A DNA stretch of 64,000 bases from Pedobacter zeae. Its GTDB lineage: Bacteria > Bacteroidota > Bacteroidia > Sphingobacteriales > Sphingobacteriaceae. The stretch is from assembly GCF_014196715.1 (NCBI RefSeq), contig NZ_JACIEF010000003.1, forward strand, positions 277,874 to 341,873. The letters are read 5' to 3'. The notes under the pieces are model-generated. The model was given only the letters and a program-made list of their open reading frames with translations. It was not told the origin of the DNA and made no database searches. Made by a program: the position numbers and the translations under genes. The stretch's first letter is position 1. Each line of letters starts with the position of its first letter. Shown here piece by piece: positions 1 to 64,000 of this stretch.

Positions 1-528
1 TTAAACGGTAAGAAAAAAGTAGAGATTACTGAGTTAGAAAAACAGCTTTATGCTGCAGTTCAAAAAGCTGGTATTGCCAAAGAAAATTTAACCATCAGCA
101 ATTTAAGCAGCTGGAACTACGCAACAGAGAAAAAGAAAAATCCTGATTTTTTAGCCAGCAAACAATACCGCTTAAAAGTTAGTGATTTAAACAAATTCAA
201 TTCGATCATTGAAGCAATTGATGCTAAAGGAATTGCTAATACCAACATCGAAAGCTATGATTACAGTAAAATTGAAAGCCTGAAAAAAGAACTGAAAATT
301 AAAGCCCTGTTGGCGGCTAAAGAAAAGGCTGCTTACCTGGTAGAAGCTTTGGGCGATAAATTAGGCAGTGTTATTGAAATACAGGATGGTGGCGACAATA
401 TTATACAGCCTGTTTACAGAAATTATGCGATGAAAGCTGAAATGGCTGATGCCGCCGGAGCCCCGGAAATTGATTTCAAAAAAATTAAGCTGAATTTTAC
501 AGTAAATGCCATTTTCGAGATTAAATAA
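1..528 (+). CDS. SIMPL (DUF541) domain protein, 3' part only
   Basis: Only the last 175 codons are in the window; the frame is open from base 1 to the TAA at 526-528. The translation alternates beta strands with a helix containing 'AKEKAAYLVEALGDKLG' and ends in a strand 'KIKLNFTVNAIFEI', the pattern of SIMPL/DUF541 proteins. That family is exported or surface associated in many bacteria, but its molecular role is not settled. The N-terminus, including any signal peptide, lies upstream of the window. A strong hairpin terminator follows closely, so this gene ends its transcript. The family call rests on pattern recognition; no function is claimed. Confidence 0.75.
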   Translation, partial: LNGKKKVEITELEKQLYAAVQKAGIAKENLTISNLSSWNYATEKKKNPDFLASKQYRLKVSDLNKFNSIIEAIDAKGIANTNIESYDYSKIESLKKELKIKALLAAKEKAAYLVEALGDKLGSVIEIQDGGDNIIQPVYRNYAMKAEMADAAGAPEIDFKKIKLNFTVNAIFEIK

Positions 529-557
529 AAATTTTAACACTTAAATAAAAGCTTTTT

Positions 558-590
558 AAAAACCTACCAGAACATTTTGGTAGGTTTTTT
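558..590 (+). terminator. Intrinsic terminator after the SIMPL gene
   Basis: A stem AAACCTACCA / TGGTAGGTTT with an 8-base loop is followed by a run of T. It lies 30 bases after the stop codon of the upstream gene and before the next start at 627, so the two genes are probably separate transcripts. Confidence 0.85.
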
Positions 591-626
591 GTTAGAAAGA
601 GGTCGTAACACTAAAAAATTAATATT

Positions 627-941
627 ATGAAAAAATTCGTTTACATGTTAGCCTTGGTTTTCGCTTTAGGCATTAGTTTCAATTCAGTTCAGGCAGCTGA
701 TAAGCCTGCGAAAAATCCTACAGAATTAACTGCAGAACAAGCGGTAAAACTGGAAAAAATTAAAACCCGTGTTGAAGAGATCAGAGACATGGACAAATCG
801 AACCTGACTAAAGCGGAGCGTAAGGCATTGCGTAACGAATTAAGAGAATTAAAGGGTCAGGCCCGTGCAATTTCCGGAGGTGTTTACCTTTCAGTTGGTG
901 CCATCATTATCATCATCTTATTGTTGATCTTGATCCTATAA
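627..941 (+). CDS. Small secreted protein with C-terminal membrane anchor
   Basis: A 104-residue protein. Residues 1-23 form a signal peptide ending in 'SVQA', with a likely cut before ADKP. Residues 35-85 are highly charged and helical (Glu, Lys, Arg rich, for example 'KIKTRVEEIRDMDKSNLTK'), and the last 20 residues are an almost pure Ile/Leu/Val segment that should sit in a membrane, with no residues after it. This gives a periplasmic charged helix tethered at its C-terminus. I do not recognise a named family. It lies between two strong terminators, so it is probably a single-gene transcript. The gene is likely real because of the signal peptide and start context; function unknown. Confidence 0.8.
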   Translation: MKKFVYMLALVFALGISFNSVQAADKPAKNPTELTAEQAVKLEKIKTRVEEIRDMDKSNLTKAERKALRNELRELKGQARAISGGVYLSVGAIIIIILLLILIL

Positions 942-968
942 TTAAATCACATCTACCTATATAAAAAC

Positions 969-1000
969 AAAAAGCTTTGCAGTATTGCAAAGCTTTTTTT
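969..1000 (+). terminator. Intrinsic terminator
   Basis: The stem AAAAGCTTTGCA / TGCAAAGCTTTT with a short loop runs into a T tract, about 30 bases after the stop of the small secreted protein. Confidence 0.85.
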
Positions 1001-1311
1001 ATGCACTTCTTAGGAAGTTTGCGATGGGTTATACGATGAAAACTTCGTAAGTCTTAGTCCTTGCTTAGCTATTGAAGCTTTTCATGTGCCTTTACCTTCA
1101 AAACTTCGTTAGTTACCCAACTTGATCAACTACGTAAGTCATGGGCTTTACAACTGATATCAGGTAATTAAAAATGCATTTCGTCATTTGAGCCGGAATA
1201 TGGGCAAGCCGAAGCAATCTATTCTATAATTTATGGTCAAAAAAGGTTGCTTCACTCCTGCGCAAAGCCTTCTTCTGTCCGGAATGATGAAATTAAAACC
1301 CAACTCCCACC
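1001..1311. repeat. Intergenic region with CTTCGTAAGT phrases and a REP-like palindrome
   Basis: No gene is visible here. Bases 1041-1053, 1101-1117 and 1128-1140 are three variants of the phrase AACTTCGTAAGT, with a reversed partial copy near 1011-1019. Bases 1178-1294 form a long imperfect palindrome: ATTTCGTCATT at the left end faces AATGATGAAAT at the right end, with inner matches gccgga/tccgg and gaagcaa/ttgcttc. The same GTCAT-ended architecture recurs at 4097, 19943, 23371 and 33501. It lies between convergent transcripts (serS ends at 1312). Confidence 0.6.
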
Positions 1312-2583
1312 TTAATCAATCATATCAAATCCGGTATACTTCACTAAAGCATCCGGAATTTTAATACCGTTCTCGGTCTGGTAATTCTCTAAAATCGAAG
1401 CAACAATACGAGGCAAAGCCAATGCGCTTCCGTTTAGCGAGTGTGCCAACTGTGCTTTTCCCTCTTTTCCTTTAAAACGCAGCTTTAAACGGTTAGTCTG
1501 ATAAGTTTCGAAATTAGAAACTGAAGAAACCTCTAACCAGCGCTCTTGCGCCGCGCTCCAAACTTCCATATCGTAAGTCATGGCTGAGGTAAAGCCCATA
1601 TCGCCACCGCATAAACGCAATACGCGGTAATGTAGGCCCAACTCCTGTAAAAGCGACTGTACATACAGGCTCATATCTTCCAGGGTTTCATAAGATTGAT
1701 CAGGATGTGTAATCTGTACCACTTCTACCTTATCAAACTGGTGTAAACGGTTCAAACCGCGTACATGTGCACCGTAAGAACCGGCTTCTCTACGGAAACA
1801 AGGCGTATAGGCCGTATTTTTAATGGGTAAGTCTTCTTCCTTAATAATAACGTCGCGGTACAAATTGGTTACCGGTACTTCGGCTGTTGGGATTAAATAT
1901 AAATCATCAATGGTTGAGTGGTACATCTGCCCTTCTTTATCAGGCAATTGCCCGGTTCCAAAACCCGAAGCCGCATTTACGAGGTGCGGCACCTGCATTT
2001 CTTTATAACCCGCAGCAGTAGCGTGATCTAAAAAGAAATTGATCAGGGCACGCTGCAGCCTGGCGCCTTTTCCCTTATAAACCGGGAAACCTGCACCGGT
2101 TATTTTAACCCCCAATTCAAAGTCAATAATATCGTATTTAGCTGCCAGTTCCCAATGTGGCAAAGCCTTACTGGGCAGTTTTGCCGGTTCGCCATGCGTA
2201 AGTACAATTTCATTATCCTCAGCAGTGGAGCCCTGTTTTACCAGATGATAAGGCAGGTTTGGCAGCTGAACAATTAAGTTGTGCTGGGCTGTTTCCAGTT
2301 CGTTTAATTTATCGCCCAGGTTTTTAATATTTTCCTTATGAGAAGCCGTTTGTGCTTTAATCGCCTCAGCTTCGTCTTTTTTACCTGCACGCATTAAATC
2401 GCCAATTTGTTTGGCTGCTGCATTTGCTTCTGCAGAGATACTATCCAGCGAAGTTTGAGTGGAACGGCGTTCTTCATCAATTTTGATGATTTCGTCTACC
2501 AGTTCTGGTTGTTTAAAATTACGTACACTTAAACGTTCTAAAACTTTCTCTCTATTTTCGCGGATATAGTTAACTTGCAGCAT
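1312..2583 (-). CDS. serS: Seryl-tRNA synthetase
   Basis: This class II synthetase charges tRNA-Ser with serine in the cytoplasm, using ATP. The 423-residue protein has the usual length and layout: an N-terminal coiled-coil tRNA-binding arm (about residues 30-105), then the catalytic domain. Motif 2 is at about 258-271 ('TPCFRREAGSYG') and motif 3 at about 384-400 ('LNGSALALPRIVASILE'). Translation starts at the ATG at 2581-2583. A TATCTTTG element 17-24 bases upstream (2600-2607, minus strand) fits a Bacteroidota -7 box. It is divergent from rsmI and ends next to an intergenic palindrome. Confidence 0.97.
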   Translation of the reverse strand: MLQVNYIRENREKVLERLSVRNFKQPELVDEIIKIDEERRSTQTSLDSISAEANAAAKQIGDLMRAGKKDEAEAIKAQTASHKENIKNLGDKLNELETAQHNLIVQLPNLPYHLVKQGSTAEDNEIVLTHGEPAKLPSKALPHWELAAKYDIIDFELGVKITGAGFPVYKGKGARLQRALINFFLDHATAAGYKEMQVPHLVNAASGFGTGQLPDKEGQMYHSTIDDLYLIPTAEVPVTNLYRDVIIKEEDLPIKNTAYTPCFRREAGSYGAHVRGLNRLHQFDKVEVVQITHPDQSYETLEDMSLYVQSLLQELGLHYRVLRLCGGDMGFTSAMTYDMEVWSAAQERWLEVSSVSNFETYQTNRLKLRFKGKEGKAQLAHSLNGSALALPRIVASILENYQTENGIKIPDALVKYTGFDMID

Positions 2584-2599
2584 TATTTAATTTTTTAAG

Positions 2600-2607
2600 C
2601 AAAGATA
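2600..2607 (-). promoter_or_regulatory. Putative -7 element of serS
   Basis: On the minus strand the sequence reads TATCTTTG, an exact match to the Bacteroidota TAnnTTTG consensus, and ends 16 bases before the serS ATG. No clear -33 TTG was found at the standard distance. Confidence 0.45.
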
Positions 2608-2681
2608 GCAAGAGTTTGGAGTTTGGGGTAAGGAGTTTGGAAAAAACTGCAAGCCTTTAACTGTAAACCGCAAACTGAAAT

Positions 2682-3395
2682 ATGGATGGCAAACTATTTC
2701 TTGTACCTACACCAATAGGCAACCTGGAGGACATGACCTTCAGGGCAATCCGGATTTTAAAAGAGTGCGATTTGATTTTGGCAGAAGATACCCGCACAAG
2801 TGCACCCATGCTTAAACATTTTGGCATTGATAAACGGGTTTTTGCGCACCACCAGCATAACGAACATAAGGCCACTTCAGAAATTATCAGGTTTTTAAAC
2901 GAAGGGCAGCAAATTGCCCTGATTTCGGATGCGGGTACACCAGCTATTTCCGATCCGGGTTTCTTTCTTGTACGCGAGGCCATTAAAAACAATATTGCAA
3001 TAGAATGTTTACCAGGTGCAACTGCTTTTGTACCAGCTTTGGTAAACTCGGGTCTCCCGGCCGATTCTTTTTGCTTTGAAGGTTTTTTACCGGTTAAAAA
3101 AGGCCGGCAAACTAAATTCAAAAAACTGGCTGAAGAAGAACGTACGATCATACTTTATGAAAGTCCGCACCGTTTATTAAAAACTTTAGAAGAGTTTGCC
3201 CAATATTTGGGTGCTGAGCGGCAGGCATCGGTAAGCAGGGAGCTGACCAAAATGTTTGAGGAAACCGTAAGGGGCACTTTGGCCGAAATAAAATCACATT
3301 TTGAAAACAATACTTTAAAAGGAGAATTTGTAATTTGCATAGCGGGTAAACCGGCAACAAAAAACAAAAACAAATATGATGATGCCGAAGATTAG
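2682..3395 (+). CDS. rsmI: 16S rRNA (cytidine1402-2'-O)-methyltransferase
   Basis: RsmI 2'-O-methylates C1402 of 16S rRNA in the decoding centre using SAM. The 237-residue product has the tetrapyrrole-methylase fold signatures in order: 'VPTPIGNLEDMT' (residues 6-17), 'AEDTRTS' (about 39-45), 'SDAGTPAISDPG' (about 84-95) and the 'LPGATAFVPALVNSGLP' loop (about 109-125). Length is normal; some family members carry a longer C-terminal extension that is absent here. The ATG at 2682 puts the first strand at the expected place. It is divergent from serS and 38 bases upstream of the PH-SHOCT gene, so the two may share a transcript. Confidence 0.95.
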   Translation: MDGKLFLVPTPIGNLEDMTFRAIRILKECDLILAEDTRTSAPMLKHFGIDKRVFAHHQHNEHKATSEIIRFLNEGQQIALISDAGTPAISDPGFFLVREAIKNNIAIECLPGATAFVPALVNSGLPADSFCFEGFLPVKKGRQTKFKKLAEEERTIILYESPHRLLKTLEEFAQYLGAERQASVSRELTKMFEETVRGTLAEIKSHFENNTLKGEFVICIAGKPATKNKNKYDDAED

Positions 3396-3433
3396 CATCT
3401 GAACATAACCACACATCAATTTTAAAAAATATT

Positions 3434-4087
3434 ATGATTAGTATAGATAGATTTCTGAGCGACGAACAAGACCCTAAAGCGGTTGAAAAGGTGATTGGAA
3501 AATTAAACGATCTTTTAACCAATGGCGAAGAGCTTTTGTATTTAGCTGTGCAAAAAAAACCGGCCGTAAACCTGCTGCCTGATAGCATTGCGATTTCGAA
3601 CAAAAGGATTTTTTACTGCGAGCCGGGCAACCTGGGTTTAACCATGAACTTTAAAGACATTTCCTGGAAAAGCATTAAAGAGGTTTCGTTTAAGGAAGAG
3701 TTTTTCGGGTCTAAATTTATTTGTGTACCACAGCATGGCGAAAATATTGTAACCGAATTTATTCCGAAGGTACAGGCGCGCAAATTGCATCAGGCCGCAA
3801 ACCAGCAACTGGAAGAGTATAAAGAAATGCTGCGTCAGCAAAAGTTGGAAGAAAACAGGGCAACAGCCTCTCCGATCAGTTTTAATGCACAGCCAGTAGC
3901 CGAAATTCCGGCTTACGAACCAGCTCCTGAACCCGAACAACCGGTTATCCAGATTGCCGAAGTGGTAGAAGAAGCTGAAGACGAAACAACTTTGAAATTA
4001 CGTAAGCTTAAAACTTTGTACGATAAACACCTGATTACACAGGAAGAGTATGAAGCCAAAAAAGCAACTATTTTAGATAGCTTATAA
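3434..4087 (+). CDS. PH-like domain protein with C-terminal SHOCT
   Basis: A 217-residue cytoplasmic protein without signal peptide or membrane segment. Residues 25-120 look like a bacterial PH-like domain ('AISNKRIFYCEPGNLGL', then 'FKDISWKSIKEVSF'). Residues 140-185 are a low-complexity Pro/Glu linker. Residues 186-217 ('RKLKTLYDKHLITQEEYEAK') are a typical SHOCT motif, a short helical hairpin often found at protein termini and thought to mediate oligomerisation or localisation. It follows rsmI by 38 bases. The domain calls are fairly sure; no specific role can be given. Confidence 0.85.
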   Translation: MISIDRFLSDEQDPKAVEKVIGKLNDLLTNGEELLYLAVQKKPAVNLLPDSIAISNKRIFYCEPGNLGLTMNFKDISWKSIKEVSFKEEFFGSKFICVPQHGENIVTEFIPKVQARKLHQAANQQLEEYKEMLRQQKLEENRATASPISFNAQPVAEIPAYEPAPEPEQPVIQIAEVVEEAEDETTLKLRKLKTLYDKHLITQEEYEAKKATILDSL

Positions 4088-4096
4088 GTAAACCCC

Positions 4097-4205
4097 TGTC
4101 ATGCTGAGGCAAGAAGCATCTTTAACATAACCGTACTGCACTTACGTTAACAAAAATAAGGTCAGTTTTCTGTCGCATAGAGACTCTTCCTGCGTCAGAA
4201 TGACA
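4097..4205. repeat. REP-like imperfect palindrome before lnt
   Basis: The left arm TGTCATGCTGAGGCAAGAAG pairs with the right arm CTTCCTGCGTCAGAATGACA over about 25 positions with a few mismatches. The whole unit fills the gap between the PH-SHOCT gene and lnt and ends 11 bases before the lnt start, so it may form a hairpin in the lnt leader or separate the two transcripts. Confidence 0.7.
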
Positions 4206-4216
4206 AGTATTCTTAT

Positions 4217-5845
4217 ATGAAATCTAAACAAACCTACTTCCTCGCCCTCTTAAGTGCATTTTTACTGTGGCTGGCCTGGCCGCCTATGCCATTTACCACT
4301 CCCTTACTATTAATCGGTTTGGTACCCCTGCTCATCGCAATAGATCATATTGCCGGCAGTAATTTCAAAAAAGCAGGCAAAAGGGTTTTCCTAACTGCGG
4401 GTTTAACTTTCTTAACCTGGAATACCGCGGCTATTTATTGGGTTTACAATGCCATAAGCGCCTATAATAACCCCATTGTGGCTATTCCGGTATCGTTAAT
4501 CCCCTATGGTTTAGGCGCGCTTTTAATGACTTTTTCGGTTTGGCTCTATTACCGTTTGGGCAGGTATGTGAATAAAACGGTTGCTTATATCGGCCTGATT
4601 TCCTTTTACATTGCACTCGAATATTTGCAGCAAACCTGGGACCTTGCTTTCCCCTGGATGACTTTAGGCAACGGATTGGCAGGCATGCACCAGCTGGCAC
4701 AGTGGTACGATTATACCGGGGTTTACGGCGGGTCGCTCTGGATTTTAACCAGCAATATCCTTGCTTTTGAAGCTTACAAAAAATTAAAATCTCAAACTGG
4801 CTATTTAAAGTACAGGTCTTTAGGTATCTGGGTAGTAGTGGTCATCATTCCGGTGACCGTATCATTAACCAAATACTTTACAGCCGAACAGAAAGGAACA
4901 CCCAGCAATGTAGTAGTGGTGCAGCCGAATATTGATCCTTATCAAAAGCTCGAAAATATCCCGCCTGCTGAACAGATTAAAATTTTAACCCGTCTTTCTG
5001 ATTCGATCGGGCAAACCAATACCGAGTATTTCATCTGGCCTGAAACAGCCATTCCTAATTATGCTGATGAAGATAGGATCAGAAGCAATAATGATTTCAT
5101 TAACCTGCAAAGCTTTTTATCAAAGTACAAAAACGGCACATTGATTACGGGTATAGAAAGCATCAAAATTTATCAGGATAAAAAAACCATCACCTCAAAA
5201 TTTGATAACCAGCAGGGTGTTTACTTTGATAATTTTAACACCGCCATGCAGGTAGAAAATTCGGCAAACGTGCAGTTTTATCATAAATCTAAATTGGTAC
5301 CGGGTGTAGAAAAAATGCCCTTTCCAAAGGTGTTTTCATTTTTAGATGGTGTTTTTGCACAATTAGGCGGAACAGTTGGTGGCTGGGGCTGGCAGGATAA
5401 ACCCAGTGTTTTATATGCCCAAAGCGGTATAGGTGCCGCACCTGTTGTTTGCTACGAAAGCCTCTGGGGAGATTGGATTGGCCAACAGGTAAAAGATGGT
5501 GCACAGTTTATCGCCATCATTACCAATGATGGCTGGTGGGGAAATACTTCAGGTAAAGACCAACACGAAATGTATGCTAAACTCAGGGCCATAGAAACGC
5601 ACCGCGATGTAGCACGCTCGGCCAATACCGGCATTTCGTGTTTCATTAACCAGCGTGGCGATATTACCCAAAGCACCAAATGGTGGACAAGAACCGCCAT
5701 CAAAGCCAACATTAACCTGAACGATGAACTAACCTTTTACGCGAAGAATGGGGATATTATTGCCAAACTTCTTAGCCTGGCAGCCATTCTTTTAGCTTTG
5801 ATTATTCCGTATAGAAAATGGATCAGGAAACCACGCCATGCTTAA
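4217..5845 (+). CDS. lnt: Apolipoprotein N-acyltransferase
   Basis: Lnt adds the third acyl chain to the N-terminal Cys of lipoproteins at the inner membrane. In this 542-residue protein the first 210 residues carry about six membrane segments, followed by a periplasmic nitrilase-type domain. The catalytic triad is visible: Glu276 in 'WPETAIP', Lys357 in 'YHKSKLVPG', and Cys412 in 'VCYESLWGDW'. A last hydrophobic segment closes the protein. The stop overlaps the start of the DinB gene by 8 bases, and lspA follows, so lipoprotein maturation steps are clustered. Seven or so lipoproteins encoded in the window would be its substrates. Confidence 0.95.
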   Translation: MKSKQTYFLALLSAFLLWLAWPPMPFTTPLLLIGLVPLLIAIDHIAGSNFKKAGKRVFLTAGLTFLTWNTAAIYWVYNAISAYNNPIVAIPVSLIPYGLGALLMTFSVWLYYRLGRYVNKTVAYIGLISFYIALEYLQQTWDLAFPWMTLGNGLAGMHQLAQWYDYTGVYGGSLWILTSNILAFEAYKKLKSQTGYLKYRSLGIWVVVVIIPVTVSLTKYFTAEQKGTPSNVVVVQPNIDPYQKLENIPPAEQIKILTRLSDSIGQTNTEYFIWPETAIPNYADEDRIRSNNDFINLQSFLSKYKNGTLITGIESIKIYQDKKTITSKFDNQQGVYFDNFNTAMQVENSANVQFYHKSKLVPGVEKMPFPKVFSFLDGVFAQLGGTVGGWGWQDKPSVLYAQSGIGAAPVVCYESLWGDWIGQQVKDGAQFIAIITNDGWWGNTSGKDQHEMYAKLRAIETHRDVARSANTGISCFINQRGDITQSTKWWTRTAIKANINLNDELTFYAKNGDIIAKLLSLAAILLALIIPYRKWIRKPRHA

Positions 5846-6299
5846 ACAACAATACGAATACGTTTTATCTTCCAGAAATACCCTTTTAACTTATATCAGT
5901 ACCATTTCCGAACAGGATTTCTTAACCGATAACAGTTCATTTGGCCGGGGTTCTATCCGGAATTTACTGGTCCATATCTGTCAAACCTACTGTGCATGGA
6001 TAGGCGAAAGGGCTTTAGGCATTAAACAGGAATTTTTACCTTTCGAAAATTACCGGACCTTAAGCGATTGTCTGAGCTATTTTGCCCAGGTAGATGAATA
6101 TATTGGCTTATTTACCGAAAAATTTAAAGGAAATGAACTGCTGCAAATTGAACTGCAAAGAAATGGGGGATCTTTAATCGTAAATCCATTAAAGCTGTTT
6201 ACCCATGTGATTACGCATGAATTTCATCACAAAGGACAAATCATGTCGTTAAGCAGGCATTTAAGCTACACGCCGGTTGATGCCGATATTATCAGATAA
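5838..6299 (+). CDS. DinB-family metal-binding protein
   Basis: A 153-residue four-helix-bundle protein of the DinB/YfiT superfamily. The three metal-ligand histidines are at the expected places: His46 in 'LLVHICQTYCAW', and His127 and His131 in 'FTHVITHEFHHKGQIM'. The family includes thiol-dependent transferases and damage-inducible proteins; the substrate here is unknown. The start overlaps the end of lnt by 8 bases and the stop is 5 bases before lspA, so it is almost certainly co-transcribed and possibly translationally coupled with them. Why a DinB gene sits between two lipoprotein-processing genes is not explained by the family. Confidence 0.88.
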   Translation: MLKQQYEYVLSSRNTLLTYISTISEQDFLTDNSSFGRGSIRNLLVHICQTYCAWIGERALGIKQEFLPFENYRTLSDCLSYFAQVDEYIGLFTEKFKGNELLQIELQRNGGSLIVNPLKLFTHVITHEFHHKGQIMSLSRHLSYTPVDADIIR

Positions 6300-6304
6300 A
6301 AAAT

Positions 6305-6811
6305 ATGCAAAAAATAAAAACCTTACGCTGGTCAGTATTGCTCTTATTATTAGCCTTAAATTTTGGCTGCGACCAGATATCCAAAAAAATTGTCCGCGCC
6401 AAGATCAGCGATTACGAACACATCAGCATTATTAAAGGCCGTTTTACTTTAACCAAGGTAGAAAATACCGGTGCGTTTTTAAGCTTAGGGGATGAAATGC
6501 CTTATATTTTCAGATTAGTCATTTTAACAGGACTACCTCTGTTATTTTTGGGCTATGGCTTATATTTTCTGTTTGCCAAACATCATTTACCAATGACGAT
6601 GCAAATTGCTTTGTGCTTTCTGATAGGTGGCGGTATAGGCAACCTGTATGACCGGATAGTACATGGATCGGTGACCGATTTTATGCATATGGATTTTTAC
6701 CTTTTTCAAACAGGCGTTTTTAATTTTGCTGATATTTCGATTATGATCGGGATCGGAATTTTGCTTGTCCAGTCCATTAAAAATAAAGCAGTTCAGCAAG
6801 AAATAGATTAG
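6305..6811 (+). CDS. lspA: Lipoprotein signal peptidase (signal peptidase II)
   Basis: LspA is an inner-membrane aspartyl protease that removes lipoprotein signal peptides before the lipidated Cys. The 168-residue protein has four hydrophobic segments. The catalytic pair is visible: Asp125 in 'NLYDRIVHGSVTDFMHM' and Asp143 in 'FNFADISIMIG'. The conserved 'VENTGAFLSLGD' loop is at about 52-63. It is the third gene of the lnt-dinB-lspA run, with very tight spacing. In this group lspA is more often seen near ileS or traR/dksA-type genes, so the pairing with lnt is a useful local feature. Confidence 0.95.
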   Translation: MQKIKTLRWSVLLLLLALNFGCDQISKKIVRAKISDYEHISIIKGRFTLTKVENTGAFLSLGDEMPYIFRLVILTGLPLLFLGYGLYFLFAKHHLPMTMQIALCFLIGGGIGNLYDRIVHGSVTDFMHMDFYLFQTGVFNFADISIMIGIGILLVQSIKNKAVQQEID

Positions 6812-6841
6812 GCACATCAATATCGTAATAGACTAATTAAA

Positions 6842-6878
6842 AATACAAACTTATTTATTAAATATACATATTTGTATT
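6842..6878. promoter_or_regulatory. Inverted repeat upstream of the M57 protease gene
   Basis: AATACAAA at 6842-6849 faces TTTGTATT at 6871-6878 in a very AT-rich leader. It lies 70-100 bases before the start at 6947 and could be an operator or part of the promoter region. No regulator is known. Confidence 0.35.
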
Positions 6879-6946
6879 TTTTGTATTATATTTAGCTATA
6901 CAATACCATTTACAACCTATTACGATCTAAACTAAAAACCTAAACT

Positions 6947-7696
6947 ATGAAAACCCTATTAAAAAAAGTGGCTTTGATCGCATTGCTATCAGCGATCATC
7001 ATCTCCTGTAAGAAAAAAAATGAAATCCCGGCCGAGTCCGAAATCCAAACTACCCAAAATCAAAAAGTTCTTGCTTACATCAAAAATCTTGGATTTACGG
7101 ATGCGCAGATTGTAGAAAGTGGTGATAATTATGTAGTTGACGGAGATATTGTATTCAGCAAGAAAATGGAAGTTCCGGCAGATTACGGAAAAGCAATAAC
7201 CGAACAATATTACAATGGTTACATTGTAACCAACAGCACCAACATCCGCGTTAAAATCGATCCTTCGATAACCAGCATGACCAGCGAAATCAATTCTGCA
7301 ATTAACCAATGGAATACAGTGCCAAATTCAAAACTAAAATTTGTGATCACAACCGGTACTGTATACGATATCCTGATTAAAGTGGATAATACCATCGGAA
7401 GCTCTACCTGTGGACAAGCCTATTTATCAACTTCAAACGGTAAAGCCGGTAATACTATTTGGATCAATCAGGCCCTCATCCAAAACAATTCTTTTGCACA
7501 GCGCACAAGAACCATTACGCATGAATTTGGTCATACCATTTCATTTAAGCACACGAACCAGTCTACCACAATTAATGTTCCCGGTGTTGGCGGAACAGAC
7601 GCACTATCGCTCATGAATGGCGGGCAATGTGGAAGCGGTGCTACTGTTTTATCAGCAAAAGACAAACAGGCTACCGCAGTATTGTATCCTTTATAA
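6947..7696 (+). CDS. M57-type (HEIGH) zinc metalloprotease lipoprotein
   Basis: A 249-residue lipoprotein: residues 1-20 are a signal peptide with the lipobox 'IIISC', so Cys21 would be lipidated and followed by KKK. The C-terminal half has the zinc-protease signature 'THEFGHTISFKHTN', with His192, Glu193, His196 and a third ligand His202; this spacing and the following HTN fit the 'dual-action HEIGH' peptidases of family M57 found in Bacteroidota. Substrates are unknown; a surface or periplasmic protein-degrading role is inferred. The leader 'AAAAACCTAAA' just before the ATG is shared with the astacin-like gene at 13532. A perfect terminator follows. Confidence 0.85.
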   Translation: MKTLLKKVALIALLSAIIISCKKKNEIPAESEIQTTQNQKVLAYIKNLGFTDAQIVESGDNYVVDGDIVFSKKMEVPADYGKAITEQYYNGYIVTNSTNIRVKIDPSITSMTSEINSAINQWNTVPNSKLKFVITTGTVYDILIKVDNTIGSSTCGQAYLSTSNGKAGNTIWINQALIQNNSFAQRTRTITHEFGHTISFKHTNQSTTINVPGVGGTDALSLMNGGQCGSGATVLSAKDKQATAVLYPL

Positions 7697-7733
7697 TTAA
7701 AAATCAGATAAAATAACCTAAAAGATCGTAATT

Positions 7734-7770
7734 AAAAAAGGAGCTGTTTCAAAGAAACAGCTCCTTTTTT
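7734..7770 (+). terminator. Intrinsic terminator after the M57 protease gene
   Basis: A perfect 17-bp stem (AAAAAAGGAGCTGTTTC facing GAAACAGCTCCTTTTTT) with a 3-base loop. The A and T tracts make it potentially functional in both directions. Confidence 0.93.
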
Positions 7771-7895
7771 AAAACACTTTAAATAGGATTTTCAACTGAT
7801 TTGATACAAGAATTTCTTAATGAAGAATTATCATCTTTTAACCAAACATATCTTTATCTTTAGCTGTTAACAATTTAAAAAAACAAAATCTGATC

Positions 7896-8312
7896 ATGAA
7901 AAGAAACGCAACAGCCGTATGGCAAGGTTCTATTAAAGAAGGTAATGGCAGTATCACTACGCAAAGCACGACCTTAAATAATACTCAGTATTCTTTTAAT
8001 TCACGCTTTGCAGAGGGTGTTGGTACCAATCCTGAGGAATTAATCGCTGCGGCACACGCAGGCTGTTTTACCATGAAATTATCAGCTAATTTAACTGAAG
8101 CAGGATTTACAGCTGATAAACTGGAAACCAAATGTGAAATTAACCTGGATCCGTCAAAAGGTGAAATCGTAGAATCGCATTTAACTTTAACAGCTTCTGT
8201 ACCTGGTTTAACACAGGAAAAATTTGATGAACTGGTAGCAGATGCAGAGAAAAACTGCCCGATCTCTAAATTATTGAATACAACCATTACGGTTGATGCT
8301 ACTTTAGGATAA
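7896..8312 (+). CDS. osmC: OsmC-family peroxiredoxin
   Basis: OsmC-type proteins reduce organic hydroperoxides with a pair of cysteines. The 138-residue product has the family length, the two catalytic cysteines Cys57 ('AHAGCFTMKL') and Cys121 ('KNCPISKLLNT'), and a candidate catalytic Arg37 in 'NSRFAEG'. It is cytoplasmic and forms an obligate dimer in known members. It is a single gene between two terminators. Reductant and regulator are not visible; no OhrR gene is near, which favours the OsmC over the Ohr subgroup, but the distinction is an inference. Confidence 0.92.
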   Translation: MKRNATAVWQGSIKEGNGSITTQSTTLNNTQYSFNSRFAEGVGTNPEELIAAAHAGCFTMKLSANLTEAGFTADKLETKCEINLDPSKGEIVESHLTLTASVPGLTQEKFDELVADAEKNCPISKLLNTTITVDATLG

Positions 8313-8331
8313 GAATATCTTTAACCAATAA

Positions 8332-8376
8332 GCGTCATTTGGGAGCATTTGCAAACCTCAGATGACGTTTTTTTTT
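8332..8376 (+). terminator. Intrinsic terminator after osmC
   Basis: An imperfect stem GCGTCATTTGGGAG / CCTCAGATGACG is followed by nine T residues, 20 bases after the osmC stop. Confidence 0.85.
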
Positions 8377-8431
8377 GCATTAAACCTCAACACTTTGTTA
8401 AAAATATATAACTTAGTAAAAACGCAACTCA

Positions 8432-8884
8432 ATGAAGGGATCATTCTTATTTCTCGGCACTATATTATGCTTAAGCAGCTGCATCCGCATTGGCAGCAAA
8501 AAAGAATTGGTAATCAACTCTGTTCCTGCTGCCAGCTCCTCTCATTTAAACCTTACTGCTGTTTCGGAGGAAGAACTTTTTCACATAGCCTGCTTTAATA
8601 ATGATACAGCTCTTGTAAAGATCGCTGTAGCAAAATTAACCGAGCAGGAAAACCTATTTCATGTTGCCTGCTTTAACACTCAAGTAACGATAAGGAAAAT
8701 TGCTGTTGATAAACTAAAAGATGAATCCAACCTTTTCCATATTGCTGTGTTTGATAAAGATGCTGCCACCAGAAAGCTTGCCGTAAGCAAAATAAATAAT
8801 GCGCTGCACCTTAACCACATTATTGCAAATGAACAAGACGGTGAAATCAGGAAGTTGGCACAAAATCAGCTTCAGCAGAATTAA
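8432..8884 (+). CDS. Small lipoprotein with HEAT-like 27-residue repeats
   Basis: A 150-residue lipoprotein: the signal peptide ends in the lipobox 'CLSSC' with Cys17 as the lipid site. After a short linker come three clear repeats and a fourth divergent one, each about 26-27 residues and starting 'LFHIACFN', 'LFHVACFN', 'LFHIAVFD', then 'LNHIIAN'. Each repeat continues with a helix of the type 'TALVKIAVAKLTEQ'. Two short helices per unit suggest a HEAT-like or LRV-like solenoid. The sequence is not from a family I can name. Such a solenoid in the periplasm would most simply be a protein-binding scaffold; that is inference. Confidence 0.8.
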   Translation: MKGSFLFLGTILCLSSCIRIGSKKELVINSVPAASSSHLNLTAVSEEELFHIACFNNDTALVKIAVAKLTEQENLFHVACFNTQVTIRKIAVDKLKDESNLFHIAVFDKDAATRKLAVSKINNALHLNHIIANEQDGEIRKLAQNQLQQN

Positions 8885-8916
8885 ACTGCCCTTTGGTAAG
8901 CCATTGAATAATCCCG

Positions 8917-8960
8917 ACAATTGAACAATTTAACATTTCAACAATTTAAACTTTAAAACC
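8917..8960. repeat. Short CAATTTAAC-type phrase array
   Basis: ACAATTGAACAATTTAAC followed by ATTTCAACAATTTAAAC: irregular direct repeats of a 9-10 base phrase between convergent genes. The same kind of phrase array is at 45430-45565 and 62505-62542. Confidence 0.5.
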
Positions 8961-8970
8961 TTTCAACCTT

Positions 8971-10611
8971 CTAAGCCATATACTTCCCTACAATTGGCAT
9001 TCTCCTTCCCATACCAAATGCTTTAGGCGATACCCTTAAAATGGGAGGGGTTTGGTAGCGTTTAAATTCTGCAATATTAACCATCTTTAATATGCGCTGC
9101 ACCAAAGCTTCGTCGAAACCCTGTGCAATAATTGCTTTGGATCCTTGTTTCTTTTCAATATGCTGGTACAATATTTTATCGAGGATTTCGTACTCCGGCA
9201 GGGAGTCAGAATCTTTCTGATCAGGCCTCAATTCTGCCGAAGGTGGTTTAACAATGGTATTAAGCGGAATAATTTCTTTTTCCTTATTGATGTACCTGGC
9301 CAGCTCAAAAACCTGCATTTTATACACATCTCCAATTACCCCGATAGCGCCGCACATATCGCCATATAAAGTACCGTAACCTACCGCGCACTCGCTTTTG
9401 TTCGAGGTATTCAGTAAAATATAGCCAAATTTATTACTCATGGCCATGTTAATAATCCCCCTGATCCGGGCCTGAATGTTTTCTTCTGCAAGGTTAAATG
9501 GTAAACCTTTAAAAGCTGGTGCCAAAATATGGTCAAAAGCGTCGGCAACTTCTTTAATCGGTACAATTTCGTGCATACAGCCAATATTGTTAACGAGGTC
9601 TAATGCATCCTGTACCGAATGGTCTGAAGAAAATTTGGAAGGCATTAAAACTGCCATTACATTTTCTGGCCCTAAAGCACGACAGGCCAGTGCACAAACC
9701 ACAGCCGAATCAATTCCCCCAGACAAACCTAAAACCGCTTTACTGAAGCCTGATTTTCTGAAATAATCTTTAATCCCCAATATCAACGCATCATGAATCT
9801 GCTCAATATCTGTTAATCTTTCTGCTTTTGGGTATTTATTATGCACACTTTCAATCTCATCTAAATCAAAAACCTGGAGATCCTCCTTAAAATATTTCAT
9901 TTCGGCCTTCATTTCCCCATCGGCATCAAAAACCAATGAACCGCCATCGAAAATAATTTCGGTTTGCGCCCCCACCTGATTTACGTAAAATACAGGCAAA
10001 TGGTATTTTTTAGCATTATCTGCCAATACCTGTATGCGCTCATCATCGTGCGTATAAGAAAAAGGAGAAGCCGCAATATTGATCATTACATCAGGCTGCT
10101 CTTTAATCAGTTCATCCATTGGATTTGATACATACAACGGATTGTCGTTGATATTCCACAAATCTTCGCAAATGGTTAAGGCAATTCTTTTACCCTTAAA
10201 ATCGATACAGTTAAATTGTGTGGCAGGTTCGAAATAGCGGTATTCATCAAACACATCGTAAGTTGGCAACAATGCTTTTTTAACAATGGCCTTAATTTTT
10301 CCTTCTTCTATAAAATAGGCTGCATTAAACAGGTCTTTTCCCTGCAATACTTCATTTTTAATTGGCAGACCAACAATGCAGGCAATGCCTATACAATGTT
10401 TGGCTATTTCCTGGGCAGCAGTTTCGCACAATACGATAAACTCGTCAAACTCCAAAAAATCTCTTGGTGGATAACCACAGATAGCCAATTCGGCAAAAAC
10501 AACCAGATCAGCTCCTTTATCTTTGGCCAGTTTAATATTTTCGGTTATTTTTTGGGTATTGGCCTCGAAGTTTCCGATATGGTAATTGAGTTGTGCTAGT
10601 GCTATTTTCAT
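8971..10611 (-). CDS. nadE: Glutamine-dependent NAD+ synthetase
   Basis: This enzyme makes NAD+ from deamido-NAD+, ATP and glutamine. The 546-residue protein has both domains: an N-terminal nitrilase-type glutaminase (residues 1-260) with the catalytic Glu in 'VVFAELAICGYPPRD', Lys in 'VKKALLPTYDVFDEYR' and Cys in 'ALTICEDLW', then the synthetase with the PP-loop 'LSGGIDSAVVCAL' at about 295-307. It can therefore use glutamine as its nitrogen source. The start is the ATG at 10609-10611. It runs toward the repeat lipoprotein gene and sits beside the beta-barrel and gldB genes; nadE next to gldB is a pattern known from other Bacteroidota. Confidence 0.96.
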   Translation of the reverse strand: MKIALAQLNYHIGNFEANTQKITENIKLAKDKGADLVVFAELAICGYPPRDFLEFDEFIVLCETAAQEIAKHCIGIACIVGLPIKNEVLQGKDLFNAAYFIEEGKIKAIVKKALLPTYDVFDEYRYFEPATQFNCIDFKGKRIALTICEDLWNINDNPLYVSNPMDELIKEQPDVMINIAASPFSYTHDDERIQVLADNAKKYHLPVFYVNQVGAQTEIIFDGGSLVFDADGEMKAEMKYFKEDLQVFDLDEIESVHNKYPKAERLTDIEQIHDALILGIKDYFRKSGFSKAVLGLSGGIDSAVVCALACRALGPENVMAVLMPSKFSSDHSVQDALDLVNNIGCMHEIVPIKEVADAFDHILAPAFKGLPFNLAEENIQARIRGIINMAMSNKFGYILLNTSNKSECAVGYGTLYGDMCGAIGVIGDVYKMQVFELARYINKEKEIIPLNTIVKPPSAELRPDQKDSDSLPEYEILDKILYQHIEKKQGSKAIIAQGFDEALVQRILKMVNIAEFKRYQTPPILRVSPKAFGMGRRMPIVGKYMA

Positions 10612-10659
10612 GTTTATTGTGTCAAGCAGTGAGTATCGAGTATCAAGAGAATATCCGGA

Positions 10660-11334
10660 TTAAAAGAATACGCCAAAATTAAGTGCTAAATAATGATTTC
10701 TAACATCTCTGGCTTTATCTGTTACAATATTAGTAAAACCGTTATTAAAAGTTAATCCGGCTACAATACTGGTATTTCCGGAAACATCAAACTCACCACC
10801 GCCACCAATGATTAAGCCGGCACGGTAAAGTTTAATATAGTCTGATACGTTTGAATTATCGCCAACAACCATCCCACCCGTTACAGCATCCTGTTTTGCA
10901 CTGATATTGAACGAGTTAGATAAACCAAATTGCCCATACCACCGTTTACCATCTGCTTTTATGGTTTTCAACTTCACCGTTAATGGTAAATCTATGTACT
11001 GCAATTTATATTTTAGATCGTAAGCTTTCGGTGCGGTACTGCCGCTGTTTGCGTAATAAGGCAATACGTTGGCCTCAGTACTTTTACCGTTTATCGATGT
11101 AATGGTTAGCGCAGTAGCAAAACTGTAATTAGGGGCAAAATTGAAATCGCCTATCAATCCGTAAGAAAAGCCTAAAGCCACACCATTGGTTTTTCCCTGT
11201 TCGGGTTTAATCCAGCCAAAAGTTGGTGTAGCGGTTAAACCTAACCTAAAGCCGTAATTGGTTAAAGAGTAATTTTGTGCCCACGCGCCAAAGCTTAACA
11301 GAGACAAAATTAAAATGGTCGATATTTTTTTCAT
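10660..11334 (-). CDS. Outer-membrane beta-barrel protein (porin-like)
   Basis: I take the start at 11334: the frame is open further upstream, but 'MKKISTILILSLLSFGAWA' from that ATG is a clean signal peptide, with a cut before QNYSL. The mature part of about 205 residues is rich in Gly, Tyr, Asn and aromatic-ended strands and ends in 'YLALNFGVFF', a typical terminal beta strand with C-terminal Phe recognised by the BAM complex. It resembles the outer-membrane beta-barrel/PorT-like families without being assignable to one. The predicted mature N-terminus is Gln. The gene is divergent from gldB with only 29 bases between starts. Confidence 0.82.
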   Translation of the reverse strand: MKKISTILILSLLSFGAWAQNYSLTNYGFRLGLTATPTFGWIKPEQGKTNGVALGFSYGLIGDFNFAPNYSFATALTITSINGKSTEANVLPYYANSGSTAPKAYDLKYKLQYIDLPLTVKLKTIKADGKRWYGQFGLSNSFNISAKQDAVTGGMVVGDNSNVSDYIKLYRAGLIIGGGGEFDVSGNTSIVAGLTFNNGFTNIVTDKARDVRNHYLALNFGVFF

Positions 11335-11349
11335 GCTATGCTGTTTATA

Positions 11350-11357
11350 TATATTTG
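11350..11357 (+). promoter_or_regulatory. Putative -7 element of gldB
   Basis: TATATTTG matches the TAnnTTTG consensus exactly and ends 6 bases before the first gldB ATG (11364), which would make the mRNA leaderless or nearly so. It lies in the 29-base gap to the divergent beta-barrel gene. Confidence 0.35.
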
Positions 11358-11363
11358 TTCTAC

Positions 11364-12398
11364 ATGATGTATAACGTAAAACAGTGGCAAATTTATCTAA
11401 TTTTTCTTTTTGCCATGGCATTTATTTCCTGCAGGCAAGGTAACCGGCCTGATGTAAGTAAAATACAGGCGGATCTCAGGATCGAAAGATTTGATAACGA
11501 GCTGTTTGCAGGCAAAAACAAAAACGTTACCGGGGTCGACCAACAGCTTCGTTCTAAATACGGGGTATTTTACGATGATTTTATCCACCGGATACTCGAT
11601 AGCAGGTATTCCAGTACCGAGTCGCTGGCCAATTTATACCGCGACCAGGCCTATACCGATTTAACCAAAGAAGTGGACAGCGTTTTCCCCAACCTAAAAC
11701 CACAGGAGGAAGGCTTAAATGAAACCTTTAAATACATAAAATATTACTACCCCAAGGCTAAAATCCCGAGGTTTATTGCTTTTGCTTCTGGTTTTGCTTA
11801 TCAAATGCCAGTAGGCGACGGTTACCTTGGCATTGGCCTGGATATGTTTTTGGGCAAAGACAGTAAGTTTTATAAGGCCATTGTGCAAAGTGTACCCTTA
11901 TACCTTTCGCGAAGATTCAGCCCTGAATACATTGTACCCCGTGTTGCCGAAACTTATGCACACGAAGAGCTTTTTACCGAACCTGATGAAAACAGGACGC
12001 TTTTATCAAAAATGATTTTCCAAGGAAAAATATTGTACTTTCTTGATCAGGTTTTGCCGGAAAATATAGGCGATTCGACTAAGATCGGCTATACCCAGCA
12101 ACAATTGGATTGGGTGCAAAATTTTGAGGGCGACATTTGGGCATATTTTTTGGAGAACAGCTTTCTGTATGAAACCGATTACCAAAAGATCCAGGTATTT
12201 TTATCAGAAGGACCTTTTACACCGGGTTTAGGAGAAAACAGAGATTCGGCGCCAAAATTGGGCGTATGGGTTGGTTGGCAGATTGTACGGAAGTACATGA
12301 AAGAACATCCAGATGTTACCCTGCAGCAATTGATGGCCGATAACGATACACAGAAAATTTTAAATCAATCAAAGTATAAACCAAAACAACGGAAGTAG
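11364..12398 (+). CDS. gldB: Gliding motility lipoprotein GldB
   Basis: GldB is an envelope lipoprotein needed for gliding in Flavobacterium and widely kept in Bacteroidota that carry type IX secretion. The start is set at 11364 (a second ATG follows at 11367), which gives a short N-region, a hydrophobic stretch and the lipobox 'AFISC'; an upstream open extension would run through the divergent gene's start and is unlikely. The mature part contains family-like segments such as 'IERFDNELFAG', 'GLDMFLGKDSKFY' and 'KLGVWVGWQIVRKYM'. Length of about 344 residues fits GldB. GldC, the usual downstream partner in Flavobacterium, is not here; a patatin gene follows by 47 bases. Confidence 0.9.
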   Translation: MMYNVKQWQIYLIFLFAMAFISCRQGNRPDVSKIQADLRIERFDNELFAGKNKNVTGVDQQLRSKYGVFYDDFIHRILDSRYSSTESLANLYRDQAYTDLTKEVDSVFPNLKPQEEGLNETFKYIKYYYPKAKIPRFIAFASGFAYQMPVGDGYLGIGLDMFLGKDSKFYKAIVQSVPLYLSRRFSPEYIVPRVAETYAHEELFTEPDENRTLLSKMIFQGKILYFLDQVLPENIGDSTKIGYTQQQLDWVQNFEGDIWAYFLENSFLYETDYQKIQVFLSEGPFTPGLGENRDSAPKLGVWVGWQIVRKYMKEHPDVTLQQLMADNDTQKILNQSKYKPKQRK

Positions 12399-12445
12399 TT
12401 AGCAGTAGGCCGTTAACCAGTTCAAAAACAATTAACCCAGAAAAA

Positions 12446-13219
12446 ATGAGAGTTGGCATTGTATTATCAGGCGGAGGTATCAGGGGAATAGCACATTTAG
12501 GTGTTTTAAAAGCCTTCAGTAATTTGGGCATTACTTTTAGCCACATCAGCGGAACCAGTGCAGGCGCAATAGCAGGTGCATTTTTTGCCGCTGGCATAGA
12601 TCCGGAAGAAGGTTTGAATATTTTCTTAAAAACCAAACTCTGGCGCTTCGTCCGGCCGGCTGTTGGGTCTTTGGGCTTGATTAATATTGAGAACACTGCG
12701 TTAATTTTAAAAGAATATTTCCCTGATGATACCATTGAGAAATTAAAGATTCCGTTAACCATCGCTGCTGTAAATTTTAGCGAAGGCCGCTTGGTTTATT
12801 TTACCAAAGGGCCACTCATCAGGGCCATTCATGCCTCCAGCTGTATACCAGGCATTTTTAAACCCATTATGATTGATGGCCAGATGTATGTGGATGGCGG
12901 CATTTTAAATAATTTTCCCGTTGAACCCCTAATGGAAGATTGCGATTTCATTATCGGCTCCTCTTGTAACCACCTTAAACCCGTTGATAAAATTACAGGC
13001 ATAACCAATTTAATGGGGCGTGCAGGAATTATGTCAATCAACCATGATATGGAAAGAAAGGCAAAATTCTGCAACGTGCTGATCGAACCAAAAGGTTTAG
13101 GCGCCATTAGCACCTTTGATATGAAACGCGCTGAAGATATTTATTGGCTGGCGCACGAGGAAGCCCTGATTACCATTAAAAATAGCCCTACCATTTCCGA
13201 CTTGATCACCAAACCCTAA
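12446..13219 (+). CDS. Patatin-like phospholipase
   Basis: A 257-residue serine hydrolase of the bacterial patatin/RssA type. The oxyanion motif 'GGGIRG' is at residues 9-14, the nucleophile motif 'GTSAG' at 36-40 (Ser38), and the catalytic Asp is in 'VDGGILNN' (Asp150), so the Ser-Asp dyad is intact. There is no signal peptide, which suggests a cytoplasmic or inner-membrane-face esterase acting on phospholipids or lysophospholipids. It follows gldB closely on the same strand and may be co-transcribed. Substrate is unknown. Confidence 0.92.
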   Translation: MRVGIVLSGGGIRGIAHLGVLKAFSNLGITFSHISGTSAGAIAGAFFAAGIDPEEGLNIFLKTKLWRFVRPAVGSLGLINIENTALILKEYFPDDTIEKLKIPLTIAAVNFSEGRLVYFTKGPLIRAIHASSCIPGIFKPIMIDGQMYVDGGILNNFPVEPLMEDCDFIIGSSCNHLKPVDKITGITNLMGRAGIMSINHDMERKAKFCNVLIEPKGLGAISTFDMKRAEDIYWLAHEEALITIKNSPTISDLITKP

Positions 13220-13531
13220 AAAACTAAGATGGATATACTCAAATTCAAGTAGTATTAATACTACTTGAACAGTACAATAAATTAAGAATTTATCATAGTA
13301 TTACAAATACACTTATGAAATAAAAATATTACATTTCCCTTGGTGGTTATATAATATTATTTTACTTTAGGATTATACTTGCAGCAGCAGGTGTATTAAC
13401 CTAAACGTCTATCTATGTTTTTTAGTCTGATTATTCTTTTTCAGCACAGAAGAATTCCTGTTTTTACGATCTTCTAACTTGATTTTTTGTCAAATACAGA
13501 TCATTAAATTTTTACCTAAAAAACCTAAAAC
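13220..13531. other. Gene-free AT-rich gap before the astacin-like gene
   Basis: No open frame or clear hairpin terminator is visible. The region is strongly AT rich, with a small palindromic patch around 13234-13268 (AAGTAGTATTAATACTACTT at 13249-13268) that could act as a weak terminator or operator after the patatin gene. The last 30 bases carry the A-rich leader ending 'AAAAAACCTAAAAC', which resembles the leader of the M57 gene at 6947. Confidence 0.5.
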
Positions 13532-14326
13532 ATGAAATTCTTAAAATTAAATAAATCCCTGCTTACCGCTCTCGCATTAATAACCGTATTATTCGCCTGC
13601 AAAAAGGAAAAGCCAACAGAAACAGCAGATTTGCAAAAACCAGAAACCACAGCTGTTAACCCGCTAGGCGACATCCACATCTGTACAGAACGGTCCTTAG
13701 ATGGTACCACCCCAAGAGGCGCCGTTTTAAAATCAACAAAATGGACTCCCGGAACCACTATAAAAGTGAGTTTAAATGGAAGCACAGCAGCAATCAGGGC
13801 AAAAGTGATCCAATATGCCAGGCAATGGGAAAATTATGCTAACATTAAATTCAATTTTGTAACCAACGATAATACAGCTAAGATCAGGGTAAGCTTTGTT
13901 AGTGGGGATGGATCTTGGTCGTACATAGGAAAATCAACACCAAGCACCGGAGCGACCATGAACTTTGGTTGGTTAACTGCAAGTACAGCCGATTCTGAAT
14001 ATAGCCGTGTGGTCATCCACGAATTCGGTCATGCCTTAGGCTTGATTCACGAACACCAGCATCCATTAGTGGCTATTCCTTGGGATAAACCTGCGGTTTA
14101 CGCTTATTATGCTGCTGCACCAAATTATTGGAGCCAGGCAGATGTAGATAATAACTTATTTGCAAAATACAGCACTACGCAAACCAACTATAGTGCTTAT
14201 GATAAATATTCGATCATGCATTATTCAGTTCCAAACGAATTAACCATAGGCGATTTCGAGGTGGGATGGAATACCGTTTTATCGCCTACCGATAAATCAT
14301 TTATCGCTACAGTATATCCCTTTTAG
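13532..14326 (+). CDS. Astacin-like (M12A) zinc metalloprotease lipoprotein
   Basis: A 264-residue lipoprotein with signal peptide and lipobox 'VLFAC' (Cys23, followed by KKEK). The catalytic domain has the full astacin-type zinc site 'HEFGHALGLIHEHQHP' with His163, Glu164, His167 and His173, and the Met-turn 'SIMHY' (Met229, Tyr231) where Tyr is the usual fifth ligand. It is therefore predicted to be an active secreted endopeptidase anchored in the envelope. The C-terminus 'FIATVYPF' matches the usual end of such domains. It shares its leader type and lipoprotein design with the M57 protease gene 6.6 kb away. Confidence 0.9.
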   Translation: MKFLKLNKSLLTALALITVLFACKKEKPTETADLQKPETTAVNPLGDIHICTERSLDGTTPRGAVLKSTKWTPGTTIKVSLNGSTAAIRAKVIQYARQWENYANIKFNFVTNDNTAKIRVSFVSGDGSWSYIGKSTPSTGATMNFGWLTASTADSEYSRVVIHEFGHALGLIHEHQHPLVAIPWDKPAVYAYYAAAPNYWSQADVDNNLFAKYSTTQTNYSAYDKYSIMHYSVPNELTIGDFEVGWNTVLSPTDKSFIATVYPF

Positions 14327-14341
14327 GAAATAAATTATTCA

Positions 14342-14372
14342 ACACATAGTGGTTTAAATGACCACTATGTGT
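14342..14372. terminator. Hairpin between the astacin-like gene and the next gene
   Basis: A perfect 12-bp stem, ACACATAGTGGT facing ACCACTATGTGT, with a 7-base loop, 15 bases after the stop. The T run is short, so termination may be partial. Confidence 0.7.
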
Positions 14373-14401
14373 ATTTTGCTGTTATAAACTTAAACACAGG
14401 T

Positions 14402-15319
14402 ATGCTGATCGCTTTGCGCACTTCCTTTATCAAACAATTTCTGGCCTGCTTAACGCTCATTTTATTTTACCAAAACGCATTTGCACAAGATAGTCGTCAA
14501 AAATGGGAGCTAAAGCCATACGTTGGCATTCAGCAATCCAAATTTAATTGGTCTATTGCAGGGAATGCAGACGGCACTAATCCGGATATCTTATCAGAAT
14601 TGATCTGGAAAGATCTTAAAGGGGCTGATTTCGGTTTAGATATCAAATACCATATTACCAGTCGGCTCAGTATTAAGGCCACCAACCAATACAGCACCAT
14701 AACCAAAGGTGAAGTAGAGGATACCGATTATGCAAATGATAACCGGCAAAATGCTTTTTATTTCGATCTGCTTAATGCAAATAAAGGTTATTTGTACCAT
14801 GGAGGGCTACAACTCAGCTACCAGCTATTAAAGTTTGGGCAATTTAGTACTCATCCGATTATAGGAGCTTCATACCATCAGCAGAAGTTTTTCCTGTTGG
14901 AAAGTGCAAATAATCCCGACAGCAAAGGCTTAAACTCTACCTATGAAGCGAGATATAAAGGTTTCGATTTTGGTGCAGAATTTGTTTTTAAAATGCAGAA
15001 ATTTAGCATAGGCGCCACGTTTTTAGGCGGTTTTTATACATATTCGGCAAAAGCCAACTGGAATTTAATTCCTGACTTTGCTAAACCTGTAAGTTTTACA
15101 CATAAAGCCAATTCATTTTCGTTAAATGGCGGCATCAACCTGGCTGTGCCATTAAACAAATGCTTGCAGGTAGAGGCTGACTATATGATCAATAACATCA
15201 ACACCTATTCAGGTGTAGATAAAGCTTTTTTTAATAGCCGCCCAACAGAGGAAACTCAATTTAATGGTGCAAATTTCAGAAAAAATGCAATATTGCTCGG
15301 CTTAAAATTTAGTTTTTAG
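14402..15319 (+). CDS. Outer-membrane beta-barrel protein
   Basis: I place the start at 14402: an earlier ATG at 14369 lies inside the terminator-like hairpin, whereas 14402 gives a signal peptide ending 'YQNAFA' before QDSRQKW. The mature protein of about 275 residues has repeated amphipathic strands ending in aromatic residues ('KPYVGIQQSKFNW', 'GLQLSYQLLKFG') and a C-terminal strand 'AILLGLKFSF' with terminal Phe, the hallmark of a BAM-inserted barrel. It resembles Legionella-type outer-membrane proteins in layout but cannot be assigned. Gln is the predicted mature N-terminus. Function unknown. Confidence 0.82.
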   Translation: MLIALRTSFIKQFLACLTLILFYQNAFAQDSRQKWELKPYVGIQQSKFNWSIAGNADGTNPDILSELIWKDLKGADFGLDIKYHITSRLSIKATNQYSTITKGEVEDTDYANDNRQNAFYFDLLNANKGYLYHGGLQLSYQLLKFGQFSTHPIIGASYHQQKFFLLESANNPDSKGLNSTYEARYKGFDFGAEFVFKMQKFSIGATFLGGFYTYSAKANWNLIPDFAKPVSFTHKANSFSLNGGINLAVPLNKCLQVEADYMINNINTYSGVDKAFFNSRPTEETQFNGANFRKNAILLGLKFSF

Positions 15320-15376
15320 ATTGACTTTACATAGCTCATTGTCATCGCTGAAAACGAAGACTATAACCAGAAGTTT

Positions 15377-16093
15377 TTAATTTTTTAGGGCCACCAGGCG
15401 TTCGCCCTCCAATACCGGAATTGCTTTGCAAACATTTAATTGCAAACAAAAAACAACATCCTCTTCAATATTTAGTTGTGCAAGGCGATGACTATGAGAA
15501 GATTTGCGCAGGTATTGCCGCAGGTCATCTTTAGCTAACAGGTATAAATCTTCTGCAGCTACGCTCGAATCATCAAAATGTTCAAAGTTTTGACGGAGTT
15601 TGTTTACAACTGCACCTGCAAACAAGGTATCTTCCAGGTTAAACTGGTCTTTCCAGCCGGCACATAATAAAAGTACATTTTTATCCTGGCTTTGCAGATA
15701 AGTACAAAGTGAATCCAGATTAAGAAACGATCCGATTACTACCTGAAAAGCATGCTTTTGTGCCAAATGCAACGCTTTGGTTCCATTGGTTGTAGTAAGG
15801 ACAACCGTTTTTCCGCCAACTTTTTCTTTTGTATAGGAGAAAGGCGAATTACCAAAATCATATCCGGTTACCACTTCTCCGTTTCTTTCTGCAGCCAATA
15901 AAAATCCACTTTCGCGATAATTTAAACAATCCTCTACATGAGCGACCGGAATAATCGCTTCGGCACCATTATCGATCCCATAAGTAATAGAGGATGTAGC
16001 CCTTAAAATATCGATCACGACCACAATGCTCTGCTCGATATCGTAAAGGTTAATCAAAGCGGGCGTTAAACAAACTTCTATTTTTTTTGACAT
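15377..16093 (-). CDS. comB: 2-phosphosulfolactate phosphatase (ComB) family protein
   Basis: ComB-type enzymes remove phosphate from 2-phosphosulfolactate, a step of coenzyme M synthesis in archaea and of sulfolactate formation in some bacteria. The 238-residue protein (ATG at 16091-16093; an upstream in-frame start would add 12 unusual residues) has the characteristic 'VVVIDILRATSSITYGI' and 'VVLTTTNGTKAL' segments and an acidic 'NLEDTLFAGAVV' metal-site-like motif. No comA, comC or other sulfolactate gene is in the window. It is divergent from nothing and lies just downstream of gcvT on the same strand. The substrate in this organism is therefore uncertain. Confidence 0.88.
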   Translation of the reverse strand: MSKKIEVCLTPALINLYDIEQSIVVVIDILRATSSITYGIDNGAEAIIPVAHVEDCLNYRESGFLLAAERNGEVVTGYDFGNSPFSYTKEKVGGKTVVLTTTNGTKALHLAQKHAFQVVIGSFLNLDSLCTYLQSQDKNVLLLCAGWKDQFNLEDTLFAGAVVNKLRQNFEHFDDSSVAAEDLYLLAKDDLRQYLRKSSHSHRLAQLNIEEDVVFCLQLNVCKAIPVLEGERLVALKN

Positions 16094-16167
16094 ACGTGGA
16101 GTTTCGAGTACTAGAGTATCAAGTAACAAGACAAATTTATCTCACTACTTGATACGGGCTACTCTAT
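16094..16167. repeat. GAGTATCAAGTAxx phrase repeat between gcvT and comB
   Basis: GAGTTTCGAGTACTAGAGTATCAAGTA and its reversed form CTACTTGATACGGGCTACTCT face each other across about 25 bases. A related single copy, GAGTATCGAGTATCAAG, is at 10630-10646 next to nadE. The pair could form a hairpin in the gcvT-comB transcript. Confidence 0.5.
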
Positions 16168-17247
16168 CTATTTATAAAAAGGAAATTTAACCACTTTTGC
16201 TTTAATCGGTGTATTGCGGATGCTGATGAAAATTTCAGTTCCTTCTTTCGTAAAATCTTTAGCAACGTAACCCATGCCGATTGCTTTTTGCAATGATGGG
16301 GCTTGCGTACCTGAGGTTACCCTGCCAATTACATTTCCGTCAGAATCAACAATTTCGTAATCGTGACGCGGAATACCACGATCGATCATTTCGAAACCAA
16401 CCAGTTTCTTTTGAATTCCTGCTTCTTTTTGCGCCAATAACGCCTCTGAGTTTGTAAAAGATTTAGAAAACTTCGTAATCCAGCCTAACCCCGCTTCAAT
16501 TGGCGAAGTAGTATCGTCAATATCGTTCCCGTACAAACAGAAACCCATTTCTAAACGTAGTGTATCACGCGCACCCAAACCAATTGGTTTAATATTTTGT
16601 GCTTTTCCGGCTTCAAAAATGGCATCCCAGATCTGGTTTGCGTACTGGTTTTCGAAATAAATCTCAAAACCGCCCGCACCGGTATAACCTGTTGCTGAAA
16701 TTACTACGTTTTCAATGCCGGCGAAAGTACCTTTAACAAAGGTGTAATATTCCATTGAAGCCAGATCAACATCGGTTAAGCTTTGCAAAGCCTCTGCAGC
16801 TTTTGGTCCCTGAATCGCCAACAAAGAGGTTTGATCAGAAATATTGTGCATTTCAACCCCTTCGGTATTATATTGCTGGATCCAGTTCCAATCTTTCTCG
16901 ATGTTGGATGCGTTTACTACCAGCATGTAGGTAGTATCGTCTATTTTATAAACCAAAAGGTCATCTACAATACCTCCGTCCTCGTTTGGCAGACAAGAAT
17001 ATTGAACTTTTCCATCATATAATTTAGCGGCATCGTTACTGGTTACACGTTGGATCAGATCCAATGCTTTTTCTCCTTTAAGGATAAACTCGCCCATGTG
17101 GCTCACATCAAAAACACCCACACCGTTACGAACAGTTGCATGTTCAGCATTAATACCTTCGTAAGTAACAGGCATATTATATCCTGCAAATGGAACCATT
17201 TTAGCGCCTAAAGCGATGTGTTTTTCTGTTAATGCGGTGTTTTTCAT
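16168..17247 (-). CDS. gcvT: Glycine cleavage system T protein (aminomethyltransferase)
   Basis: GcvT transfers the methylene group from the aminomethyl-lipoyl H protein to tetrahydrofolate, releasing ammonia. The 359-residue protein has the full family length, starting '[21 protein letters not shown]', with '[13 protein letters not shown]' at about 43-55, the catalytic Asp region '[15 protein letters not shown]' and the C-terminal beta-barrel '[21 protein letters not shown]'. The start ATG is at 17245-17247. gcvH and gcvP are not in the window. No glycine-riboswitch architecture is evident in the 150 bases upstream. Confidence 0.96.
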
Positions 17248-17499
17248 CCGTGAATTCTATTTTTTTATGATAATGAAGCAGTTTTAGTTTGTTTATCAGC
17301 TTATTAAGCTGCAAATCACATTGTATTTTGCACTTATTTTTTCTGAGCGCAAAACTACTAAGAAAAAGACAAAATTTTGAGGTTAATTTCAAGTGAGTTT
17401 TTTAGGCTGAAATCCGTTTAACCAAGGCATTACAAGTCCGCGGGAATCATGATTTTGTGTTTTTATTTTAATACATAACACGCAATAAGAAACAAAGAG

Positions 17500-17860
17500 C
17501 CTGCTAAGCGAAGGAACCCTTGTTCATAAACCCGATTGAGCGGAATAGCCCGCATCCCGATTTTTTCATCGGGAGAGGACTATAAGCGAAAGCGGGACTG
17601 CAAACCGCCAAGAACTACAAGCCGATCATTTCCCATTCCTAAAATTATTTTTTTAAGGAGCGCAATACTAGTACAAAACAGCAACTTTCCTCCCATTTTA
17701 CGCTTATACGCTTTCCCGAAAGTTCGGAATACCTCGTTGCTGCAGGGTAACGCTTCAACCGGGGCTAAATGGCCAGTTCAGCATTTCATTTTTGAAGCTG
17801 CGAAGAATGAAATGAAAAGTGGGACTACATGCGGTCAAGGGTAACTAAACGCTCATTTCC
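17500..17860. repeat. Structured non-coding block, likely a dispersed element
   Basis: In the 729-base gap between gcvT and the glycosyltransferase lies a stretch richer in G and C than the other spacers. It holds several hairpins: CATCCCGAT/ATCGGGA around a T-run (17553-17573), TTCCCGAAAGTTCGGAA (17712-17728), and ATTTCATT/AATGAAAT with a 15-base loop (17783-17813). It also has the paired phrases 'AGCGAAAGCGGGACTG' and 'TACGCTTATACGCTTT'. A frame of about 100 codons crosses it but lacks protein-like features. I read it as a repeated intergenic element or structured RNA; flanking bases 17248-17499 and 17861-17976 show nothing clear. Confidence 0.5.
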
Positions 17861-17976
17861 TAATCTCATTCTCTGAAATGCCAACCGATAGGATAAATAA
17901 AGAATTATAGTACGTGGAGACACAGACCATGATAATGACGATCCAGTTGAAAATATTAAAATCTTTCCTGATCAAG

Positions 17977-19179
17977 CTAGGCCTGTACCAATTCCTCGTA
18001 TATCTTCAACATTTTACCCGAGATCAGATGAACACCATGATCGTTCTCCACAGTTTTCCGGGCGTTCTCCCCTATTTCCATCCAGCGTTTAGGATTAATG
18101 ATACACTGCAGAATAGAGCGGTAAAATTCATCTGCCGTATCGGCAATTAAAATGTCGTAACCATGCCTGCAATTAATGCCCTCGGCAGCGGTAGTAGTAG
18201 CAATGATGCATTTTTTCATCGCCATTCCTTCAATAATCTTCACCCGCATACCGGTACCCGAAATTAATGGGACAATCATTATTGCCTTCGAGTTCATAAA
18301 CTCTATTGCATCAAAAACCTCTCCTTCTACAATCAGGTTTTCAGAATCATATTCGAAAAAATGTTTTTGCATATTTTTCCCTGCGATGTAAAAACGGAGG
18401 TCTTTGTTCAGCTTTTCGATATCCGGCCATATATCGTCCAGAAACCATTCCAACCCTTCCTGGTTGGGCCGCCAGTCCATTGCACCCAAATGAAAAAGTG
18501 TAGGAAAACTGGTTTTCGTTTTATCTGTTTTATATTTATCCAGATCAATAGCCACCGGAAAGACCGACATGGGCACTTCGCAGCCGAAGCGCAGAATACT
18601 CTGCCTGTCAGGCTCGCTGATAGCAAAAATCTGGTGGAAACGGTTAATCTGATCCGTTTCGTAAGCTTTAAGTCTTTGAGCTAAAAACGCAAGATATTTA
18701 CGCCGGATAAGAAATTTTTCTGAATGTGAGAGACGTTCCCAAAGGGTAAATTCGATATTGTGTGCCCTGTAAATCAGTTTGGCATTACTGTTTGCCTTTA
18801 CCACATCCAGGTAAGGTACCACAAAAAGACCTTCGAACTGGATAATATCGAAAGTATTTTCGCGGAGAACGTTTTCCAGTTGCCGCGCCGCATCTTCACT
18901 GTAAAAACGGGAAACGTTATATGATTCGTTAGTAAATATGTTAAAAAACGCCGACCATATATTTACATCCGTATCCAAATCGTGAGTATGGTATTTAATC
19001 TGTTCAAAAACAGGATCGTAAATATCTTCAATATCAACACGGCCTTTTGTGGGGTTGAGACTGAACAATGTAATATCTGCACCAAGTTGCAGCAAACCTT
19101 TTATGGTGTTGTAAACCACTATAGGATAACCACTATTTGGCGGAAATGGAATCCGCTTGGTAATCAACAGAATTTTCAC
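17977..19179 (-). CDS. Glycosyltransferase, family 4 (GT-B fold)
   Basis: A 400-residue cytoplasmic retaining glycosyltransferase. The N-terminus 'KILLITKRIPFPPNSGYP' is the typical acceptor-side Rossmann start with the glycine-containing loop, and the donor-side signature 'VPLISGTGMRVKIIEGMAM' (about 313-331) holds the conserved Glu that binds the nucleotide-sugar. Translation appears to start with GTG at 19177-19179. It lies 22 bases downstream of rnhB on the same strand and may be co-transcribed. The likely role is in surface polysaccharide or glycolipid synthesis; donor and acceptor are unknown. Confidence 0.9.
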   Translation of the reverse strand: MKILLITKRIPFPPNSGYPIVVYNTIKGLLQLGADITLFSLNPTKGRVDIEDIYDPVFEQIKYHTHDLDTDVNIWSAFFNIFTNESYNVSRFYSEDAARQLENVLRENTFDIIQFEGLFVVPYLDVVKANSNAKLIYRAHNIEFTLWERLSHSEKFLIRRKYLAFLAQRLKAYETDQINRFHQIFAISEPDRQSILRFGCEVPMSVFPVAIDLDKYKTDKTKTSFPTLFHLGAMDWRPNQEGLEWFLDDIWPDIEKLNKDLRFYIAGKNMQKHFFEYDSENLIVEGEVFDAIEFMNSKAIMIVPLISGTGMRVKIIEGMAMKKCIIATTTAAEGINCRHGYDILIADTADEFYRSILQCIINPKRWMEIGENARKTVENDHGVHLISGKMLKIYEELVQA

Positions 19180-19201
19180 AATGTGGTGAAATTACGAAAT
19201 T

Positions 19202-19810
19202 TTAGGCGTTTTTTGAAAACAGATCCAACTGCGGATCACTAACATTAAAAGTTCTGCGGTGAAAAGGCGACAGTCCGATCTCGATCACAGCTTTACGGTG
19301 GGCCGTTGTGGGATAACCTTTATTCTGCATCCAATTATAATGCGGATAATCGGCATGAAGGTTGGTCATGTATTCGTCGCGGTGTGTTTTGGCCAATATC
19401 GACGCCGCAGCAATGTTCAGGTATTTACCATCCCCTTTAACAATGCAGCTATGTGGAATCTGTGGATAAGCCTTAAACCGGTTGCCATCAATCACCAGGT
19501 ATTGAGGTTGGGTATGCAATTTCTCAATTGCCCTGTGCATGGCCAGAAAGGATGCATTTAAAATATTGATGCGGTCTATTTCTTCATGATCACAGGAGGC
19601 CACCGCCCAGGCTAATGCTTGCCGCTCAATAATTGGCCTTAATAGCGCACGCTGATCGTGCGATAATTGTTTCGAGTCGTTTAAACCTTCCAGCACAAAA
19701 CCTTTTGGTAAAATCACCGCAGCAGCAAAAACAGGACCCGCAAGGCAACCCCTTCCAGCTTCATCACATCCGGCCTCTAACAATTCATCCTGGTAGCAGT
19801 TTAACAACAT
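19202..19810 (-). CDS. rnhB: Ribonuclease HII
   Basis: RNase HII cuts RNA in RNA-DNA hybrids and starts removal of single ribonucleotides from DNA. The 202-residue product shows the family's '[16 protein letters not shown]' motif (Asp16, Glu17 of the metal site), '[15 protein letters not shown]' with a third acidic residue, and '[15 protein letters not shown]' with the last catalytic Asp. Length and start ('[10 protein letters not shown]') match the Bacteroidota members. A TAAATTTG element ends only 4 bases before the ATG, suggesting a leaderless mRNA. The downstream glycosyltransferase follows by 22 bases. Confidence 0.96.
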
Positions 19811-19814
19811 GTTA

Positions 19815-19822
19815 CAAATTTA
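19815..19822 (-). promoter_or_regulatory. Putative -7 element of rnhB
   Basis: The minus strand reads TAAATTTG, an exact TAnnTTTG match, 4 bases before the rnhB ATG. If it is used, transcription would begin at or next to the start codon. Confidence 0.35.
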
Positions 19823-19942
19823 CTGAAATAGAGATACTAAGGAAATTATTTTGTTCAATATCTTTTAAATCTTAATTTTAGGATAACTTGCTTGAAGTTA
19901 TAATGAGAATAATGTTTTAAAAGCACCTAGCCCCTATCTATC

Positions 19943-20008
19943 CGTCATGCTGAATTTATTTCAGCATCTTTTTAGCATGAAAGACCCTGAAATAAATTCA
20001 GGGTGACG
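19943..20008. repeat. REP-like palindrome, best-preserved copy
   Basis: CGTCATGCTGAATTTATTTCAG faces CTGAAATAAATTCAGGGTGACG over 22 positions with few mismatches, around a centre that itself contains AGCATC..GCATGA. This is the cleanest member of the GTCAT-ended family in the window and sits between rnhB and the TfoX-N gene. Confidence 0.8.
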
Positions 20009-20090
20009 ACCGCCTTAAATAAAAGCCGGTTCAAACTGTCCAAAGGAAATATTAATTATCTAACTCATATTAATACAAGAATTTTAAAGC

Positions 20091-20429
20091 ATGAAATACA
20101 ACGAAACCCTTGCGCTGCGCGTGGCCGAACGTTTACAGCATATACCCGATGTGGAAGAAAAACTGATGTTTAACGGACTGATATTTATGGTGAACGGTAA
20201 GATGTGTATTGGCATTTCGAAAAACGGCATGATGGTGCGGCTCGATCCGAATACCCTGGAAACTTTATCAGATAAAGATGGCTGGGAACAAATGGTGATG
20301 GGCGGACGCCCGATGAAAGGTTACATTTCGGTTTCAGAAGACGTATTAAGCCGAAACGATGAACTCGATTTCTGGGTTAAGCTCGCCCTGGACTTCAATC
20401 CTTTTGCTAAAGCATCAAAAAAGAAATAG
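20091..20429 (+). CDS. TfoX N-terminal domain protein
   Basis: A 112-residue cytoplasmic protein made of the TfoX/Sxy N-terminal domain alone, recognisable by 'EEKLMFNGLIFMVNGKMCIGI' in two adjacent strands and the later 'MGGRPMKGYISVSED' segment. Full TfoX/Sxy regulates competence in Gammaproteobacteria; stand-alone N-domain proteins are widespread in Bacteroidota and have no established role there, so a competence function should not be assumed. It starts at the ATG at 20091, 82 bases after the palindrome, and ends in a basic tail. Confidence 0.85.
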   Translation: MKYNETLALRVAERLQHIPDVEEKLMFNGLIFMVNGKMCIGISKNGMMVRLDPNTLETLSDKDGWEQMVMGGRPMKGYISVSEDVLSRNDELDFWVKLALDFNPFAKASKKK

Positions 20430-20506
20430 CGTATAAATCACTAAATAACTCAAAACTAGCAGGAACCATATTTTTTCATTATTTTTACGAGTCTAATCGA
20501 ATATCA

Positions 20507-21115
20507 ATGAAAAAAAGAGCTGTTATAGCGGCATTCCTGCTATTTACTTCATTTATTGTACTGGCTCAGGTAGAAACTACCACATTAACCGAAATACCAC
20601 AACGGGCTGCAATATCAAAAGCCAAATTACCAAAGGGACATTATTGCGAGTATTGTAAGCTTAACTATCCGGAATCACATTTTCCCTGCATTATGAAATC
20701 AATAAAAGGGAAACTCGACGCTGCAACCGGCGAGATCAATTTTACAGCCGGACAGCCCATTAGTGGCATTGTAGTAAAGGGAAGTAAAGATACCGGAGAC
20801 TTACTTACCTTAATTACCAATGAAAAAGGTGAAATAGAATTTAATAATACCACAACGGGAAATTACAAATTTGTGGTTTCTGTACCTTCAACCAATCCGA
20901 ATTCGAGGGTAGCAGGTTCTCCGATTGGGGGGATAGTAGTTAAAGGAGGCAAAAGCCCAAAAGGCAGTTCAATTACCTTAATTACCACTGAAAATGGAGA
21001 AATCGAACTCCAAAATATTTCGGCTGGGAAGTATAAATTTACTGCTCTGGGTGCTTCTGAAGATGAAAAAAACAACCCGTTATTTAAATCAATCTATTCA
21101 GAAAAGGTAAACTGA
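20507..21115 (+). CDS. Secreted protein with Cys-rich N-part and two TTR-like repeats
   Basis: A 202-residue protein with a signal peptide ending 'FIVLA' before QVETTT. The mature N-part contains 'GHYCEYCKLNYPESHFPC', a CxxC pair plus a third Cys, unusual for a small secreted protein and suggestive of a metal or disulfide site. Two repeats follow, about 45 residues each: 'GQPISGIVVKGSKDTGD..LTLITNEKGEIEF' and 'GSPIGGIVVKGGKSPKG..ITLITTENGEIEL', both ending in 'G-N/K-Y-K-F'. That last pattern is typical of transthyretin/CNA-B-like beta sandwiches. No named family is recognised. Function unknown. Confidence 0.8.
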   Translation: MKKRAVIAAFLLFTSFIVLAQVETTTLTEIPQRAAISKAKLPKGHYCEYCKLNYPESHFPCIMKSIKGKLDAATGEINFTAGQPISGIVVKGSKDTGDLLTLITNEKGEIEFNNTTTGNYKFVVSVPSTNPNSRVAGSPIGGIVVKGGKSPKGSSITLITTENGEIELQNISAGKYKFTALGASEDEKNNPLFKSIYSEKVN

Positions 21116-21227
21116 TCATATCCATCATAATTTCGTTAAATTTACGCTAAGTTTCATTTTTTGGCACTGTTATGGAATCTTTCAAAACTGTGCATCTTTA
21201 AGTTGTTACACATTTAAAACACACATT

Positions 21228-21758
21228 ATGAAACGTTTAAATTTAATATTGAGCCTTGGCCTTCTTATGCTAAGCATTCAATCATTTGCCCAAACCGATA
21301 AAGAAACTACGGCAAAAATCGTAGCGGATAAGAATTATATTTTTGTTGCCAATACTGCCCTGCCAATGTCGAACAATGACGTTAACAGGATATTGTCTAT
21401 GATGCCGGGCAGCCAGGCAGGCTCTGCAATAAACCTGACCGGATCTCAATATGACGTGAAGGTCACCAAAGACAGCATTGTTGCTTACCTGCCTTATTTT
21501 GGACGATCTTTTTCCGCTCCGATGGACCCAACGCAAGGCGGCATTAAGTTTACCTCGAAAGATTTTACCTACACCGAATCGAAAAACAAAAAAGGTTTGT
21601 ACACCATCCAGATTAATACAAACGATGTAAAAAGGGAAAATTACCGGTTTACCATTAATATTTCTACCAATGGCTATGCTTCTTTAACCGCTAGCAGTGT
21701 AAATAAACAGCCCATCGTTTTTAATGGTTATTTAGACGAGCCGAAGAAAAAAGATTAA
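21228..21758 (+). CDS. DUF4251 secreted protein
   Basis: A 176-residue protein with signal peptide 'LILSLGLLMLSIQSFA' and mature start QTDKE. The body has the DUF4251 hallmarks: 'YIFVANTALPMSNNDVNRIL', 'DSIVAYLPYFGRSFSAPMD', 'GGIKFTSKDFTYTES' and a C-terminal region of alternating strands ending 'PIVFNGYLDE'. DUF4251 proteins are common in Bacteroidota, exported and of unknown function. It is alone on its transcript as far as can be seen; a degenerate repeat of the AAGCTCAAT type lies downstream. Confidence 0.88.
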   Translation: MKRLNLILSLGLLMLSIQSFAQTDKETTAKIVADKNYIFVANTALPMSNNDVNRILSMMPGSQAGSAINLTGSQYDVKVTKDSIVAYLPYFGRSFSAPMDPTQGGIKFTSKDFTYTESKNKKGLYTIQINTNDVKRENYRFTINISTNGYASLTASSVNKQPIVFNGYLDEPKKKD

Positions 21759-21808
21759 AATTTGTAATCTTGAACCTGTCGAATGACCTATTAAATCATA
21801 TTAAAGCA

Positions 21809-21850
21809 TTTTGATACTTCTTCAAGCTCAATACAGGCTAAGCTCAATGT
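21809..21850. repeat. AAGCTCAAT-type degenerate repeat
   Basis: TTTGATACTTCTTCAAGCTCAATACAGGCTAAGCTCAAT. It is the reverse-complement relative of the unit at 59363-59403, matching over about 40 bases with scattered changes. It lies between the convergent DUF4251 and glutaminyl cyclase genes. Confidence 0.6.
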
Positions 21851-21868
21851 AACATGTCGACAACTAAA

Positions 21869-22951
21869 TTATTTCTTTACCAGTTCGATCTGAAAAATAT
21901 GTGGCCATTTTTTGCCGGTAACCCAAAGCTTTTTACCGGCTTTATCGTAAGCGATTCCATTTAATACATTATTGGCTTTTTCATCTTCAGTTTTAAAATA
22001 ATCCGATGGCAACAGTCCTGACAAATCAATCTTGCTTTCAACGGCCCCCGTTTCCGGGTTGATGATCATGATTTCATTGGTAGTATAAACGTTTGCATAA
22101 ATTTTACCATCAATAATTTCAAGTTCGTTCAGGTTCTGGATGGCTCCTTTATTATCAAAAACATCGATCGAACCAATTTTTTGATAGGTATCTTTATTCA
22201 GGAAAAAGATGGTGTTTGAACCATCGGTATTGAATACTTTTTGTCCGTCAAAAGCCAATCCCCAGCCTTCTCTTCCGGTGGTATAAGAAAACTCAGCTAA
22301 TTTCTTGAAAGTAGCCTTATCATAAACAAAGCCCACTTTTTCGCGATAAGTAAGCTGGATAATCTTGTCTCCTATTACGGTAATACCTTCGCCAAAATAC
22401 TGTTTGTCTAAATCTGTTTTCTGAAGAACTTTCCCTGTTGATGGATCTACCTTACGCAGGCTTGAGTGCCCGTAATCGCCGGCACTTTCGTAGAAAAAAC
22501 CATCATGATATTCTAAACCTTCCACATACGAAGCGGTATCGTGAGGTAAGGTCTTAATCACCTTATAGCCGTACTCAGCGGGAGCCTTTGCAGCTAAAAC
22601 ATTAATATTTGAGGTTAAATCTTCGGATTTTCCGGCACCATATATTTTTGCTGTTATCAGGTGATTACCCAGTTTCAAACCTTCGGTTTTAAGCTTGATA
22701 GCCGAAGTATCGGCTTTTGAAATCATTTTAATGGTATCGATCAGGTAAATTACAGAATCTACTTTCTGCTCGGTACCAAATTGTAATTTAACATCAAATT
22801 CCTTTCCTGACGGTACATTAAGACCTGTCATTGGTGAAAGAAAGCTACGGTAAGTGGTAGTAGAACTGTCTTTACAAGCACTCATGGAGGCGAGCACAGC
22901 TGCAATAAACATAAAATTTTTAACGGGATTAATCTTCAGGCCAAAACGCAT
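21869..22951 (-). CDS. Glutaminyl-peptide cyclotransferase lipoprotein
   Basis: The enzyme converts an N-terminal Gln of exported proteins to pyroglutamate. In the 360-residue protein, a signal peptide with lipobox 'ASMSAC' (Cys26) is followed by a beta-propeller-like body of the plant/bacterial glutamine cyclotransferase family: 'TASYVEGLEYHDGFFYES', 'YFGEGITVIGDKIIQLTY', 'GREGWGLAFDG', 'NELEIIDGKIYANVYTTN' and 'VLNGIAYDKAGKKLWVTGK'. Residues 30-120 form a preceding Ig-like region. The start overlaps the end of yraN by 23 bases, so translation is probably coupled. At least eight proteins in this window have Gln right after the predicted signal peptidase I site, the expected substrates. Confidence 0.92.
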   Translation of the reverse strand: MRFGLKINPVKNFMFIAAVLASMSACKDSSTTTYRSFLSPMTGLNVPSGKEFDVKLQFGTEQKVDSVIYLIDTIKMISKADTSAIKLKTEGLKLGNHLITAKIYGAGKSEDLTSNINVLAAKAPAEYGYKVIKTLPHDTASYVEGLEYHDGFFYESAGDYGHSSLRKVDPSTGKVLQKTDLDKQYFGEGITVIGDKIIQLTYREKVGFVYDKATFKKLAEFSYTTGREGWGLAFDGQKVFNTDGSNTIFFLNKDTYQKIGSIDVFDNKGAIQNLNELEIIDGKIYANVYTTNEIMIINPETGAVESKIDLSGLLPSDYFKTEDEKANNVLNGIAYDKAGKKLWVTGKKWPHIFQIELVKK

Positions 22952-23294
22952 CTTCTATATGGTTTAAATTATAATTTTTATTTTTTGTAAAAGTAATCGC
23001 AATAATATCAAAACGGATATCATTTTGATGGTTCATCAAGTCAATATAAGCATTAGCAGCGAATTCCATCTGTATTTGTTTGGCTTTATGTACAAATTCT
23101 TCCGGCTGTCCAAATGTAACCGAGCTCCGTGATTTAACCTCAACGAAAATCATGATCCCGTTTTTATATGCGATTAAATCAACTTCGGCTTTACCATGGG
23201 TCCAGTTTTCGTCCAAAACCTCATATCCATGATCTTCAAGATATTGTTTGGCAATTTTTTCGCCTTCTTTACCTAAATCGTTATGGAGCGCCAT
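22929..23294 (-). CDS. YraN/UPF0102 nuclease-fold protein
   Basis: A 121-residue cytoplasmic protein of the YraN family. The restriction-endonuclease-like core is visible: 'DLGKEGEKIAKQYLEDHGYEVL', then 'AEVDLIAYKNGIMIFVEVKSR' with the D..ExK active-site pattern (Asp in 'VDLIA', Glu and Lys in 'VEVKS'). The family is often near rnhB, as here within 3 kb, and is linked by context to DNA processing, but no activity is firmly established. It overlaps the glutaminyl cyclase gene by 23 bases at its 3' end. Confidence 0.93.
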   Translation of the reverse strand: MALHNDLGKEGEKIAKQYLEDHGYEVLDENWTHGKAEVDLIAYKNGIMIFVEVKSRSSVTFGQPEEFVHKAKQIQMEFAANAYIDLMNHQNDIRFDIIAITFTKNKNYNLNHIEDAFWPED

Positions 23295-23370
23295 AGTTTA
23301 TTGAATTTTTAACGTCAGATGTAAATGACCGGGTTTTACTGCTTATCTGGCACGGCGACGGACTAAGAAA

Positions 23371-23499
23371 TCGTCATTTCGGGCAGAGTGTAATAAAGTT
23401 GAGAACTACTGGTTCTTACCTAAGCTAACTCCGTCTCAAAATGGATCTCTACCTCCCTGTACGGGCAGGAGCTCCACAGCTTTCCGATCGGGATGACGT
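23371..23499. repeat. REP-like element between dnaG and yraN
   Basis: The left end TCGTCATTTCGGGC faces the right end GATCGGGATGACG, separated by about 100 bases that include the small inner palindromes GAGAACTACTGGTTCTTAC and CCTGTACGGGCAGG. It is the longest member of the GTCAT-ended family here and fills most of the spacer. Confidence 0.65.
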
Positions 23500-23511
23500 A
23501 CCTTTTGTCGT

Positions 23512-25494
23512 TTACTTAACAATAACCGAACCTAAAAACTTCGATATCTCCCTTTCCACACCTTTGATTACTCCATAACGCTGCATCAAAACCATCTGGT
23601 TATCCTCGTTCTTTTCTTCTTTGATTTCTTTTAAAAGATTCATCAATATCTTTTCTACCTTTCGCTTTTTCAGGTGGAAAATGCCGCCCAAAATAGTGGC
23701 TTTTAAATTCATCGACTCGTCTTTAACATAAATGAGGTGTTTATTTAACCAGTTTTCACTTAAAGTATGCTCAGATGTTGAAAGTGTAATGGCCAGGTCG
23801 GCAATTGATCTATCTTCATGTTTAATAAAATGGCTCGATGTTGGTAAACGGCCGTTATCTATTTCAGTTTTATAATAATCAATAATCTGTTTACAGAGAG
23901 GGTCATCAAATTCAACATCAGCCAGATTCTGCATAATAAACGGGCCAATGTACATATCATCTATTTTATCCCAGTTTACGAATTCGTGCCCATAGGCCAA
24001 TAAAAGCCTTACGATTTCCTTTTCCTGAAATTCCTCTTCTTCTACGGACGGCTGTTCGTAGCCCATGGGACCGGCACTATCGTCCCACAAATCATCAGGC
24101 GGGCCAAGTGGCTCAGGCGGGCCAGAAGAATAAGGTTTCGGGCTTGCCGATGGGTTTGCCTTTTGGTTGTTATCGAAGTTTTTTTTCAGCTTGGCTGAGC
24201 GCATTTTATTCAGCTCACCTAATAAAATGTGCTCGTCAATTTCGAGCAAACTACTGCATTCTCTGATAAAAACCGAAGCTTTGATCTGATCGGGGATCTT
24301 GGCAATACTTTCTACAATATCGCGGATAATACCTGCACGTTTAATAGGATCGTTGCCGGCATCTTTAAGCAGCACATTTGCCTTGTATAAAATAAAATCC
24401 TTTCTGTTCTGTTCGAGATAGCTCTTAAAAGCACCGGCACCAACATGGTGCATATACGAATCCGGATCGTGCCCATCAGGGAAGGAAACAATTTTTACAT
24501 TCAAACCTTCTTCCAGAATCATATCCAAACCACGCAGCGAGGCTTTAATACCTGCAGCATCACCATCAAACAAAATGGTAATGTTTTGGGTAAAACGGCC
24601 AATCAGTTTGATCTGCTCAACGGTTAATGATGTGCCGGAAGAAGCCACCACGTTTTCGATTCCGGCCTGATGTACCGAGAGAACATCGGCATAACCTTCG
24701 GCAAGGTAACAGTTATCGAGATCACGAATAGCTTTTTTAGCATGAAATAGCCCATAAAGTACATTCGATTTATGATAGATTTCACTTTCGGGCGAGTTTA
24801 CATATTTAGGAACATTTTTATCGGTTTTAAGCGTTCTGCCACCAAAACCTATAATCCTACCTGTAAAATTATGGATCGGGAACATGACTCGTCCACGAAA
24901 ACGGTCGTAAATTTTACCGTTATCATTTTTGATCGACAATCCTGTGGATTCCAGAAATTCTAATTTATGCCCCTGGCCGGTGGCGCTTTGTGTTAACGCA
25001 TCCCAAACATCGGGCGAATAACCCACTTCGAATTTTTTAAGAATATCTTCTCTAAAACCGCGTTCTTTAAAATAACTTAAACCAATGCCCCTGCCTTCCT
25101 CGGTATCCCACAGCTGTTTTACAAAAAAAGACGAAGCATATTGCGAAACAATGTAGAGGCTCTCTTTAGCGCTCTGTGTTTCAGCATCCTGAGGGCTTAG
25201 TTCAGTTTCTTCAACTTCTATGTTGTATTTATTGGCTAAAAACTTAAGGGCTTCCGGATATGAATATTTTTCATGATCCATAATAAAGCGTACCGAATCG
25301 CCTCCTTTACCGCAACCAAAACATTTGTAAATACCCTTGGTTACGGATACATGGAAAGAAGGCGTTTTTTCGCCATGGAAAGGGCAATTACCAATTAAAC
25401 TGGTCCCGCGTTTCTTTAGGTGCACAAAATCCCCAACTACCTCCTCAATGCGGGCGGTATCCATTATCTTATCTATCGTTTCGCGGTTTATCAT
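23512..25494 (-). CDS. dnaG: DNA primase
   Basis: DnaG makes the RNA primers for replication. The 660-residue protein has, in order: the CHC2 zinc-binding domain (Cys37, His40, Cys58, Cys61 in 'NCPFHGEKTPSFHV' and 'YKCFGCGKGGD'), the RNA polymerase core with 'YFKERGFREDILKKFEVGYSP' and 'RVMFPIHNFTGRIIGFGGR', and the TOPRIM region with 'LAEGYADVLSVHQAG' and 'LFDGDAAGIKA'. A Pro/Ser-rich linker at about 450-490 leads to the C-terminal helicase-binding domain. The start is the ATG at 25492-25494. A REP-like palindrome lies just downstream. Confidence 0.97.
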   Translation of the reverse strand: MINRETIDKIMDTARIEEVVGDFVHLKKRGTSLIGNCPFHGEKTPSFHVSVTKGIYKCFGCGKGGDSVRFIMDHEKYSYPEALKFLANKYNIEVEETELSPQDAETQSAKESLYIVSQYASSFFVKQLWDTEEGRGIGLSYFKERGFREDILKKFEVGYSPDVWDALTQSATGQGHKLEFLESTGLSIKNDNGKIYDRFRGRVMFPIHNFTGRIIGFGGRTLKTDKNVPKYVNSPESEIYHKSNVLYGLFHAKKAIRDLDNCYLAEGYADVLSVHQAGIENVVASSGTSLTVEQIKLIGRFTQNITILFDGDAAGIKASLRGLDMILEEGLNVKIVSFPDGHDPDSYMHHVGAGAFKSYLEQNRKDFILYKANVLLKDAGNDPIKRAGIIRDIVESIAKIPDQIKASVFIRECSSLLEIDEHILLGELNKMRSAKLKKNFDNNQKANPSASPKPYSSGPPEPLGPPDDLWDDSAGPMGYEQPSVEEEEFQEKEIVRLLLAYGHEFVNWDKIDDMYIGPFIMQNLADVEFDDPLCKQIIDYYKTEIDNGRLPTSSHFIKHEDRSIADLAITLSTSEHTLSENWLNKHLIYVKDESMNLKATILGGIFHLKKRKVEKILMNLLKEIKEEKNEDNQMVLMQRYGVIKGVEREISKFLGSVIVK

Positions 25495-25519
25495 ATACGC
25501 TCTGCTCTTCCCTCTTATT

Positions 25520-25598
25520 TAACCACAAAGATAACGGAGAAAAAACACAAAGCACACAGAGAAAAATTTCTTTGTGTGCTTTGCGAACTTCGCGGTTA
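25520..25598. repeat. AACCACAAAG-type inverted repeat
   Basis: AACCACAAAG..CACAAAGCACACAGAG on the left faces CTTTGTGTGCTTTGCGAACTTCGCGGTT on the right, forming a long imperfect hairpin with the core AAAGCACACA/TGTGTGCTTT. A relative without the second arm is at 53592-53646. It lies between dnaG and the broken SGNH gene. Confidence 0.65.
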
Positions 25599-25604
25599 AA
25601 AAAT

Positions 25605-26267
25605 CTACTTCACCAAAGGCAATAGCTGATCGGCCACCAATTTATTCCCTGTTTCATTTAGGTGGACCCTATCTACAGTTAAAATGCCTTTTTCTTTATC
25701 TTCCGGATTATTTTTCGCCTCGTATTCGGTAAAAACTTTTCTTAAATCGCATACGGGAAGGTTATTTTTTGCAGCCAACGATCTAATTCCTTCAGCATAT
25801 TTATTCAGATCGGCATCCAATTCATTGGTACCATCTTTTTTCTCGCCAACAACAGACGGGGTAACCAATACCACTTTACTGCCTGCACCTTGAATTTTGT
25901 TGATCAAAGCCTGATAAAATTTTAAATATTTATCATAGTCTGTTCCGGTATGAGATGATTGTTTATGCCACACATCATTAATGCCTACATAAATCACCAC
26001 CAAATCGGGCTTTTTGCTTAAAACATCATCTTCTAAACGCAGGTAAAGATCGTATTATACCTTATTACCACCTATACCTGCACCGATTACATCATATTTG
26101 GCAGAATCGAGTGATTTTTTGATCAGGGTTACATATCCGTTTTTTGAAACACCCTGTTGGGTAATCGAATCACCGAAAAAGATAATCCGTTTTGGTTTAA
26201 ATGTCATTGATGTTAATACAATTAAGCAAAAGCTTAGTAAAATACCCGTTTTTATTATTGTTTTCAT
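25605..26267 (-). pseudogene. SGNH/GDSL hydrolase interrupted by an in-frame TAA
   Basis: Both halves of one GDSL-type esterase are in the same frame, separated only by a TAA at 26055-26057. The upstream part (from ATG at 26267) has a signal peptide and the block I 'IIFFGDSITQQG' with the catalytic Ser, reaching 'GAGIGGNKV'. The downstream part continues 'YDLYLRLEDDVL', the block III 'YVGINDVWHK', and the block V 'DRVHLNETG' with the catalytic Asp and His. Compared with the usual spacing between the NKV and the RLE motifs, the TAA looks like one extra codon, as from a 3-base insertion (GTATAATAC for GTATAC). Without readthrough no active enzyme is made. A sequencing error is possible but the change keeps frame. 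Confidence 0.85.
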
Positions 26268-26536
26268 CGTATGTAATGGATTAGGTTATTTTCATTGGTC
26301 TTTATTAAATACTAAGGAAGAAAAGAGTTGCATTTTTACCGCTTTAATCATCCTTTAAAGATAAATGTTTTAGTCGATAGTTAATCCTTAGAGGGTAACT
26401 ATTGCAAGGCTGCCTCGAACTTACCTGAATATTTTGTTATTATAGAAATATCCTGATCATAAAGCAGCTGCAAGGCAATTGAAGACTATTTCTACTTGTA
26501 AAATAAATTCAGGATGATGAACACTTTCCCTAATTA

Positions 26537-27478
26537 TTATTTACCCTTTTCGAGTTTATAATCTTTATGTACAATTAAAAAGCTTGCCCGTTCTTCTTTC
26601 TTGAAAGGATAATCCCAATTGCCCTGATAGGTGATTTTAGTAGGCAGTTTATCATCACCAAAATAACCCATTTCGATGTTCATCTGCACATCAAAATCGA
26701 AAAGCAGGTTACTGTATTTCATATCGATATACCGTCCAAGTATATTAAAATTCCTTTTATCAAAAATAGTTACCAATTCCTTAATCATAATCCCATCTTT
26801 TGTCCAGCTGCTCAAATCTGGTTTAACCGAAACCCTGAATCGGTAAACGGGAATCGAATCCAGGTAAGTACCACTGGTGAAACCATAATCGTAATACTGG
26901 CGCATATTGGCCGAAAATATTTCTGTTTTGCTGCCGATAAACGGAACCTTTACCGGACGGCCCGGATTAAAAACCAGCGTTTTTAACTTGTCTTTGTAAC
27001 TTTCGTTTGTTCCGCCTTTTCCATCGGGTTTTGGTGCATTGGGAACAAAATCAGTATTGTATGAATTCATAAAAATGTAATCGAACATTTCTACGGTGTA
27101 CAATTGATATTTTCCGTTCTTTTTATAAATCTTTCCTGTATCCTGTTTTACCAGGTATTCCATTTTGTAAGGTCCGCTATTGTTGTGCCTTATTTTACGG
27201 TATATCTTTCCATCCACCCGGTTCTTTTTATCGTAACTGTAAATCCTGTTTTCGGCAATGAAGGTATAGCGTTTCATGTCCCTGAACGACTGATAAAAAG
27301 AAGTATCGTACATTACCTTCCTGATAAATGTTTCTACGTTCAGTTTTTCGGCCTGAATGTTTACCGTAGAATCTAGCGTAATGGTTTTAATGGTATCCGG
27401 ATTGAAACGCTGGATTTCCTGCGCAAAACCATTATAAAAGAGCGAAATAAACAGTAAAAACAAAAATATCTTTTTCAT
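26537..27478 (-). CDS. Secreted protein of unknown function
   Basis: I start it at the ATG at 27476-27478, which opens a signal peptide 'IFLFLLFISLFYNGFA' with a cut before QEIQRF; an upstream extension of 11 codons is open but adds nothing. The mature part of about 295 residues is mostly beta strands with many Tyr, Lys and Asp, for example 'ENRIYSYDKKNRVDGKIYRK' and 'SGTYLDSIPVYRFRVSVKPD', and ends in a basic tail. The layout is reminiscent of proteins with a LolA/LppX-like half barrel, but I cannot assign a family. It lies downstream of the M20 gene across a palindromic spacer. Confidence 0.75.
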   Translation of the reverse strand: MKKIFLFLLFISLFYNGFAQEIQRFNPDTIKTITLDSTVNIQAEKLNVETFIRKVMYDTSFYQSFRDMKRYTFIAENRIYSYDKKNRVDGKIYRKIRHNNSGPYKMEYLVKQDTGKIYKKNGKYQLYTVEMFDYIFMNSYNTDFVPNAPKPDGKGGTNESYKDKLKTLVFNPGRPVKVPFIGSKTEIFSANMRQYYDYGFTSGTYLDSIPVYRFRVSVKPDLSSWTKDGIMIKELVTIFDKRNFNILGRYIDMKYSNLLFDFDVQMNIEMGYFGDDKLPTKITYQGNWDYPFKKEERASFLIVHKDYKLEKGK

Positions 27479-27491
27479 GGAAGAAAGTATG

Positions 27492-27573
27492 TAAAATGGA
27501 AGATGTATCATGTAAAATGGGAAATGGATGATGTAGCTGAAACTCCTCCATCATCCGTATTACATTTTTACAT
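27492..27573. repeat. Imperfect inverted repeat with ATGTAAAATGG phrases
   Basis: AAGATGTATCATGTAAAATGGGAAATGGATGATG (27500-27533 region) faces CATCATCCGTATTACATTTTTACATCTT (27549-27576 region); the arms pair over about 28 positions. An extra GTAAAATGG copy precedes it. It sits between the M20 gene and the gene downstream and could act as a transcript-stabilising or terminating hairpin. Confidence 0.6.
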
Positions 27574-27584
27574 CTTACCTCTAT

Positions 27585-28769
27585 TTAGTTGCCCAGTTGT
27601 TTTAGCGCAATATAAGCCATTAACCCGGTCGAGATTTTCAGGGCGTCCTCGTCCACGTCAAACCTTGGGGTATGTACCGAATATTGTGTGTCTTTAGCCG
27701 CATTCCCAGTACCTAAACGATAAAAACAGGCATCTGTTACCTGCGAATAGAAAGAAAAATCTTCGGCTGCCATCCAGATATCCAAATCCACTACATTTTC
27801 TTTGCCTAAAAACTCTTCAGCATAGGCCCTTGCATTAGCGGTTAGTTTTTCTTCGTTGATCAAAAAAGGATAACCTCTATGGATATCGAAATCGCAGCTT
27901 CCCCCCATGCTTTCGGCAATGCCTTCTGCCATTTTTTTCATTCGTTTATGGGCTTCATCTCTCCACTCCTCATCCAGGGTCCTGAATGTACCTTCGATTT
28001 TTACTTCATTGGGAATAATGTTGGTTGCCCCGTTGGCAATTACTTTACCAAAAGATAAAACTGAAGGGATACGCGGATCGGCATTACGGCTCACCACCTG
28101 CTGCAGGGCAATGATGATATGCGAAGCAATTAAAACCGGATCGATATTTTGATGGGGCTGGGCGCCATGCCCGCCTTTACCGGTTACGGTAACATATAGT
28201 TCATCTGTAGAAGCCATATAAATGCCCGAACGAAAACCTACTTTACCGGCATCGATCAAAGGCATTACATGCTGACCAACAATATGCTGTGGTTTAGGGT
28301 TCTCGAGCACCCCTTCTTTGATCATGATACTTGCTCCACCCGGCAACAGTTCTTCGGCAGGTTGAAATATCAGTTTTACTGTTCCGCCAAAATCATCTTT
28401 TAACTGGTTTAAGATATATGCTGTTCCTAAAAGGGAAGAAGTGTGCACGTCATGTCCGCAGGCATGCATCACACCGTGATTTTTGGAACGATAAGGTTTG
28501 TCGTTTGCTTCATGGATAGGCAAAGCATCCATATCGGCACGTAAGGCAATTACCTTATCGGATGGTAAATTTCCTTTAATTAACCCTACTACACCTGTAT
28601 TGGCGCAATCGGTATATTCAATTCCCCATTTTTTTAGTTTATCCTTGATAAATAAGGAAGTTTCGAACTCTTTGAAAGATAATTCAGGGTTGGCATGGAT
28701 ATGCTGACGATAGCCTACTACATCATTAAAAATGTGAGCAGCCAGTTCCTGTACTTTATTTTTGATCAT
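27585..28769 (-). CDS. M20-family amidohydrolase
   Basis: A 394-residue cytoplasmic metallo-hydrolase of the M20D group, which includes hippurate hydrolases, N-acetyl-amino-acid and IAA-amino-acid deacylases. The metal-binding pieces are visible: 'LRADMDALPIHE' at about 77-88, 'HACGHDVHTSSLLGTA' at about 103-118, 'QPAEELLPGGASIM' and a late 'DIWMAAEDFSFYS' with Glu and His ligands elsewhere. The dimerisation domain 'VTGKGGHGAQPHQNIDPV' is in place. The start overlaps the end of the SPOR gene by 14 bases. Substrate is not predictable; removal of acyl groups from amino acids or peptides is likely. Confidence 0.92.
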   Translation of the reverse strand: MIKNKVQELAAHIFNDVVGYRQHIHANPELSFKEFETSLFIKDKLKKWGIEYTDCANTGVVGLIKGNLPSDKVIALRADMDALPIHEANDKPYRSKNHGVMHACGHDVHTSSLLGTAYILNQLKDDFGGTVKLIFQPAEELLPGGASIMIKEGVLENPKPQHIVGQHVMPLIDAGKVGFRSGIYMASTDELYVTVTGKGGHGAQPHQNIDPVLIASHIIIALQQVVSRNADPRIPSVLSFGKVIANGATNIIPNEVKIEGTFRTLDEEWRDEAHKRMKKMAEGIAESMGGSCDFDIHRGYPFLINEEKLTANARAYAEEFLGKENVVDLDIWMAAEDFSFYSQVTDACFYRLGTGNAAKDTQYSVHTPRFDVDEDALKISTGLMAYIALKQLGN

Positions 28770-29199
28770 TGGTTGTTGTGGTATCTAAAGTTGGTGCATT
28801 GATTTTCTCCCTAAAAATAAATAATGTTGGGAAAGCCGGTCTGAGTTCGTTGATGAGGCGTTGTGCCTCCAGGCGGGTCCTGAAATCGCCCACACGAACA
28901 TAATAATTAGGTTCTTTATAGGTAAGATAAGTATTTAACTGGGGGTAAAGCCCTTTAAAGCGGGCCTGCTCATTAAAAACTTCCCGCCGGTCTGATCCAT
29001 AAAATATCTGTACCCGATAACCGTAAGCAGAAACGATGGGTTTGCCTGGTTTTACCTCGCCAGAGGTTTTATAAACTTCGAGGCGTTTGGCAATTAAACT
29101 ATCAATTAAAGGATCTTTTATAACCGTTACCTCTCCCTTTTGTGCAAAAGCAGTAGCGGTAAGAAATAAGCACAATATAAAAGTTATTGTTGTTTTCAT
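28756..29199 (-). CDS. Secreted SPOR-domain protein
   Basis: From the ATG at 29197-29199 the 147-residue product has a signal peptide 'TFILCLFLTATAFA' before QKGEVT, then a short linker and a C-terminal SPOR-like domain of about 75 residues: 'VSAYGYRVQIFYGSDRREV', 'NYYVRVGDFRTRLEAQRLI' and 'LFIFREKINAP'. SPOR domains bind denuded peptidoglycan strands, commonly at division sites; here it would be a small periplasmic peptidoglycan-binding protein. Its stop overlaps the M20 start by 14 bases, so the two genes are likely translated together. An alternative start 6 codons upstream is open but less convincing. Confidence 0.85.
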   Translation of the reverse strand: MKTTITFILCLFLTATAFAQKGEVTVIKDPLIDSLIAKRLEVYKTSGEVKPGKPIVSAYGYRVQIFYGSDRREVFNEQARFKGLYPQLNTYLTYKEPNYYVRVGDFRTRLEAQRLINELRPAFPTLFIFREKINAPTLDTTTTNDQK

Positions 29200-29518
29200 C
29201 AGCAAAATAATTGGCATTTGGTGAGCAGTGTGCCCTCACCTTCTTCTTAACAAGAAAAATGCCGAAACCGTTGCAAAAATCGGCATTCTTTATGGGTTAA
29301 GCAAATAGTTAATTATTTGGAAGAAAATCTTACAGCACGAAACCTTTGTTTCTGTAATCTTGTAAAAAATCAGCGTCCATTCTAAAACGGATCTTTTAAA
29401 TACCAAAGGTTACTGATTCTTCACACCGATCCAAACTACGTCCGTCTTATCCATGATGAAGAAGGCAACAAAAAAGCCCCGACTAAAATGGCCGGGGCTT
29501 TTGTTTTATATATGCTGA
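29200..29518. other. Spacer upstream of the SPOR gene and downstream of secA
   Basis: No convincing gene. A hairpin AATGCCGA/TCGGCATT (29259-29287) lies just upstream of the SPOR gene and may terminate transcription reading in from the right. On the minus strand a short frame at 29330-29395 reads 'MDADFLQDYRNKGFVL' and stops, and a second tiny frame starts near 29455; they look like chance or the remnant of a small gene rather than a functional one. The secA terminator occupies 29471-29504. Confidence 0.5.
29471..29504 (-). terminator. Intrinsic terminator of secA
   Basis: The stem AAAAGCCCCG / CGGGGCTTTT with an 11-base loop. On the minus strand it begins 15 bases after the secA stop and ends in a T run. 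Confidence 0.93.
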
Positions 29519-32500
29519 TTATAAGTTAGCGCCGTGGCAGTTTTTGAATTTTTTACCACTACCGCATGGGCAAGGTTCATTTCTACCCACAGTTGCTTCC
29601 TTACGGACAGGCTGTTGTGGAACGGCCTCGCGTGTATCGCTCAAACCAATGCCCGGTTCCTCTCTGCCGAACTCCTGTTTGGTAGTTTGTAATTTTGGCT
29701 GTTTTACAGGCGCCGGTGCTTCCCTTACCTGGTCAGGCTCTTGCTGAACAGGGATGCCACCTTTGTATAAGAAACTTACCACTTCTTTATTTACAACATT
29801 AAGCATGTTTTTAAATAAGTTAAAGGCCTCCATTTTATAAATTACCAATGGATCTTTCTGCTCGTAAACCGCATTCTGAACTGACTGTTTCAAATCGTCC
29901 ATTTCGCGTAAATGCTCTTTCCAGCTATCGTCGATCAGGGCCAATACAATGGTTTTTTCGAATGCACGGATTACTTCTTTTCCTTTATTATCGATGGCTT
30001 TCTTCAGATCAACAGCAACCTGAATACCGCGGATACCGTCTGTAAACGGTACTACAATCTGCTCGATATGCGATCCGCGTTCTTCGTAAACCTGGGTTAA
30101 AACCGGTAAAGATTGCTGAATGATGGCTTCTGATTTACGTGCATAAAATTCTTCGGCTTCTTCGAACAGTTTTTCGGTTAACTGAGGAATACTGGTCGAT
30201 GTAAATTCTTTTTCGGTAATGGCTGTATCCAAAGAGAAATTTTTGATCACTTCCAGTTTAAAACCATCAAAATTAGCTTCCTGTTTGTATTCGGTTACGA
30301 TATCTTCGGCAACATCGAACACCATATTGTTCATATCCACATCCAAACGTTCGCCGAATAATGCATTTTTACGTTTGGCATAAATTACAGTACGCTGCGA
30401 GTTCATCACATCATCATACTCCAATAAACGCTTGCGGATACCAAAGTTGTTTTCCTCTACTTTTTTCTGTGCACGCTCTATAGATTTGGTAATCATTGAG
30501 TGCTGGATCACCTCTCCATCTTCGATACCCATGCGTACCATAATGCTCGATATACGCTCTGAACCAAACAAACGCATTAAGTTATCTTCTAATGAAACGA
30601 AGAACTGAGATGAACCCGGATCGCCCTGACGACCAGCACGACCGCGCAACTGCCTGTCTACACGGCGTGATTCGTGGCGCTCGGTACCTACAATGGCCAA
30701 ACCTCCGGCTTCTTTAACACCTGGGCCCAACTTAATATCGGTACCACGACCAGCCATGTTGGTTGCGATGGTTACTGTTCCGGCCTGACCAGCTTCGGCA
30801 ACAATATCGGCCTCTTTCTGGTGCATTTTAGCGTTCAATACGTTGTGTTTAATTCCACGCAGTTTAAGCATACGGCTTAATAACTCAGAAATCTCTACAG
30901 AGGTTGTACCCACCAATACCGGACGGCCTGCTTTTGGCTGCAATTGTCCTGTTTCAGGGTTAACTGCAGGGATTAAAGCACCTTTAGCATCTAATTTTGG
31001 TACAGCCCTGCCGATTTGGTCGTATTTAACCACCGGTTTGCCATCTTTTTGCTTTACATTACCGTCTTTATCTGTTTCATATTCCGTTTCGTAATGAGAA
31101 TATGGGAAAACGAGGTATTGTATCTCTGCTGCAACAGCATTATATTTTTCGCGAACGGTACGGTACACATAATCCTGCTCATCAATCCTCGAAATGTTTC
31201 TGTTGGTAGGGATTTCTACCACATCCAGTTTATAGATCGACCAAAACTCTCCGGCCTCCGTGGTTGCAGTACCCGTCATACCGCAAAGTTTGTGGTACAT
31301 ACGGAAATAGTTTTGTAAAGTTACAGTTGCATAAGTTTGGGTAGCATCCTCAACTTTTACATTTTCTTTGGCTTCAATTGCCTGGTGTAAACCATCAGAG
31401 TAACGGCGGCCATCCATAATACGGCCGGTCTGCTCATCTACAATTTTGATTTTTCCTTCATCGATGATGTATTCTACATCGATTTCGAACAAGGTATAAG
31501 CTTTTAATAATTGGTTAACCGAATGGATACGCTCTGCCTTAACCGAATAATCGCGCATTAAAGCATCTTTTTGAGCAACCTTATCTTCTAATGGAAGATC
31601 AGATTTTTCAAGCTCCGCAATTTCAGTCCCCACATCGGGCAATACGAAGAAATGCGGGTCCTCCCCTGATTGGGTAATCAGTTCGATACCTTTTTCTGTT
31701 AATTCTACCTGGTTATTTTTTTCATCAATATAGAAATACAATTCAGAATCTACCTTAGGCATGTTCTTAGATTGATCTGCCATATAGTGGTTCTCTGTTT
31801 TCAACAGCAACCCACGAATACCGCTTTCGCTCAGAAACTTAATTAAAGCTTTGTTTTTTGGCAAACCACGGTAAGCACGTAATAATGCCAAACCGCCTTC
31901 GCCTTCTTCGGTTCCGCTGTTGCCGGCATTGATTAATTTTTTAGCCTCGTTCAAAGCCTGGGTTACATAGGCCTTTTGTGCATTAACCAAACGCTCAATA
32001 CGTGGTTTTAATTCATAAAACTCATGCTCATCTCCGCGTGGGATCGGGCCAGAAATAATTAAAGGGGTACGGGCATCATCAATCAAAACCGAATCGACCT
32101 CATCCACCATTGCAAAGTGCAACTTGCGTTGTACCAATTGATCAGGTGTTTGCGACATATTGTCACGCAGGTAATCAAACCCGAACTCATTATTGGTTCC
32201 GTAAGTAATGTCTGCGGCGTAAGCCTTTCTTCTTTCTTCCGAGTTTGGTTCGTGTTTATCGATACAATCAACCGTTAAACCATGGAACTCGAATAACGGG
32301 CCGTTCCATTCACTATCACGTCGTGCAAGGTAATCATTCACCGTAACGATGTGTACACCCTGTCCGGCTAATGCATTTAAATAAGCCGGCAACGTACTCA
32401 CAAGGGTTTTACCCTCACCGGTAGCCATCTCGGCAATTTTACCGCTGTGCAATACGATACCACCAATTAACTGTACATCGTAATGTACCATGTTCCAGTT

Positions 32501-32995
32501 TACCTCGTTTCCGGCAGCCTCCCATTTGTTGGCCCACTGAGCCTTATCGCCTACAATTTTTACGTTGTTTTTACGCGCAGCGTAATCCCTGTCAAACTGG
32601 GTTGCGGTAACTTCTAAATAATCGTTTTCGCTTAAACGGCGGGAAGTTTCTTTAATTACAGCAAAAGCCTCCGGAAGGATTTCCGATAATACTTTTTCTA
32701 ATTCCGTATCGCGCTCTTTACCCAGGGCATCAACCTGATCGTAAATAGCTGTTTTTTGGTGAAGATCTAAGCTTTCACTTTCTGCATCAGCCTTTAAAGC
32801 GGCAATTTTTCCATCAATATCAGCTAAAAAAGTAGAAATCCTTTCTTTAAACTCGAGGGTTTTACCACGTAATTCATCGTTGCTTAGCGCAGACAGTTTA
32901 CTGTAGTGTTCGTTAATTTTAATAACAATTGGCTGAATGGCCTTTATATCTCTTTCTGATTTACTTCCGAAAATCTTCGCTAAAAATCCTAACAT
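29519..32995 (-). CDS. secA: Preprotein translocase ATPase SecA
   Basis: SecA drives protein export through SecYEG by ATP hydrolysis. The product of 1158 residues is longer than the 901 of E. coli, as is usual in Bacteroidota. It shows the Walker A region '[15 protein letters not shown]', the DEAD-type '[16 protein letters not shown]', the '[23 protein letters not shown]' junction (quoted in part), the motif V/VI pieces '[15 protein letters not shown]' and '[15 protein letters not shown]', and the zinc-binding tail '[17 protein letters not shown]' that contacts SecB or ribosomes. The extra length comes from segments within the nucleotide-binding and scaffold regions, for example around residues 340-450 and 620-690. 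A rho-independent terminator follows. Confidence 0.97.
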
Positions 32996-33131
32996 TATAT
33001 TTTAAATCGTATTTATTTATTAAAAAATGGTGTGTTACAACAACCAAGCCACTGTCAGCATTAAGTCAGTTTGGCAGTTGTTAGTATGAACAGGCTTAAA
33101 AAACCTTAAAAAACTGGGTTAACCAAACAAA

Positions 33132-33431
33132 CTAGGGACTGTTGTTTTTTGGTTTTTTGCGGATGGTTAAATCGGTGATTACCTGATTTACGCTTATATA
33201 TTTTGCTACTTTTAATTGAGGTTGGGTTCCAATTAAAGCAAGGCGTGTGTACGATAATAAATAAGGATTACGCTGCTCGTTAAACTGAACAACACTTTTA
33301 TCAGATGCATTAGCATTGATTTTATACTCATTACAATATTCATTTAATATCCTAAGCCCTTCAACACGTTCGGCCTTTGCCAGATGCGTTAAGCTAAAAA
33401 ATACAAGAGATATGGTAACGAGGTGTTTCAT
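33132..33431 (-). CDS. Small secreted protein of unknown function
   Basis: With the ATG at 33429-33431 the 99-residue product begins with a signal peptide 'HLVTISLVFFSLTHLAKA' (cut before ERVEGL). The rest is about 80 residues with mixed strands and a basic end 'TIRKKPKNNS'. No family is recognised. Its position 136 bases upstream of secA on the same strand may only be coincidence. The signal peptide makes it a likely real gene, expressed in the envelope; nothing more can be said. Confidence 0.65.
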   Translation of the reverse strand: MKHLVTISLVFFSLTHLAKAERVEGLRILNEYCNEYKINANASDKSVVQFNEQRNPYLLSYTRLALIGTQPQLKVAKYISVNQVITDLTIRKKPKNNSP

Positions 33432-33500
33432 TAATAGCGGCAAAGCTAGTTTTAATCTTTTATAAAAAGAAATTACAGCGCAGCAAAAAGTGTACCTCGA

Positions 33501-33577
33501 TCTTCCTTTCGTGCTGAATGTAATGAAAAATGTTTAATTCATTGGAAAGATTCTGAAACAAGTTCAGAATGACGGAT
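33501..33577. repeat. Degenerate REP-like palindrome
   Basis: The phrase TTTCGTGCTGAATG on the left faces TTCAGAATGACGGA on the right, with an inner AATGAAAAATG/CATTGG pair. It is a weaker member of the GTCAT-ended family, between two minus-strand genes. Confidence 0.5.
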
Positions 33578-33607
33578 CGCGCGCAAAAGTCTCTCCTACA
33601 TCATCCA

Positions 33608-34561
33608 TTACTTGAAAACTACTTCTGTAGCGCCATATCCGAATTTTTCTTTTCTGGCATCCATATAAGTTTTAATGTGCGGATTTTTACTGATCAGTTT
33701 ATGGATTTTATCCCGAAGGGTACCATTTCCGGAGCCGTGGATAAAAACCATCTTATCGAAATGATGCACTACAGCAGCATCAAGGGCCTTTTGAAAATGC
33801 GTGAGCTGGATCTGCAAAATTTCTCCGGCTTCTAAGAAGTGGTGGTCATCACGTAATTTTTCGATATGCAGATCAACCTCCTTTGCAGGCGCTTCGACCA
33901 TTTTCTTCTCATCGGCCGATTTAAAAAAACTTTCTTTTAATTTTTTCGCATCGATGGTTACCGGTACCAGGTCATCTAAACGAACCAACCAGCCCTTGTT
34001 TTTAAGGTTAGGTAATTCTTTCTGTTCGGTACTAAAATCTTTTGCCCTGAATTTCTTACGGATTACCAATGGATCGATAGGCTTAGCCTCAGCTATACCT
34101 GCCACCAAAACCTGAAAGGTAAACTCAGGCCAGAGCTCCAGATCGGCTAAAGACGCAGCATACACCAGTGCCAGCGAATAGGGCTGTATAATGCCATGAA
34201 AGGCATTCGCATATTTTCCCTTTCTTTCAGTCGTGAGGTTCAGCAATAAGGTATTGGGCGATTGGTTCTGCACGTGCAAATGCACCACATTACCTGCTTT
34301 ATCATCGGTTGCTGCAGCTACATAAATACCATTTTCTATTTTAGTAACACCAGGTACATTAACCTGAACCGGTTTAGGTACATCAACCTCTTCCGCTACT
34401 ACACCATGTCCATGTACCGATGTTAAGTTGCTCACTGCAACCGGAATTTCAAAACCATCCTCGTCTGTTACCCCCAAAGTTTGCGCATCGATAATGCGGG
34501 TAACATAGCCCTCGCGTTTCTCATCAACAAAACGCACAAAATCTCCCAGTTTAAATTTCAT
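33608..34561 (-). CDS. DUF2027 and Smr domain protein
   Basis: A 317-residue cytoplasmic protein. The N-part starts 'KFKLGDFVRFVDEKREGYVT', an SH3-like barrel, followed by the DUF2027 body (about 70-200). The C-terminal 85 residues are an Smr domain, with 'EVDLHIEKLRDDHHFLEAGE' at its start and the 'IHGSGNGTLRDKIHKLI' loop. Smr domains are nicking or RNA-cleaving endonuclease modules, for example in MutS2 and in ribosome-rescue factors. This architecture is a Bacteroidota speciality. The first motif has DLH as in active Smr proteins. A role in DNA or mRNA/ribosome quality control is plausible but unproven. Confidence 0.9.
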   Translation of the reverse strand: MKFKLGDFVRFVDEKREGYVTRIIDAQTLGVTDEDGFEIPVAVSNLTSVHGHGVVAEEVDVPKPVQVNVPGVTKIENGIYVAAATDDKAGNVVHLHVQNQSPNTLLLNLTTERKGKYANAFHGIIQPYSLALVYAASLADLELWPEFTFQVLVAGIAEAKPIDPLVIRKKFRAKDFSTEQKELPNLKNKGWLVRLDDLVPVTIDAKKLKESFFKSADEKKMVEAPAKEVDLHIEKLRDDHHFLEAGEILQIQLTHFQKALDAAVVHHFDKMVFIHGSGNGTLRDKIHKLISKNPHIKTYMDARKEKFGYGATEVVFK

Positions 34562-34708
34562 ATTACCTAAATCCCAAAAAAAGATTTCTCCATTTATTTA
34601 ATATCGTTTCTACTTATATTAATCACTAAGACATAAGGCATGCCAATATCTTTTTTTAAGCATACCTAACAACTGCCGCTATAAGCTTTAGTCTTTCAGC
34701 TTTACTTG

Positions 34709-35629
34709 TTAGTACCGGGTATCGTTTCCGTGATAAATACTCAGGTAACTTTCGTACCTTGAGATGGCAATTTCGCCGGCATTAACAGCTTCAATAACCG
34801 CACAACCTGGTTCGTTTACATGGCGACAGTTGTTAAAACGGCAATTATGCGAAGTTTCGAAAATCTCCCTGAAAAAATGTCCCAGCTCTTCTTTTTCGAT
34901 ATCGATCACCCCTAATTCACGGATACCCGGCGTATCTACAATGAATCCGCCCTGTGGCAGCGCGAACATTTCAGCAAAGGTTGTGGTATGTTGCCCTTTA
35001 TCGCTCCAGTCAGAAACCTCGCCGGTCTTTAAATCACGATCGGGCAATAAGGCATTGATCAGGCTCGATTTACCTACTCCGGAATGACCTGAAATTAAGG
35101 TAATTTTACCGGTAATCAGTTCCTGAATTATGGGAATATTGATTCCTTTTAAAGCCGAAACCTCATAACAGGCATAACCAATGTTTTCGTAGATATTTTT
35201 AAACTCCTGCAAAATCTCCAAGCCCTCCTTGCTGAACAGGTCGAGTTTATTGAACACCAAAACCGCAGGCACATCATAGGCTTCGGCAGTGACCAAAAAC
35301 CGGTCGATAAAACCCAAAGAGGTACGTGGCGAAGCTAAAGTAACCACCAGAATGGCCATATCTAAATTGGCGGCTAAAATCTGGGCCTGCTTACTCAGGT
35401 TAATTGATTTGCGGATGATATAGTTTTTACGGGGAAGCAGTTCGTTAATCAACCCCTGATTGCTATCGCGTTCAAGCTCAAACTTCACCCTGTCGCCAAC
35501 CGCAATCGGATTGGTCGTTTTAATACCTTTAATCCTGAACTTACCTACAATGCGGCAATCGTAATGCTCACCATTATCGGCGAGCACGTTGTACCAACTT
35601 CCCGTAGATTTAATAACTAATCCCTGCAT
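34709..35629 (-). CDS. rsgA: Ribosome small subunit-dependent GTPase A
   Basis: RsgA checks late 30S maturation with GTP hydrolysis. The 306-residue protein has the circularly permuted GTPase order: an OB fold (1-70), then G4 'VFNKLDLFS' (about 125-133), G1 'GHSGVGKSSLINALL' (about 180-194), G3 'VDTPGIRELG', and the C-terminal zinc knuckle 'CRFNNCRHVNEPGCAV' with Cys, Cys, His and Cys ligands. Length is normal. The start is the ATG at 35627-35629. It is divergent from fumC. Confidence 0.96.
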   Translation of the reverse strand: MQGLVIKSTGSWYNVLADNGEHYDCRIVGKFRIKGIKTTNPIAVGDRVKFELERDSNQGLINELLPRKNYIIRKSINLSKQAQILAANLDMAILVVTLASPRTSLGFIDRFLVTAEAYDVPAVLVFNKLDLFSKEGLEILQEFKNIYENIGYACYEVSALKGINIPIIQELITGKITLISGHSGVGKSSLINALLPDRDLKTGEVSDWSDKGQHTTTFAEMFALPQGGFIVDTPGIRELGVIDIEKEELGHFFREIFETSHNCRFNNCRHVNEPGCAVIEAVNAGEIAISRYESYLSIYHGNDTRY

Positions 35630-35776
35630 ATTTGCAGTAAAGGTATGAATATGATTCCATTGGTAGAAGCGACCTTAGCGCATAAAAGTTTGTGCTTTAG
35701 CCAGTACCTTCCTCCTATATTCTTGCTATCTACCAAATATCTTACATAAATACAACGCTTTAAAAGGCAAAAAACC

Positions 35777-35784
35777 TAAATTTG
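35777..35784 (+). promoter_or_regulatory. Putative -7 element of fumC
   Basis: TAAATTTG, an exact match to TAnnTTTG, 22 bases before the fumC ATG, leaving a short A-rich leader. The -33 element is not clear. Confidence 0.45.
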
Positions 35785-35806
35785 CCACAACAAAAATCAA
35801 AATATA

Positions 35807-37204
35807 ATGAGTTTCAGAATAGAACACGATACCATGGGCGAGGTGCAGGTACCAGCCGACAAATACTGGGGTGCACAAACCGAACGCTCACGCAACAACT
35901 TTAAAATCGGTCCGGAAGGTTCGATGCCTAAAGAAATTATCCATGCTTTTGGTTACCTGAAAAAAGCAGCGGCACTGGCCAATAATGAGCTTGGTGTATT
36001 ATCGGCTGATAAAGCTGAACTTATTGCCAAAGCTTGTGATGAAATTATTGCGGGCCAGCTGGATGATCAGTTTCCATTGGTAATCTGGCAAACCGGTTCG
36101 GGTACGCAAAGTAACATGAACGGCAACGAGGTAATTGCAAACCGTGCACATGTTATTAATGGTGGTGCACTGGCTGATGATAAAAAAGTACTTCACCCGA
36201 ATGATGATGTAAACAAGTCGCAATCATCAAATGATACCTTTCCAACTGCAATGCACATTGCAGCGTATAAACTTACGGTTGAAAATACCATCCCGGGTTT
36301 AACACAGTTAAGAAATGTACTAGCCCAAAAAGCAGAAGAATTTGCCGGGATTACCAAAACCGGCCGTACCCACTTTATGGATGCCACACCATTAACCTTA
36401 GGCCAGGAGTTTTCGGGTTACGTACAGCAGATCGATAACAGCATCAGGGCTATTAAAAATGCCCTGGTAATGGTTGCAGAACTGGCTTTGGGTGGTACAG
36501 CTGTAGGTACAGGCTTAAATACGCCAAAAGGATATGACGTTTTAGTAGCTAAAAAAATTGCCGATTTAACAGGTTTACCTTTCGTTACTGCCCCAAATAA
36601 ATTTGAAGCGTTGGCTGCACATGATGCAATGGTTGAGCTTTCTGGCGCTTTAAAACGTACAGCGGTTGCCTTAATGAAAGTGGCTAATGATGTAAGGATG
36701 TTAAGCTCTGGTCCGCGTTGTGGTATTGGCGAAATCATTATCCCGGATAATGAACCAGGATCATCTATCATGCCGGGTAAAGTTAACCCAACTCAACCTG
36801 AAGCTTTAACTATGGTTTGTGCCCAGGTAATTGGCAACGATGTTGCTGTTTCGGTAGGTGGCATGTCGGGCCATTTCGAACTCAACGTTTTCAAACCGTT
36901 AATTGCAGCTAACGTGTTGCAATCGGCACGTTTAATCGGCGATGCCTGTGTTTCTTTCACCATAAAATGTGCAGAAGGAATTACGGCAAACCTGCCTGAA
37001 ATTGAAAAACACCTCCAAAATTCTTTAATGCTGGTTACAGCCCTAAACCCACATGTGGGCTACGAAAATGCTGCTAAAATTGCAAAAAAAGCACATAAGG
37101 AAAATAAAACCTTAAAAGCAGCAGCAGTAGAACTGGGTTTATTAACCGCCGAGCAGTTTGATGAGTGGGTACGCCCTGAAGATATGGTTGGCAGCTTAAA
37201 ATAG
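35807..37204 (+). CDS. fumC: Class II fumarate hydratase
   Basis: FumC interconverts fumarate and malate in the TCA cycle without an iron-sulfur cluster. The 465-residue protein has normal length and motifs: '[17 protein letters not shown]' at about 17-33, '[18 protein letters not shown]' at about 101-118, '[18 protein letters not shown]' around the substrate site, and the fumarase/aspartase signature '[13 protein letters not shown]' at about 321-333 with the catalytic Ser. The ATG at 35807 follows a good -7 element. A strong hairpin follows the stop. Confidence 0.97.
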
Positions 37205-37213
37205 ACCAACACT

Positions 37214-37247
37214 TTAACCGCTAAGCGCTTAAGCACTTAGCGGTTAA
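37214..37247. terminator. Hairpin after fumC
   Basis: A perfect 12-bp stem, TTAACCGCTAAG facing CTTAGCGGTTAA, with a 10-base loop, 9 bases after the stop. No T tract follows on the plus strand, so it may stabilise the 3' end or terminate with help. Confidence 0.65.
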
Positions 37248-37306
37248 TAGAAAATTACTGGGTATAAGATAGGTTTATGCCAAAGCATGAGTAAATAATA
37301 GGTCAT

Positions 37307-37654
37307 ATGGAGTCAATAATTGTTACCATAATCAGCATGGTATCCATCATAGCCCCTTGCATCATACTTGGGGCATGCTGCTATTTTTTAACAAAGAAAG
37401 CTACCGCTGAGGCTATTTTAATGACTATTGGAGCAGGCACGGGCCTAATTATTCACTTGTTTTACCTTTTAATGCCTATTTTAACGAGTTATAAAAATAT
37501 GCCCTACAGCAATATTTCAAAGTATTATACTGTAATTGGCGTTTTTAACTTCATTTCCGGCCTTTGCTTTGCCATTGGTTTTTTAATCTTGATTATCAAT
37601 ACCGTTAAAAAGAATAAGATCGTGAACGATCAGTCCACTAAAAGCATCGATTAG
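37307..37654 (+). CDS. Small membrane protein, three membrane segments
   Basis: A 115-residue protein with hydrophobic segments at about 3-28 ('VTIISMVSIIAPCIILGACC'), 36-58 and 78-103, and a basic end 'VKKNKIVNDQSTKSID'. Three helices with a cytoplasmic basic tail are predicted. I do not recognise a family. It is followed after 8 bases by the lipoprotein gene and then, 2 bases later, by the S1/P1 nuclease gene, so the three appear to be one operon separated from fumC by the hairpin. Confidence 0.72.
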   Translation: MESIIVTIISMVSIIAPCIILGACCYFLTKKATAEAILMTIGAGTGLIIHLFYLLMPILTSYKNMPYSNISKYYTVIGVFNFISGLCFAIGFLILIINTVKKNKIVNDQSTKSID

Positions 37655-37662
37655 CAATAACA

Positions 37663-38178
37663 ATGAACAAACGGCGTCTGGGTTTCAGGAATTTCTACAT
37701 TATCCTTTTTACATTACCCATTTTACATCTAGCTTGTAGTCCGCGGCCAAACATCCAGGGCAAGGGTGAAGACTTTATGCAGGGCGTTTGGAACGAAGAT
37801 TCGGTTGCGTTTAGCAATAAACTAAGTAACTATACCCAGCACCACTTTAAATTTACCTGCGATTCGGTTTATATCGATATGGTTACCCATAGCAAAGTAA
37901 ACCTGTATGAAGATTCGTGCTATAAAAACGGTATCTGGAAAGAATACGCCAAGGGCGTTTATGCCGTAAGGGGTGATACGCTGTTTATTGGCGCTACTTT
38001 TACACATGCTAATTACAAACAAAAAATATCAGGCTGTTACCGCAACGGCAGATACGAAAAGAATTTCCTGATCAAAAAACATGCTGCAGATACCTTATCT
38101 TTAGAGGGTTTAAGCGATCAGCGCGAAATCAAATTAATCCTCAAGCAAAAGATTACCTGCGTACAAAAAGAATTATAA
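37663..38178 (+). CDS. Lipoprotein of unknown function
   Basis: A 171-residue lipoprotein; the signal region ends in the lipobox 'LHLAC' (Cys25), though the part before it is basic and long ('NKRRLGFRNFYIILF'). The mature part contains 'FMQGVWNEDSVAFSNKL' and many short strands with conserved-looking Cys residues ('TCDSVYID', 'DSCYKNGIW', 'ISGCYRNGRY'), suggestive of a small lipocalin-like barrel that may hold disulfides. Family unknown. The stop is 2 bases before the start of the S1/P1 nuclease, so translation is probably linked. Confidence 0.75.
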   Translation: MNKRRLGFRNFYIILFTLPILHLACSPRPNIQGKGEDFMQGVWNEDSVAFSNKLSNYTQHHFKFTCDSVYIDMVTHSKVNLYEDSCYKNGIWKEYAKGVYAVRGDTLFIGATFTHANYKQKISGCYRNGRYEKNFLIKKHAADTLSLEGLSDQREIKLILKQKITCVQKEL

Positions 38179-38180
38179 AA

Positions 38181-38987
38181 ATGATTTTAACATCAATTAA
38201 AAAGAAGATAACCACTGCTCTTGCAATTGGTTGTTTAGCTTATTTACCCATGCAGGCAAATGCCTGGGGTATCATTGGCCACCGTGTGGTAGGCGAAATT
38301 GCCGATAGTTACTTAAAGGCGAAAACGCGTAAAGCCATTCAGGGTATTTTAGGTTATGAAACTTTGGCCATGTGTGCCAATTGGGGCGATTTTATCAAAT
38401 CAGACTCCACCTATAATTATATGTATAACTGGCATTTTGTTAATCTCCCTGCCGGATTAAATAAAGATGGCGTGTATAATTTTCTCGAAACAGAAAAATC
38501 TCCAAACCTTTACAATAAAATCCCTGAGCTGATTGCCATTTTAAAGAAAACAAGCAGTACCCCTGCCGAAAAGAAACTGGCTTTACGCATGCTGGTGCAC
38601 CTGGCAGGTGACTTATGTCAGCCCATGCATGTTGCTCATAAAGAAGATTTAGGCGGGAACCGCATTTCGGTACTGTGGTTTAATGAAAAATCGAACATTC
38701 ACAGGGTGTGGGATGAGCAGCTGATCGATTATCAGCAGTTAAGCTATACCGAATACGCAAAAGCCATTAACCACGCTTCAGCTATACAGCTTTATAACTG
38801 GCAGAATACCAGCTTGAAAGATTGCATCTACGAATCGTATACGATCTGCACAAAGATTTACGATACCACCAGGCCGGATTCGAAATTAAGCTACCGGTAT
38901 AATTTCGAATGGATTGATACCCTTAACAACCAACTTTTAAAAGGTGGCGTACGCCTTGCCAAAATGCTGAACGATATTTACGGATAA
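38181..38987 (+). CDS. S1/P1 nuclease
   Basis: A secreted zinc nuclease that degrades single-stranded DNA and RNA. The 268-residue precursor has a signal peptide ending 'MQANA'; the mature protein would begin with Trp29 ('WGIIGHRVVGEIA'), whose free amino group and carbonyl coordinate zinc in P1 nuclease, so exact cleavage here matters. Other zinc ligands are visible in 'HFVNLPAG', 'MLVHLAGDLCQPMHVAHKED' and 'NIHRVWDEQLI'. The trinuclear site therefore looks complete. It is the last gene of a tight three-gene run and is followed by a good terminator. Confidence 0.93.
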   Translation: MILTSIKKKITTALAIGCLAYLPMQANAWGIIGHRVVGEIADSYLKAKTRKAIQGILGYETLAMCANWGDFIKSDSTYNYMYNWHFVNLPAGLNKDGVYNFLETEKSPNLYNKIPELIAILKKTSSTPAEKKLALRMLVHLAGDLCQPMHVAHKEDLGGNRISVLWFNEKSNIHRVWDEQLIDYQQLSYTEYAKAINHASAIQLYNWQNTSLKDCIYESYTICTKIYDTTRPDSKLSYRYNFEWIDTLNNQLLKGGVRLAKMLNDIYG

Positions 38988-39005
38988 ATAATCTTCTCAT
39001 TATTC

Positions 39006-39042
39006 AATGCCCTGATGCTATTTAGCTTAGGGCATTTTTTTA
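39006..39042 (+). terminator. Intrinsic terminator after the nuclease gene
   Basis: The stem AATGCCCT / AGGGCATT with a 15-base loop is followed by seven T residues. Confidence 0.85.
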
Positions 39043-39097
39043 CCCTGGTGTAACACATTAACGATGAGATCCGTTTAGTGTAATGCGAGCCAAACCC

Positions 39098-39955
39098 ATG
39101 AAAAAATTACTACTCATTTTAACGGTATGCTTAGCTTTAGGCTGTAAAAAAGACCCGGATAAAACCCTAACCCAAAATGACTGGCGCATCGAATCGGCTA
39201 CAGTAAAACCGGCGATGACGATCGGCCGAAAAACAAGTACAAACTACCTCGAACTGATGGGGCCATCCAGTTGTGTGAGTAACTCCATGATATCTTTTTC
39301 ATCGAAGGGAACTTACGTTTGGAGCTCAAATGGAGCACTTTGCGATCTCTTATCCGATACAAGTGTTAAAACCTGGAAAAGAGAGGGCGATCAGATTTTT
39401 TTATCGGCCGTGCCAAATTCACCGATGGCACTAAAAGGCGATAAACTTACCCAAACCACTTCAACCACGACAACAGAAGGAATTATTTATACATTTGTTT
39501 TTGTATATAAATCCAATAAGTTGAAAATATTAATGGTTTGCCTCGGCAACATCTGCCGTTCGCCGCTTGCCGAAGGCATTATGCGCCACCTTGCGGATGA
39601 AAGACAATTAAACTGGGAAATTGCTTCGGCAGGAACAGGTAACTGGCACATTGGTAAGGCACCAGACCACAGGAGTATTGCAGCCGCCAAAGCATTGGGT
39701 TACGATATCAGTAAACAGCAGGCGCAGCAGTTTAAGCAATCCATGTTTGCCAGTTACGACCTTATTTTGGTTATGGACCGCAATAATCTGGCTGATGTTA
39801 TCAGCCTTGCAAAAAGTGATGAAGAGCGAAAAAAAGTTAAACTTTTTCTGGATAACGAGGAAGTTACAGATCCATATTGGGATAATGCGCTATTTAACCC
39901 CGTTTGCAGGCAGGTTGAAAAAAGATGTATAGAAATTATCAAACAACTTTCTTAA
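39098..39955 (+). CDS. In-frame fusion of a lipoprotein and a low-molecular-weight protein-tyrosine phosphatase
   Basis: The open frame joins two proteins that normally sit in different compartments. Residues 1-141 are a lipoprotein: signal peptide, lipobox 'CLALGC' (Cys16, followed by KKDPD) and a lipocalin-like strand-rich body ending 'YTFVFVYKSNK'. From about residue 142 the sequence is a full LMW-PTP, with the P-loop 'VCLGNICRSP' (Cys148, Arg154) and the general-acid Asp in 'VTDPYWDN'. A TTG at 39521 sits exactly where the phosphatase would normally start ('xKILMVCLGN'), so it may be translated separately from there, and an out-of-frame TGA overlaps it. Either the lipoprotein has lost its stop or a base was lost or gained. 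I chose the ATG at 39098 because it opens the signal peptide; an ATG at 39083 is also in frame. Confidence 0.8.
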   Translation: MKKLLLILTVCLALGCKKDPDKTLTQNDWRIESATVKPAMTIGRKTSTNYLELMGPSSCVSNSMISFSSKGTYVWSSNGALCDLLSDTSVKTWKREGDQIFLSAVPNSPMALKGDKLTQTTSTTTTEGIIYTFVFVYKSNKLKILMVCLGNICRSPLAEGIMRHLADERQLNWEIASAGTGNWHIGKAPDHRSIAAAKALGYDISKQQAQQFKQSMFASYDLILVMDRNNLADVISLAKSDEERKKVKLFLDNEEVTDPYWDNALFNPVCRQVEKRCIEIIKQLS

Positions 39956-39994
39956 ATTTAGCACTTACAATTCAACATCCTAACCAAGTTAAAA

Positions 39995-40762
39995 ATGAAA
40001 AAGTACCTGTCTCTGTGTTTATTAATCGCAACTGTTTTTTTATTTCAGGCCTTTGCCAACATAAAAAAACCGGCCAAGCTCCTGGTCTTTTCCAAAACAA
40101 AAGGTTTTAGGCACAATTCTATCGAAATTGGCAAAGAAATCATCCAAAAACTGGGGAAAGAACATCATTTTGATGTGGATACCACGGAAAATGCTGATCT
40201 GTTCACAGAAGATAACCTTAAAAATTATTCGGCTGTTATCTTTTTAAGTACAACAGGCGATGTGCTCAATAACAAACAGCAAATCGCATTCGAAAGATAT
40301 ATCCAGGCTGGCGGTGGCTATGTGGGTATCCACGCCGCAACCGACACCGAATACGATTGGCCTTGGTATGGCAAATTGGCAGGAGCTTATTTCATTAGTC
40401 ACCCAGCCATACAGGAAGCTAAATTTATCATTAAAGACAAAAAACATCCTTCTACCCAATTCTTTACGGATTCTGTTTGGATGAGAAAAGATGAGCTCTA
40501 TAATTTTAAAGACATCAACCCTGATATTAAAGTGTTAATCACCTTAGACGAGAAATCATATACAGGCGGTAAGAACGGCGATTTTCACCCTTTTGCCTGG
40601 TATCATAACTTTGATGGTGGCAGGGCATTTTATACCTGTATGGGGCACACTAAAGAAGGTTGGGCTGAAGATAAATTCCAGAAACATTTATGGGGAGGCA
40701 TTGAATATGCCATCGGTAAGCAGAAAAGCCTGAACTATAGCAAAGCTCGTTCAAAATTTTAA
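39995..40762 (+). CDS. ThuA-like domain protein, exported
   Basis: A 255-residue protein with an N-terminal signal peptide (cut probably near 'QAFA') and a ThuA domain: 'LLVFSKTKGFRHNSIEIGKE', 'NYSAVIFLSTTGDVLNN', 'GGGYVGIHAATDTEYDWPWY', and the C-terminal 'DGGRAFYTCMGHTKEGW'. ThuA has a class I glutamine-amidotransferase-like fold without the usual nucleophile and is linked by context to trehalose and other sugar use; its reaction is not settled. It follows the fused lipoprotein-phosphatase gene by 39 bases and is followed by an AAGCTCAAT-type hairpin. Confidence 0.9.
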   Translation: MKKYLSLCLLIATVFLFQAFANIKKPAKLLVFSKTKGFRHNSIEIGKEIIQKLGKEHHFDVDTTENADLFTEDNLKNYSAVIFLSTTGDVLNNKQQIAFERYIQAGGGYVGIHAATDTEYDWPWYGKLAGAYFISHPAIQEAKFIIKDKKHPSTQFFTDSVWMRKDELYNFKDINPDIKVLITLDEKSYTGGKNGDFHPFAWYHNFDGGRAFYTCMGHTKEGWAEDKFQKHLWGGIEYAIGKQKSLNYSKARSKF

Positions 40763-40769
40763 ATAGCAC

Positions 40770-40804
40770 ATTGAGCTTATTGACGGAGATTCAGCAAGCT
40801 CAAT
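40770..40804. repeat. Hairpin of the AAGCTCAAT type
   Basis: ATTGAGCTT faces AAGCTCAAT across 17 bases, a perfect 9-bp inverted repeat between convergent genes. It shares its core with the repeats at 21809 and 59363 and may serve as a two-way terminator. Confidence 0.6.
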
Positions 40805-40810
40805 ATTAAA

Positions 40811-41485
40811 TTATACCTGCACTTTTTTATCGTTCACCAAATAAATAAAATTGAGCATACAAAAAGATGCAATTGCCCCAAAAGTATGCCATAGAAAATG
40901 CGTACCCATACTTAATAACCCCCATTTATCTACTACACGGAAAGTAAGTGCAAATATAAACGCAATCAATGCAAACCCCACCCATTTGCCATTTCTCCAT
41001 TCGGTTTTAATCAGGTAGCCAAATACGGGGAATAACACCATTGCGGCCATAAAAGCATAGTTGATATTGATAAAAACCTGAAAATCACCCTGGCTGAAAA
41101 GGCTTCTTACATAAAACTGGAAAAAGGCATAAACTGCCACGATTAATATGGCAAAATACCATTTGATGAGTTTTGACAGGAAATAAATACCGGCCGAAAG
41201 ACACAGGAGCATTATGGGCATCCAATCCATCATGATAAAAACTGGCCAACGCCTTAATCCGTGATAGGTGGTGCCACCTATGCCACCAATATAAAGTAAT
41301 ATCAGGGCAATGCTCAAAAATTTATGCTGTTTGAACTTTCCCCAAAGCCTGATCGTCCAATATAGGGCAATGGCCAGGAAAAAACAGCTTGTTATGGTAT
41401 TGAAAGGCTCTGGGAACAGCTGGTTCAAATTGGTTTCAGTGTACAGAATGCCACCATCTGGAGGATTATGGATAAAAGCGCTCAT
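40811..41485 (-). CDS. CREST-type membrane hydrolase (ceramidase-like)
   Basis: I use the ATG at 41483-41485, since the sequence before it is only weakly membrane-like. The 224-residue protein has about seven membrane segments. Residues matching the CREST pattern (alkaline ceramidases and relatives) can be seen: a His in 'GIGGTTYHGLRRWP', an Asp soon after in 'FIMMDWMPI', and an HxxxH pair in 'GTHFLWHTFGAIASF'. These would hold a metal in the membrane plane. Bacteroidota of this group make sphingolipids, so a lipid amidase is a reasonable guess, but the substrate is not shown by the sequence. Confidence 0.72.
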   Translation of the reverse strand: MSAFIHNPPDGGILYTETNLNQLFPEPFNTITSCFFLAIALYWTIRLWGKFKQHKFLSIALILLYIGGIGGTTYHGLRRWPVFIMMDWMPIMLLCLSAGIYFLSKLIKWYFAILIVAVYAFFQFYVRSLFSQGDFQVFININYAFMAAMVLFPVFGYLIKTEWRNGKWVGFALIAFIFALTFRVVDKWGLLSMGTHFLWHTFGAIASFCMLNFIYLVNDKKVQV

Positions 41486-41644
41486 GAATAAATAACGTAA
41501 GAAAAAATTAAATGTTTGATCCGGTAATGTAACGATCAGGATGGAAAAATACCCCGTTTTTTCCATCTCCCGTCAATTAATATTAATTAACTTTTAACGC
41601 AGCAATCATAATTATTTGTACTTTAGTTAGATCTAAGCTATATA

Positions 41645-43099
41645 ATGATGAAACCTTTATTGATCTTTTTTTTATTTATTACAACGGCAGTTTATGCCCA
41701 AACAGCACCTGAACCTTATGGTGCATTACCCTCTAAAAGGCAATTGGCCTGGCACGACGTGGAAGTTTACGGATTGATCCATTTTACACCAACCACATTT
41801 GAAAACAAAGAGTGGGGATTTGGTGATGCTGACCCAAAAACATTTAACCCAACAGATTTTAATGCCGATCAGATTATTAAAGCGGCTAAGGCTGGTGGAT
41901 TAAAAGGCATTATCCTGGTGGCCAAACATCATGATGGTTTTGCCCTCTGGCCAACCAAAACGACAGATTATAACATCAGCAAAAGCCCATTTAGAGCAGG
42001 AAAAGGAAATTTAGTTAAAGAAGTTGAACAGGCTGTACGTAAAAACGGTTTAAAATTTGGGGTGTATTGCTCGCCGTGGGACCGGAACAATGCACTTTAT
42101 GGTACCGATAAGTACCTGGCCATCTACCAGGCTCAGTTAAAAGAGCTTTACAGTAATTTTGGCGAACTCTTTATGAGCTGGCACGACGGTGCAAACGGTG
42201 GCGATGGCTATTACGGCGGTGCTAAAGAAAAACGATCGATTGACAACACTACTTATTACGACTGGAAAAATACCTGGGCCATTACACGCAAAATGCAGCC
42301 AATGGCCAATATTTTTAGCGATATCGGTTTAGATATCCGTTGGGTAGGCAATGAAAACGGAAATGCAGCAGAAACCTCATGGGCCACCTTTACACCAATG
42401 GCACCTGATGGGAAAAATGAAGCCGTTCCCGGACAGGCCAATTACCCACAAAGCCCCGGAGGGATAAGAAACGGAAAATTCTGGATGCCTGCCGAGTGTG
42501 ATGTCCCTTTACGGAAAGGATGGTTTTATCATGCCAATGAACAGCCAAAAACACCGGAAAAACTATTCGACCTGTATTTAAAAAGTGTAGGCAGAGGTGC
42601 AGGATTAGACCTTGGCTTGGCGCCTGATACCCGTGGCCAGCTTCATCAAGATGATGTAGCGGCCCTGAAAGCTTTTGGCGACATGGTTAAACATACTTTC
42701 GAAAACAACCTCGCCAAAAATGCCGAAGTTAAAGCAAGCAATACACGCGGTAAAAAATACCATACAGCTGCGCTGCTTGATCATAACAGGGAAACTTACT
42801 GGGCTACAGCTGATGAGGTGCACAGCGCAAGCCTCGAACTGGATCTCAAAAACCTTAAAACTTTTGACATCATCAGCTTACAGGAATACATCCCGTTGGG
42901 ACAAAGGATAGAAGCTTTTACCGTTGAGATATTTGAAAAAAATGCCTGGAAAAAAGTTTACGACGGCACCAGCATAGGTGCAAAAAGACTAATTAAGTTA
43001 GATAATCCTGTTACCACAAATGAAGTAAGAATAAATGTTATCAAATCGCCCGTTTGTATTACCCTGAGCGAAATTGGATTGTACAAAAAAACCAGTTAA
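41645..43099 (+). CDS. Alpha-L-fucosidase, GH29
   Basis: A secreted glycosidase that removes fucose from glycans. The 484-residue protein has a signal peptide ending 'TTAVYA' before QTAPEP, then the GH29 barrel: 'GLIHFTPTTFENKEWGFGD', 'LVAKHHDGFALWPTKTTDY', 'KFGVYCSPWDRN' and the nucleophile region 'LFMSWHDGANGG' (Asp of WHDG). A C-terminal region from about 365 ('VKASNTRGKKYHTAALLDH' on) is a discoidin-like F5/8 carbohydrate-binding module. It is divergent from the CREST gene. No polysaccharide-utilisation pair (susC/susD) is next to it, so its target glycan is not indicated. Confidence 0.94.
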   Translation: MMKPLLIFFLFITTAVYAQTAPEPYGALPSKRQLAWHDVEVYGLIHFTPTTFENKEWGFGDADPKTFNPTDFNADQIIKAAKAGGLKGIILVAKHHDGFALWPTKTTDYNISKSPFRAGKGNLVKEVEQAVRKNGLKFGVYCSPWDRNNALYGTDKYLAIYQAQLKELYSNFGELFMSWHDGANGGDGYYGGAKEKRSIDNTTYYDWKNTWAITRKMQPMANIFSDIGLDIRWVGNENGNAAETSWATFTPMAPDGKNEAVPGQANYPQSPGGIRNGKFWMPAECDVPLRKGWFYHANEQPKTPEKLFDLYLKSVGRGAGLDLGLAPDTRGQLHQDDVAALKAFGDMVKHTFENNLAKNAEVKASNTRGKKYHTAALLDHNRETYWATADEVHSASLELDLKNLKTFDIISLQEYIPLGQRIEAFTVEIFEKNAWKKVYDGTSIGAKRLIKLDNPVTTNEVRINVIKSPVCITLSEIGLYKKTS

Positions 43100-43107
43100 A
43101 CCAGTTA

Positions 43108-44634
43108 TTATTCCGGTTTGTAAATGATCTCAAATACTTTTGCCAATGCAGTAGAAGTTTCTTTGCTATAGCGACGGGAGCTGTCGGCCTTAATATCACG
43201 GTACATCAGCATTACGGCACGATGGGAAGCCTTGCTTAATTTTATTTTCTCTTCACGTTCTTCAGCATCTTCAGGCCTTAAATTCAGGGCCTGCATTTGC
43301 TTAATGATTGCCAGGTTTTTTTCCATTGGTATGATCCCATCTTCTTTAATAGAAGCGAGTTTAACATCCTTAGGCAATGAGATTTTCAAATTCATAATGC
43401 CATTGAGTGAACCCATATTACCGTTAAAAGTATCCCTTAATTTACGATACTCCTCCGTTCCATATTTCGGGCTAAAATGAAGCACTCCACTAAAAAACAT
43501 TAAAAATAAAAGTACTGATACCGCATATCTTGCCCAGGTTTTAACTTCGAAAGTTTGATCCCATTTATAGTTAAGCAGGTAAGTAAAAATAAAACCCGAA
43601 ACAAAACCACCAATATGTGCTGCATTGTCTACCCTTTTCCCAAATGCGCCGTTAATGAGCACCAACAGAGAAACAATCAATGTGCTTACTAACAATGCCT
43701 TGGTAGCCTTCGGCTCGAAAGTTTTGGTAATCAATAAAGCTATAAAAGCGCCATACAAGCCCATAATAGCACCAGAAGCGCCCATCATCACGCCTTCCTG
43801 GTGAAAAATCAAACTCACCAGGCCTCCGCAAATACCGCTCATCAAATAAATAAAAAGGTATTTCTTCCAACCCAGTTTATTTTCGATCATCAAACCCAGG
43901 TAAACCAGGGCATACATATTAAAAAATAAATGCGATTTAGACCCGTGGATAAACTGGTAGCTGATTAAACGCCAGTATTCGCCGCCCAGCACCAGATTAC
44001 GTTGGTTAACCCCAAAATTTAATGCAATCTTTCTGAGCTCTTCTATAAAATCGGGATTATAACTATTCCCATTTCTTACCAACAGATACCTTAAGTATAC
44101 TATGGAGAAAAGAACAAGTGCTATATAGTAAAAGACATTGATGAGTACCAGAATGGGGGTAACCGTGTAGCCCTTTTGAGGAAAAAACAGGAATAATACG
44201 TTTTTGATCTTATTTTTCGTAGCCAAAGGTGCTTTTTCGAAATAATGATCGTCCTGTGTTTCGATAAACCGGTGAAATTTAAACAGATGCTCTTCCCAAA
44301 CATCTTTCAGGTGGAATTCTACATATTCAAATTCGTGAAAAAATTTCTCCAGGTTCAGTTCATTCTTGCCATAATCGTTAAAAAGCATTTGGATACCAAC
44401 ACATTCACTCTTTACCACGGCAAAATTTCCATGAATACGGATCGATATTTCTTCGCTGTACGATTGGAAAGATATTGGAGTATAAGCAATTAAACCGGTT
44501 TCGGAAATGTGACTTAAGCTCCATCCCAGATTTTCGATAGCCTGTTTGGCAACAATTAAATACTTATCAGCCGGAAAATCGGCCAAGGGGATGTATTTTT
44601 CTATTTTAGGAGAGTAGCCCCAACTGATGGACAT
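43108..44634 (-). CDS. Rhomboid-family intramembrane serine protease with long N- and C-terminal regions
   Basis: A 508-residue protein. Residues 1-165 are a soluble region, then 6-7 membrane segments. The rhomboid catalytic elements are visible: 'HLFFNMYALVYLG' with the oxyanion Asn, 'MGASGAIMGLYGAF' with the catalytic Ser (GASG), and 'NAAHIGGFVSGF' with the catalytic His. The last 120 residues are soluble and charged. It should cut membrane proteins within the bilayer; targets are unknown. The methyltransferase gene ends 7 bases upstream, so the two form an operon. Confidence 0.92.
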   Translation of the reverse strand: MSISWGYSPKIEKYIPLADFPADKYLIVAKQAIENLGWSLSHISETGLIAYTPISFQSYSEEISIRIHGNFAVVKSECVGIQMLFNDYGKNELNLEKFFHEFEYVEFHLKDVWEEHLFKFHRFIETQDDHYFEKAPLATKNKIKNVLFLFFPQKGYTVTPILVLINVFYYIALVLFSIVYLRYLLVRNGNSYNPDFIEELRKIALNFGVNQRNLVLGGEYWRLISYQFIHGSKSHLFFNMYALVYLGLMIENKLGWKKYLFIYLMSGICGGLVSLIFHQEGVMMGASGAIMGLYGAFIALLITKTFEPKATKALLVSTLIVSLLVLINGAFGKRVDNAAHIGGFVSGFIFTYLLNYKWDQTFEVKTWARYAVSVLLFLMFFSGVLHFSPKYGTEEYRKLRDTFNGNMGSLNGIMNLKISLPKDVKLASIKEDGIIPMEKNLAIIKQMQALNLRPEDAEEREEKIKLSKASHRAVMLMYRDIKADSSRRYSKETSTALAKVFEIIYKPE

Positions 44635-44641
44635 AGCGTTT

Positions 44642-45391
44642 TTAGATTTTTTTCCCCACTAAGATAATATAAGGTGACAAATTTTTGCTTTCAAATGGGA
44701 TAATCCTGGTAACTATTTTTCCGGTCAGCCAAACTGCTTTTTTAAAAAGGCGTACAATTGCCGGTTTTTGGTCTTCATTTTCCAGCCAAATGCTAAAACG
44801 GCCAAAATAACCCGATTTTACCTCCTTAAGCCCAGCCTGCTCGCAAATTGATTTCAGCAATGCGGGGTCCATGCTACTGATGTTGTGTTTATCATAATTT
44901 TCCCTATCAAACCGTTTCTGGAACCAACCATTAAGGGCTTTGAAGTTTGGCAATGTAATAAACAGCGTTCCGCCTGGTTTTACAAAAGCAATGTGGCGGT
45001 TAATAATATCTGCAGTATCGTTAAAATGCTCAATTAAACCGCAGCTTAGCACCAGGTCGTACTGTTTTTCGGGTGTGTAGTTAAAAAGGTCAGTTTCAAT
45101 AACATCGATATCTTTTTCCGTTAAGCCGTTAATCTCTAAAAGCTCTTTTACAACAGGTGGGTGAACAAAATAATCCAGCAGGGTAACATCAAGCTCAAAA
45201 TATTTTTTCAGGAATACGGCATAATAACCCGGAAAACCTCCCAATTCGATAGCAGTTTTCACGTGGTCTTTTTGAATAACATCAGCCAGTTGATGGTGAA
45301 ATAAATAATTTGAAGGTAACTGAACCGCGAGTCCTTTTTTACTTTCCCAATAATTTACCCAAAAAGCCCTGTCGGTTAATAAATTTGCCAT
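44642..45391 (-). CDS. SAM-dependent methyltransferase, class I
   Basis: A 249-residue cytoplasmic enzyme with the Rossmann-type SAM site 'KTAIELGGFPGYYAVFL' (about 41-57), the acidic post-II residue in 'DVIETDLFNYTPE' and motif IV 'YDLVLSCGLIEHFND'. This resembles methyltransferases acting on small molecules, sugars or lipids. A C-terminal extension with 'SKNLSPYIILVGKK' is typical of the subgroup. It is the first gene of an operon with the rhomboid. Substrate unknown. Confidence 0.9.
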   Translation of the reverse strand: MANLLTDRAFWVNYWESKKGLAVQLPSNYLFHHQLADVIQKDHVKTAIELGGFPGYYAVFLKKYFELDVTLLDYFVHPPVVKELLEINGLTEKDIDVIETDLFNYTPEKQYDLVLSCGLIEHFNDTADIINRHIAFVKPGGTLFITLPNFKALNGWFQKRFDRENYDKHNISSMDPALLKSICEQAGLKEVKSGYFGRFSIWLENEDQKPAIVRLFKKAVWLTGKIVTRIIPFESKNLSPYIILVGKKI

Positions 45392-45429
45392 GTTATAAAT
45401 AATTCCAACCTCAAAGAAACGGAAAGTAT

Positions 45430-45565
45430 ATTAAAGTTGAAAGGTTTGCATTGCCGGATTGTTAAATTGCTTTATTGCTGGATATGCTACAATATAACAA
45501 TCCAACAATAAAACAATATTTGCACCATACCCGAATAACCGGTTTAAACAGTTAACCGATTAACC
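45430..45565. repeat. CAATTTAAC/GGTTAACC phrase region
   Basis: A patch of irregular short repeats: GGATTGTTAAATTG (45456 on) and CAATATAACAATCC (45490-45503) form an inverted pair, followed by CAACAATAAAACAATA, and then AACCGGTTTAAACAGTTAACCGATTAACC. The style matches the arrays at 8917-8960 and 62505-62542. Confidence 0.5.
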
Positions 45566-48500
45566 CTATTTCAGGTCCTTTAAAATCTCAGCTACTGCTT
45601 TTTCCAATTGAGGATCTTTATCGGCCAAACGGTCTTCAAAAGTGTTTTTCACAAAAATATCAGGTTTTACCCCTTCTTTTTCTATGTTTTTGCCATCCAT
45701 GGTATAGCAGCCCCAGGATGGTAAACGGTAAGAAGATCCATCAACCAAACCCTTAGCCGAGGTAAAAATAATCCATCGATAAGTTTCTGTACCGATAATT
45801 TTCCCCAGTTTTAATTGTTTAAACCCTGCAGCGGTCATTTCGGCATCACTTAGCGATTGCTCATTAATGAGTAACACAATCGGTTTTGCAGCGGGGCCAA
45901 AATTACTTTGCGGAGCCAATTTACCTCCGCGGTATTTCCACTGAAGGTAAGGGCGCTGCGAAAGGAATTTCAGCACATCGTCGTGCACGTTTCCGCCGGT
46001 ATTATAACGGAGATCGAGGATAATGGCTTCTTTGTTTTCTTCCTGGGCAACCATATCCAGCAAAAAGGTTTCCAGTTCGCCACTACCCATATTTTTCATA
46101 TAAGAATAAGCAATACGGTTATTGCTCCACTTATCTACATTTTGGTGGTTTTTGGTAATCCACTCATCATAAAGATTTCCACGTAAGGCACCTGAACTTT
46201 CGGGATGTACATTTACATAAACATCTTTTCCATCGCGTTTAAACGTTAAAGTCATTTCGCGATCGAGTGAAGGTTTGCTGAAATAATAATCGCGGTCTAT
46301 TTTCTCATCTACCTTAACCCCGTTTACTTCTGTTAAAATATCTCCTGCTAAAATTTTTGTTCCGGTGCGCGCAGCATTACTTTTAGCAGCAATACGTTTT
46401 ACTTTTAAAGGATTTTCGTTATCGAAAATGATTCCCGTTTCGTTGGTAATGTAGTTGAGGTTTTTGCGTTCCTCAGCGCCCGCACTGTTAAAACCCATAT
46501 GCGAAGAATTCAGTTCGCCCAGCATATCATTCAATAAAATCCTTAAATCATTCCTATTGTTTACATAAGGAAGATATGCCGCATAACGGGTCCTCATTTT
46601 ATCCCAGTCTACGCCATGGAATTTTTCGTCATAAAAATTTTCGTCCAAACCTACCCAGGTTTCGTAAAACATCTGGTTAAATTCGGCATTCAGGTTCCTG
46701 GTAAATTTATAACCATGATCTACCCTATCAAGCTTGTTGCCTTCCAGGCTATATTTATTGATCACACCACGCGATAAAACGAAGAATTTATCCCCTGATG
46801 AGATGATCGAATAATCGCCACCGTCGGCAACTTTTTCGGTTTTATTGGCTTCAAAAGGCTCGATTGTAGTACGGTAAAGGCCTGGCGCACCACCTTCGTG
46901 GTTAGACAAATAAAACACATAGGTTTTATCCCCCTTGGCATAAGCATCTGTTCCATATTGGCCACCAAACGATGGACCAACCAATTCTATTCTATCAAGA
47001 ATATCCTGCGTATTAATCGTAATTACATTGGCAGGTTTAGGGGTAGGTTTAACTTCATTTTTCTTTTTAGCCGTATCGGTTTTTGATTTCTTGTCATTTT
47101 CACTTTTGAGCACTGCAGGTTTAACATTTATTGGCGCCGGTTGGCTTTCTTTAAACAGATCGTCGAACTTATCCGAACGGTAAGGCTCATCGTAATTGTT
47201 CAATGCCATCCGGTAAATATGCGCATTCAGCATTCCTGTTGGATAAGACGGCTTGGTACGGGCACTGGTAAAAAAAATATACTTGCCATCTGGCGACCAT
47301 GCCGGACCAGTTTCTGTAACTCCTGTATTGGTTAAGTTAATTGTTTTATTGTTTTTGATGTGGTGCACCATAATATCCTGTTCAAAATTCCGGTACACCG
47401 TAAAAAGTATATATTCGTCATTTGGCGAAAAACTCGGTGCCGAACTCTGTATCGCCCAAAACTCATCGGTTACCAAGGTTTTGGCATCAAATGTTTTAAG
47501 GTCCATGAGTTTAAGTTCATTTCTACCGCTTAAATACACCGCCATGGTCTTTGTTTTGTTCAACGTAATATCGCGCACATTTGCTTTATCTTTTGTAAGC
47601 TGTTTTACGGATCCTTTTCCATCACCGGTAATGGTAAACCAGTTCTGGTAACCGTTAGCCGTTTGACTGAACAAAATTGTTTTGTTATCGGCCAGCCATT
47701 TACATTCTAAAGCTCGCTCACCGCTATTGGTAATTTTACGGATAAACTTTCCGTCGGCATCACTTACAAATACTTCACCACGCGAAATAAAAACCATTTT
47801 TTTCCCGTCTGTAGAAACATCGAATGCCGAAATATTGCCACGCACATCGTACTCCTGCTCTTTGCTCAGCACCTGATTGCGTGAGGTACTGATATTAATT
47901 TTTTCAGTTTTTTTAGACGCTACATCGTAAGTATATAACTGGTAATCTTTTTCGAACACAACGGTTGTTCCATTGGCCGAAACAAAAGGACGTTTAATGG
48001 AAGTATCGAAATTGGTTAAACCCGTTTTTTTCCCGTTGATAAAGGTATAAAGGTTGTATTCATCATTGCCCTCATCCGACACGAAAAACACATTCCCCTT
48101 TTGGTCAACACTGGTCCAGAAATCTTTTCCGATATAATCCGTATACCGTTTATAACTTTTTGTTTTTGGATTGTATGACTGGATATCTGGATTATATGCG
48201 CCTTTATAGTGCTTACGGTTTGGAAAGCGGTAACTCTCCCAGGTATCGTTAAAAAACAATTCTCCCGTTGGCGATTCAGCAATGTGATGGGTAGTATTAA
48301 AATAATTATCAAACAGGCGCAGGGCTGTCCCTCCGTTTACCCCTACTTTATAACTCGAAAACGAATTGTATCGGCCAGAGGTAAAATAGATGGTTTTCGA
48401 ATCCCAGCTCCAGTTATCCACCTCATCAGCGGCATCATTAAAAGTTAACTGTTTGATATCGCCCCCGGCCAAAGGCATTACATAAATATCGTAATTTCCA

Positions 48501-48763
48501 AACTGGTTGGAAGAAAAGGCAAGCCACTTGCCATCCGGAGATACCTTAGGATTAATTTCTTCTCCCTGCATGGCAGTAAGCCTCGAAGCTACCCCACCCT
48601 TAACCGGAACTTTCCAGATATCGCCATCATAACTGAATACTATTGTCTGCGCATCTGGCGTTAAAGCAGGGTATGCAGCAAAATAGGTTGGCCCCTGGGC
48701 AAAAGAACAGAAAGGCACAAAAAAAGCTAATGCAATTAGCCGTTTTAACAGGAATTTGATCAT
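45566..48763 (-). CDS. S41-family tricorn-like protease, exported
   Basis: A 1065-residue exported protease. Signal peptide 'LIALAFFVPFCSFA' is followed by QGPTYF. The N-terminal two thirds (about 25-560) is a PD40/TolB-like beta-propeller, with repeated 'SPDGKWLAFSSNQFGNYDIY'-type strands, and a low-complexity Lys/Pro linker at about 545-580. A catalytic half follows, with a PDZ domain ('ILAGDILTEVNGVKVDEK') and the S41 peptidase with the nucleophile in 'LINEQSLSDAEMTAAGFKQ' (Ser). This is the layout of tricorn proteases, which take peptides through a propeller. Here it is periplasmic and probably trims peptides or misfolded proteins. It is a single gene. Confidence 0.92.
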   Translation of the reverse strand: MIKFLLKRLIALAFFVPFCSFAQGPTYFAAYPALTPDAQTIVFSYDGDIWKVPVKGGVASRLTAMQGEEINPKVSPDGKWLAFSSNQFGNYDIYVMPLAGGDIKQLTFNDAADEVDNWSWDSKTIYFTSGRYNSFSSYKVGVNGGTALRLFDNYFNTTHHIAESPTGELFFNDTWESYRFPNRKHYKGAYNPDIQSYNPKTKSYKRYTDYIGKDFWTSVDQKGNVFFVSDEGNDEYNLYTFINGKKTGLTNFDTSIKRPFVSANGTTVVFEKDYQLYTYDVASKKTEKINISTSRNQVLSKEQEYDVRGNISAFDVSTDGKKMVFISRGEVFVSDADGKFIRKITNSGERALECKWLADNKTILFSQTANGYQNWFTITGDGKGSVKQLTKDKANVRDITLNKTKTMAVYLSGRNELKLMDLKTFDAKTLVTDEFWAIQSSAPSFSPNDEYILFTVYRNFEQDIMVHHIKNNKTINLTNTGVTETGPAWSPDGKYIFFTSARTKPSYPTGMLNAHIYRMALNNYDEPYRSDKFDDLFKESQPAPINVKPAVLKSENDKKSKTDTAKKKNEVKPTPKPANVITINTQDILDRIELVGPSFGGQYGTDAYAKGDKTYVFYLSNHEGGAPGLYRTTIEPFEANKTEKVADGGDYSIISSGDKFFVLSRGVINKYSLEGNKLDRVDHGYKFTRNLNAEFNQMFYETWVGLDENFYDEKFHGVDWDKMRTRYAAYLPYVNNRNDLRILLNDMLGELNSSHMGFNSAGAEERKNLNYITNETGIIFDNENPLKVKRIAAKSNAARTGTKILAGDILTEVNGVKVDEKIDRDYYFSKPSLDREMTLTFKRDGKDVYVNVHPESSGALRGNLYDEWITKNHQNVDKWSNNRIAYSYMKNMGSGELETFLLDMVAQEENKEAIILDLRYNTGGNVHDDVLKFLSQRPYLQWKYRGGKLAPQSNFGPAAKPIVLLINEQSLSDAEMTAAGFKQLKLGKIIGTETYRWIIFTSAKGLVDGSSYRLPSWGCYTMDGKNIEKEGVKPDIFVKNTFEDRLADKDPQLEKAVAEILKDLK

Positions 48764-48832
48764 AATTTATTTTGTTTGGCTTTGGATGCCTCAAAATACG
48801 TAACAGATTTTATATTCGTAAACAATAAAATG

Positions 48833-48840
48833 TATTTTTG
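48833..48840 (+). promoter_or_regulatory. Putative -7 element of the GT4 gene
   Basis: TATTTTTG fits TAnnTTTG and ends 6 bases before the TTG start at 48847. With another TATATTCG at 48812 the true promoter is uncertain. Confidence 0.25.
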
Positions 48841-48846
48841 ATTGAT

Positions 48847-50118
48847 TTGAAAGTAGTACACCTAAATACCTACGATGGAAATGGCGGAGCAGGGCGTGCC
48901 TGCCTGCGTTTAAGTGATGCCCTAAAGGCCAGTGGAATCGATTCGAAAGTGTTGGTTTACTATAAATTTGGACAAAACCCAAAGATAGATACCTTTAGCA
49001 AATCGCCAATCCAAAAGGCAAAGGCGGTTTATAATATCCTAGCGGAAAGATATTTCGCTAAATGGTTAAGTAAATCGGTAAAAACACCCTTTAGCCTGCA
49101 ATGGTTCGGCCGCTCAGTAATTCACCATCCCGATGTTAAAAATGCCGATATTATCCATATACATTGGATTAACCATGGCTTTCTTAACCCTAAATTTTTA
49201 GCTCAGCTGGATGAACTGGAAAAACCGATTGTTTGGACTTTTCACGACAGTAATGCGTTTACCGGCGGGTGCCATGTGCGTTACGGATGCGAAAACTTTC
49301 ACCATCAATGCGGTAACTGCCCGATTTTAAAAATCAGTGGTAAAAACGATATCTCGCACAAGACCTGGCTGCGCAAACAAAAAGCTTACACCAAATTGAA
49401 TTTCCATATCGTGGCACCCAGTAAATGGATGGCCGCATCAATAAAATTCAGCAGTTTGCTGGGCACAAGGAAAGCTACAGTTATCCCGAATACCATTGAG
49501 ACAAAAATTTTCAAACCCTACGTTAAACCGGAAGCCAAAAAGATCCTGAAGATCAATCCGGATAAATTTGTACTGATGAGCGGCTTTATGCCTTCTAAAA
49601 ACGACAAACACAAAGGAACCCCTTATCTGATCGAAGCGCTGGAGATCCTCTCCCGCCGTACCGGCATACAGAAAGAAAATATTGAACTGGTTATTTTTGG
49701 GAATAAGGAGAATGCCGAAATGCCCGAATTTCCTTTTAAAACCACTTTTCTGGGTGCCATTAATAAAGACGATCATTTGGCAAAATGTTATTCTGCCGCC
49801 GATGCTTTTATTACCCCTTCTCTTGAAGATAATCTGCCCAATACCGTAATGGAAAGTTTAGCATGTGCTACACCGGTAATTGCCTTTACCACAGGCGGTA
49901 TTCCGGATATGGTGAAACACATGCAGAACGGCTACCTGGCCGAATACCAGAATGCAGAAGACCTGGCAAACGGCATTGAATGGCTTTATCACCGCCCGAA
50001 TAAAGAGGAAATACAAAAAGCAGCGAGATTAAGCATTTTAACCGATTTTTCGGAAGAGGTTGTTGCCGCAGAACATATCCATCTGTATGAGACCTTGATT
50101 GGTTTACAGCCGAAATAA
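48847..50118 (+). CDS. Glycosyltransferase, family 4
   Basis: A 423-residue retaining GT-B glycosyltransferase. There is no in-frame ATG near the N-terminus; the TTG at 48847 gives the canonical start 'xKVVHLNTYDGNGGAGRACL' with the glycine loop, and another TTG at 48838 is 3 codons upstream. A cysteine-rich insertion 'GGCHVRYGCENFHHQCGNCP' at about 136-155 looks like a metal site and is seen in one GT4 branch. The donor-binding end is 'TPSLEDNLPNTVMESLACAT' with the conserved Glu. A GT2 gene follows after 135 bases. It probably acts in surface polysaccharide synthesis. Confidence 0.9.
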   Translation: MKVVHLNTYDGNGGAGRACLRLSDALKASGIDSKVLVYYKFGQNPKIDTFSKSPIQKAKAVYNILAERYFAKWLSKSVKTPFSLQWFGRSVIHHPDVKNADIIHIHWINHGFLNPKFLAQLDELEKPIVWTFHDSNAFTGGCHVRYGCENFHHQCGNCPILKISGKNDISHKTWLRKQKAYTKLNFHIVAPSKWMAASIKFSSLLGTRKATVIPNTIETKIFKPYVKPEAKKILKINPDKFVLMSGFMPSKNDKHKGTPYLIEALEILSRRTGIQKENIELVIFGNKENAEMPEFPFKTTFLGAINKDDHLAKCYSAADAFITPSLEDNLPNTVMESLACATPVIAFTTGGIPDMVKHMQNGYLAEYQNAEDLANGIEWLYHRPNKEEIQKAARLSILTDFSEEVVAAEHIHLYETLIGLQPK

Positions 50119-50253
50119 AAGCCATCGTTTACCTTGATTTTATGTGTCAATATCTGATCAACAACACAAATGTTTACCGAATTTCATTTTATTTTTCATC
50201 AGGCAAATTTGAGTAATCTTTATTAAATTTACTCCGATCCAAAAATCCAACTC

Positions 50254-51000
50254 TTGCCAAAGCTAACCATCATCACCATTGTGTATAATAACGTTCGTGA
50301 TATAGAACGTACGATAAAATCGGTTTTAAACCAGACCTACAAAAACATAGAATATATCGTTATTGATGGTGCCTCGACCGATGGCACTCTGCAAGTAGTT
50401 GAACAGTATAAGAATCAGATTTCGAAAATCATATCAGAACCCGACAAAGGTATATACGATGCCATGAACAAAGGTTTAGCCCTGGCTACAGGCGATTATG
50501 TACTTTTCATGAATTCGGGCGATGAAATCTACGATCCCAAAACCGTAGAGGATATCTTTGCGAGCTCGCCGGGAGCAGATATTTATTATGGCGAAACTGA
50601 AATGTACAATGATAACTGGGAAAGTTTAGGCCGCAGGAGGCATGAAGCACCCGAAGAATTTGACTGGACCAGTTTTAAATATGGCATGAGCATCAGTCAC
50701 CAGGCCATTTATATCCGCCGTAGCATTGTTACGCCTTACGATTTAACCTATAAATACAGTTCAGATATCGACTGGATTATTAAAGCAGCTAAAAAGGCAT
50801 CTAATATTGTTAATGTTAACCGTTATGTAGCCAAATACCTGGTAGGTGGCATGAGTAAGAAAAAACACCGCGAGAGCTTAAAAGAACGGTTTAAAATCTT
50901 TACCAAATATTATGGCTTGTTGCCCAACATTTTTAACCATATGGTTATTGCTGTTAATTTAGCCTTATATTTTGTGAAACACCGCAGAACGAACGACTAG
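50254..51000 (+). CDS. Glycosyltransferase, family 2
   Basis: A 248-residue inverting GT-A glycosyltransferase starting with TTG at 50254 ('xPKLTIITIVYNNVRDIER'), with no in-frame ATG upstream. The nucleotide-sugar site is visible as 'EYIVIDGASTDGT' and 'EPDKGIYDAMNKGLALATG', then 'YVLFMNSGDEIYD' in the position of the metal-binding DxD. The catalytic-base region 'ISHQAIYIRRSIVTPYD' follows. It lies 3 bases before a gene of unknown function that is very probably in the same operon. With the GT4 gene it makes a small polysaccharide or glycolipid cluster. Sugar and acceptor unknown. Confidence 0.92.
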   Translation: MPKLTIITIVYNNVRDIERTIKSVLNQTYKNIEYIVIDGASTDGTLQVVEQYKNQISKIISEPDKGIYDAMNKGLALATGDYVLFMNSGDEIYDPKTVEDIFASSPGADIYYGETEMYNDNWESLGRRRHEAPEEFDWTSFKYGMSISHQAIYIRRSIVTPYDLTYKYSSDIDWIIKAAKKASNIVNVNRYVAKYLVGGMSKKKHRESLKERFKIFTKYYGLLPNIFNHMVIAVNLALYFVKHRRTND

Positions 51001-51003
51001 CTT

Positions 51004-51696
51004 ATGAATGAGGAAATTAACGAACTACTCTCTATTTATAAGCAGGAAAAAGAACTGATAGAATCTTTAATCAAAGAAGACGAAATTGATCATGATTATA
51101 GAGCTGTTTATCTTAAATCTAAAATCCTGAATAGGATCAAACACCAGATCAGAACAATCGAACTGTTTATTGATCCACATTTACAGGAAAAGGAACAGCT
51201 GAAAAGAAGATCCGATTTTTTTGCCGAAATGGACAGGAATGGGTTAGCTAAAGATTATTATGCATTTCAACTCGAAAAGATTAATCATGAACTTGAACAA
51301 TTAAACAACTTCACACCAGGTTATTTTAACGATGGGCAGGAATTTGACGATGCTGTATTTAACCTTGTTGAAAATAAAATCAGTGCTTTCATTTTTAACC
51401 TGCGTAAAGAAGAAAACCTTTATCTGAAATTTTCGGTCAAAAAGAATAAAATCATTATCCGTTTAACCCCATTTGCGGATATCTTGGCTAGCAATTATTT
51501 TATTAAATCTACAATAAACGTGCTTAAGCAAATCGGATTTAAGAAAAACAAATCGCGTACCTGCTTTCAGATGAAATACCCATTGGAGAGCTTTAAAGAT
51601 GCCATTCCAGTTAAAACAATTGCGAGCAGGGTAATTTATGAGGCCTTCTATAACTACCGGATAAATCAATCAACAACCTTGGAGATTATTCCCTAA
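51004..51696 (+). CDS. Protein of unknown function in a glycosyltransferase operon
   Basis: A 230-residue protein without signal peptide or membrane segment. The first 110 residues are highly charged and helical with heptad-like spacing, probably a coiled coil ('LLSIYKQEKELIESLIKEDE', 'LKSKILNRIKHQIRTIELF'). The second half has mixed strands ('LYLKFSVKKNKIIIRLTPFA') and ends in 'TLEIIP'. I recognise no family. It starts 3 bases after the GT2 stop, so co-translation is likely. A regulatory or scaffold role with the glycosyltransferases is possible but has no support beyond position. Confidence 0.7.
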   Translation: MNEEINELLSIYKQEKELIESLIKEDEIDHDYRAVYLKSKILNRIKHQIRTIELFIDPHLQEKEQLKRRSDFFAEMDRNGLAKDYYAFQLEKINHELEQLNNFTPGYFNDGQEFDDAVFNLVENKISAFIFNLRKEENLYLKFSVKKNKIIIRLTPFADILASNYFIKSTINVLKQIGFKKNKSRTCFQMKYPLESFKDAIPVKTIASRVIYEAFYNYRINQSTTLEIIP

Positions 51697-51766
51697 TCTC
51701 AGATTTCTGAAACAATAATTTTTCTCAGCTGTCTTTAATATATCACCTATTAAAACATTAAAGATT

Positions 51767-52327
51767 ATGGGACAATTAAGTAACCGCACCATTGCTGTAC
51801 TTTCAGAAAGCGGATTTGAAGAAGTTGAATTAACCGAGCCAGTAAAAAGGTTAAAGGAAGAAGGAGCTACGGTTCACATTATCTCCTCAAAAAGTGGACA
51901 AATAAAAGCTTGGGATCATGATCATTGGTCGATAGAAGTTGATGTAGATAAAACCATTGCCGAGGCAAATGCCGACGACTATAACGGATTACTTTTACCT
52001 GGTGGTGTAATTAATCCCGATCAGCTACGGATTAACGAAGATGCACTGTCTTTCGTAAAATCGTTTTTTGCCGATGGAAAACCAGTGGCAGCCATTTGCC
52101 ATGGTCCGCAAACATTAATCAATGCCGATGTGGTTCAGGGCCGAAAGTTAACTTCTGTAAAAAACATTTCTCAGGATCTGATTAATGCAGGGGCAATATG
52201 GTCAGATGAGGAAGTAGTTGTTGACCAAGGGTTGGTTACCAGCCGTACACCACAGGATATACCTGCTTTTAACGATAAAATTGTGGAGGAATTTGCCGAG
52301 GGTGTTCATGAAGGGCAGCATGCTTAA
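51767..52327 (+). CDS. PfpI/DJ-1 family type 1 glutamine amidotransferase-like protein
   Basis: A 186-residue protein of the DJ-1/PfpI superfamily, close to the YhbO/YraA stress group. The nucleophile elbow is 'AAICHGPQTLINADVV' with Cys111 and His112; the conserved Glu is in 'SESGFEEVELTEP' (about residue 18), and the strand 'DYNGLLLPGGVINPDQLR' is typical. Known relatives act as deglycases or chaperone-like stress proteins; that annotation is debated. It is a single gene followed by a strong terminator. Confidence 0.9.
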   Translation: MGQLSNRTIAVLSESGFEEVELTEPVKRLKEEGATVHIISSKSGQIKAWDHDHWSIEVDVDKTIAEANADDYNGLLLPGGVINPDQLRINEDALSFVKSFFADGKPVAAICHGPQTLINADVVQGRKLTSVKNISQDLINAGAIWSDEEVVVDQGLVTSRTPQDIPAFNDKIVEEFAEGVHEGQHA

Positions 52328-52357
52328 AAACTTTGGACGCTCTTTCTAGATTCACTC

Positions 52358-52388
52358 AAAAACGGCTGGCAAATTGCCAGCCGTTTTT
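52358..52388 (+). terminator. Intrinsic terminator after the PfpI/DJ-1 gene
   Basis: The stem AAAACGGCTGGCA / TGCCAGCCGTTTT with a tiny loop is followed by T residues, 30 bases after the stop. Confidence 0.93.
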
Positions 52389-52403
52389 ATTTTGGGCTTT
52401 TTT

Positions 52404-52503
52404 GTGCCGTCAGATGTTACCATCTGATGGAGCTTTATTAACAAGAAAATAGAATTACCCTATCAAACTATTTTCTGTGTCGGATGGTAACATCCAACAC
52501 CAC
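52404..52503. mobile_element. MITE-like 100-bp element with terminal inverted repeats
   Basis: Two ends carry the same sequence in opposite orientation: GATGTTACCATC (52414-52425) and GATGGTAACATC (52482-52493), inside longer imperfect arms that begin GTG..GT.. Each arm is itself a small hairpin. In the middle a second inverted pair, GAAAATAG (52445-52452) and CTATTTTC (52468-52475), closes the loop. The nested symmetry and lack of a gene fit a miniature inverted-repeat element or an attachment-type site between two convergent genes. Confidence 0.6.
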
Positions 52504-53547
52504 TTATAGCTTAACCTGCCTGATGATATTTTTAATGTTCAATTCAATAATATCGGTCATGGTTCTGCACCTCAGGTAATTTGTATCTTTAAAATAATCG
52601 CTCATACCCTGCTTTAGTAAAGCGATATTTTCAGGTGTGGTAAGTTCCTCTTTGTTCGAAACATCGCGAAGATCCGTTAATCGGTGCCGCTCGCTCCTCA
52701 CCCGGTGCACAATCGATGAGCGTTCTTCCTGTTGGTATTGCAGTACGGTTTTCTCTGTCAATTGCTCCATACTCATTTTTACGTACGGCAGATTCTCTTT
52801 AAAAAATTGCGGAAGGTAAACTTTTAAATTCCCTTCGTAAAACTGCTGGTCAAAATCTATTGCCCTAATGCGGAACTGGATATCATCAAAATCAGGCGTA
52901 ATCTGTACCACAAAATTATAAGCCCGCATGTCGCCCAAAAGCATAATCAAACAGCGCTCATTAAACTTTACAAACTCTTTGGCAATACGGGTTGGATTAA
53001 ATTCTGGCGTATACAACTGTCCTTTGGTAAAAACATCTCCCGGGATACCGGCAATATGTTCCTCCACCAAAGTATCCCCATCAACCAGGTAGTTTACCTG
53101 ATTAGGGGAAAGGATCTCTTCCATTTCCAGTCCGTATATACGCGATGCATCCGCCTTTTTAATATAAAAATAATCGTAAACATCATTCAGGCGGTTTACG
53201 ATCCTGATGCGGAAAGGGTGTGTATTGCCGAAAGTGCAGTATTCAATTTTATCGATGTATTTATGTTCTACAATCCGCAGGTTACCAGATGCCTTTAAAT
53301 TGGCATAAATTTCCTTTAAGCCTTCATGTAAGGGTCCGATTAAATCCTGCGCATAAATAGGTCCTTCCCAAAGTGAATCTTTACCAAATTTATCCATTAA
53401 CGGGAAGGCTTCATTAAACTGCATCAGATCATTGTAGCCGATCGGCAATTTCGCTTCGCGCTGGTAGGTACGCAGGTATTTCTGCAGGGCAGGCGTAACC
53501 GGAAAAATCGGTTTCTTTTTTGAAATTTTTACATCGTTATTTTCCAT
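52504..53547 (-). CDS. Orphan protein with protein-kinase-like active-site pattern
   Basis: A 347-residue cytoplasmic protein of a family I cannot name. Several elements follow the order seen in kinase folds: a strand with Lys130/Lys131 ('DYFYIKKADASRIYGLEMEE', with Glu141-144 as the helix C acid), a hinge-like 'TLVEEHIAG' (about 159-167), a catalytic-loop-like 'LLGDMRAYNFVV' with Asp206 and Asn211 in the DxxxxN spacing, and an 'RAIDFDQQF' in place of DFG (Asp231). HipA-like or aminoglycoside-kinase-like folds use the same arrangement. The last 100 residues are helical. It could be an active atypical kinase or a pseudokinase. It lies beside the MITE-like element and has no obvious partner. 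Confidence 0.6.
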   Translation of the reverse strand: MENNDVKISKKKPIFPVTPALQKYLRTYQREAKLPIGYNDLMQFNEAFPLMDKFGKDSLWEGPIYAQDLIGPLHEGLKEIYANLKASGNLRIVEHKYIDKIEYCTFGNTHPFRIRIVNRLNDVYDYFYIKKADASRIYGLEMEEILSPNQVNYLVDGDTLVEEHIAGIPGDVFTKGQLYTPEFNPTRIAKEFVKFNERCLIMLLGDMRAYNFVVQITPDFDDIQFRIRAIDFDQQFYEGNLKVYLPQFFKENLPYVKMSMEQLTEKTVLQYQQEERSSIVHRVRSERHRLTDLRDVSNKEELTTPENIALLKQGMSDYFKDTNYLRCRTMTDIIELNIKNIIRQVKL

Positions 53548-53591
53548 GCAAGGGCAATGTACATTTTTAAAAATTTAGCCACAAAAACATG

Positions 53592-53646
53592 ACTCCTTTC
53601 TTTTCCTACTGCAAAGGGCACCAAGTTTTACGCAAAGGTCACGGAG
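53592..53646. repeat. AACCACAAAG-type degenerate repeat
   Basis: GCAAAGGGCACCAAGTTTTACGCAAAGGTCACGGAG. It is the single-arm relative of the hairpin at 25520-25598, in the short spacer between two minus-strand genes. Confidence 0.5.
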
Positions 53647-53672
53647 TAAAAGCTACATAGCATACTTTGCCG

Positions 53673-54863
53673 TTAATTCTTCGGATAACTAAAAGGCAAG
53701 CCGCTTAAATACCTGCTGATTTTCCGGTAAGGATAATTACCTGCACCATGATCGGCAAACTGTACAATAATGGTATTTGTTTTCGGATCGACATACAACC
53801 TTTGTCCCAGCATCCCTTCAGCAGCATAATCGCCTTTATCTCCTTCCTGAGGGATCCACCAAAGATAATGATGGGCCGATTTTTGCCATCCCTTTGCTGA
53901 TGCGGGTGTTTCGTTACCAATATTGATCGATTGATTTACCCAGTTTTCTGGGACAACCTGACTCCCGTTGAACCTGCCTTTATTCAAATACAGGCGACCT
54001 ATTTTAGCTAAATCTATTGGGGTTACCTGAAAACGGCTTGCAGTATTTGTTAAACCATTTAGCTGATCCAGGCCCCAGGTTGCATTATATTCGGCCCCGA
54101 CCTGTTTCCAAATATGGGTTTCAAAATACTTGGCTACCGATTTGCCACTTGCTTTTTTCAGAACCCAGCCTAATAAAATCGGATCGATGCTTTTATATAC
54201 CCAAACCGTACCGGGCTTGTTAACCAATTTTACTTTCATTAATTGAGCCTTCATATCATCAGTATAGTAATATTTGGCTTCATCAGAAAAAAACGCTTTT
54301 ACAATCCCGCCCAATGCGTCTTTGAACTCAAGGCCCGATTTCATATCCAGCAGGTTCTTCAGGGTAATCTGCCCGAAAGCCGGATTCGATTTTAGTTCGG
54401 GAACATATTGCGTTACCTTATCATTAAGGCTTTTAATATGACCATCGGCCAATGCCTGGCCTATCATAATGGAAATCATGCTCTTCGCTCCCGAAAATAG
54501 GGTACTCAAAGTGCTATCGCTATAACCCTTATCATACCTTTCGTACAGTACACTATCATTCCTGATCACGATAAAAGCATTAATCTGCCCGTTTTTTAAG
54601 TAGGTCTTTAATGGAATTAACCGGTTATTCCCATCCTGAACATGCAAAGTATCCAAATCATTGCGTGGTTGTGTGGTCCGGATAAAATGAAAAGCCGAAT
54701 CGCTTTTATGTGAAATTTCCTGTGGGAAAATTTTATAGGTTTCGGCATTTGGCGTTCTATATTTTAACACCTTTAAAAGGTATGGCTTCCAGAGAAATAA
54801 GGCAAATAATGATAAAAAGAATGCATAGATCAGCAACAATAATATTTTTTTGAACGTTTTCAT
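53673..54863 (-). CDS. Class C beta-lactamase-like serine hydrolase
   Basis: A 396-residue protein with one N-terminal membrane segment (residues 8-28) and a periplasmic serine-hydrolase domain. The SxxK motif is 'LFSGAKSMISIMIG', followed by the second-motif Tyr in 'VWVYKSIDPILLGW' and 'FADHGAGNY' near the third motif. The rest matches AmpC/EstB-like esterases ('LLDMKSGLEF', 'GRLYLNKGRFNGSQVVPENW'). Such proteins hydrolyse esters or peptidoglycan-related bonds; real beta-lactamase activity should not be assumed. It is next to, but probably not in an operon with, the acyltransferase genes 29 bases away. Confidence 0.88.
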   Translation of the reverse strand: MKTFKKILLLLIYAFFLSLFALFLWKPYLLKVLKYRTPNAETYKIFPQEISHKSDSAFHFIRTTQPRNDLDTLHVQDGNNRLIPLKTYLKNGQINAFIVIRNDSVLYERYDKGYSDSTLSTLFSGAKSMISIMIGQALADGHIKSLNDKVTQYVPELKSNPAFGQITLKNLLDMKSGLEFKDALGGIVKAFFSDEAKYYYTDDMKAQLMKVKLVNKPGTVWVYKSIDPILLGWVLKKASGKSVAKYFETHIWKQVGAEYNATWGLDQLNGLTNTASRFQVTPIDLAKIGRLYLNKGRFNGSQVVPENWVNQSINIGNETPASAKGWQKSAHHYLWWIPQEGDKGDYAAEGMLGQRLYVDPKTNTIIVQFADHGAGNYPYRKISRYLSGLPFSYPKN

Positions 54864-54892
54864 TTACAAGCGTTTATTCACAAATATAAATA

Positions 54893-55807
54893 TTATGCCT
54901 GTTTTAACCTTTCATTTCCATTAAAAGCAACTCCCGTTTTTGGTTTGTATTTCCATCTTTTATGGCTCCACAACCAATATTCCGGTCGCTCCTTAATCAT
55001 CTGTTCCAAAAAACGGGTGTGCAGTTCGGTGATTTCAAATTCAGCGGTTTCAGCAGGGTTTAAACATAATGGAACACAATCTACACTATAAAAACCCCGC
55101 TTAAGTACATTTATCTTAAAATAAAATATCGGTTGACCGGTACGTTTCGCAATTTTTTCAATACCCAACTGAACCGAACTGGGCTGGTGCAAAAAAGTAG
55201 TCCAGTAATGGGATTCATCTTTAGAGGGCGCCTGGTCGTTCCCAAAGCTAAAGATGCTGGGTTTACCTTTGCTGGCCTGTAAAGCACGCATGGTTTGCCG
55301 CATGGCAATGAGCTTATTGCCAAACCTGCTTCTTACTTTTTTAAACCAGTTATCGAATATCGGGTTTGATAAGGGTTTATATATAGGATAATGATCTGCA
55401 ACAAAATTGAGTCCGATGCCCAGGGTGCCCCACTCCCAGTTACCGTAATGGGCCGAACAAATGAGTATGCTTTCACCACGGTTTAAATAAGCCTGAACCT
55501 GTTCTTTATTTTTAAAAACAAAACGCTTCTCTATTTCTTTTCTGGAGATGCTGCTCATCTTAACGATTTCGAATATCAGTGATGCCAGGTAGCGGTAGTA
55601 ACGTTTTTCGATGTGTACAATTTCTTCCAGTGTTTTATCAGGCAGCGCATTCAATAAGTTTTCCCTCACCACTTTCCGCCGGTAGCCAAAAACAAAATAA
55701 AGCAATAAATAAGCGCCATCGGCCAAAATGTATAAAACAGATAGCGGAAACAGAGATAATACGCCTAAAAAAAATATTCCTAAATGGGCAATCCCCTTTT
55801 TAATCAT
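54893..55807 (-). CDS. LpxL/HtrB-type lysophospholipid acyltransferase, copy 1
   Basis: A 304-residue inner-membrane acyltransferase of the LpxL family, which adds secondary acyl chains to lipid A or acylates lysophospholipids. An N-terminal membrane segment (7-30) is followed by the catalytic HxxxxE motif 'LICSAHYGNWEWGTLGIGL' at about 116-134. The second block, 'FSFGNDQAPSKDESHYWT', and the end 'EYWLWSHKRWKYKP' complete the family pattern. A paralog with the same layout follows upstream in the transcript (55894-56820). The pair is separated by 86 bases with no terminator, so they are likely one operon. Confidence 0.92.
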   Translation of the reverse strand: MIKKGIAHLGIFFLGVLSLFPLSVLYILADGAYLLLYFVFGYRRKVVRENLLNALPDKTLEEIVHIEKRYYRYLASLIFEIVKMSSISRKEIEKRFVFKNKEQVQAYLNRGESILICSAHYGNWEWGTLGIGLNFVADHYPIYKPLSNPIFDNWFKKVRSRFGNKLIAMRQTMRALQASKGKPSIFSFGNDQAPSKDESHYWTTFLHQPSSVQLGIEKIAKRTGQPIFYFKINVLKRGFYSVDCVPLCLNPAETAEFEITELHTRFLEQMIKERPEYWLWSHKRWKYKPKTGVAFNGNERLKQA

Positions 55808-55893
55808 ACGATGAGAAGTTGAAATGCTAAATTAAAAAGCAATTCAAAAAGATATGCCACAAAAATGTTAGGTTTTAATTTCCGATAAACGGT

Positions 55894-56820
55894 TTATACT
55901 GTCGCATCCATCATGCTCTGATCTTCGGATACCGCTTCAACACGCTTTGGCGGTCGCTTGTATTTCCACCTGCGGTGACTCCACAACCAATAAGCAGGCG
56001 CGTCTTTGATCATGTCTTCCAAAAAATGGGTATGCAGTTCGGTAATTTCAAACGCAGCGGTTTCAGCCGGATTTAAACAGATGGGCACACAATCTACCTC
56101 GTAATATCCCCTTTTTACAGTGTTAATTTTGAGGTAAAAAACCGGGCGATTGGTTTTTTTTGCAATCTTCTCTACTCCGAGCTGAATCGAGGATTCCTGG
56201 TTTAAAAAAGTTGTCCAATAGGTCGAATCTTCTTTTGATGGCGCCTGGTCGCTTCCGAATGTAAACAGGGTAGCTTCATTTTTACTGGCTTGTATAGCCC
56301 TTAGGGTTTGGCGCATGGATACCATTTGGTTACCAAACCTGCTCCTCATATCCAGAAACCAATTGTCAAAAGCATCGCTGCTCAACGGTTTGTAAATCGG
56401 GTAATGTTTGCCTGAAAATGTTAAACCGATGGCCATACAAACCCATTCGTAATTACCAAAGTGTGCTGAACATAAAATTACACTTTCTTTGTTTTGGAGG
56501 TAGGCTTCAACAAGATCAGCATTCTTAAATACAACCCTTTTACTAAGTTCTTTTTTAGAGATACGCTTCATTTTGATCACCTCTATAAAAAGCGATGCCA
56601 GAAACTGGTAGAATTTTTTCTCGATCGACTTGATTTCAGTTATACTTTTTTCAGGAAAGGCATTAAGCAGGTTTTCTTTAACCACTTTTCTGCGATAGCC
56701 GAAAACATAAAAAATCAGCACATAAAAAGCATCTGCCAATCGGTATAAAATGAATAGCGGTAAAAGAGAGAGTAAATTCAGTAAAACTATACCCGCCTTG
56801 GATAACCCTTTATTAATCAC
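55894..56820 (-). CDS. LpxL/HtrB-type lysophospholipid acyltransferase, copy 2
   Basis: A 308-residue paralog of the downstream gene, with the same membrane anchor and motif order: 'ILCSAHFGNYEWVCMAIGL' (HxxxxE), 'LFTFGSDQAPSKEDSTYWT' and the C-terminal 'AYWLWSHRRWKYKRPPKR'. It has a short basic and acidic tail absent in copy 1. The start codon appears to be GTG (56818-56820). The two proteins remain similar along their whole length, so they arose from a tandem duplication and have since diverged, perhaps in chain-length or position specificity on lipid A. Confidence 0.92.
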   Translation of the reverse strand: MINKGLSKAGIVLLNLLSLLPLFILYRLADAFYVLIFYVFGYRRKVVKENLLNAFPEKSITEIKSIEKKFYQFLASLFIEVIKMKRISKKELSKRVVFKNADLVEAYLQNKESVILCSAHFGNYEWVCMAIGLTFSGKHYPIYKPLSSDAFDNWFLDMRSRFGNQMVSMRQTLRAIQASKNEATLFTFGSDQAPSKEDSTYWTTFLNQESSIQLGVEKIAKKTNRPVFYLKINTVKRGYYEVDCVPICLNPAETAAFEITELHTHFLEDMIKDAPAYWLWSHRRWKYKRPPKRVEAVSEDQSMMDATV

Positions 56821-56920
56821 TAAATTATAATGTTTGGTATAATGGGCAAAGGTACAGTTGAATCAACGATCAATTGCCACAAAATTGTTTTTTTATTAAA
56901 ACACTTATCGCTTAAACGCA

Positions 56921-56947
56921 AAAAAGCTCCGATTTATATCGGAGCTT
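56921..56947 (-). terminator. Intrinsic terminator of typA
   Basis: AAGCTCCGAT faces ATCGGAGCTT around a short loop; on the minus strand it lies about 25 bases after the typA stop and runs into a T tract. Confidence 0.9.
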
Positions 56948-56970
56948 GATTATTTATTTATGTTAAGGGC

Positions 56971-58776
56971 TTAAGCGAATTGCTTTCCTTTAACTTTACG
57001 TTCCTGCTCTGTTAAGAAGATTTTACGTAAACGCATACTTACCGGTGTAACCTCGATATACTCATCGGCCTGGATGTACTCCATCGCCTCTTCTAAAGAG
57101 AATTTAATGGCCGGTGCAATACGCACGTTGTCATCGCTTCCTGATGCACGCATGTTGGTTAAAGCTTTACCTTTTACGATGTTGATCACTAAATCATTAT
57201 CGCGGATGTGCTCTCCCAAAATTTGTCCTTCGTAAATATCAACTCCCGGATCAACGAAGAAACGGCCTCTATCCTGTAATTTATCGATCGAATATGCGGT
57301 AGTAGTACCTTTATCCATTGAGATCAACACACCATTTAAACGGCCAGGGATGGTTCCTTTCCAAGGCTCGTAAGCTTTGAAACGGTGTGCCATAATTGCC
57401 TCACCGGCTGTAGCGGTTAAAACGTTGTTACGTAAACCGATAATACCACGTGATGGGATCTCGAACTCTAAGTGCTGTAAATCGCCTTTTGGTTCCATAA
57501 TCAATAACTCACCTTTACGCTGCGTTACCAATTCGATTACTTTACCAGAAACTTCTGCTGGTACATCTACAATTAAAGTTTCAACCGGCTCGTGTTTTTT
57601 ACCATCGATTTCTTTAACGATAACCTGTGGCTGACCAACCTGCAATTCATAACCTTCACGACGCATGGTTTCAATCAATACAGATAAGTGAAGGATACCA
57701 CGACCATATACCAACCACGAATCAGCCCCCTGGGTTTCAACAACTTTCAATGCCAGGTTTTTTTCCATCTCTTTAATCAAACGATCTTTGATCCGCTGAG
57801 AGGTTACCAGTTTACCTTCTTTACCGAAGAAAGGAGAGTTATTGATGGTAAACAACATGTTCATTGTTGGCTCATCGATACTGATTACCGGTAATTGTTC
57901 CGGTGCTTCAAAATCAGCAATAGTATCACCAATTTCAAAACCATCAATACCTACCACAGCACAGATATCGCCAGAGCTTACTTCTGTAGCTTTTACTTTT
58001 CCTAAACCTTCGAAAGTATAAAGTTCTTTTACTCTTGATTTTACAATTTTGCCATCGCGTTTAATTAAAGTAACCGGTTGGTTTTCTTTAATTGTACCAC
58101 GGTGAACACGGCCAATTGCAATACGACCTACGAAAGAAGAATAATCCAACGAGGTAATCTGCATTTGTAAGGTACCTTCGTTCATTGGTGCTGGAGGGAT
58201 ATTCGCCACAACCGCATCCAATAACGGGAAAATATCTGTTGTAGGAACCTTCCAGTCGGTACTCATCCATCCTTGTTTTGATGAGCCATAAATAACAGGA
58301 AAATCCAATTGCTCTTCTGTAGCCTCAAGGTTGAAGAATAATTCGAAAATCTGCTCATAAACCTCTTCAGGACGGCAGTTTTCTTTGTCTACTTTGTTTA
58401 CCACCACAATTGGTTTTAAACCCAGTGCCAAAGCTTTTTGCGTTACAAAACGCGTTTGAGGCATTGCTCCTTCAAAAGCATCACAAAGCAAAAGTACACC
58501 ATCGGCCATTTTTAAAACACGCTCAACCTCACCACCAAAATCCGCGTGACCAGGAGTATCGATGATATTGATTTTTACATCTTTATATCTCACCGAAACG
58601 TTTTTAGATACGATAGTGATACCACGTTCGCGCTCTAAATCGTTGTTATCCAATATCAATTCTCCTGTTTGTTCGTTGTCACGAAAAATAGAACAAGAGT
58701 GTAAAATCTTATCAACCAAGGTAGTTTTTCCGTGGTCAACGTGTGCTATAATAGCTATATTTCTAATCTTTTGCAT
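56971..58776 (-). CDS. typA: Translational GTPase TypA/BipA
   Basis: TypA/BipA is a ribosome-binding GTPase of the EF-G group, involved in 50S assembly and growth under stress. The 601-residue protein has the complete set: G1 'AHVDHGKTTLVDKIL' (about 11-25), G2 'ERGITIV', G3 'DTPGHADFGGE' (about 73-83), G4 'VVNKVDKENC', then domains II and III and the family-specific C-terminal region 'GSDDNVRIAPAIKFSLEEAM'. Length is normal. The start is the ATG at 58774-58776. The leader carries a TATCTTTG element and a GC-rich palindrome. Confidence 0.97.
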   Translation of the reverse strand: MQKIRNIAIIAHVDHGKTTLVDKILHSCSIFRDNEQTGELILDNNDLERERGITIVSKNVSVRYKDVKINIIDTPGHADFGGEVERVLKMADGVLLLCDAFEGAMPQTRFVTQKALALGLKPIVVVNKVDKENCRPEEVYEQIFELFFNLEATEEQLDFPVIYGSSKQGWMSTDWKVPTTDIFPLLDAVVANIPPAPMNEGTLQMQITSLDYSSFVGRIAIGRVHRGTIKENQPVTLIKRDGKIVKSRVKELYTFEGLGKVKATEVSSGDICAVVGIDGFEIGDTIADFEAPEQLPVISIDEPTMNMLFTINNSPFFGKEGKLVTSQRIKDRLIKEMEKNLALKVVETQGADSWLVYGRGILHLSVLIETMRREGYELQVGQPQVIVKEIDGKKHEPVETLIVDVPAEVSGKVIELVTQRKGELLIMEPKGDLQHLEFEIPSRGIIGLRNNVLTATAGEAIMAHRFKAYEPWKGTIPGRLNGVLISMDKGTTTAYSIDKLQDRGRFFVDPGVDIYEGQILGEHIRDNDLVINIVKGKALTNMRASGSDDNVRIAPAIKFSLEEAMEYIQADEYIEVTPVSMRLRKIFLTEQERKVKGKQFA

Positions 58777-58780
58777 AAAA

Positions 58781-58806
58781 TGCGCCTCAAATTTGGCGCA
58801 AAGATA
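58781..58806 (-). promoter_or_regulatory. typA -7 element and overlapping palindrome
   Basis: On the minus strand TATCTTTG (58799-58806) is followed directly by TGCGCCAAATTTGAGGCGCA (58781-58800), a perfect 6-bp GC-rich stem that ends 4 bases before the ATG. Because the palindrome overlaps the expected transcription start, it is more likely an operator than an RNA hairpin. Confidence 0.4.
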
Positions 58807-58967
58807 GTGTTTTGAAATGGATTTTCTACTATATGGCCTACTATTTAATGCGATGATAATGTTGCAATTGTCTCTTTTTCAAACATAAACGCAAACAGTT
58901 GTTTTCTTTGCAAAAGAAAGACTCCTAAAAAATAGAATTTGTAACTTGCCAGCCATAACCCTTAAGT

Positions 58968-59339
58968 ATGAAGGCTACAATGAAAATAGAGACACACACA
59001 GTAAACAATATCAACATTGCCGAAATTATTTCGGAAGAAATGATCATCAATAATGCTGAAGATGGGCTGGACCTCTTGGGAAATCTATATTACCAGGGCT
59101 TTGATAAAATCATTATCGACAAGAAAAATATCACACCAGATTTCTTCGACCTGAAAAACGGGATAGCAGGTGAAATACTTCAAAAATTTTCGAATTACCG
59201 TGTAAGCCTGGCTATTGTGGGTGATTTTAGCGCATACCAAAGCAAGAGCATTAAAGATTTTATTTACGAAAGCAATAATGGCAAGCATATTAATTTCCTG
59301 GCATCAACAGCCGGAGCATTGCAGCGTTTTGCCGGTTAA
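58968..59339 (+). CDS. DUF4180 protein
   Basis: A 123-residue cytoplasmic protein consisting of the DUF4180 domain. The recognisable core is 'DFFDLKNGIAGEILQKFSNY' followed by 'RVSLAIVGDFSAYQSKSIKD' and 'FIYESNNGKHINFLAS'. The family is widespread, sometimes next to regulators, and of unknown function. The ATG at 58968 is the first; a second ATG 4 codons later (58980) is an equally good start. It is a single gene between typA and a repeat. Confidence 0.87.
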   Translation: MKATMKIETHTVNNINIAEIISEEMIINNAEDGLDLLGNLYYQGFDKIIIDKKNITPDFFDLKNGIAGEILQKFSNYRVSLAIVGDFSAYQSKSIKDFIYESNNGKHINFLASTAGALQRFAG

Positions 59340-59362
59340 GCCATTTGCCCGCGAACTTTGCA

Positions 59363-59451
59363 ACATTGAGCTTGCCTGTACTGAGCCTGGCGCAGTATCG
59401 AAATACTTTAAGCGGTGTTAGAATACGTCTTCGACAAGCCCAGGATTGACA
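59363..59451. repeat. AAGCTCAAT/TTCGACAAGC-type degenerate repeat
   Basis: ACATTGAGCTTGCCTGTACTGAGCCTGGCGCAGTATCGAAAT is the reverse-complement relative of the unit at 21809-21850, and TCTTCGACAAGCCCAGGATTGACA (59428-59451) is a further arm facing the other way. The whole lies between convergent genes. Confidence 0.6.
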
Positions 59452-59471
59452 ATTTTATCTAAGATATACAT

Positions 59472-59924
59472 TCAAATACCTGCATTTAACCAGTCCTGAT
59501 AAGAAATTACCCCTAAATCTGGTTTAGCCTCACCATCTAAAATCGCGATGAATTCGAGTGCATGCCCATCAGGATCGTTAAAATAAATGGCTACTGCAGG
59601 CATCCAGGCAAATACCATTGGTGCGGCATCATCGCTTTTTAAGAAATTATAGGGCTTCAGGTGATGTTGTGTTAAAAAACTAACTGATTTATCGAGCACA
59701 TCAGCTACCTCACACCTGAATGCAAAATGCCTGATATCGATTTCATCTTTTGGCTTTTCCCAAATCCCCAGCATGGCTTCCTGCGGTTTGCCAATCCAGA
59801 AAAATGCAATCCTGCGTTCTTCTTCATAATGGCATTGGGTTAAACCCAAAATATTGCTGTAAAAATCTATTGATCTTTCCAGATCCGTTACGTAAATATG
59901 TGTTTCAAATAGTCCCTTTATCAT
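59472..59924 (-). CDS. VOC-superfamily (glyoxalase/dioxygenase-like) protein
   Basis: A 150-residue protein with the paired beta-alpha-beta-beta-beta modules of the vicinal oxygen chelate fold. The metal ligands appear to be His9 in 'FETHIYVTDLERSID', a middle His in 'EIDIRHFAFRCEV', and Glu in 'FNDPDGHALEFIAIL'. Members include glyoxalases, fosfomycin-resistance proteins and ring-cleaving dioxygenases; the sequence is not specific enough to choose. It is a single gene ending next to a repeat. Confidence 0.9.
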   Translation of the reverse strand: MIKGLFETHIYVTDLERSIDFYSNILGLTQCHYEEERRIAFFWIGKPQEAMLGIWEKPKDEIDIRHFAFRCEVADVLDKSVSFLTQHHLKPYNFLKSDDAAPMVFAWMPAVAIYFNDPDGHALEFIAILDGEAKPDLGVISYQDWLNAGI

Positions 59925-60061
59925 ATTGTAAAATTAAGGAGAAGTAACAGACTCAAAAAATCATGTTTTTCGATGCCGGTATCAACAAAATCAATATTAG
60001 GCGTTTGGGTTACCAAAAACATTCATTTTGTATTAAATTAAAGATAAATAACCAGGATAGC

Positions 60062-60748
60062 ATGAATAAACGGTTTTTAAAATACGCAAGTAAGTTTTGT
60101 ACTGTTTTTATCCTTTTGATCGGAGTTTATTTCCTCACCGCTTTTTTCGCCTCACGTATAACCGTAAACCCCAACCCTACAAATCCAAAAGAAATTGCGA
60201 TTTACATTATGACGAATGGTGTACACACGGATATTGTAGTACCTGCAGTTACCGCACAGGTAAACTGGACGAAAGAAATCCGTTATCAAAACACTTTAGC
60301 GGCCGATAGTACCTATCGATACCTGGCCATGGGCTGGGGTGATAAAAAATTCTACCTCGAAACACCCGAATTTTCTGACCTGAAACTTAGCAATGGTTTG
60401 AGGGCAATTTCCGGATTAAGCGCATCAGCCATGCACACTACTTATTACCAAAATATACAGGAAGATACGCGTTGTAAAAAAATTATGATCAGTAAAGCAC
60501 AATACCAACAGCTGATCCATTACATCTTAAATAGTTTTAAAAAAAATAAAGAAGGGCATCTGATCAAGGTCAAATCGAACGTTCACTATGATATAGGCGA
60601 TGCTTTTTATGAAGCTAAGGGCAGTTACAGTATTTTTAAAACCTGCAATACCTGGGCAAATGCCGCACTAAAGGCTTGCGGGCAAAGAAGCTGCCTGTGG
60701 ACGATATTTGACACCGGTATTTTTTTGAAGTATTCACTTCGCAAATAA
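60062..60748 (+). CDS. DUF2459 (TIGR02117) family protein
   Basis: I use the ATG at 60062, which opens 'NKRFLKYASKF' and a membrane segment (about 12-33); the frame is open 33 codons further up but without protein character. The 229-residue protein has the family's 'IYIMTNGVHTDIVVPA', 'YLAMGWGDKKFYLETPEFSD' and the C-terminal 'FKTCNTWANAALKACG' with a conserved Cys, reminiscent of a papain/NlpC-like active site together with the early His. This would place a putative cysteine hydrolase or transferase on the outer face of the inner membrane. The family has no confirmed reaction. Confidence 0.88.
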   Translation: MNKRFLKYASKFCTVFILLIGVYFLTAFFASRITVNPNPTNPKEIAIYIMTNGVHTDIVVPAVTAQVNWTKEIRYQNTLAADSTYRYLAMGWGDKKFYLETPEFSDLKLSNGLRAISGLSASAMHTTYYQNIQEDTRCKKIMISKAQYQQLIHYILNSFKKNKEGHLIKVKSNVHYDIGDAFYEAKGSYSIFKTCNTWANAALKACGQRSCLWTIFDTGIFLKYSLRK

Positions 60749-60767
60749 AGGTTAAGTTAGGTGAGTC

Positions 60768-61580
60768 TTATACCTCAAATGCCCAATCCAAAAAAGCCGG
60801 CATTACACTTTCCCAGGTGGGTACATCGTGTTTACCGCCAACTTTTTCATAGTAAAAAACATTGGCAGGCCTTTTATATCCTTTATCCAGGAGGATTTTT
60901 ACAATATCAATCGTATCGTCGATCGAATCGATGATCATGTTTTTATTCCGGTCGGCCTTTTCATCTTCCGTTCCGGTCATTAACCAAAACCTCATATCAG
61001 GTTTGGTAGCGGAATTTTCAATTTTCGCGTGCATAATCCGGTCGGCATCAGTATATCCCTCGTTCAAATCTTTTTTCCTCCACCAAAATGCTCCGGAGAA
61101 AACACCAACCACATCAAAAACCGAAGGATTGTTCCAGGCAATATCGAAAGCAGACAAACCACCTAAAGAAAAGCCGGCAAAACCTACTTTGCCCGAAACC
61201 GGCATCGCGATTTTCTTTTTCACAAAAGGCAGCAATTCTTTGATAACAAAATCGTTGTAAGCCTGCGCTTTGGCACCGCGGCCCTTAAAATCGGGCACGC
61301 CGGCAACACCATATTCCATTAACCGGTCTTCTGATGCTTTAATGGCCACAACCACCAATCTGTGGTTTCTTTTACCATGATGCGCATCTTCCAAAATCCG
61401 GCTAAAATGCATTTTGGCTACATCCTGGCCATCGTTCAACAGTAAAAGCTCTATTTTTTCGTTTCCTAAAATACCATCGGGTGTGTAAATATCTATTTCT
61501 ACCTCGTGCTTTAAATAAGCAGAAGGTATTTTAAAGCTACTGGTATTAACTTTTACCGATAAAATTGTGGTGTATATCAT
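60768..61580 (-). CDS. Alpha/beta-hydrolase esterase (Fes/EstD-like)
   Basis: A 270-residue hydrolase of the 'putative esterase' family, with the ATG at 61578-61580 (a TTG two codons upstream is possible). The nucleophile elbow is 'VGFAGFSLGGLSAFDIAWN' (Gly-Phe-Ser-Leu-Gly), with the oxyanion region 'IELLLLNDGQDVAKMHF', a late Asp in 'RFWLMTGTEDEKADRN' and the catalytic His in 'GGKHDVPTWESVMPAFL'. There is no signal peptide. It is convergent with the DUF2459 gene and divergent from the second esterase gene, which begins the amidoligase group. Confidence 0.9.
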   Translation of the reverse strand: MIYTTILSVKVNTSSFKIPSAYLKHEVEIDIYTPDGILGNEKIELLLLNDGQDVAKMHFSRILEDAHHGKRNHRLVVVAIKASEDRLMEYGVAGVPDFKGRGAKAQAYNDFVIKELLPFVKKKIAMPVSGKVGFAGFSLGGLSAFDIAWNNPSVFDVVGVFSGAFWWRKKDLNEGYTDADRIMHAKIENSATKPDMRFWLMTGTEDEKADRNKNMIIDSIDDTIDIVKILLDKGYKRPANVFYYEKVGGKHDVPTWESVMPAFLDWAFEV

Positions 61581-61763
61581 AATCAAAATCCCCTATCACA
61601 TGGCTATCGCCTCAGAATGAGGCTGCAAAGGTACAAATCTCCATAAACTATTAATTACCATAGGTTAATTTTTACGATTACACTTTTAATTTGCTTCATT
61701 TTACTGCTCCAACTATTCTTTTTGTAGATTTTAATTTATACCTTAAATCATTCAATTTTTATT

Positions 61764-62471
61764 ATGGTTAAAGAAGAACATAAGAAATGGTACAGCCCTA
61801 ATTTAAGTGGCGAAATCGACATGCTCATCTTTGGTCACGGTGGTATTCCTATCCTACTGTTCCCCACAAGCATGGGGCGATATTTTGAAAATAAGGATTT
61901 CAGGCTGATCGATTCTGTTGAAGGATTCATCAATGAAGGGAAAATCAAAATCTATTGCCCTGATGGCGTTGATAAATTGAGCTGGTACAACAAAAATATC
62001 CATCCTGCCGACCGGGTGAAGAACCACATCTGGTACGATAAGTATTTATTGGAAGAAGTTGCGCCTTTGGCAAGGCACGAAACCGGGCACAGCAAAATTA
62101 TCACTGCAGGCTGCAGTTTTGGAGGTTACCATGCGGCAAACTTTGCTTTCAGGCACCCCTGGCTGGTGAGCCACATGTTCAGTATGAGCGGGGCTTTTGA
62201 TATTTCAGGGCAACTGGATGGTTTCTACAATGACGATGTTTATTTTAACAATCCTGTTGATTATCTTTTGAATAACAGCAACCCCGAACTGCATTACATG
62301 AAAATTGTGCTGGGCACTACCGACCGCGATATGTGCCGGCCTGATAACGAACGATTATCCGGCATCTTAAGGCAGAAAGGAATCGATCATTGGTTGGATA
62401 TCAGGCAAAATGCCGATCACGACTGGCCGATCTGGAGGGAAATGTTCCCGAATTATATTGCACAACTTTAG
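61764..62471 (+). CDS. Putative esterase of the amidoligase gene group
   Basis: A 235-residue alpha/beta-hydrolase without signal peptide. The nucleophile elbow is 'ITAGCSFGGYHAANFAFRHP' (Gly-Cys-Ser-Phe-Gly), the acid is probably in 'LGTTDRDMCRPDNERLS', and the His is in 'NADHDWPIWREMFPNY'. Related proteins in Bacteroidota occur next to ATP-grasp and carboxylate-amine ligase genes. The ATP-grasp gene starts 103 bases downstream on the same strand, so co-transcription is likely. It could cleave or transfer the ester or amide made by the two ligases; that is inference from position. Confidence 0.88.
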   Translation: MVKEEHKKWYSPNLSGEIDMLIFGHGGIPILLFPTSMGRYFENKDFRLIDSVEGFINEGKIKIYCPDGVDKLSWYNKNIHPADRVKNHIWYDKYLLEEVAPLARHETGHSKIITAGCSFGGYHAANFAFRHPWLVSHMFSMSGAFDISGQLDGFYNDDVYFNNPVDYLLNNSNPELHYMKIVLGTTDRDMCRPDNERLSGILRQKGIDHWLDIRQNADHDWPIWREMFPNYIAQL

Positions 62472-62504
62472 TTTGGCCTCCTGGCCGATTTAGGCTACGA
62501 CGGT

Positions 62505-62542
62505 CCAAACAATTAACCGATTAAGCAGTTAAACCATTAACC
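62505..62542. repeat. AATTAACC phrase array before the ATP-grasp gene
   Basis: CAAACAATTAACCGATTAAGCAGTTAAACCATTAACC: four degenerate copies of an AATTAACC phrase about 30 bases before the ATP-grasp start. It resembles the arrays at 8917 and 45430. Confidence 0.5.
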
Positions 62543-62574
62543 ATTTTGGTCAAAAATTAAACTTAATTATACCG

Positions 62575-63630
62575 ATGAAGAAAATAGGGATTTTATTTGG
62601 ACAGGAACGTTCTTTTCCTGAAGCCGTAATTGAAAGGATCAATCAAAAAGCTGAAAAGGGGATCACTGCCGAAGCTGTTAAAATCGACAAAATATTTCAG
62701 AATGCGCCCTTGGGTTATTCGGTAATTATCGACCGTATTTCGCAGGATGTGCCATTTTACCGCGCGTCTTTAAAAAATGCAGCCATCACCGGAACAGCAG
62801 TGATCAATAACCCTTTCTGGTGGAGCGCTGATGAGAAATTTTTTAATAATGCACTGGCCGAACAGATTGGTGTGCCGGTACCTAAAACCGCACTCATTCC
62901 TTCGAGAGAGCACCCCACCGGAACCACATCAGAATCGTTCTCAAACCTCGAAATGCCGTTAGATTGGGACGCCATTTTTGAATATGTGGGATTTCCGGCC
63001 TATATGAAGCCTTATGATGGTGGTGGCTGGAGAGATGTTTATAAACTGCATAACAAAGAAGATTTTTTCGATAAACATAGCGGCACAAAGCAACTGGTGA
63101 TGCTTTTACAGGAAGAGATCATTTTCGAGGAATATTTCAGGTGTTATTGTATCGGAGGTAAACATGTGCGTATTATGCAGTACGATCCGCGAAATCCGCA
63201 TCATTTGCGTTACGCAACCGAGGGTAAATCGCCCGATCCTAAATTGCTTAAAAAAGTAGAGGAATACACTTTAAAATTGTGTACATACTTAGGCTACGAT
63301 TTTAATACGGTAGAATTTGCCGTGCGCAATGGTGTACCTATAGCAATTGATTTCTGCAACCCGGCGCCCGATGCGGATATAAAAAGCGTTGGTCAGGAAA
63401 ATTTCGACTGGGTAGTAGAAACTACGGCCAATTACGCTATCGAAAGGGCAAAAGCACAAAAAGATGGTCAGGATAACTTAACCTGGGGCGAATACATTAA
63501 AGCTTCTGTTGGGAATAAACCTCTAATTGCAAAAGCAACCCCCAAGGCAGCTAAAACCCCAACAGTAAAAAAAGCTACCGCAGCAGAAAAAGCACCGGCA
63601 AAGCCTAAAAAAACAGCACCAAAAAAATAA
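62575..63630 (+). CDS. ATP-grasp ligase with a basic C-terminal tail
   Basis: A 351-residue cytoplasmic ligase of the ATP-grasp superfamily. The ATP-binding pieces are 'AYMKPYDGGGWRDVYKL' (Lys plus Gly-rich loop, about 142-158) and 'VMLLQEEIIFEEYFRCYCIG' on the second strand. The metal-binding end is 'FNTVEFAVRNGVPIAIDFCN' followed by PAPD, with Glu and Asn in the expected positions. Members couple a carboxylate to an amine through an acyl phosphate. The last 33 residues (63529-63627) are a Lys/Ala/Pro/Thr-rich tail, as in nucleic-acid-binding or histone-like tails, unusual for this family. The gene follows an esterase and is 29 bases before a YbdK/GCS2-type ligase. Confidence 0.9.
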   Translation: MKKIGILFGQERSFPEAVIERINQKAEKGITAEAVKIDKIFQNAPLGYSVIIDRISQDVPFYRASLKNAAITGTAVINNPFWWSADEKFFNNALAEQIGVPVPKTALIPSREHPTGTTSESFSNLEMPLDWDAIFEYVGFPAYMKPYDGGGWRDVYKLHNKEDFFDKHSGTKQLVMLLQEEIIFEEYFRCYCIGGKHVRIMQYDPRNPHHLRYATEGKSPDPKLLKKVEEYTLKLCTYLGYDFNTVEFAVRNGVPIAIDFCNPAPDADIKSVGQENFDWVVETTANYAIERAKAQKDGQDNLTWGEYIKASVGNKPLIAKATPKAAKTPTVKKATAAEKAPAKPKKTAPKK

Positions 63631-63659
63631 CTGCGTTTTAAATTCTAACCGAGATTAAT

Positions 63660-64000
63660 ATGAACGAATTTACGCTGGGTGTAGAAGAAGAGTACATGGT
63701 AATTGATCCCGTTACCAGAGAGCTTACTTCGCACGACCAAAAAATTGTAGAGGCCGCACAAAAAATACACAAAGACCAGGTTAAAGCAGAAATGCACCAG
63801 GCAGTGGTAGAAGTTGGTACCGGAATCTGTAAAAATACTACCGAGGCACGCAATGAGATTTCACAGTTGCGTTATACGGTATCGCAACTGGCCGGAGAGC
63901 AGGGTTTAAGAATTGGTGCTGCGGGTACACACCCCTTTTCGCACTGGGAAAAACAGCTCATTACAGAACATCCCCGCTATAACGAAATTGTTAATGAATT
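63660..64000 (+). CDS. YbdK/GCS2-type carboxylate-amine ligase, 5' part
   Basis: The first 113 codons of a gene that runs off the right edge; the ATG is at 63660. The product begins 'NEFTLGVEEEYMVIDPVTRE', and the 'GVEEE' and 'KAEMHQAVVEVGTGIC' segments carry the Glu residues that bind metals and ATP in the gamma-glutamylcysteine ligase-like (GCS2/YbdK) family. It lies 29 bases after the ATP-grasp gene and is surely in the same operon. YbdK has weak glutamate-cysteine ligase activity; family members near ATP-grasp genes are predicted to make small peptides or amides. The amine partner is unknown. Confidence 0.92.
   Translation, partial: MNEFTLGVEEEYMVIDPVTRELTSHDQKIVEAAQKIHKDQVKAEMHQAVVEVGTGICKNTTEARNEISQLRYTVSQLAGEQGLRIGAAGTHPFSHWEKQLITEHPRYNEIVNE

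Follow-up and report, generated by a model that had tools for sequence, protein, structure and literature searches.

A conserved set of amide-ligase-fold genes in Pedobacter zeae and other Bacteroidota: a candidate module for small-peptide or amide synthesis

Amide-bond-forming enzymes of unrelated families, encoded side by side and next to a hydrolase, raise the question of whether they form one pathway and, if so, what that pathway makes. Such an arrangement lies at the right end of a 64,000-nucleotide stretch of the Pedobacter zeae genome (G000:C3:277874-341873, here called the window). The original prediction, of three co-strand genes with a GCSFGG-motif hydrolase and a 29-base gap before the last of them, agrees with our open reading frames: EST1, GRASP1 and GCS2 are co-directional, GRASP1 and GCS2 are separated by exactly 29 bases, and a second esterase gene, EST0, lies upstream and divergent from them (Table 1). 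EST0 had been placed at 60768-61580, which is the extent given by an in-frame ATG at 61580, the open reading frame itself reaching a TTG start at 61586.

The locus beyond the window

GCS2 is cut by the end of the window, and we therefore read the continuation on the same contig. Past base 64000 the full set is (EST0)-EST1-GRASP1-GCS2-GATase1-GRASP2; the guess that further partners would follow the cut end proved right, in that a GATase1 gene and a second ATP-grasp gene are present there. No exact match to the Bacteroidota-type promoter TAnnTTTG was found upstream of EST1, the one match being directed toward EST0 only. Further past the window end (L002:12793-16221) lies a gene for a 1142-aa protein in which GH18-like, polysaccharide-deacetylase-like and family-2 glycosyltransferase parts were recognised by eye.

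Table 1. Genes of the set in the Pedobacter zeae window and its continuation
Gene	Position	Strand	Basis
EST0, PF00756 esterase	60768..61586	-	ORF and Pfam; adjoins the module in most of 80 named loci
EST1, PF00756-type esterase, 235 aa	61764..62471	+	ORF and Pfam
GRASP1, RimK/Ddl/R2K-like ATP-grasp ligase (predicted), 351 aa	62575..63630	+	Weak profile matches and fold
GCS2, YbdK-family (PRK13515), 366 aa	63660..64000, cut; ends L002:7634 = continued 64760	+	Pfam/NCBIfam
GATase1	L002:7642-8469 = continued 64768-65595, outside window	+	PF00117, Cys107-His210-Glu212 triad
GRASP2, glutathione-synthetase-like ATP-grasp (predicted), 395 aa	L002:8589-9776 = continued 65715-66902, outside window	+	Model fold

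Families, folds and active sites

The GCS2/YbdK-type assignment is borne out by Pfam (PF04107, 215 bits) and by the NCBIfam carboxylate-amine ligase family PRK13515 (544.3 bits against a cut-off of 371, over residues 2-365). Its PDB match is E. coli YbdK (E 1e-47), and its aligned active-site residues are invariant. By sequence GCS2 is thus clearly a carboxylate-amine ligase, with a predicted gamma-glutamyl-amine or gamma-glutamyl-cysteine forming activity. At one module locus (L117) GCS2 is present in two copies, with 75% and 69% identity to the query. GATase1 matches PF00117 at 33.9 bits (cut-off 22.8); its C107, H210, E212 triad is intact in 16/16 sequences, and it has no fused synthetase partner. 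EST1 exceeds the cut-off of PF00756 (27.5 bits against 22), and carries the nucleophile motif GCSFGG; its Ser118 and His219 are invariant in the alignment. EST0 carries GFSLGG and is enterochelin-esterase/EstD-like.

GRASP1 has no Pfam match, and its NCBIfam similarity to RimK/LysX is sub-threshold only (1.8e-8; 34.1 bits to the RimK family TIGR00768, below its 143.4 cut-off); 30/43 orthologs match R2K_2, all weakly (best E 1.3e-3). Having no Pfam family and only this remote RimK signal, it is invisible as an ATP-grasp protein to standard annotation. A structural model (pLDDT 81.7, with most of the C-terminal tail below 50) matches, by Foldseek, the ATP-grasp ligases PsnB, ArgX, RimK and Ddl in the PDB, and also MdnC and a Chryseobacterium RiPP enzyme. 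The profile alignment with RimK is weak (probability 2%) yet spans the ATP-grasp core, and lines up K145, E180, R189, E247 and D259 with the catalytic residues of RimK. These five, together with G149-G151 and N262, are invariant in 43/43 orthologs, and so the predicted complete ATP and metal site is intact in alignment with one deviation: the terminal motif is an invariant D-x-x-N and not the usual E-x-N. The modelled fold and the conserved residues (the catalytic Lys, the Glu of the hinge, the Arg and two acids that bind metal) make GRASP1 a member of the ATP-grasp superfamily. A further GRASP1 copy, 34% identical (L045:9631-10596), has lost the GGG loop and D259/N262; it lies in a genome (G035) that is without GCS2, GAT and GRASP2, is probably a degenerate paralog or relic, and was the sole GRASP1 match left out of our ortholog count.

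For GRASP2, the window genome's own protein gave no Pfam match at E 0.01 and no NCBIfam match, and its orthologs match GSP_synth (8/42) and CP_ATPgrasp_2 (8/42) weakly, the best at E 9.4e-4. An AlphaFold2 model of one ortholog (L046), built on an alignment of 42 relatives, has a pLDDT of 91.8 and a pTM of 0.91. Its best PDB match by Foldseek is the putative glutathionylspermidine synthase 3n6x (E 7e-15), followed by eukaryotic-type glutathione and homoglutathione synthetases, YgiC/YjfC and the fungal pseudodipeptide ligase Cp1B; the model confidently suggests a glutathione/glutathionylspermidine-synthetase-type ATP-grasp. Cp1B has been shown experimentally to be an ATP-grasp amide ligase, which couples an amino acid to a dicarboxylic acid and releases ADP (PMC12568646). 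Residues R35, D94, E111, Q113, K297, E347 and R349 of GRASP2 are invariant in 42/42, and the fold includes the ATP-grasp Lys (K297) and metal-ligand Glu residues (E111, E347). Gln113 appears to replace the Asn of ExN, a judgement made by comparing motifs with the R, D, E and N residues of Cp1B and not by structural superposition. The DxxN of GRASP1 and the ExQ of GRASP2 weigh against the ligase reading; both are invariant, and ligase activity is predicted. Profile-profile comparison found no relation between GRASP1 and GRASP2 (probability 0.3%), which rules them out as recent duplicates. Downstream of GRASP2 (L046:12672-12830) is a 52-aa Cys-rich membrane-type ORF, common to 30 listed loci of Pedobacter-type relatives, which may be similar to FeoB-associated Cys-rich proteins.

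The set thus comprises three enzymes of amide-ligase fold from two superfamilies, their active sites intact, together with a GATase and two serine esterases. An element specific to GRASP1 is its C-terminal tail. In the window its residues from about 320 to 351 form a Lys/Ala/Pro-rich, low-confidence tail, which is probably disordered, and a tail of at least 30 aa past the conserved NLTWG, mostly Lys/Ala/Pro-rich, is found in 47/97 orthologs. Two reach 282 aa (L033:8562-10322) and 152 aa (L037:4346-5713), with 10 and 6 RGR[PK] AT-hook-like cores respectively, and many relatives, the window's own protein included, have shorter histone-H1-like Lys/Ala/Pro tails; the other cluster proteins show no comparable upper-end length variation. 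The tail may localise the enzyme to nucleic acid. It is missing in most Chitinophagaceae and Cyclobacteriaceae, and would therefore be dispensable for the core function.

Conservation and co-inheritance

Relatives of GRASP1 number more than 540 in a scan of 84,980 species genomes; the best 80, Bacteroidota wherever the organism was named, were examined. Among these 80 loci, the order (EST0)-EST1-GRASP1-GCS2-GAT-GRASP2 is kept in Sphingobacteriaceae, from Pedobacter to Mucilaginibacter, and in many Cytophagales; many Chitinophagaceae keep (EST0)-GRASP1-GCS2 linked with the remaining genes elsewhere, and some Saprospiraceae-type genomes have the module without GCS2. Intergenic gaps across loci are operon-like, with medians of 29 bp (GRASP1-GCS2), 11.5 bp (GCS2-GAT) and 22.5 bp (GAT-GRASP2), and the GATase and GRASP2 genes are adjacent, often only a few bases apart. 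No seventh gene family was found as an operon partner across lineages: CRP, VOC, DUF2459 and DUF4180 neighbours are confined, among the best 80, to the loci nearest to that of the window's Pedobacter. Nor was any dedicated transporter, resistance gene or precursor conserved with the module, an absence that is unusual for a secreted metabolite and counts against the biosynthetic reading proposed below.

A single panel of 149 genomes of the class was also searched for each protein, with EST1 counted at E < 1e-100 to set it apart from EST0 and other esterases. The 22 genomes with GRASP1 orthologs have GAT in 22/22, GRASP2 in 21/22, GCS2 in 20/22 and EST1 in 18/22, and none of these four occurs without GRASP1 in any of the 149; the co-occurrence foreseen for relatives is therefore present. 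Fisher p values run from 1e-19 to 9e-27 and are inflated by related genomes. This concern is reduced by two observations: five families (f1, f2, f3, f11 and f36) mix carriers with non-carriers, the latter lacking all the genes together, and in four genomes (G110, G022, G066 and G129) the set is still complete or nearly so with its genes at separate places or on separate contigs. The one missing GRASP2 (G118; 220 contigs, 97% complete) may be an assembly gap. GCS2 is absent in two genomes (G001 and G142) where the GATase, GRASP2 and GRASP1 persist, which suggests that GCS2 supplies a building block and is not the core. Across the phylum, GRASP2 is present in 92/297 sampled Bacteroidota genomes, from more than one class. 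Plasmid carriage of the module was considered and rejected: GRASP1, GRASP2 and the GATase gave no match in PLSDB, and the two plasmid-borne YbdK homologs inspected are solo genes without the partners.

Proposed function, alternatives and known systems

We propose, with a probability of roughly two in three, that the genes act together as a single biosynthetic module, whose enzymes carry out successive ATP-dependent ligations to give a small amide or oligopeptide. GCS2 would couple a carboxylate to an amine or amino acid via an acyl phosphate, and its family suggests that this carboxylate is the gamma-carboxyl of glutamate. GRASP1 would add a further residue in the manner of RimK or Ddl. GRASP2 and the neighbouring GATase1, acting as a pair, might then cap a terminal carboxyl, the added group being an amino acid, an amine or glutamine-derived ammonia. 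Both PF00756 esterases could act on the final product, or on an intermediate in ester or thioester linkage, by releasing, trimming or recycling it. In the 2/22 genomes that lack GCS2, the product of the remaining enzymes is probably a simpler variant. The step order and the substrates are guesses, and that the product is a small peptide or amide, as originally predicted, is what we infer from linked, co-inherited ligases with intact sites. Against the proposal, EST1 is lost in 4/22 genomes and GCS2 in 2/22, and so some parts are dispensable; of the original prediction, what concerns the hydrolases is the weakest.

GATases can also be gamma-glutamyl hydrolases of the PuuD type, and such a role would fit degradation. 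In a salvage route resembling the Puu putrescine pathway, GCS2 would gamma-glutamylate an amine and the GATase hydrolyse the product, the other ligases and the esterases being accessory; the complete Cys-His-Glu triad without a fused synthetase, and the existence of GATase1-fold gamma-Glu hydrolases, suit this idea. Nevertheless we consider it unlikely, since the module has no conserved oxidase, aminotransferase, dehydrogenase or importer beside it, a catabolic route should not need as many as three ligases that consume ATP, and the GATase and GRASP2 persist in the two genomes without GCS2. Rather less probable still is protein- or nucleoid-directed peptide tagging, in which the basic tail would direct GRASP1 and the enzyme would attach amino acids to proteins, as RimK does and as proposed for R2K, with the others making or trimming the tag. 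GRASP1 does resemble RimK and ArgX, which act on protein carboxylates, and weakly R2K, a clade proposed to modify proteins, and the Lys/Ala/Pro tails, two of them with RGR[PK] cores, would suit protein or nucleoid targeting; but roughly half of the orthologs, among them most of those from Chitinophagaceae and Cyclobacteriaceae, are tail-less within the same module, and the conserved neighbours include no gene for a carrier or target protein.

We give a similarly small chance to a glutathione-like low-molecular-weight thiol, with GCS2 as a gamma-Glu-Cys ligase, GRASP2 as a glutathione-synthetase-like enzyme and the esterases as S-acyl-thiol hydrolases of the EstD family. This would accord with the glutamate-cysteine-ligase-2 superfamily of GCS2 and the eukaryotic-type glutathione synthetases matched by GRASP2, and PF00756 includes S-formylglutathione hydrolases. 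However, glutathione synthesis has no step for GRASP1 or the GATase, and the bacillithiol enzyme BshC matches in 140/149 genomes, including all 22 with the module, so that the module does not replace the main thiol. Being near universal in the class, BshC discriminates nothing and lowers the idea, and a replacement thiol is unlikely. Very improbable, finally, is a graspetide cluster, in which GRASP1 would cyclise a ribosomal precursor peptide: PsnB, MdnC and the Chryseobacterium RiPP enzyme are among its top Foldseek matches, but the operon and its surroundings contain no small ORF with conservation across lineages (the sole widely shared one, the 52-aa Cys-rich ORF, was seen in the 30 listed Pedobacter-type loci), and GCS2, GATase and GRASP2 are not graspetide components.

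Returning to small-peptide or amide synthesis, a stronger and more doubtful version is that the module makes an undescribed gamma-glutamyl-type peptide or amide that is widespread in Bacteroidota, a missing common metabolite or cofactor and not a strain-specific secondary product. This tentative reading follows from the distribution of GRASP2, one of the three amide ligases, which roughly a third of the sampled genomes of the phylum carry. The mixture of carriers and non-carriers within families implies a function that is dispensable yet inherited as a package, a pattern that points to a specific metabolite in bacteria abundant in soil and water. Because the set combines three ligases with a GATase and two esterases, the product should be accessible by deletion and metabolomics.

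The 2009 amidoligase survey of Iyer et al. reportedly covers many multi-ligase operons, and so prior tabulation of this set is possible; our literature searches, with that survey outside their coverage, returned only the R2K paper and no description of this gene set. According to Burroughs et al. (2015, PMC4431377), unrelated ligases that are linked often catalyse consecutive steps of peptide ligation. The multi-ligase amidoligase operons (ATP-grasp plus COOH-NH2/GCS2 ligases) predicted by Iyer, Burroughs, Aravind and colleagues, cited there as ref. 16, are like our set in having unrelated amide ligases in one operon, interpreted as stepwise ligation in the synthesis of peptide metabolites, and the present module, with at least two such ligases linked and co-inherited, is of this kind. 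What may set it apart is its combination of RimK/R2K-like and glutathione-synthetase-like ATP-grasps with YbdK, a GATase and two esterases.

The individual proteins compare with known families as follows. GCS2 is by score a member of the YbdK/PRK13515 family (PF04107, TIGR02050; YbdK structure 1r8g), whereas the two plasmid YbdK homologs that we inspected (from Paracoccus and Spirosoma, 37-38% identical) are solo, without ATP-grasp partners. GRASP1 shares with RimK, ArgX-LysX and Ddl, and perhaps with the weakly matched R2K clade, the modelled fold and the in-register Lys, Glu, Arg and two acids, but departs from RimK, ArgX-LysX and Ddl in scoring far below their cut-offs, in its DxxN end and in the basic tail of about half of its orthologs. 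GRASP2 has a predicted fold like that of GspS, glutathione synthetase, YgiC-YjfC and Cp1B (Foldseek E 7e-15 to 3e-10, probability 1.00, TM about 0.6), with the 'VLKP' stretch of Lys297 aligning with the same stretch of GspS; it is set apart from them by Pfam scores below cut-off, 10-15% identity and ExQ for ExN, and its operon context is absent from these systems.
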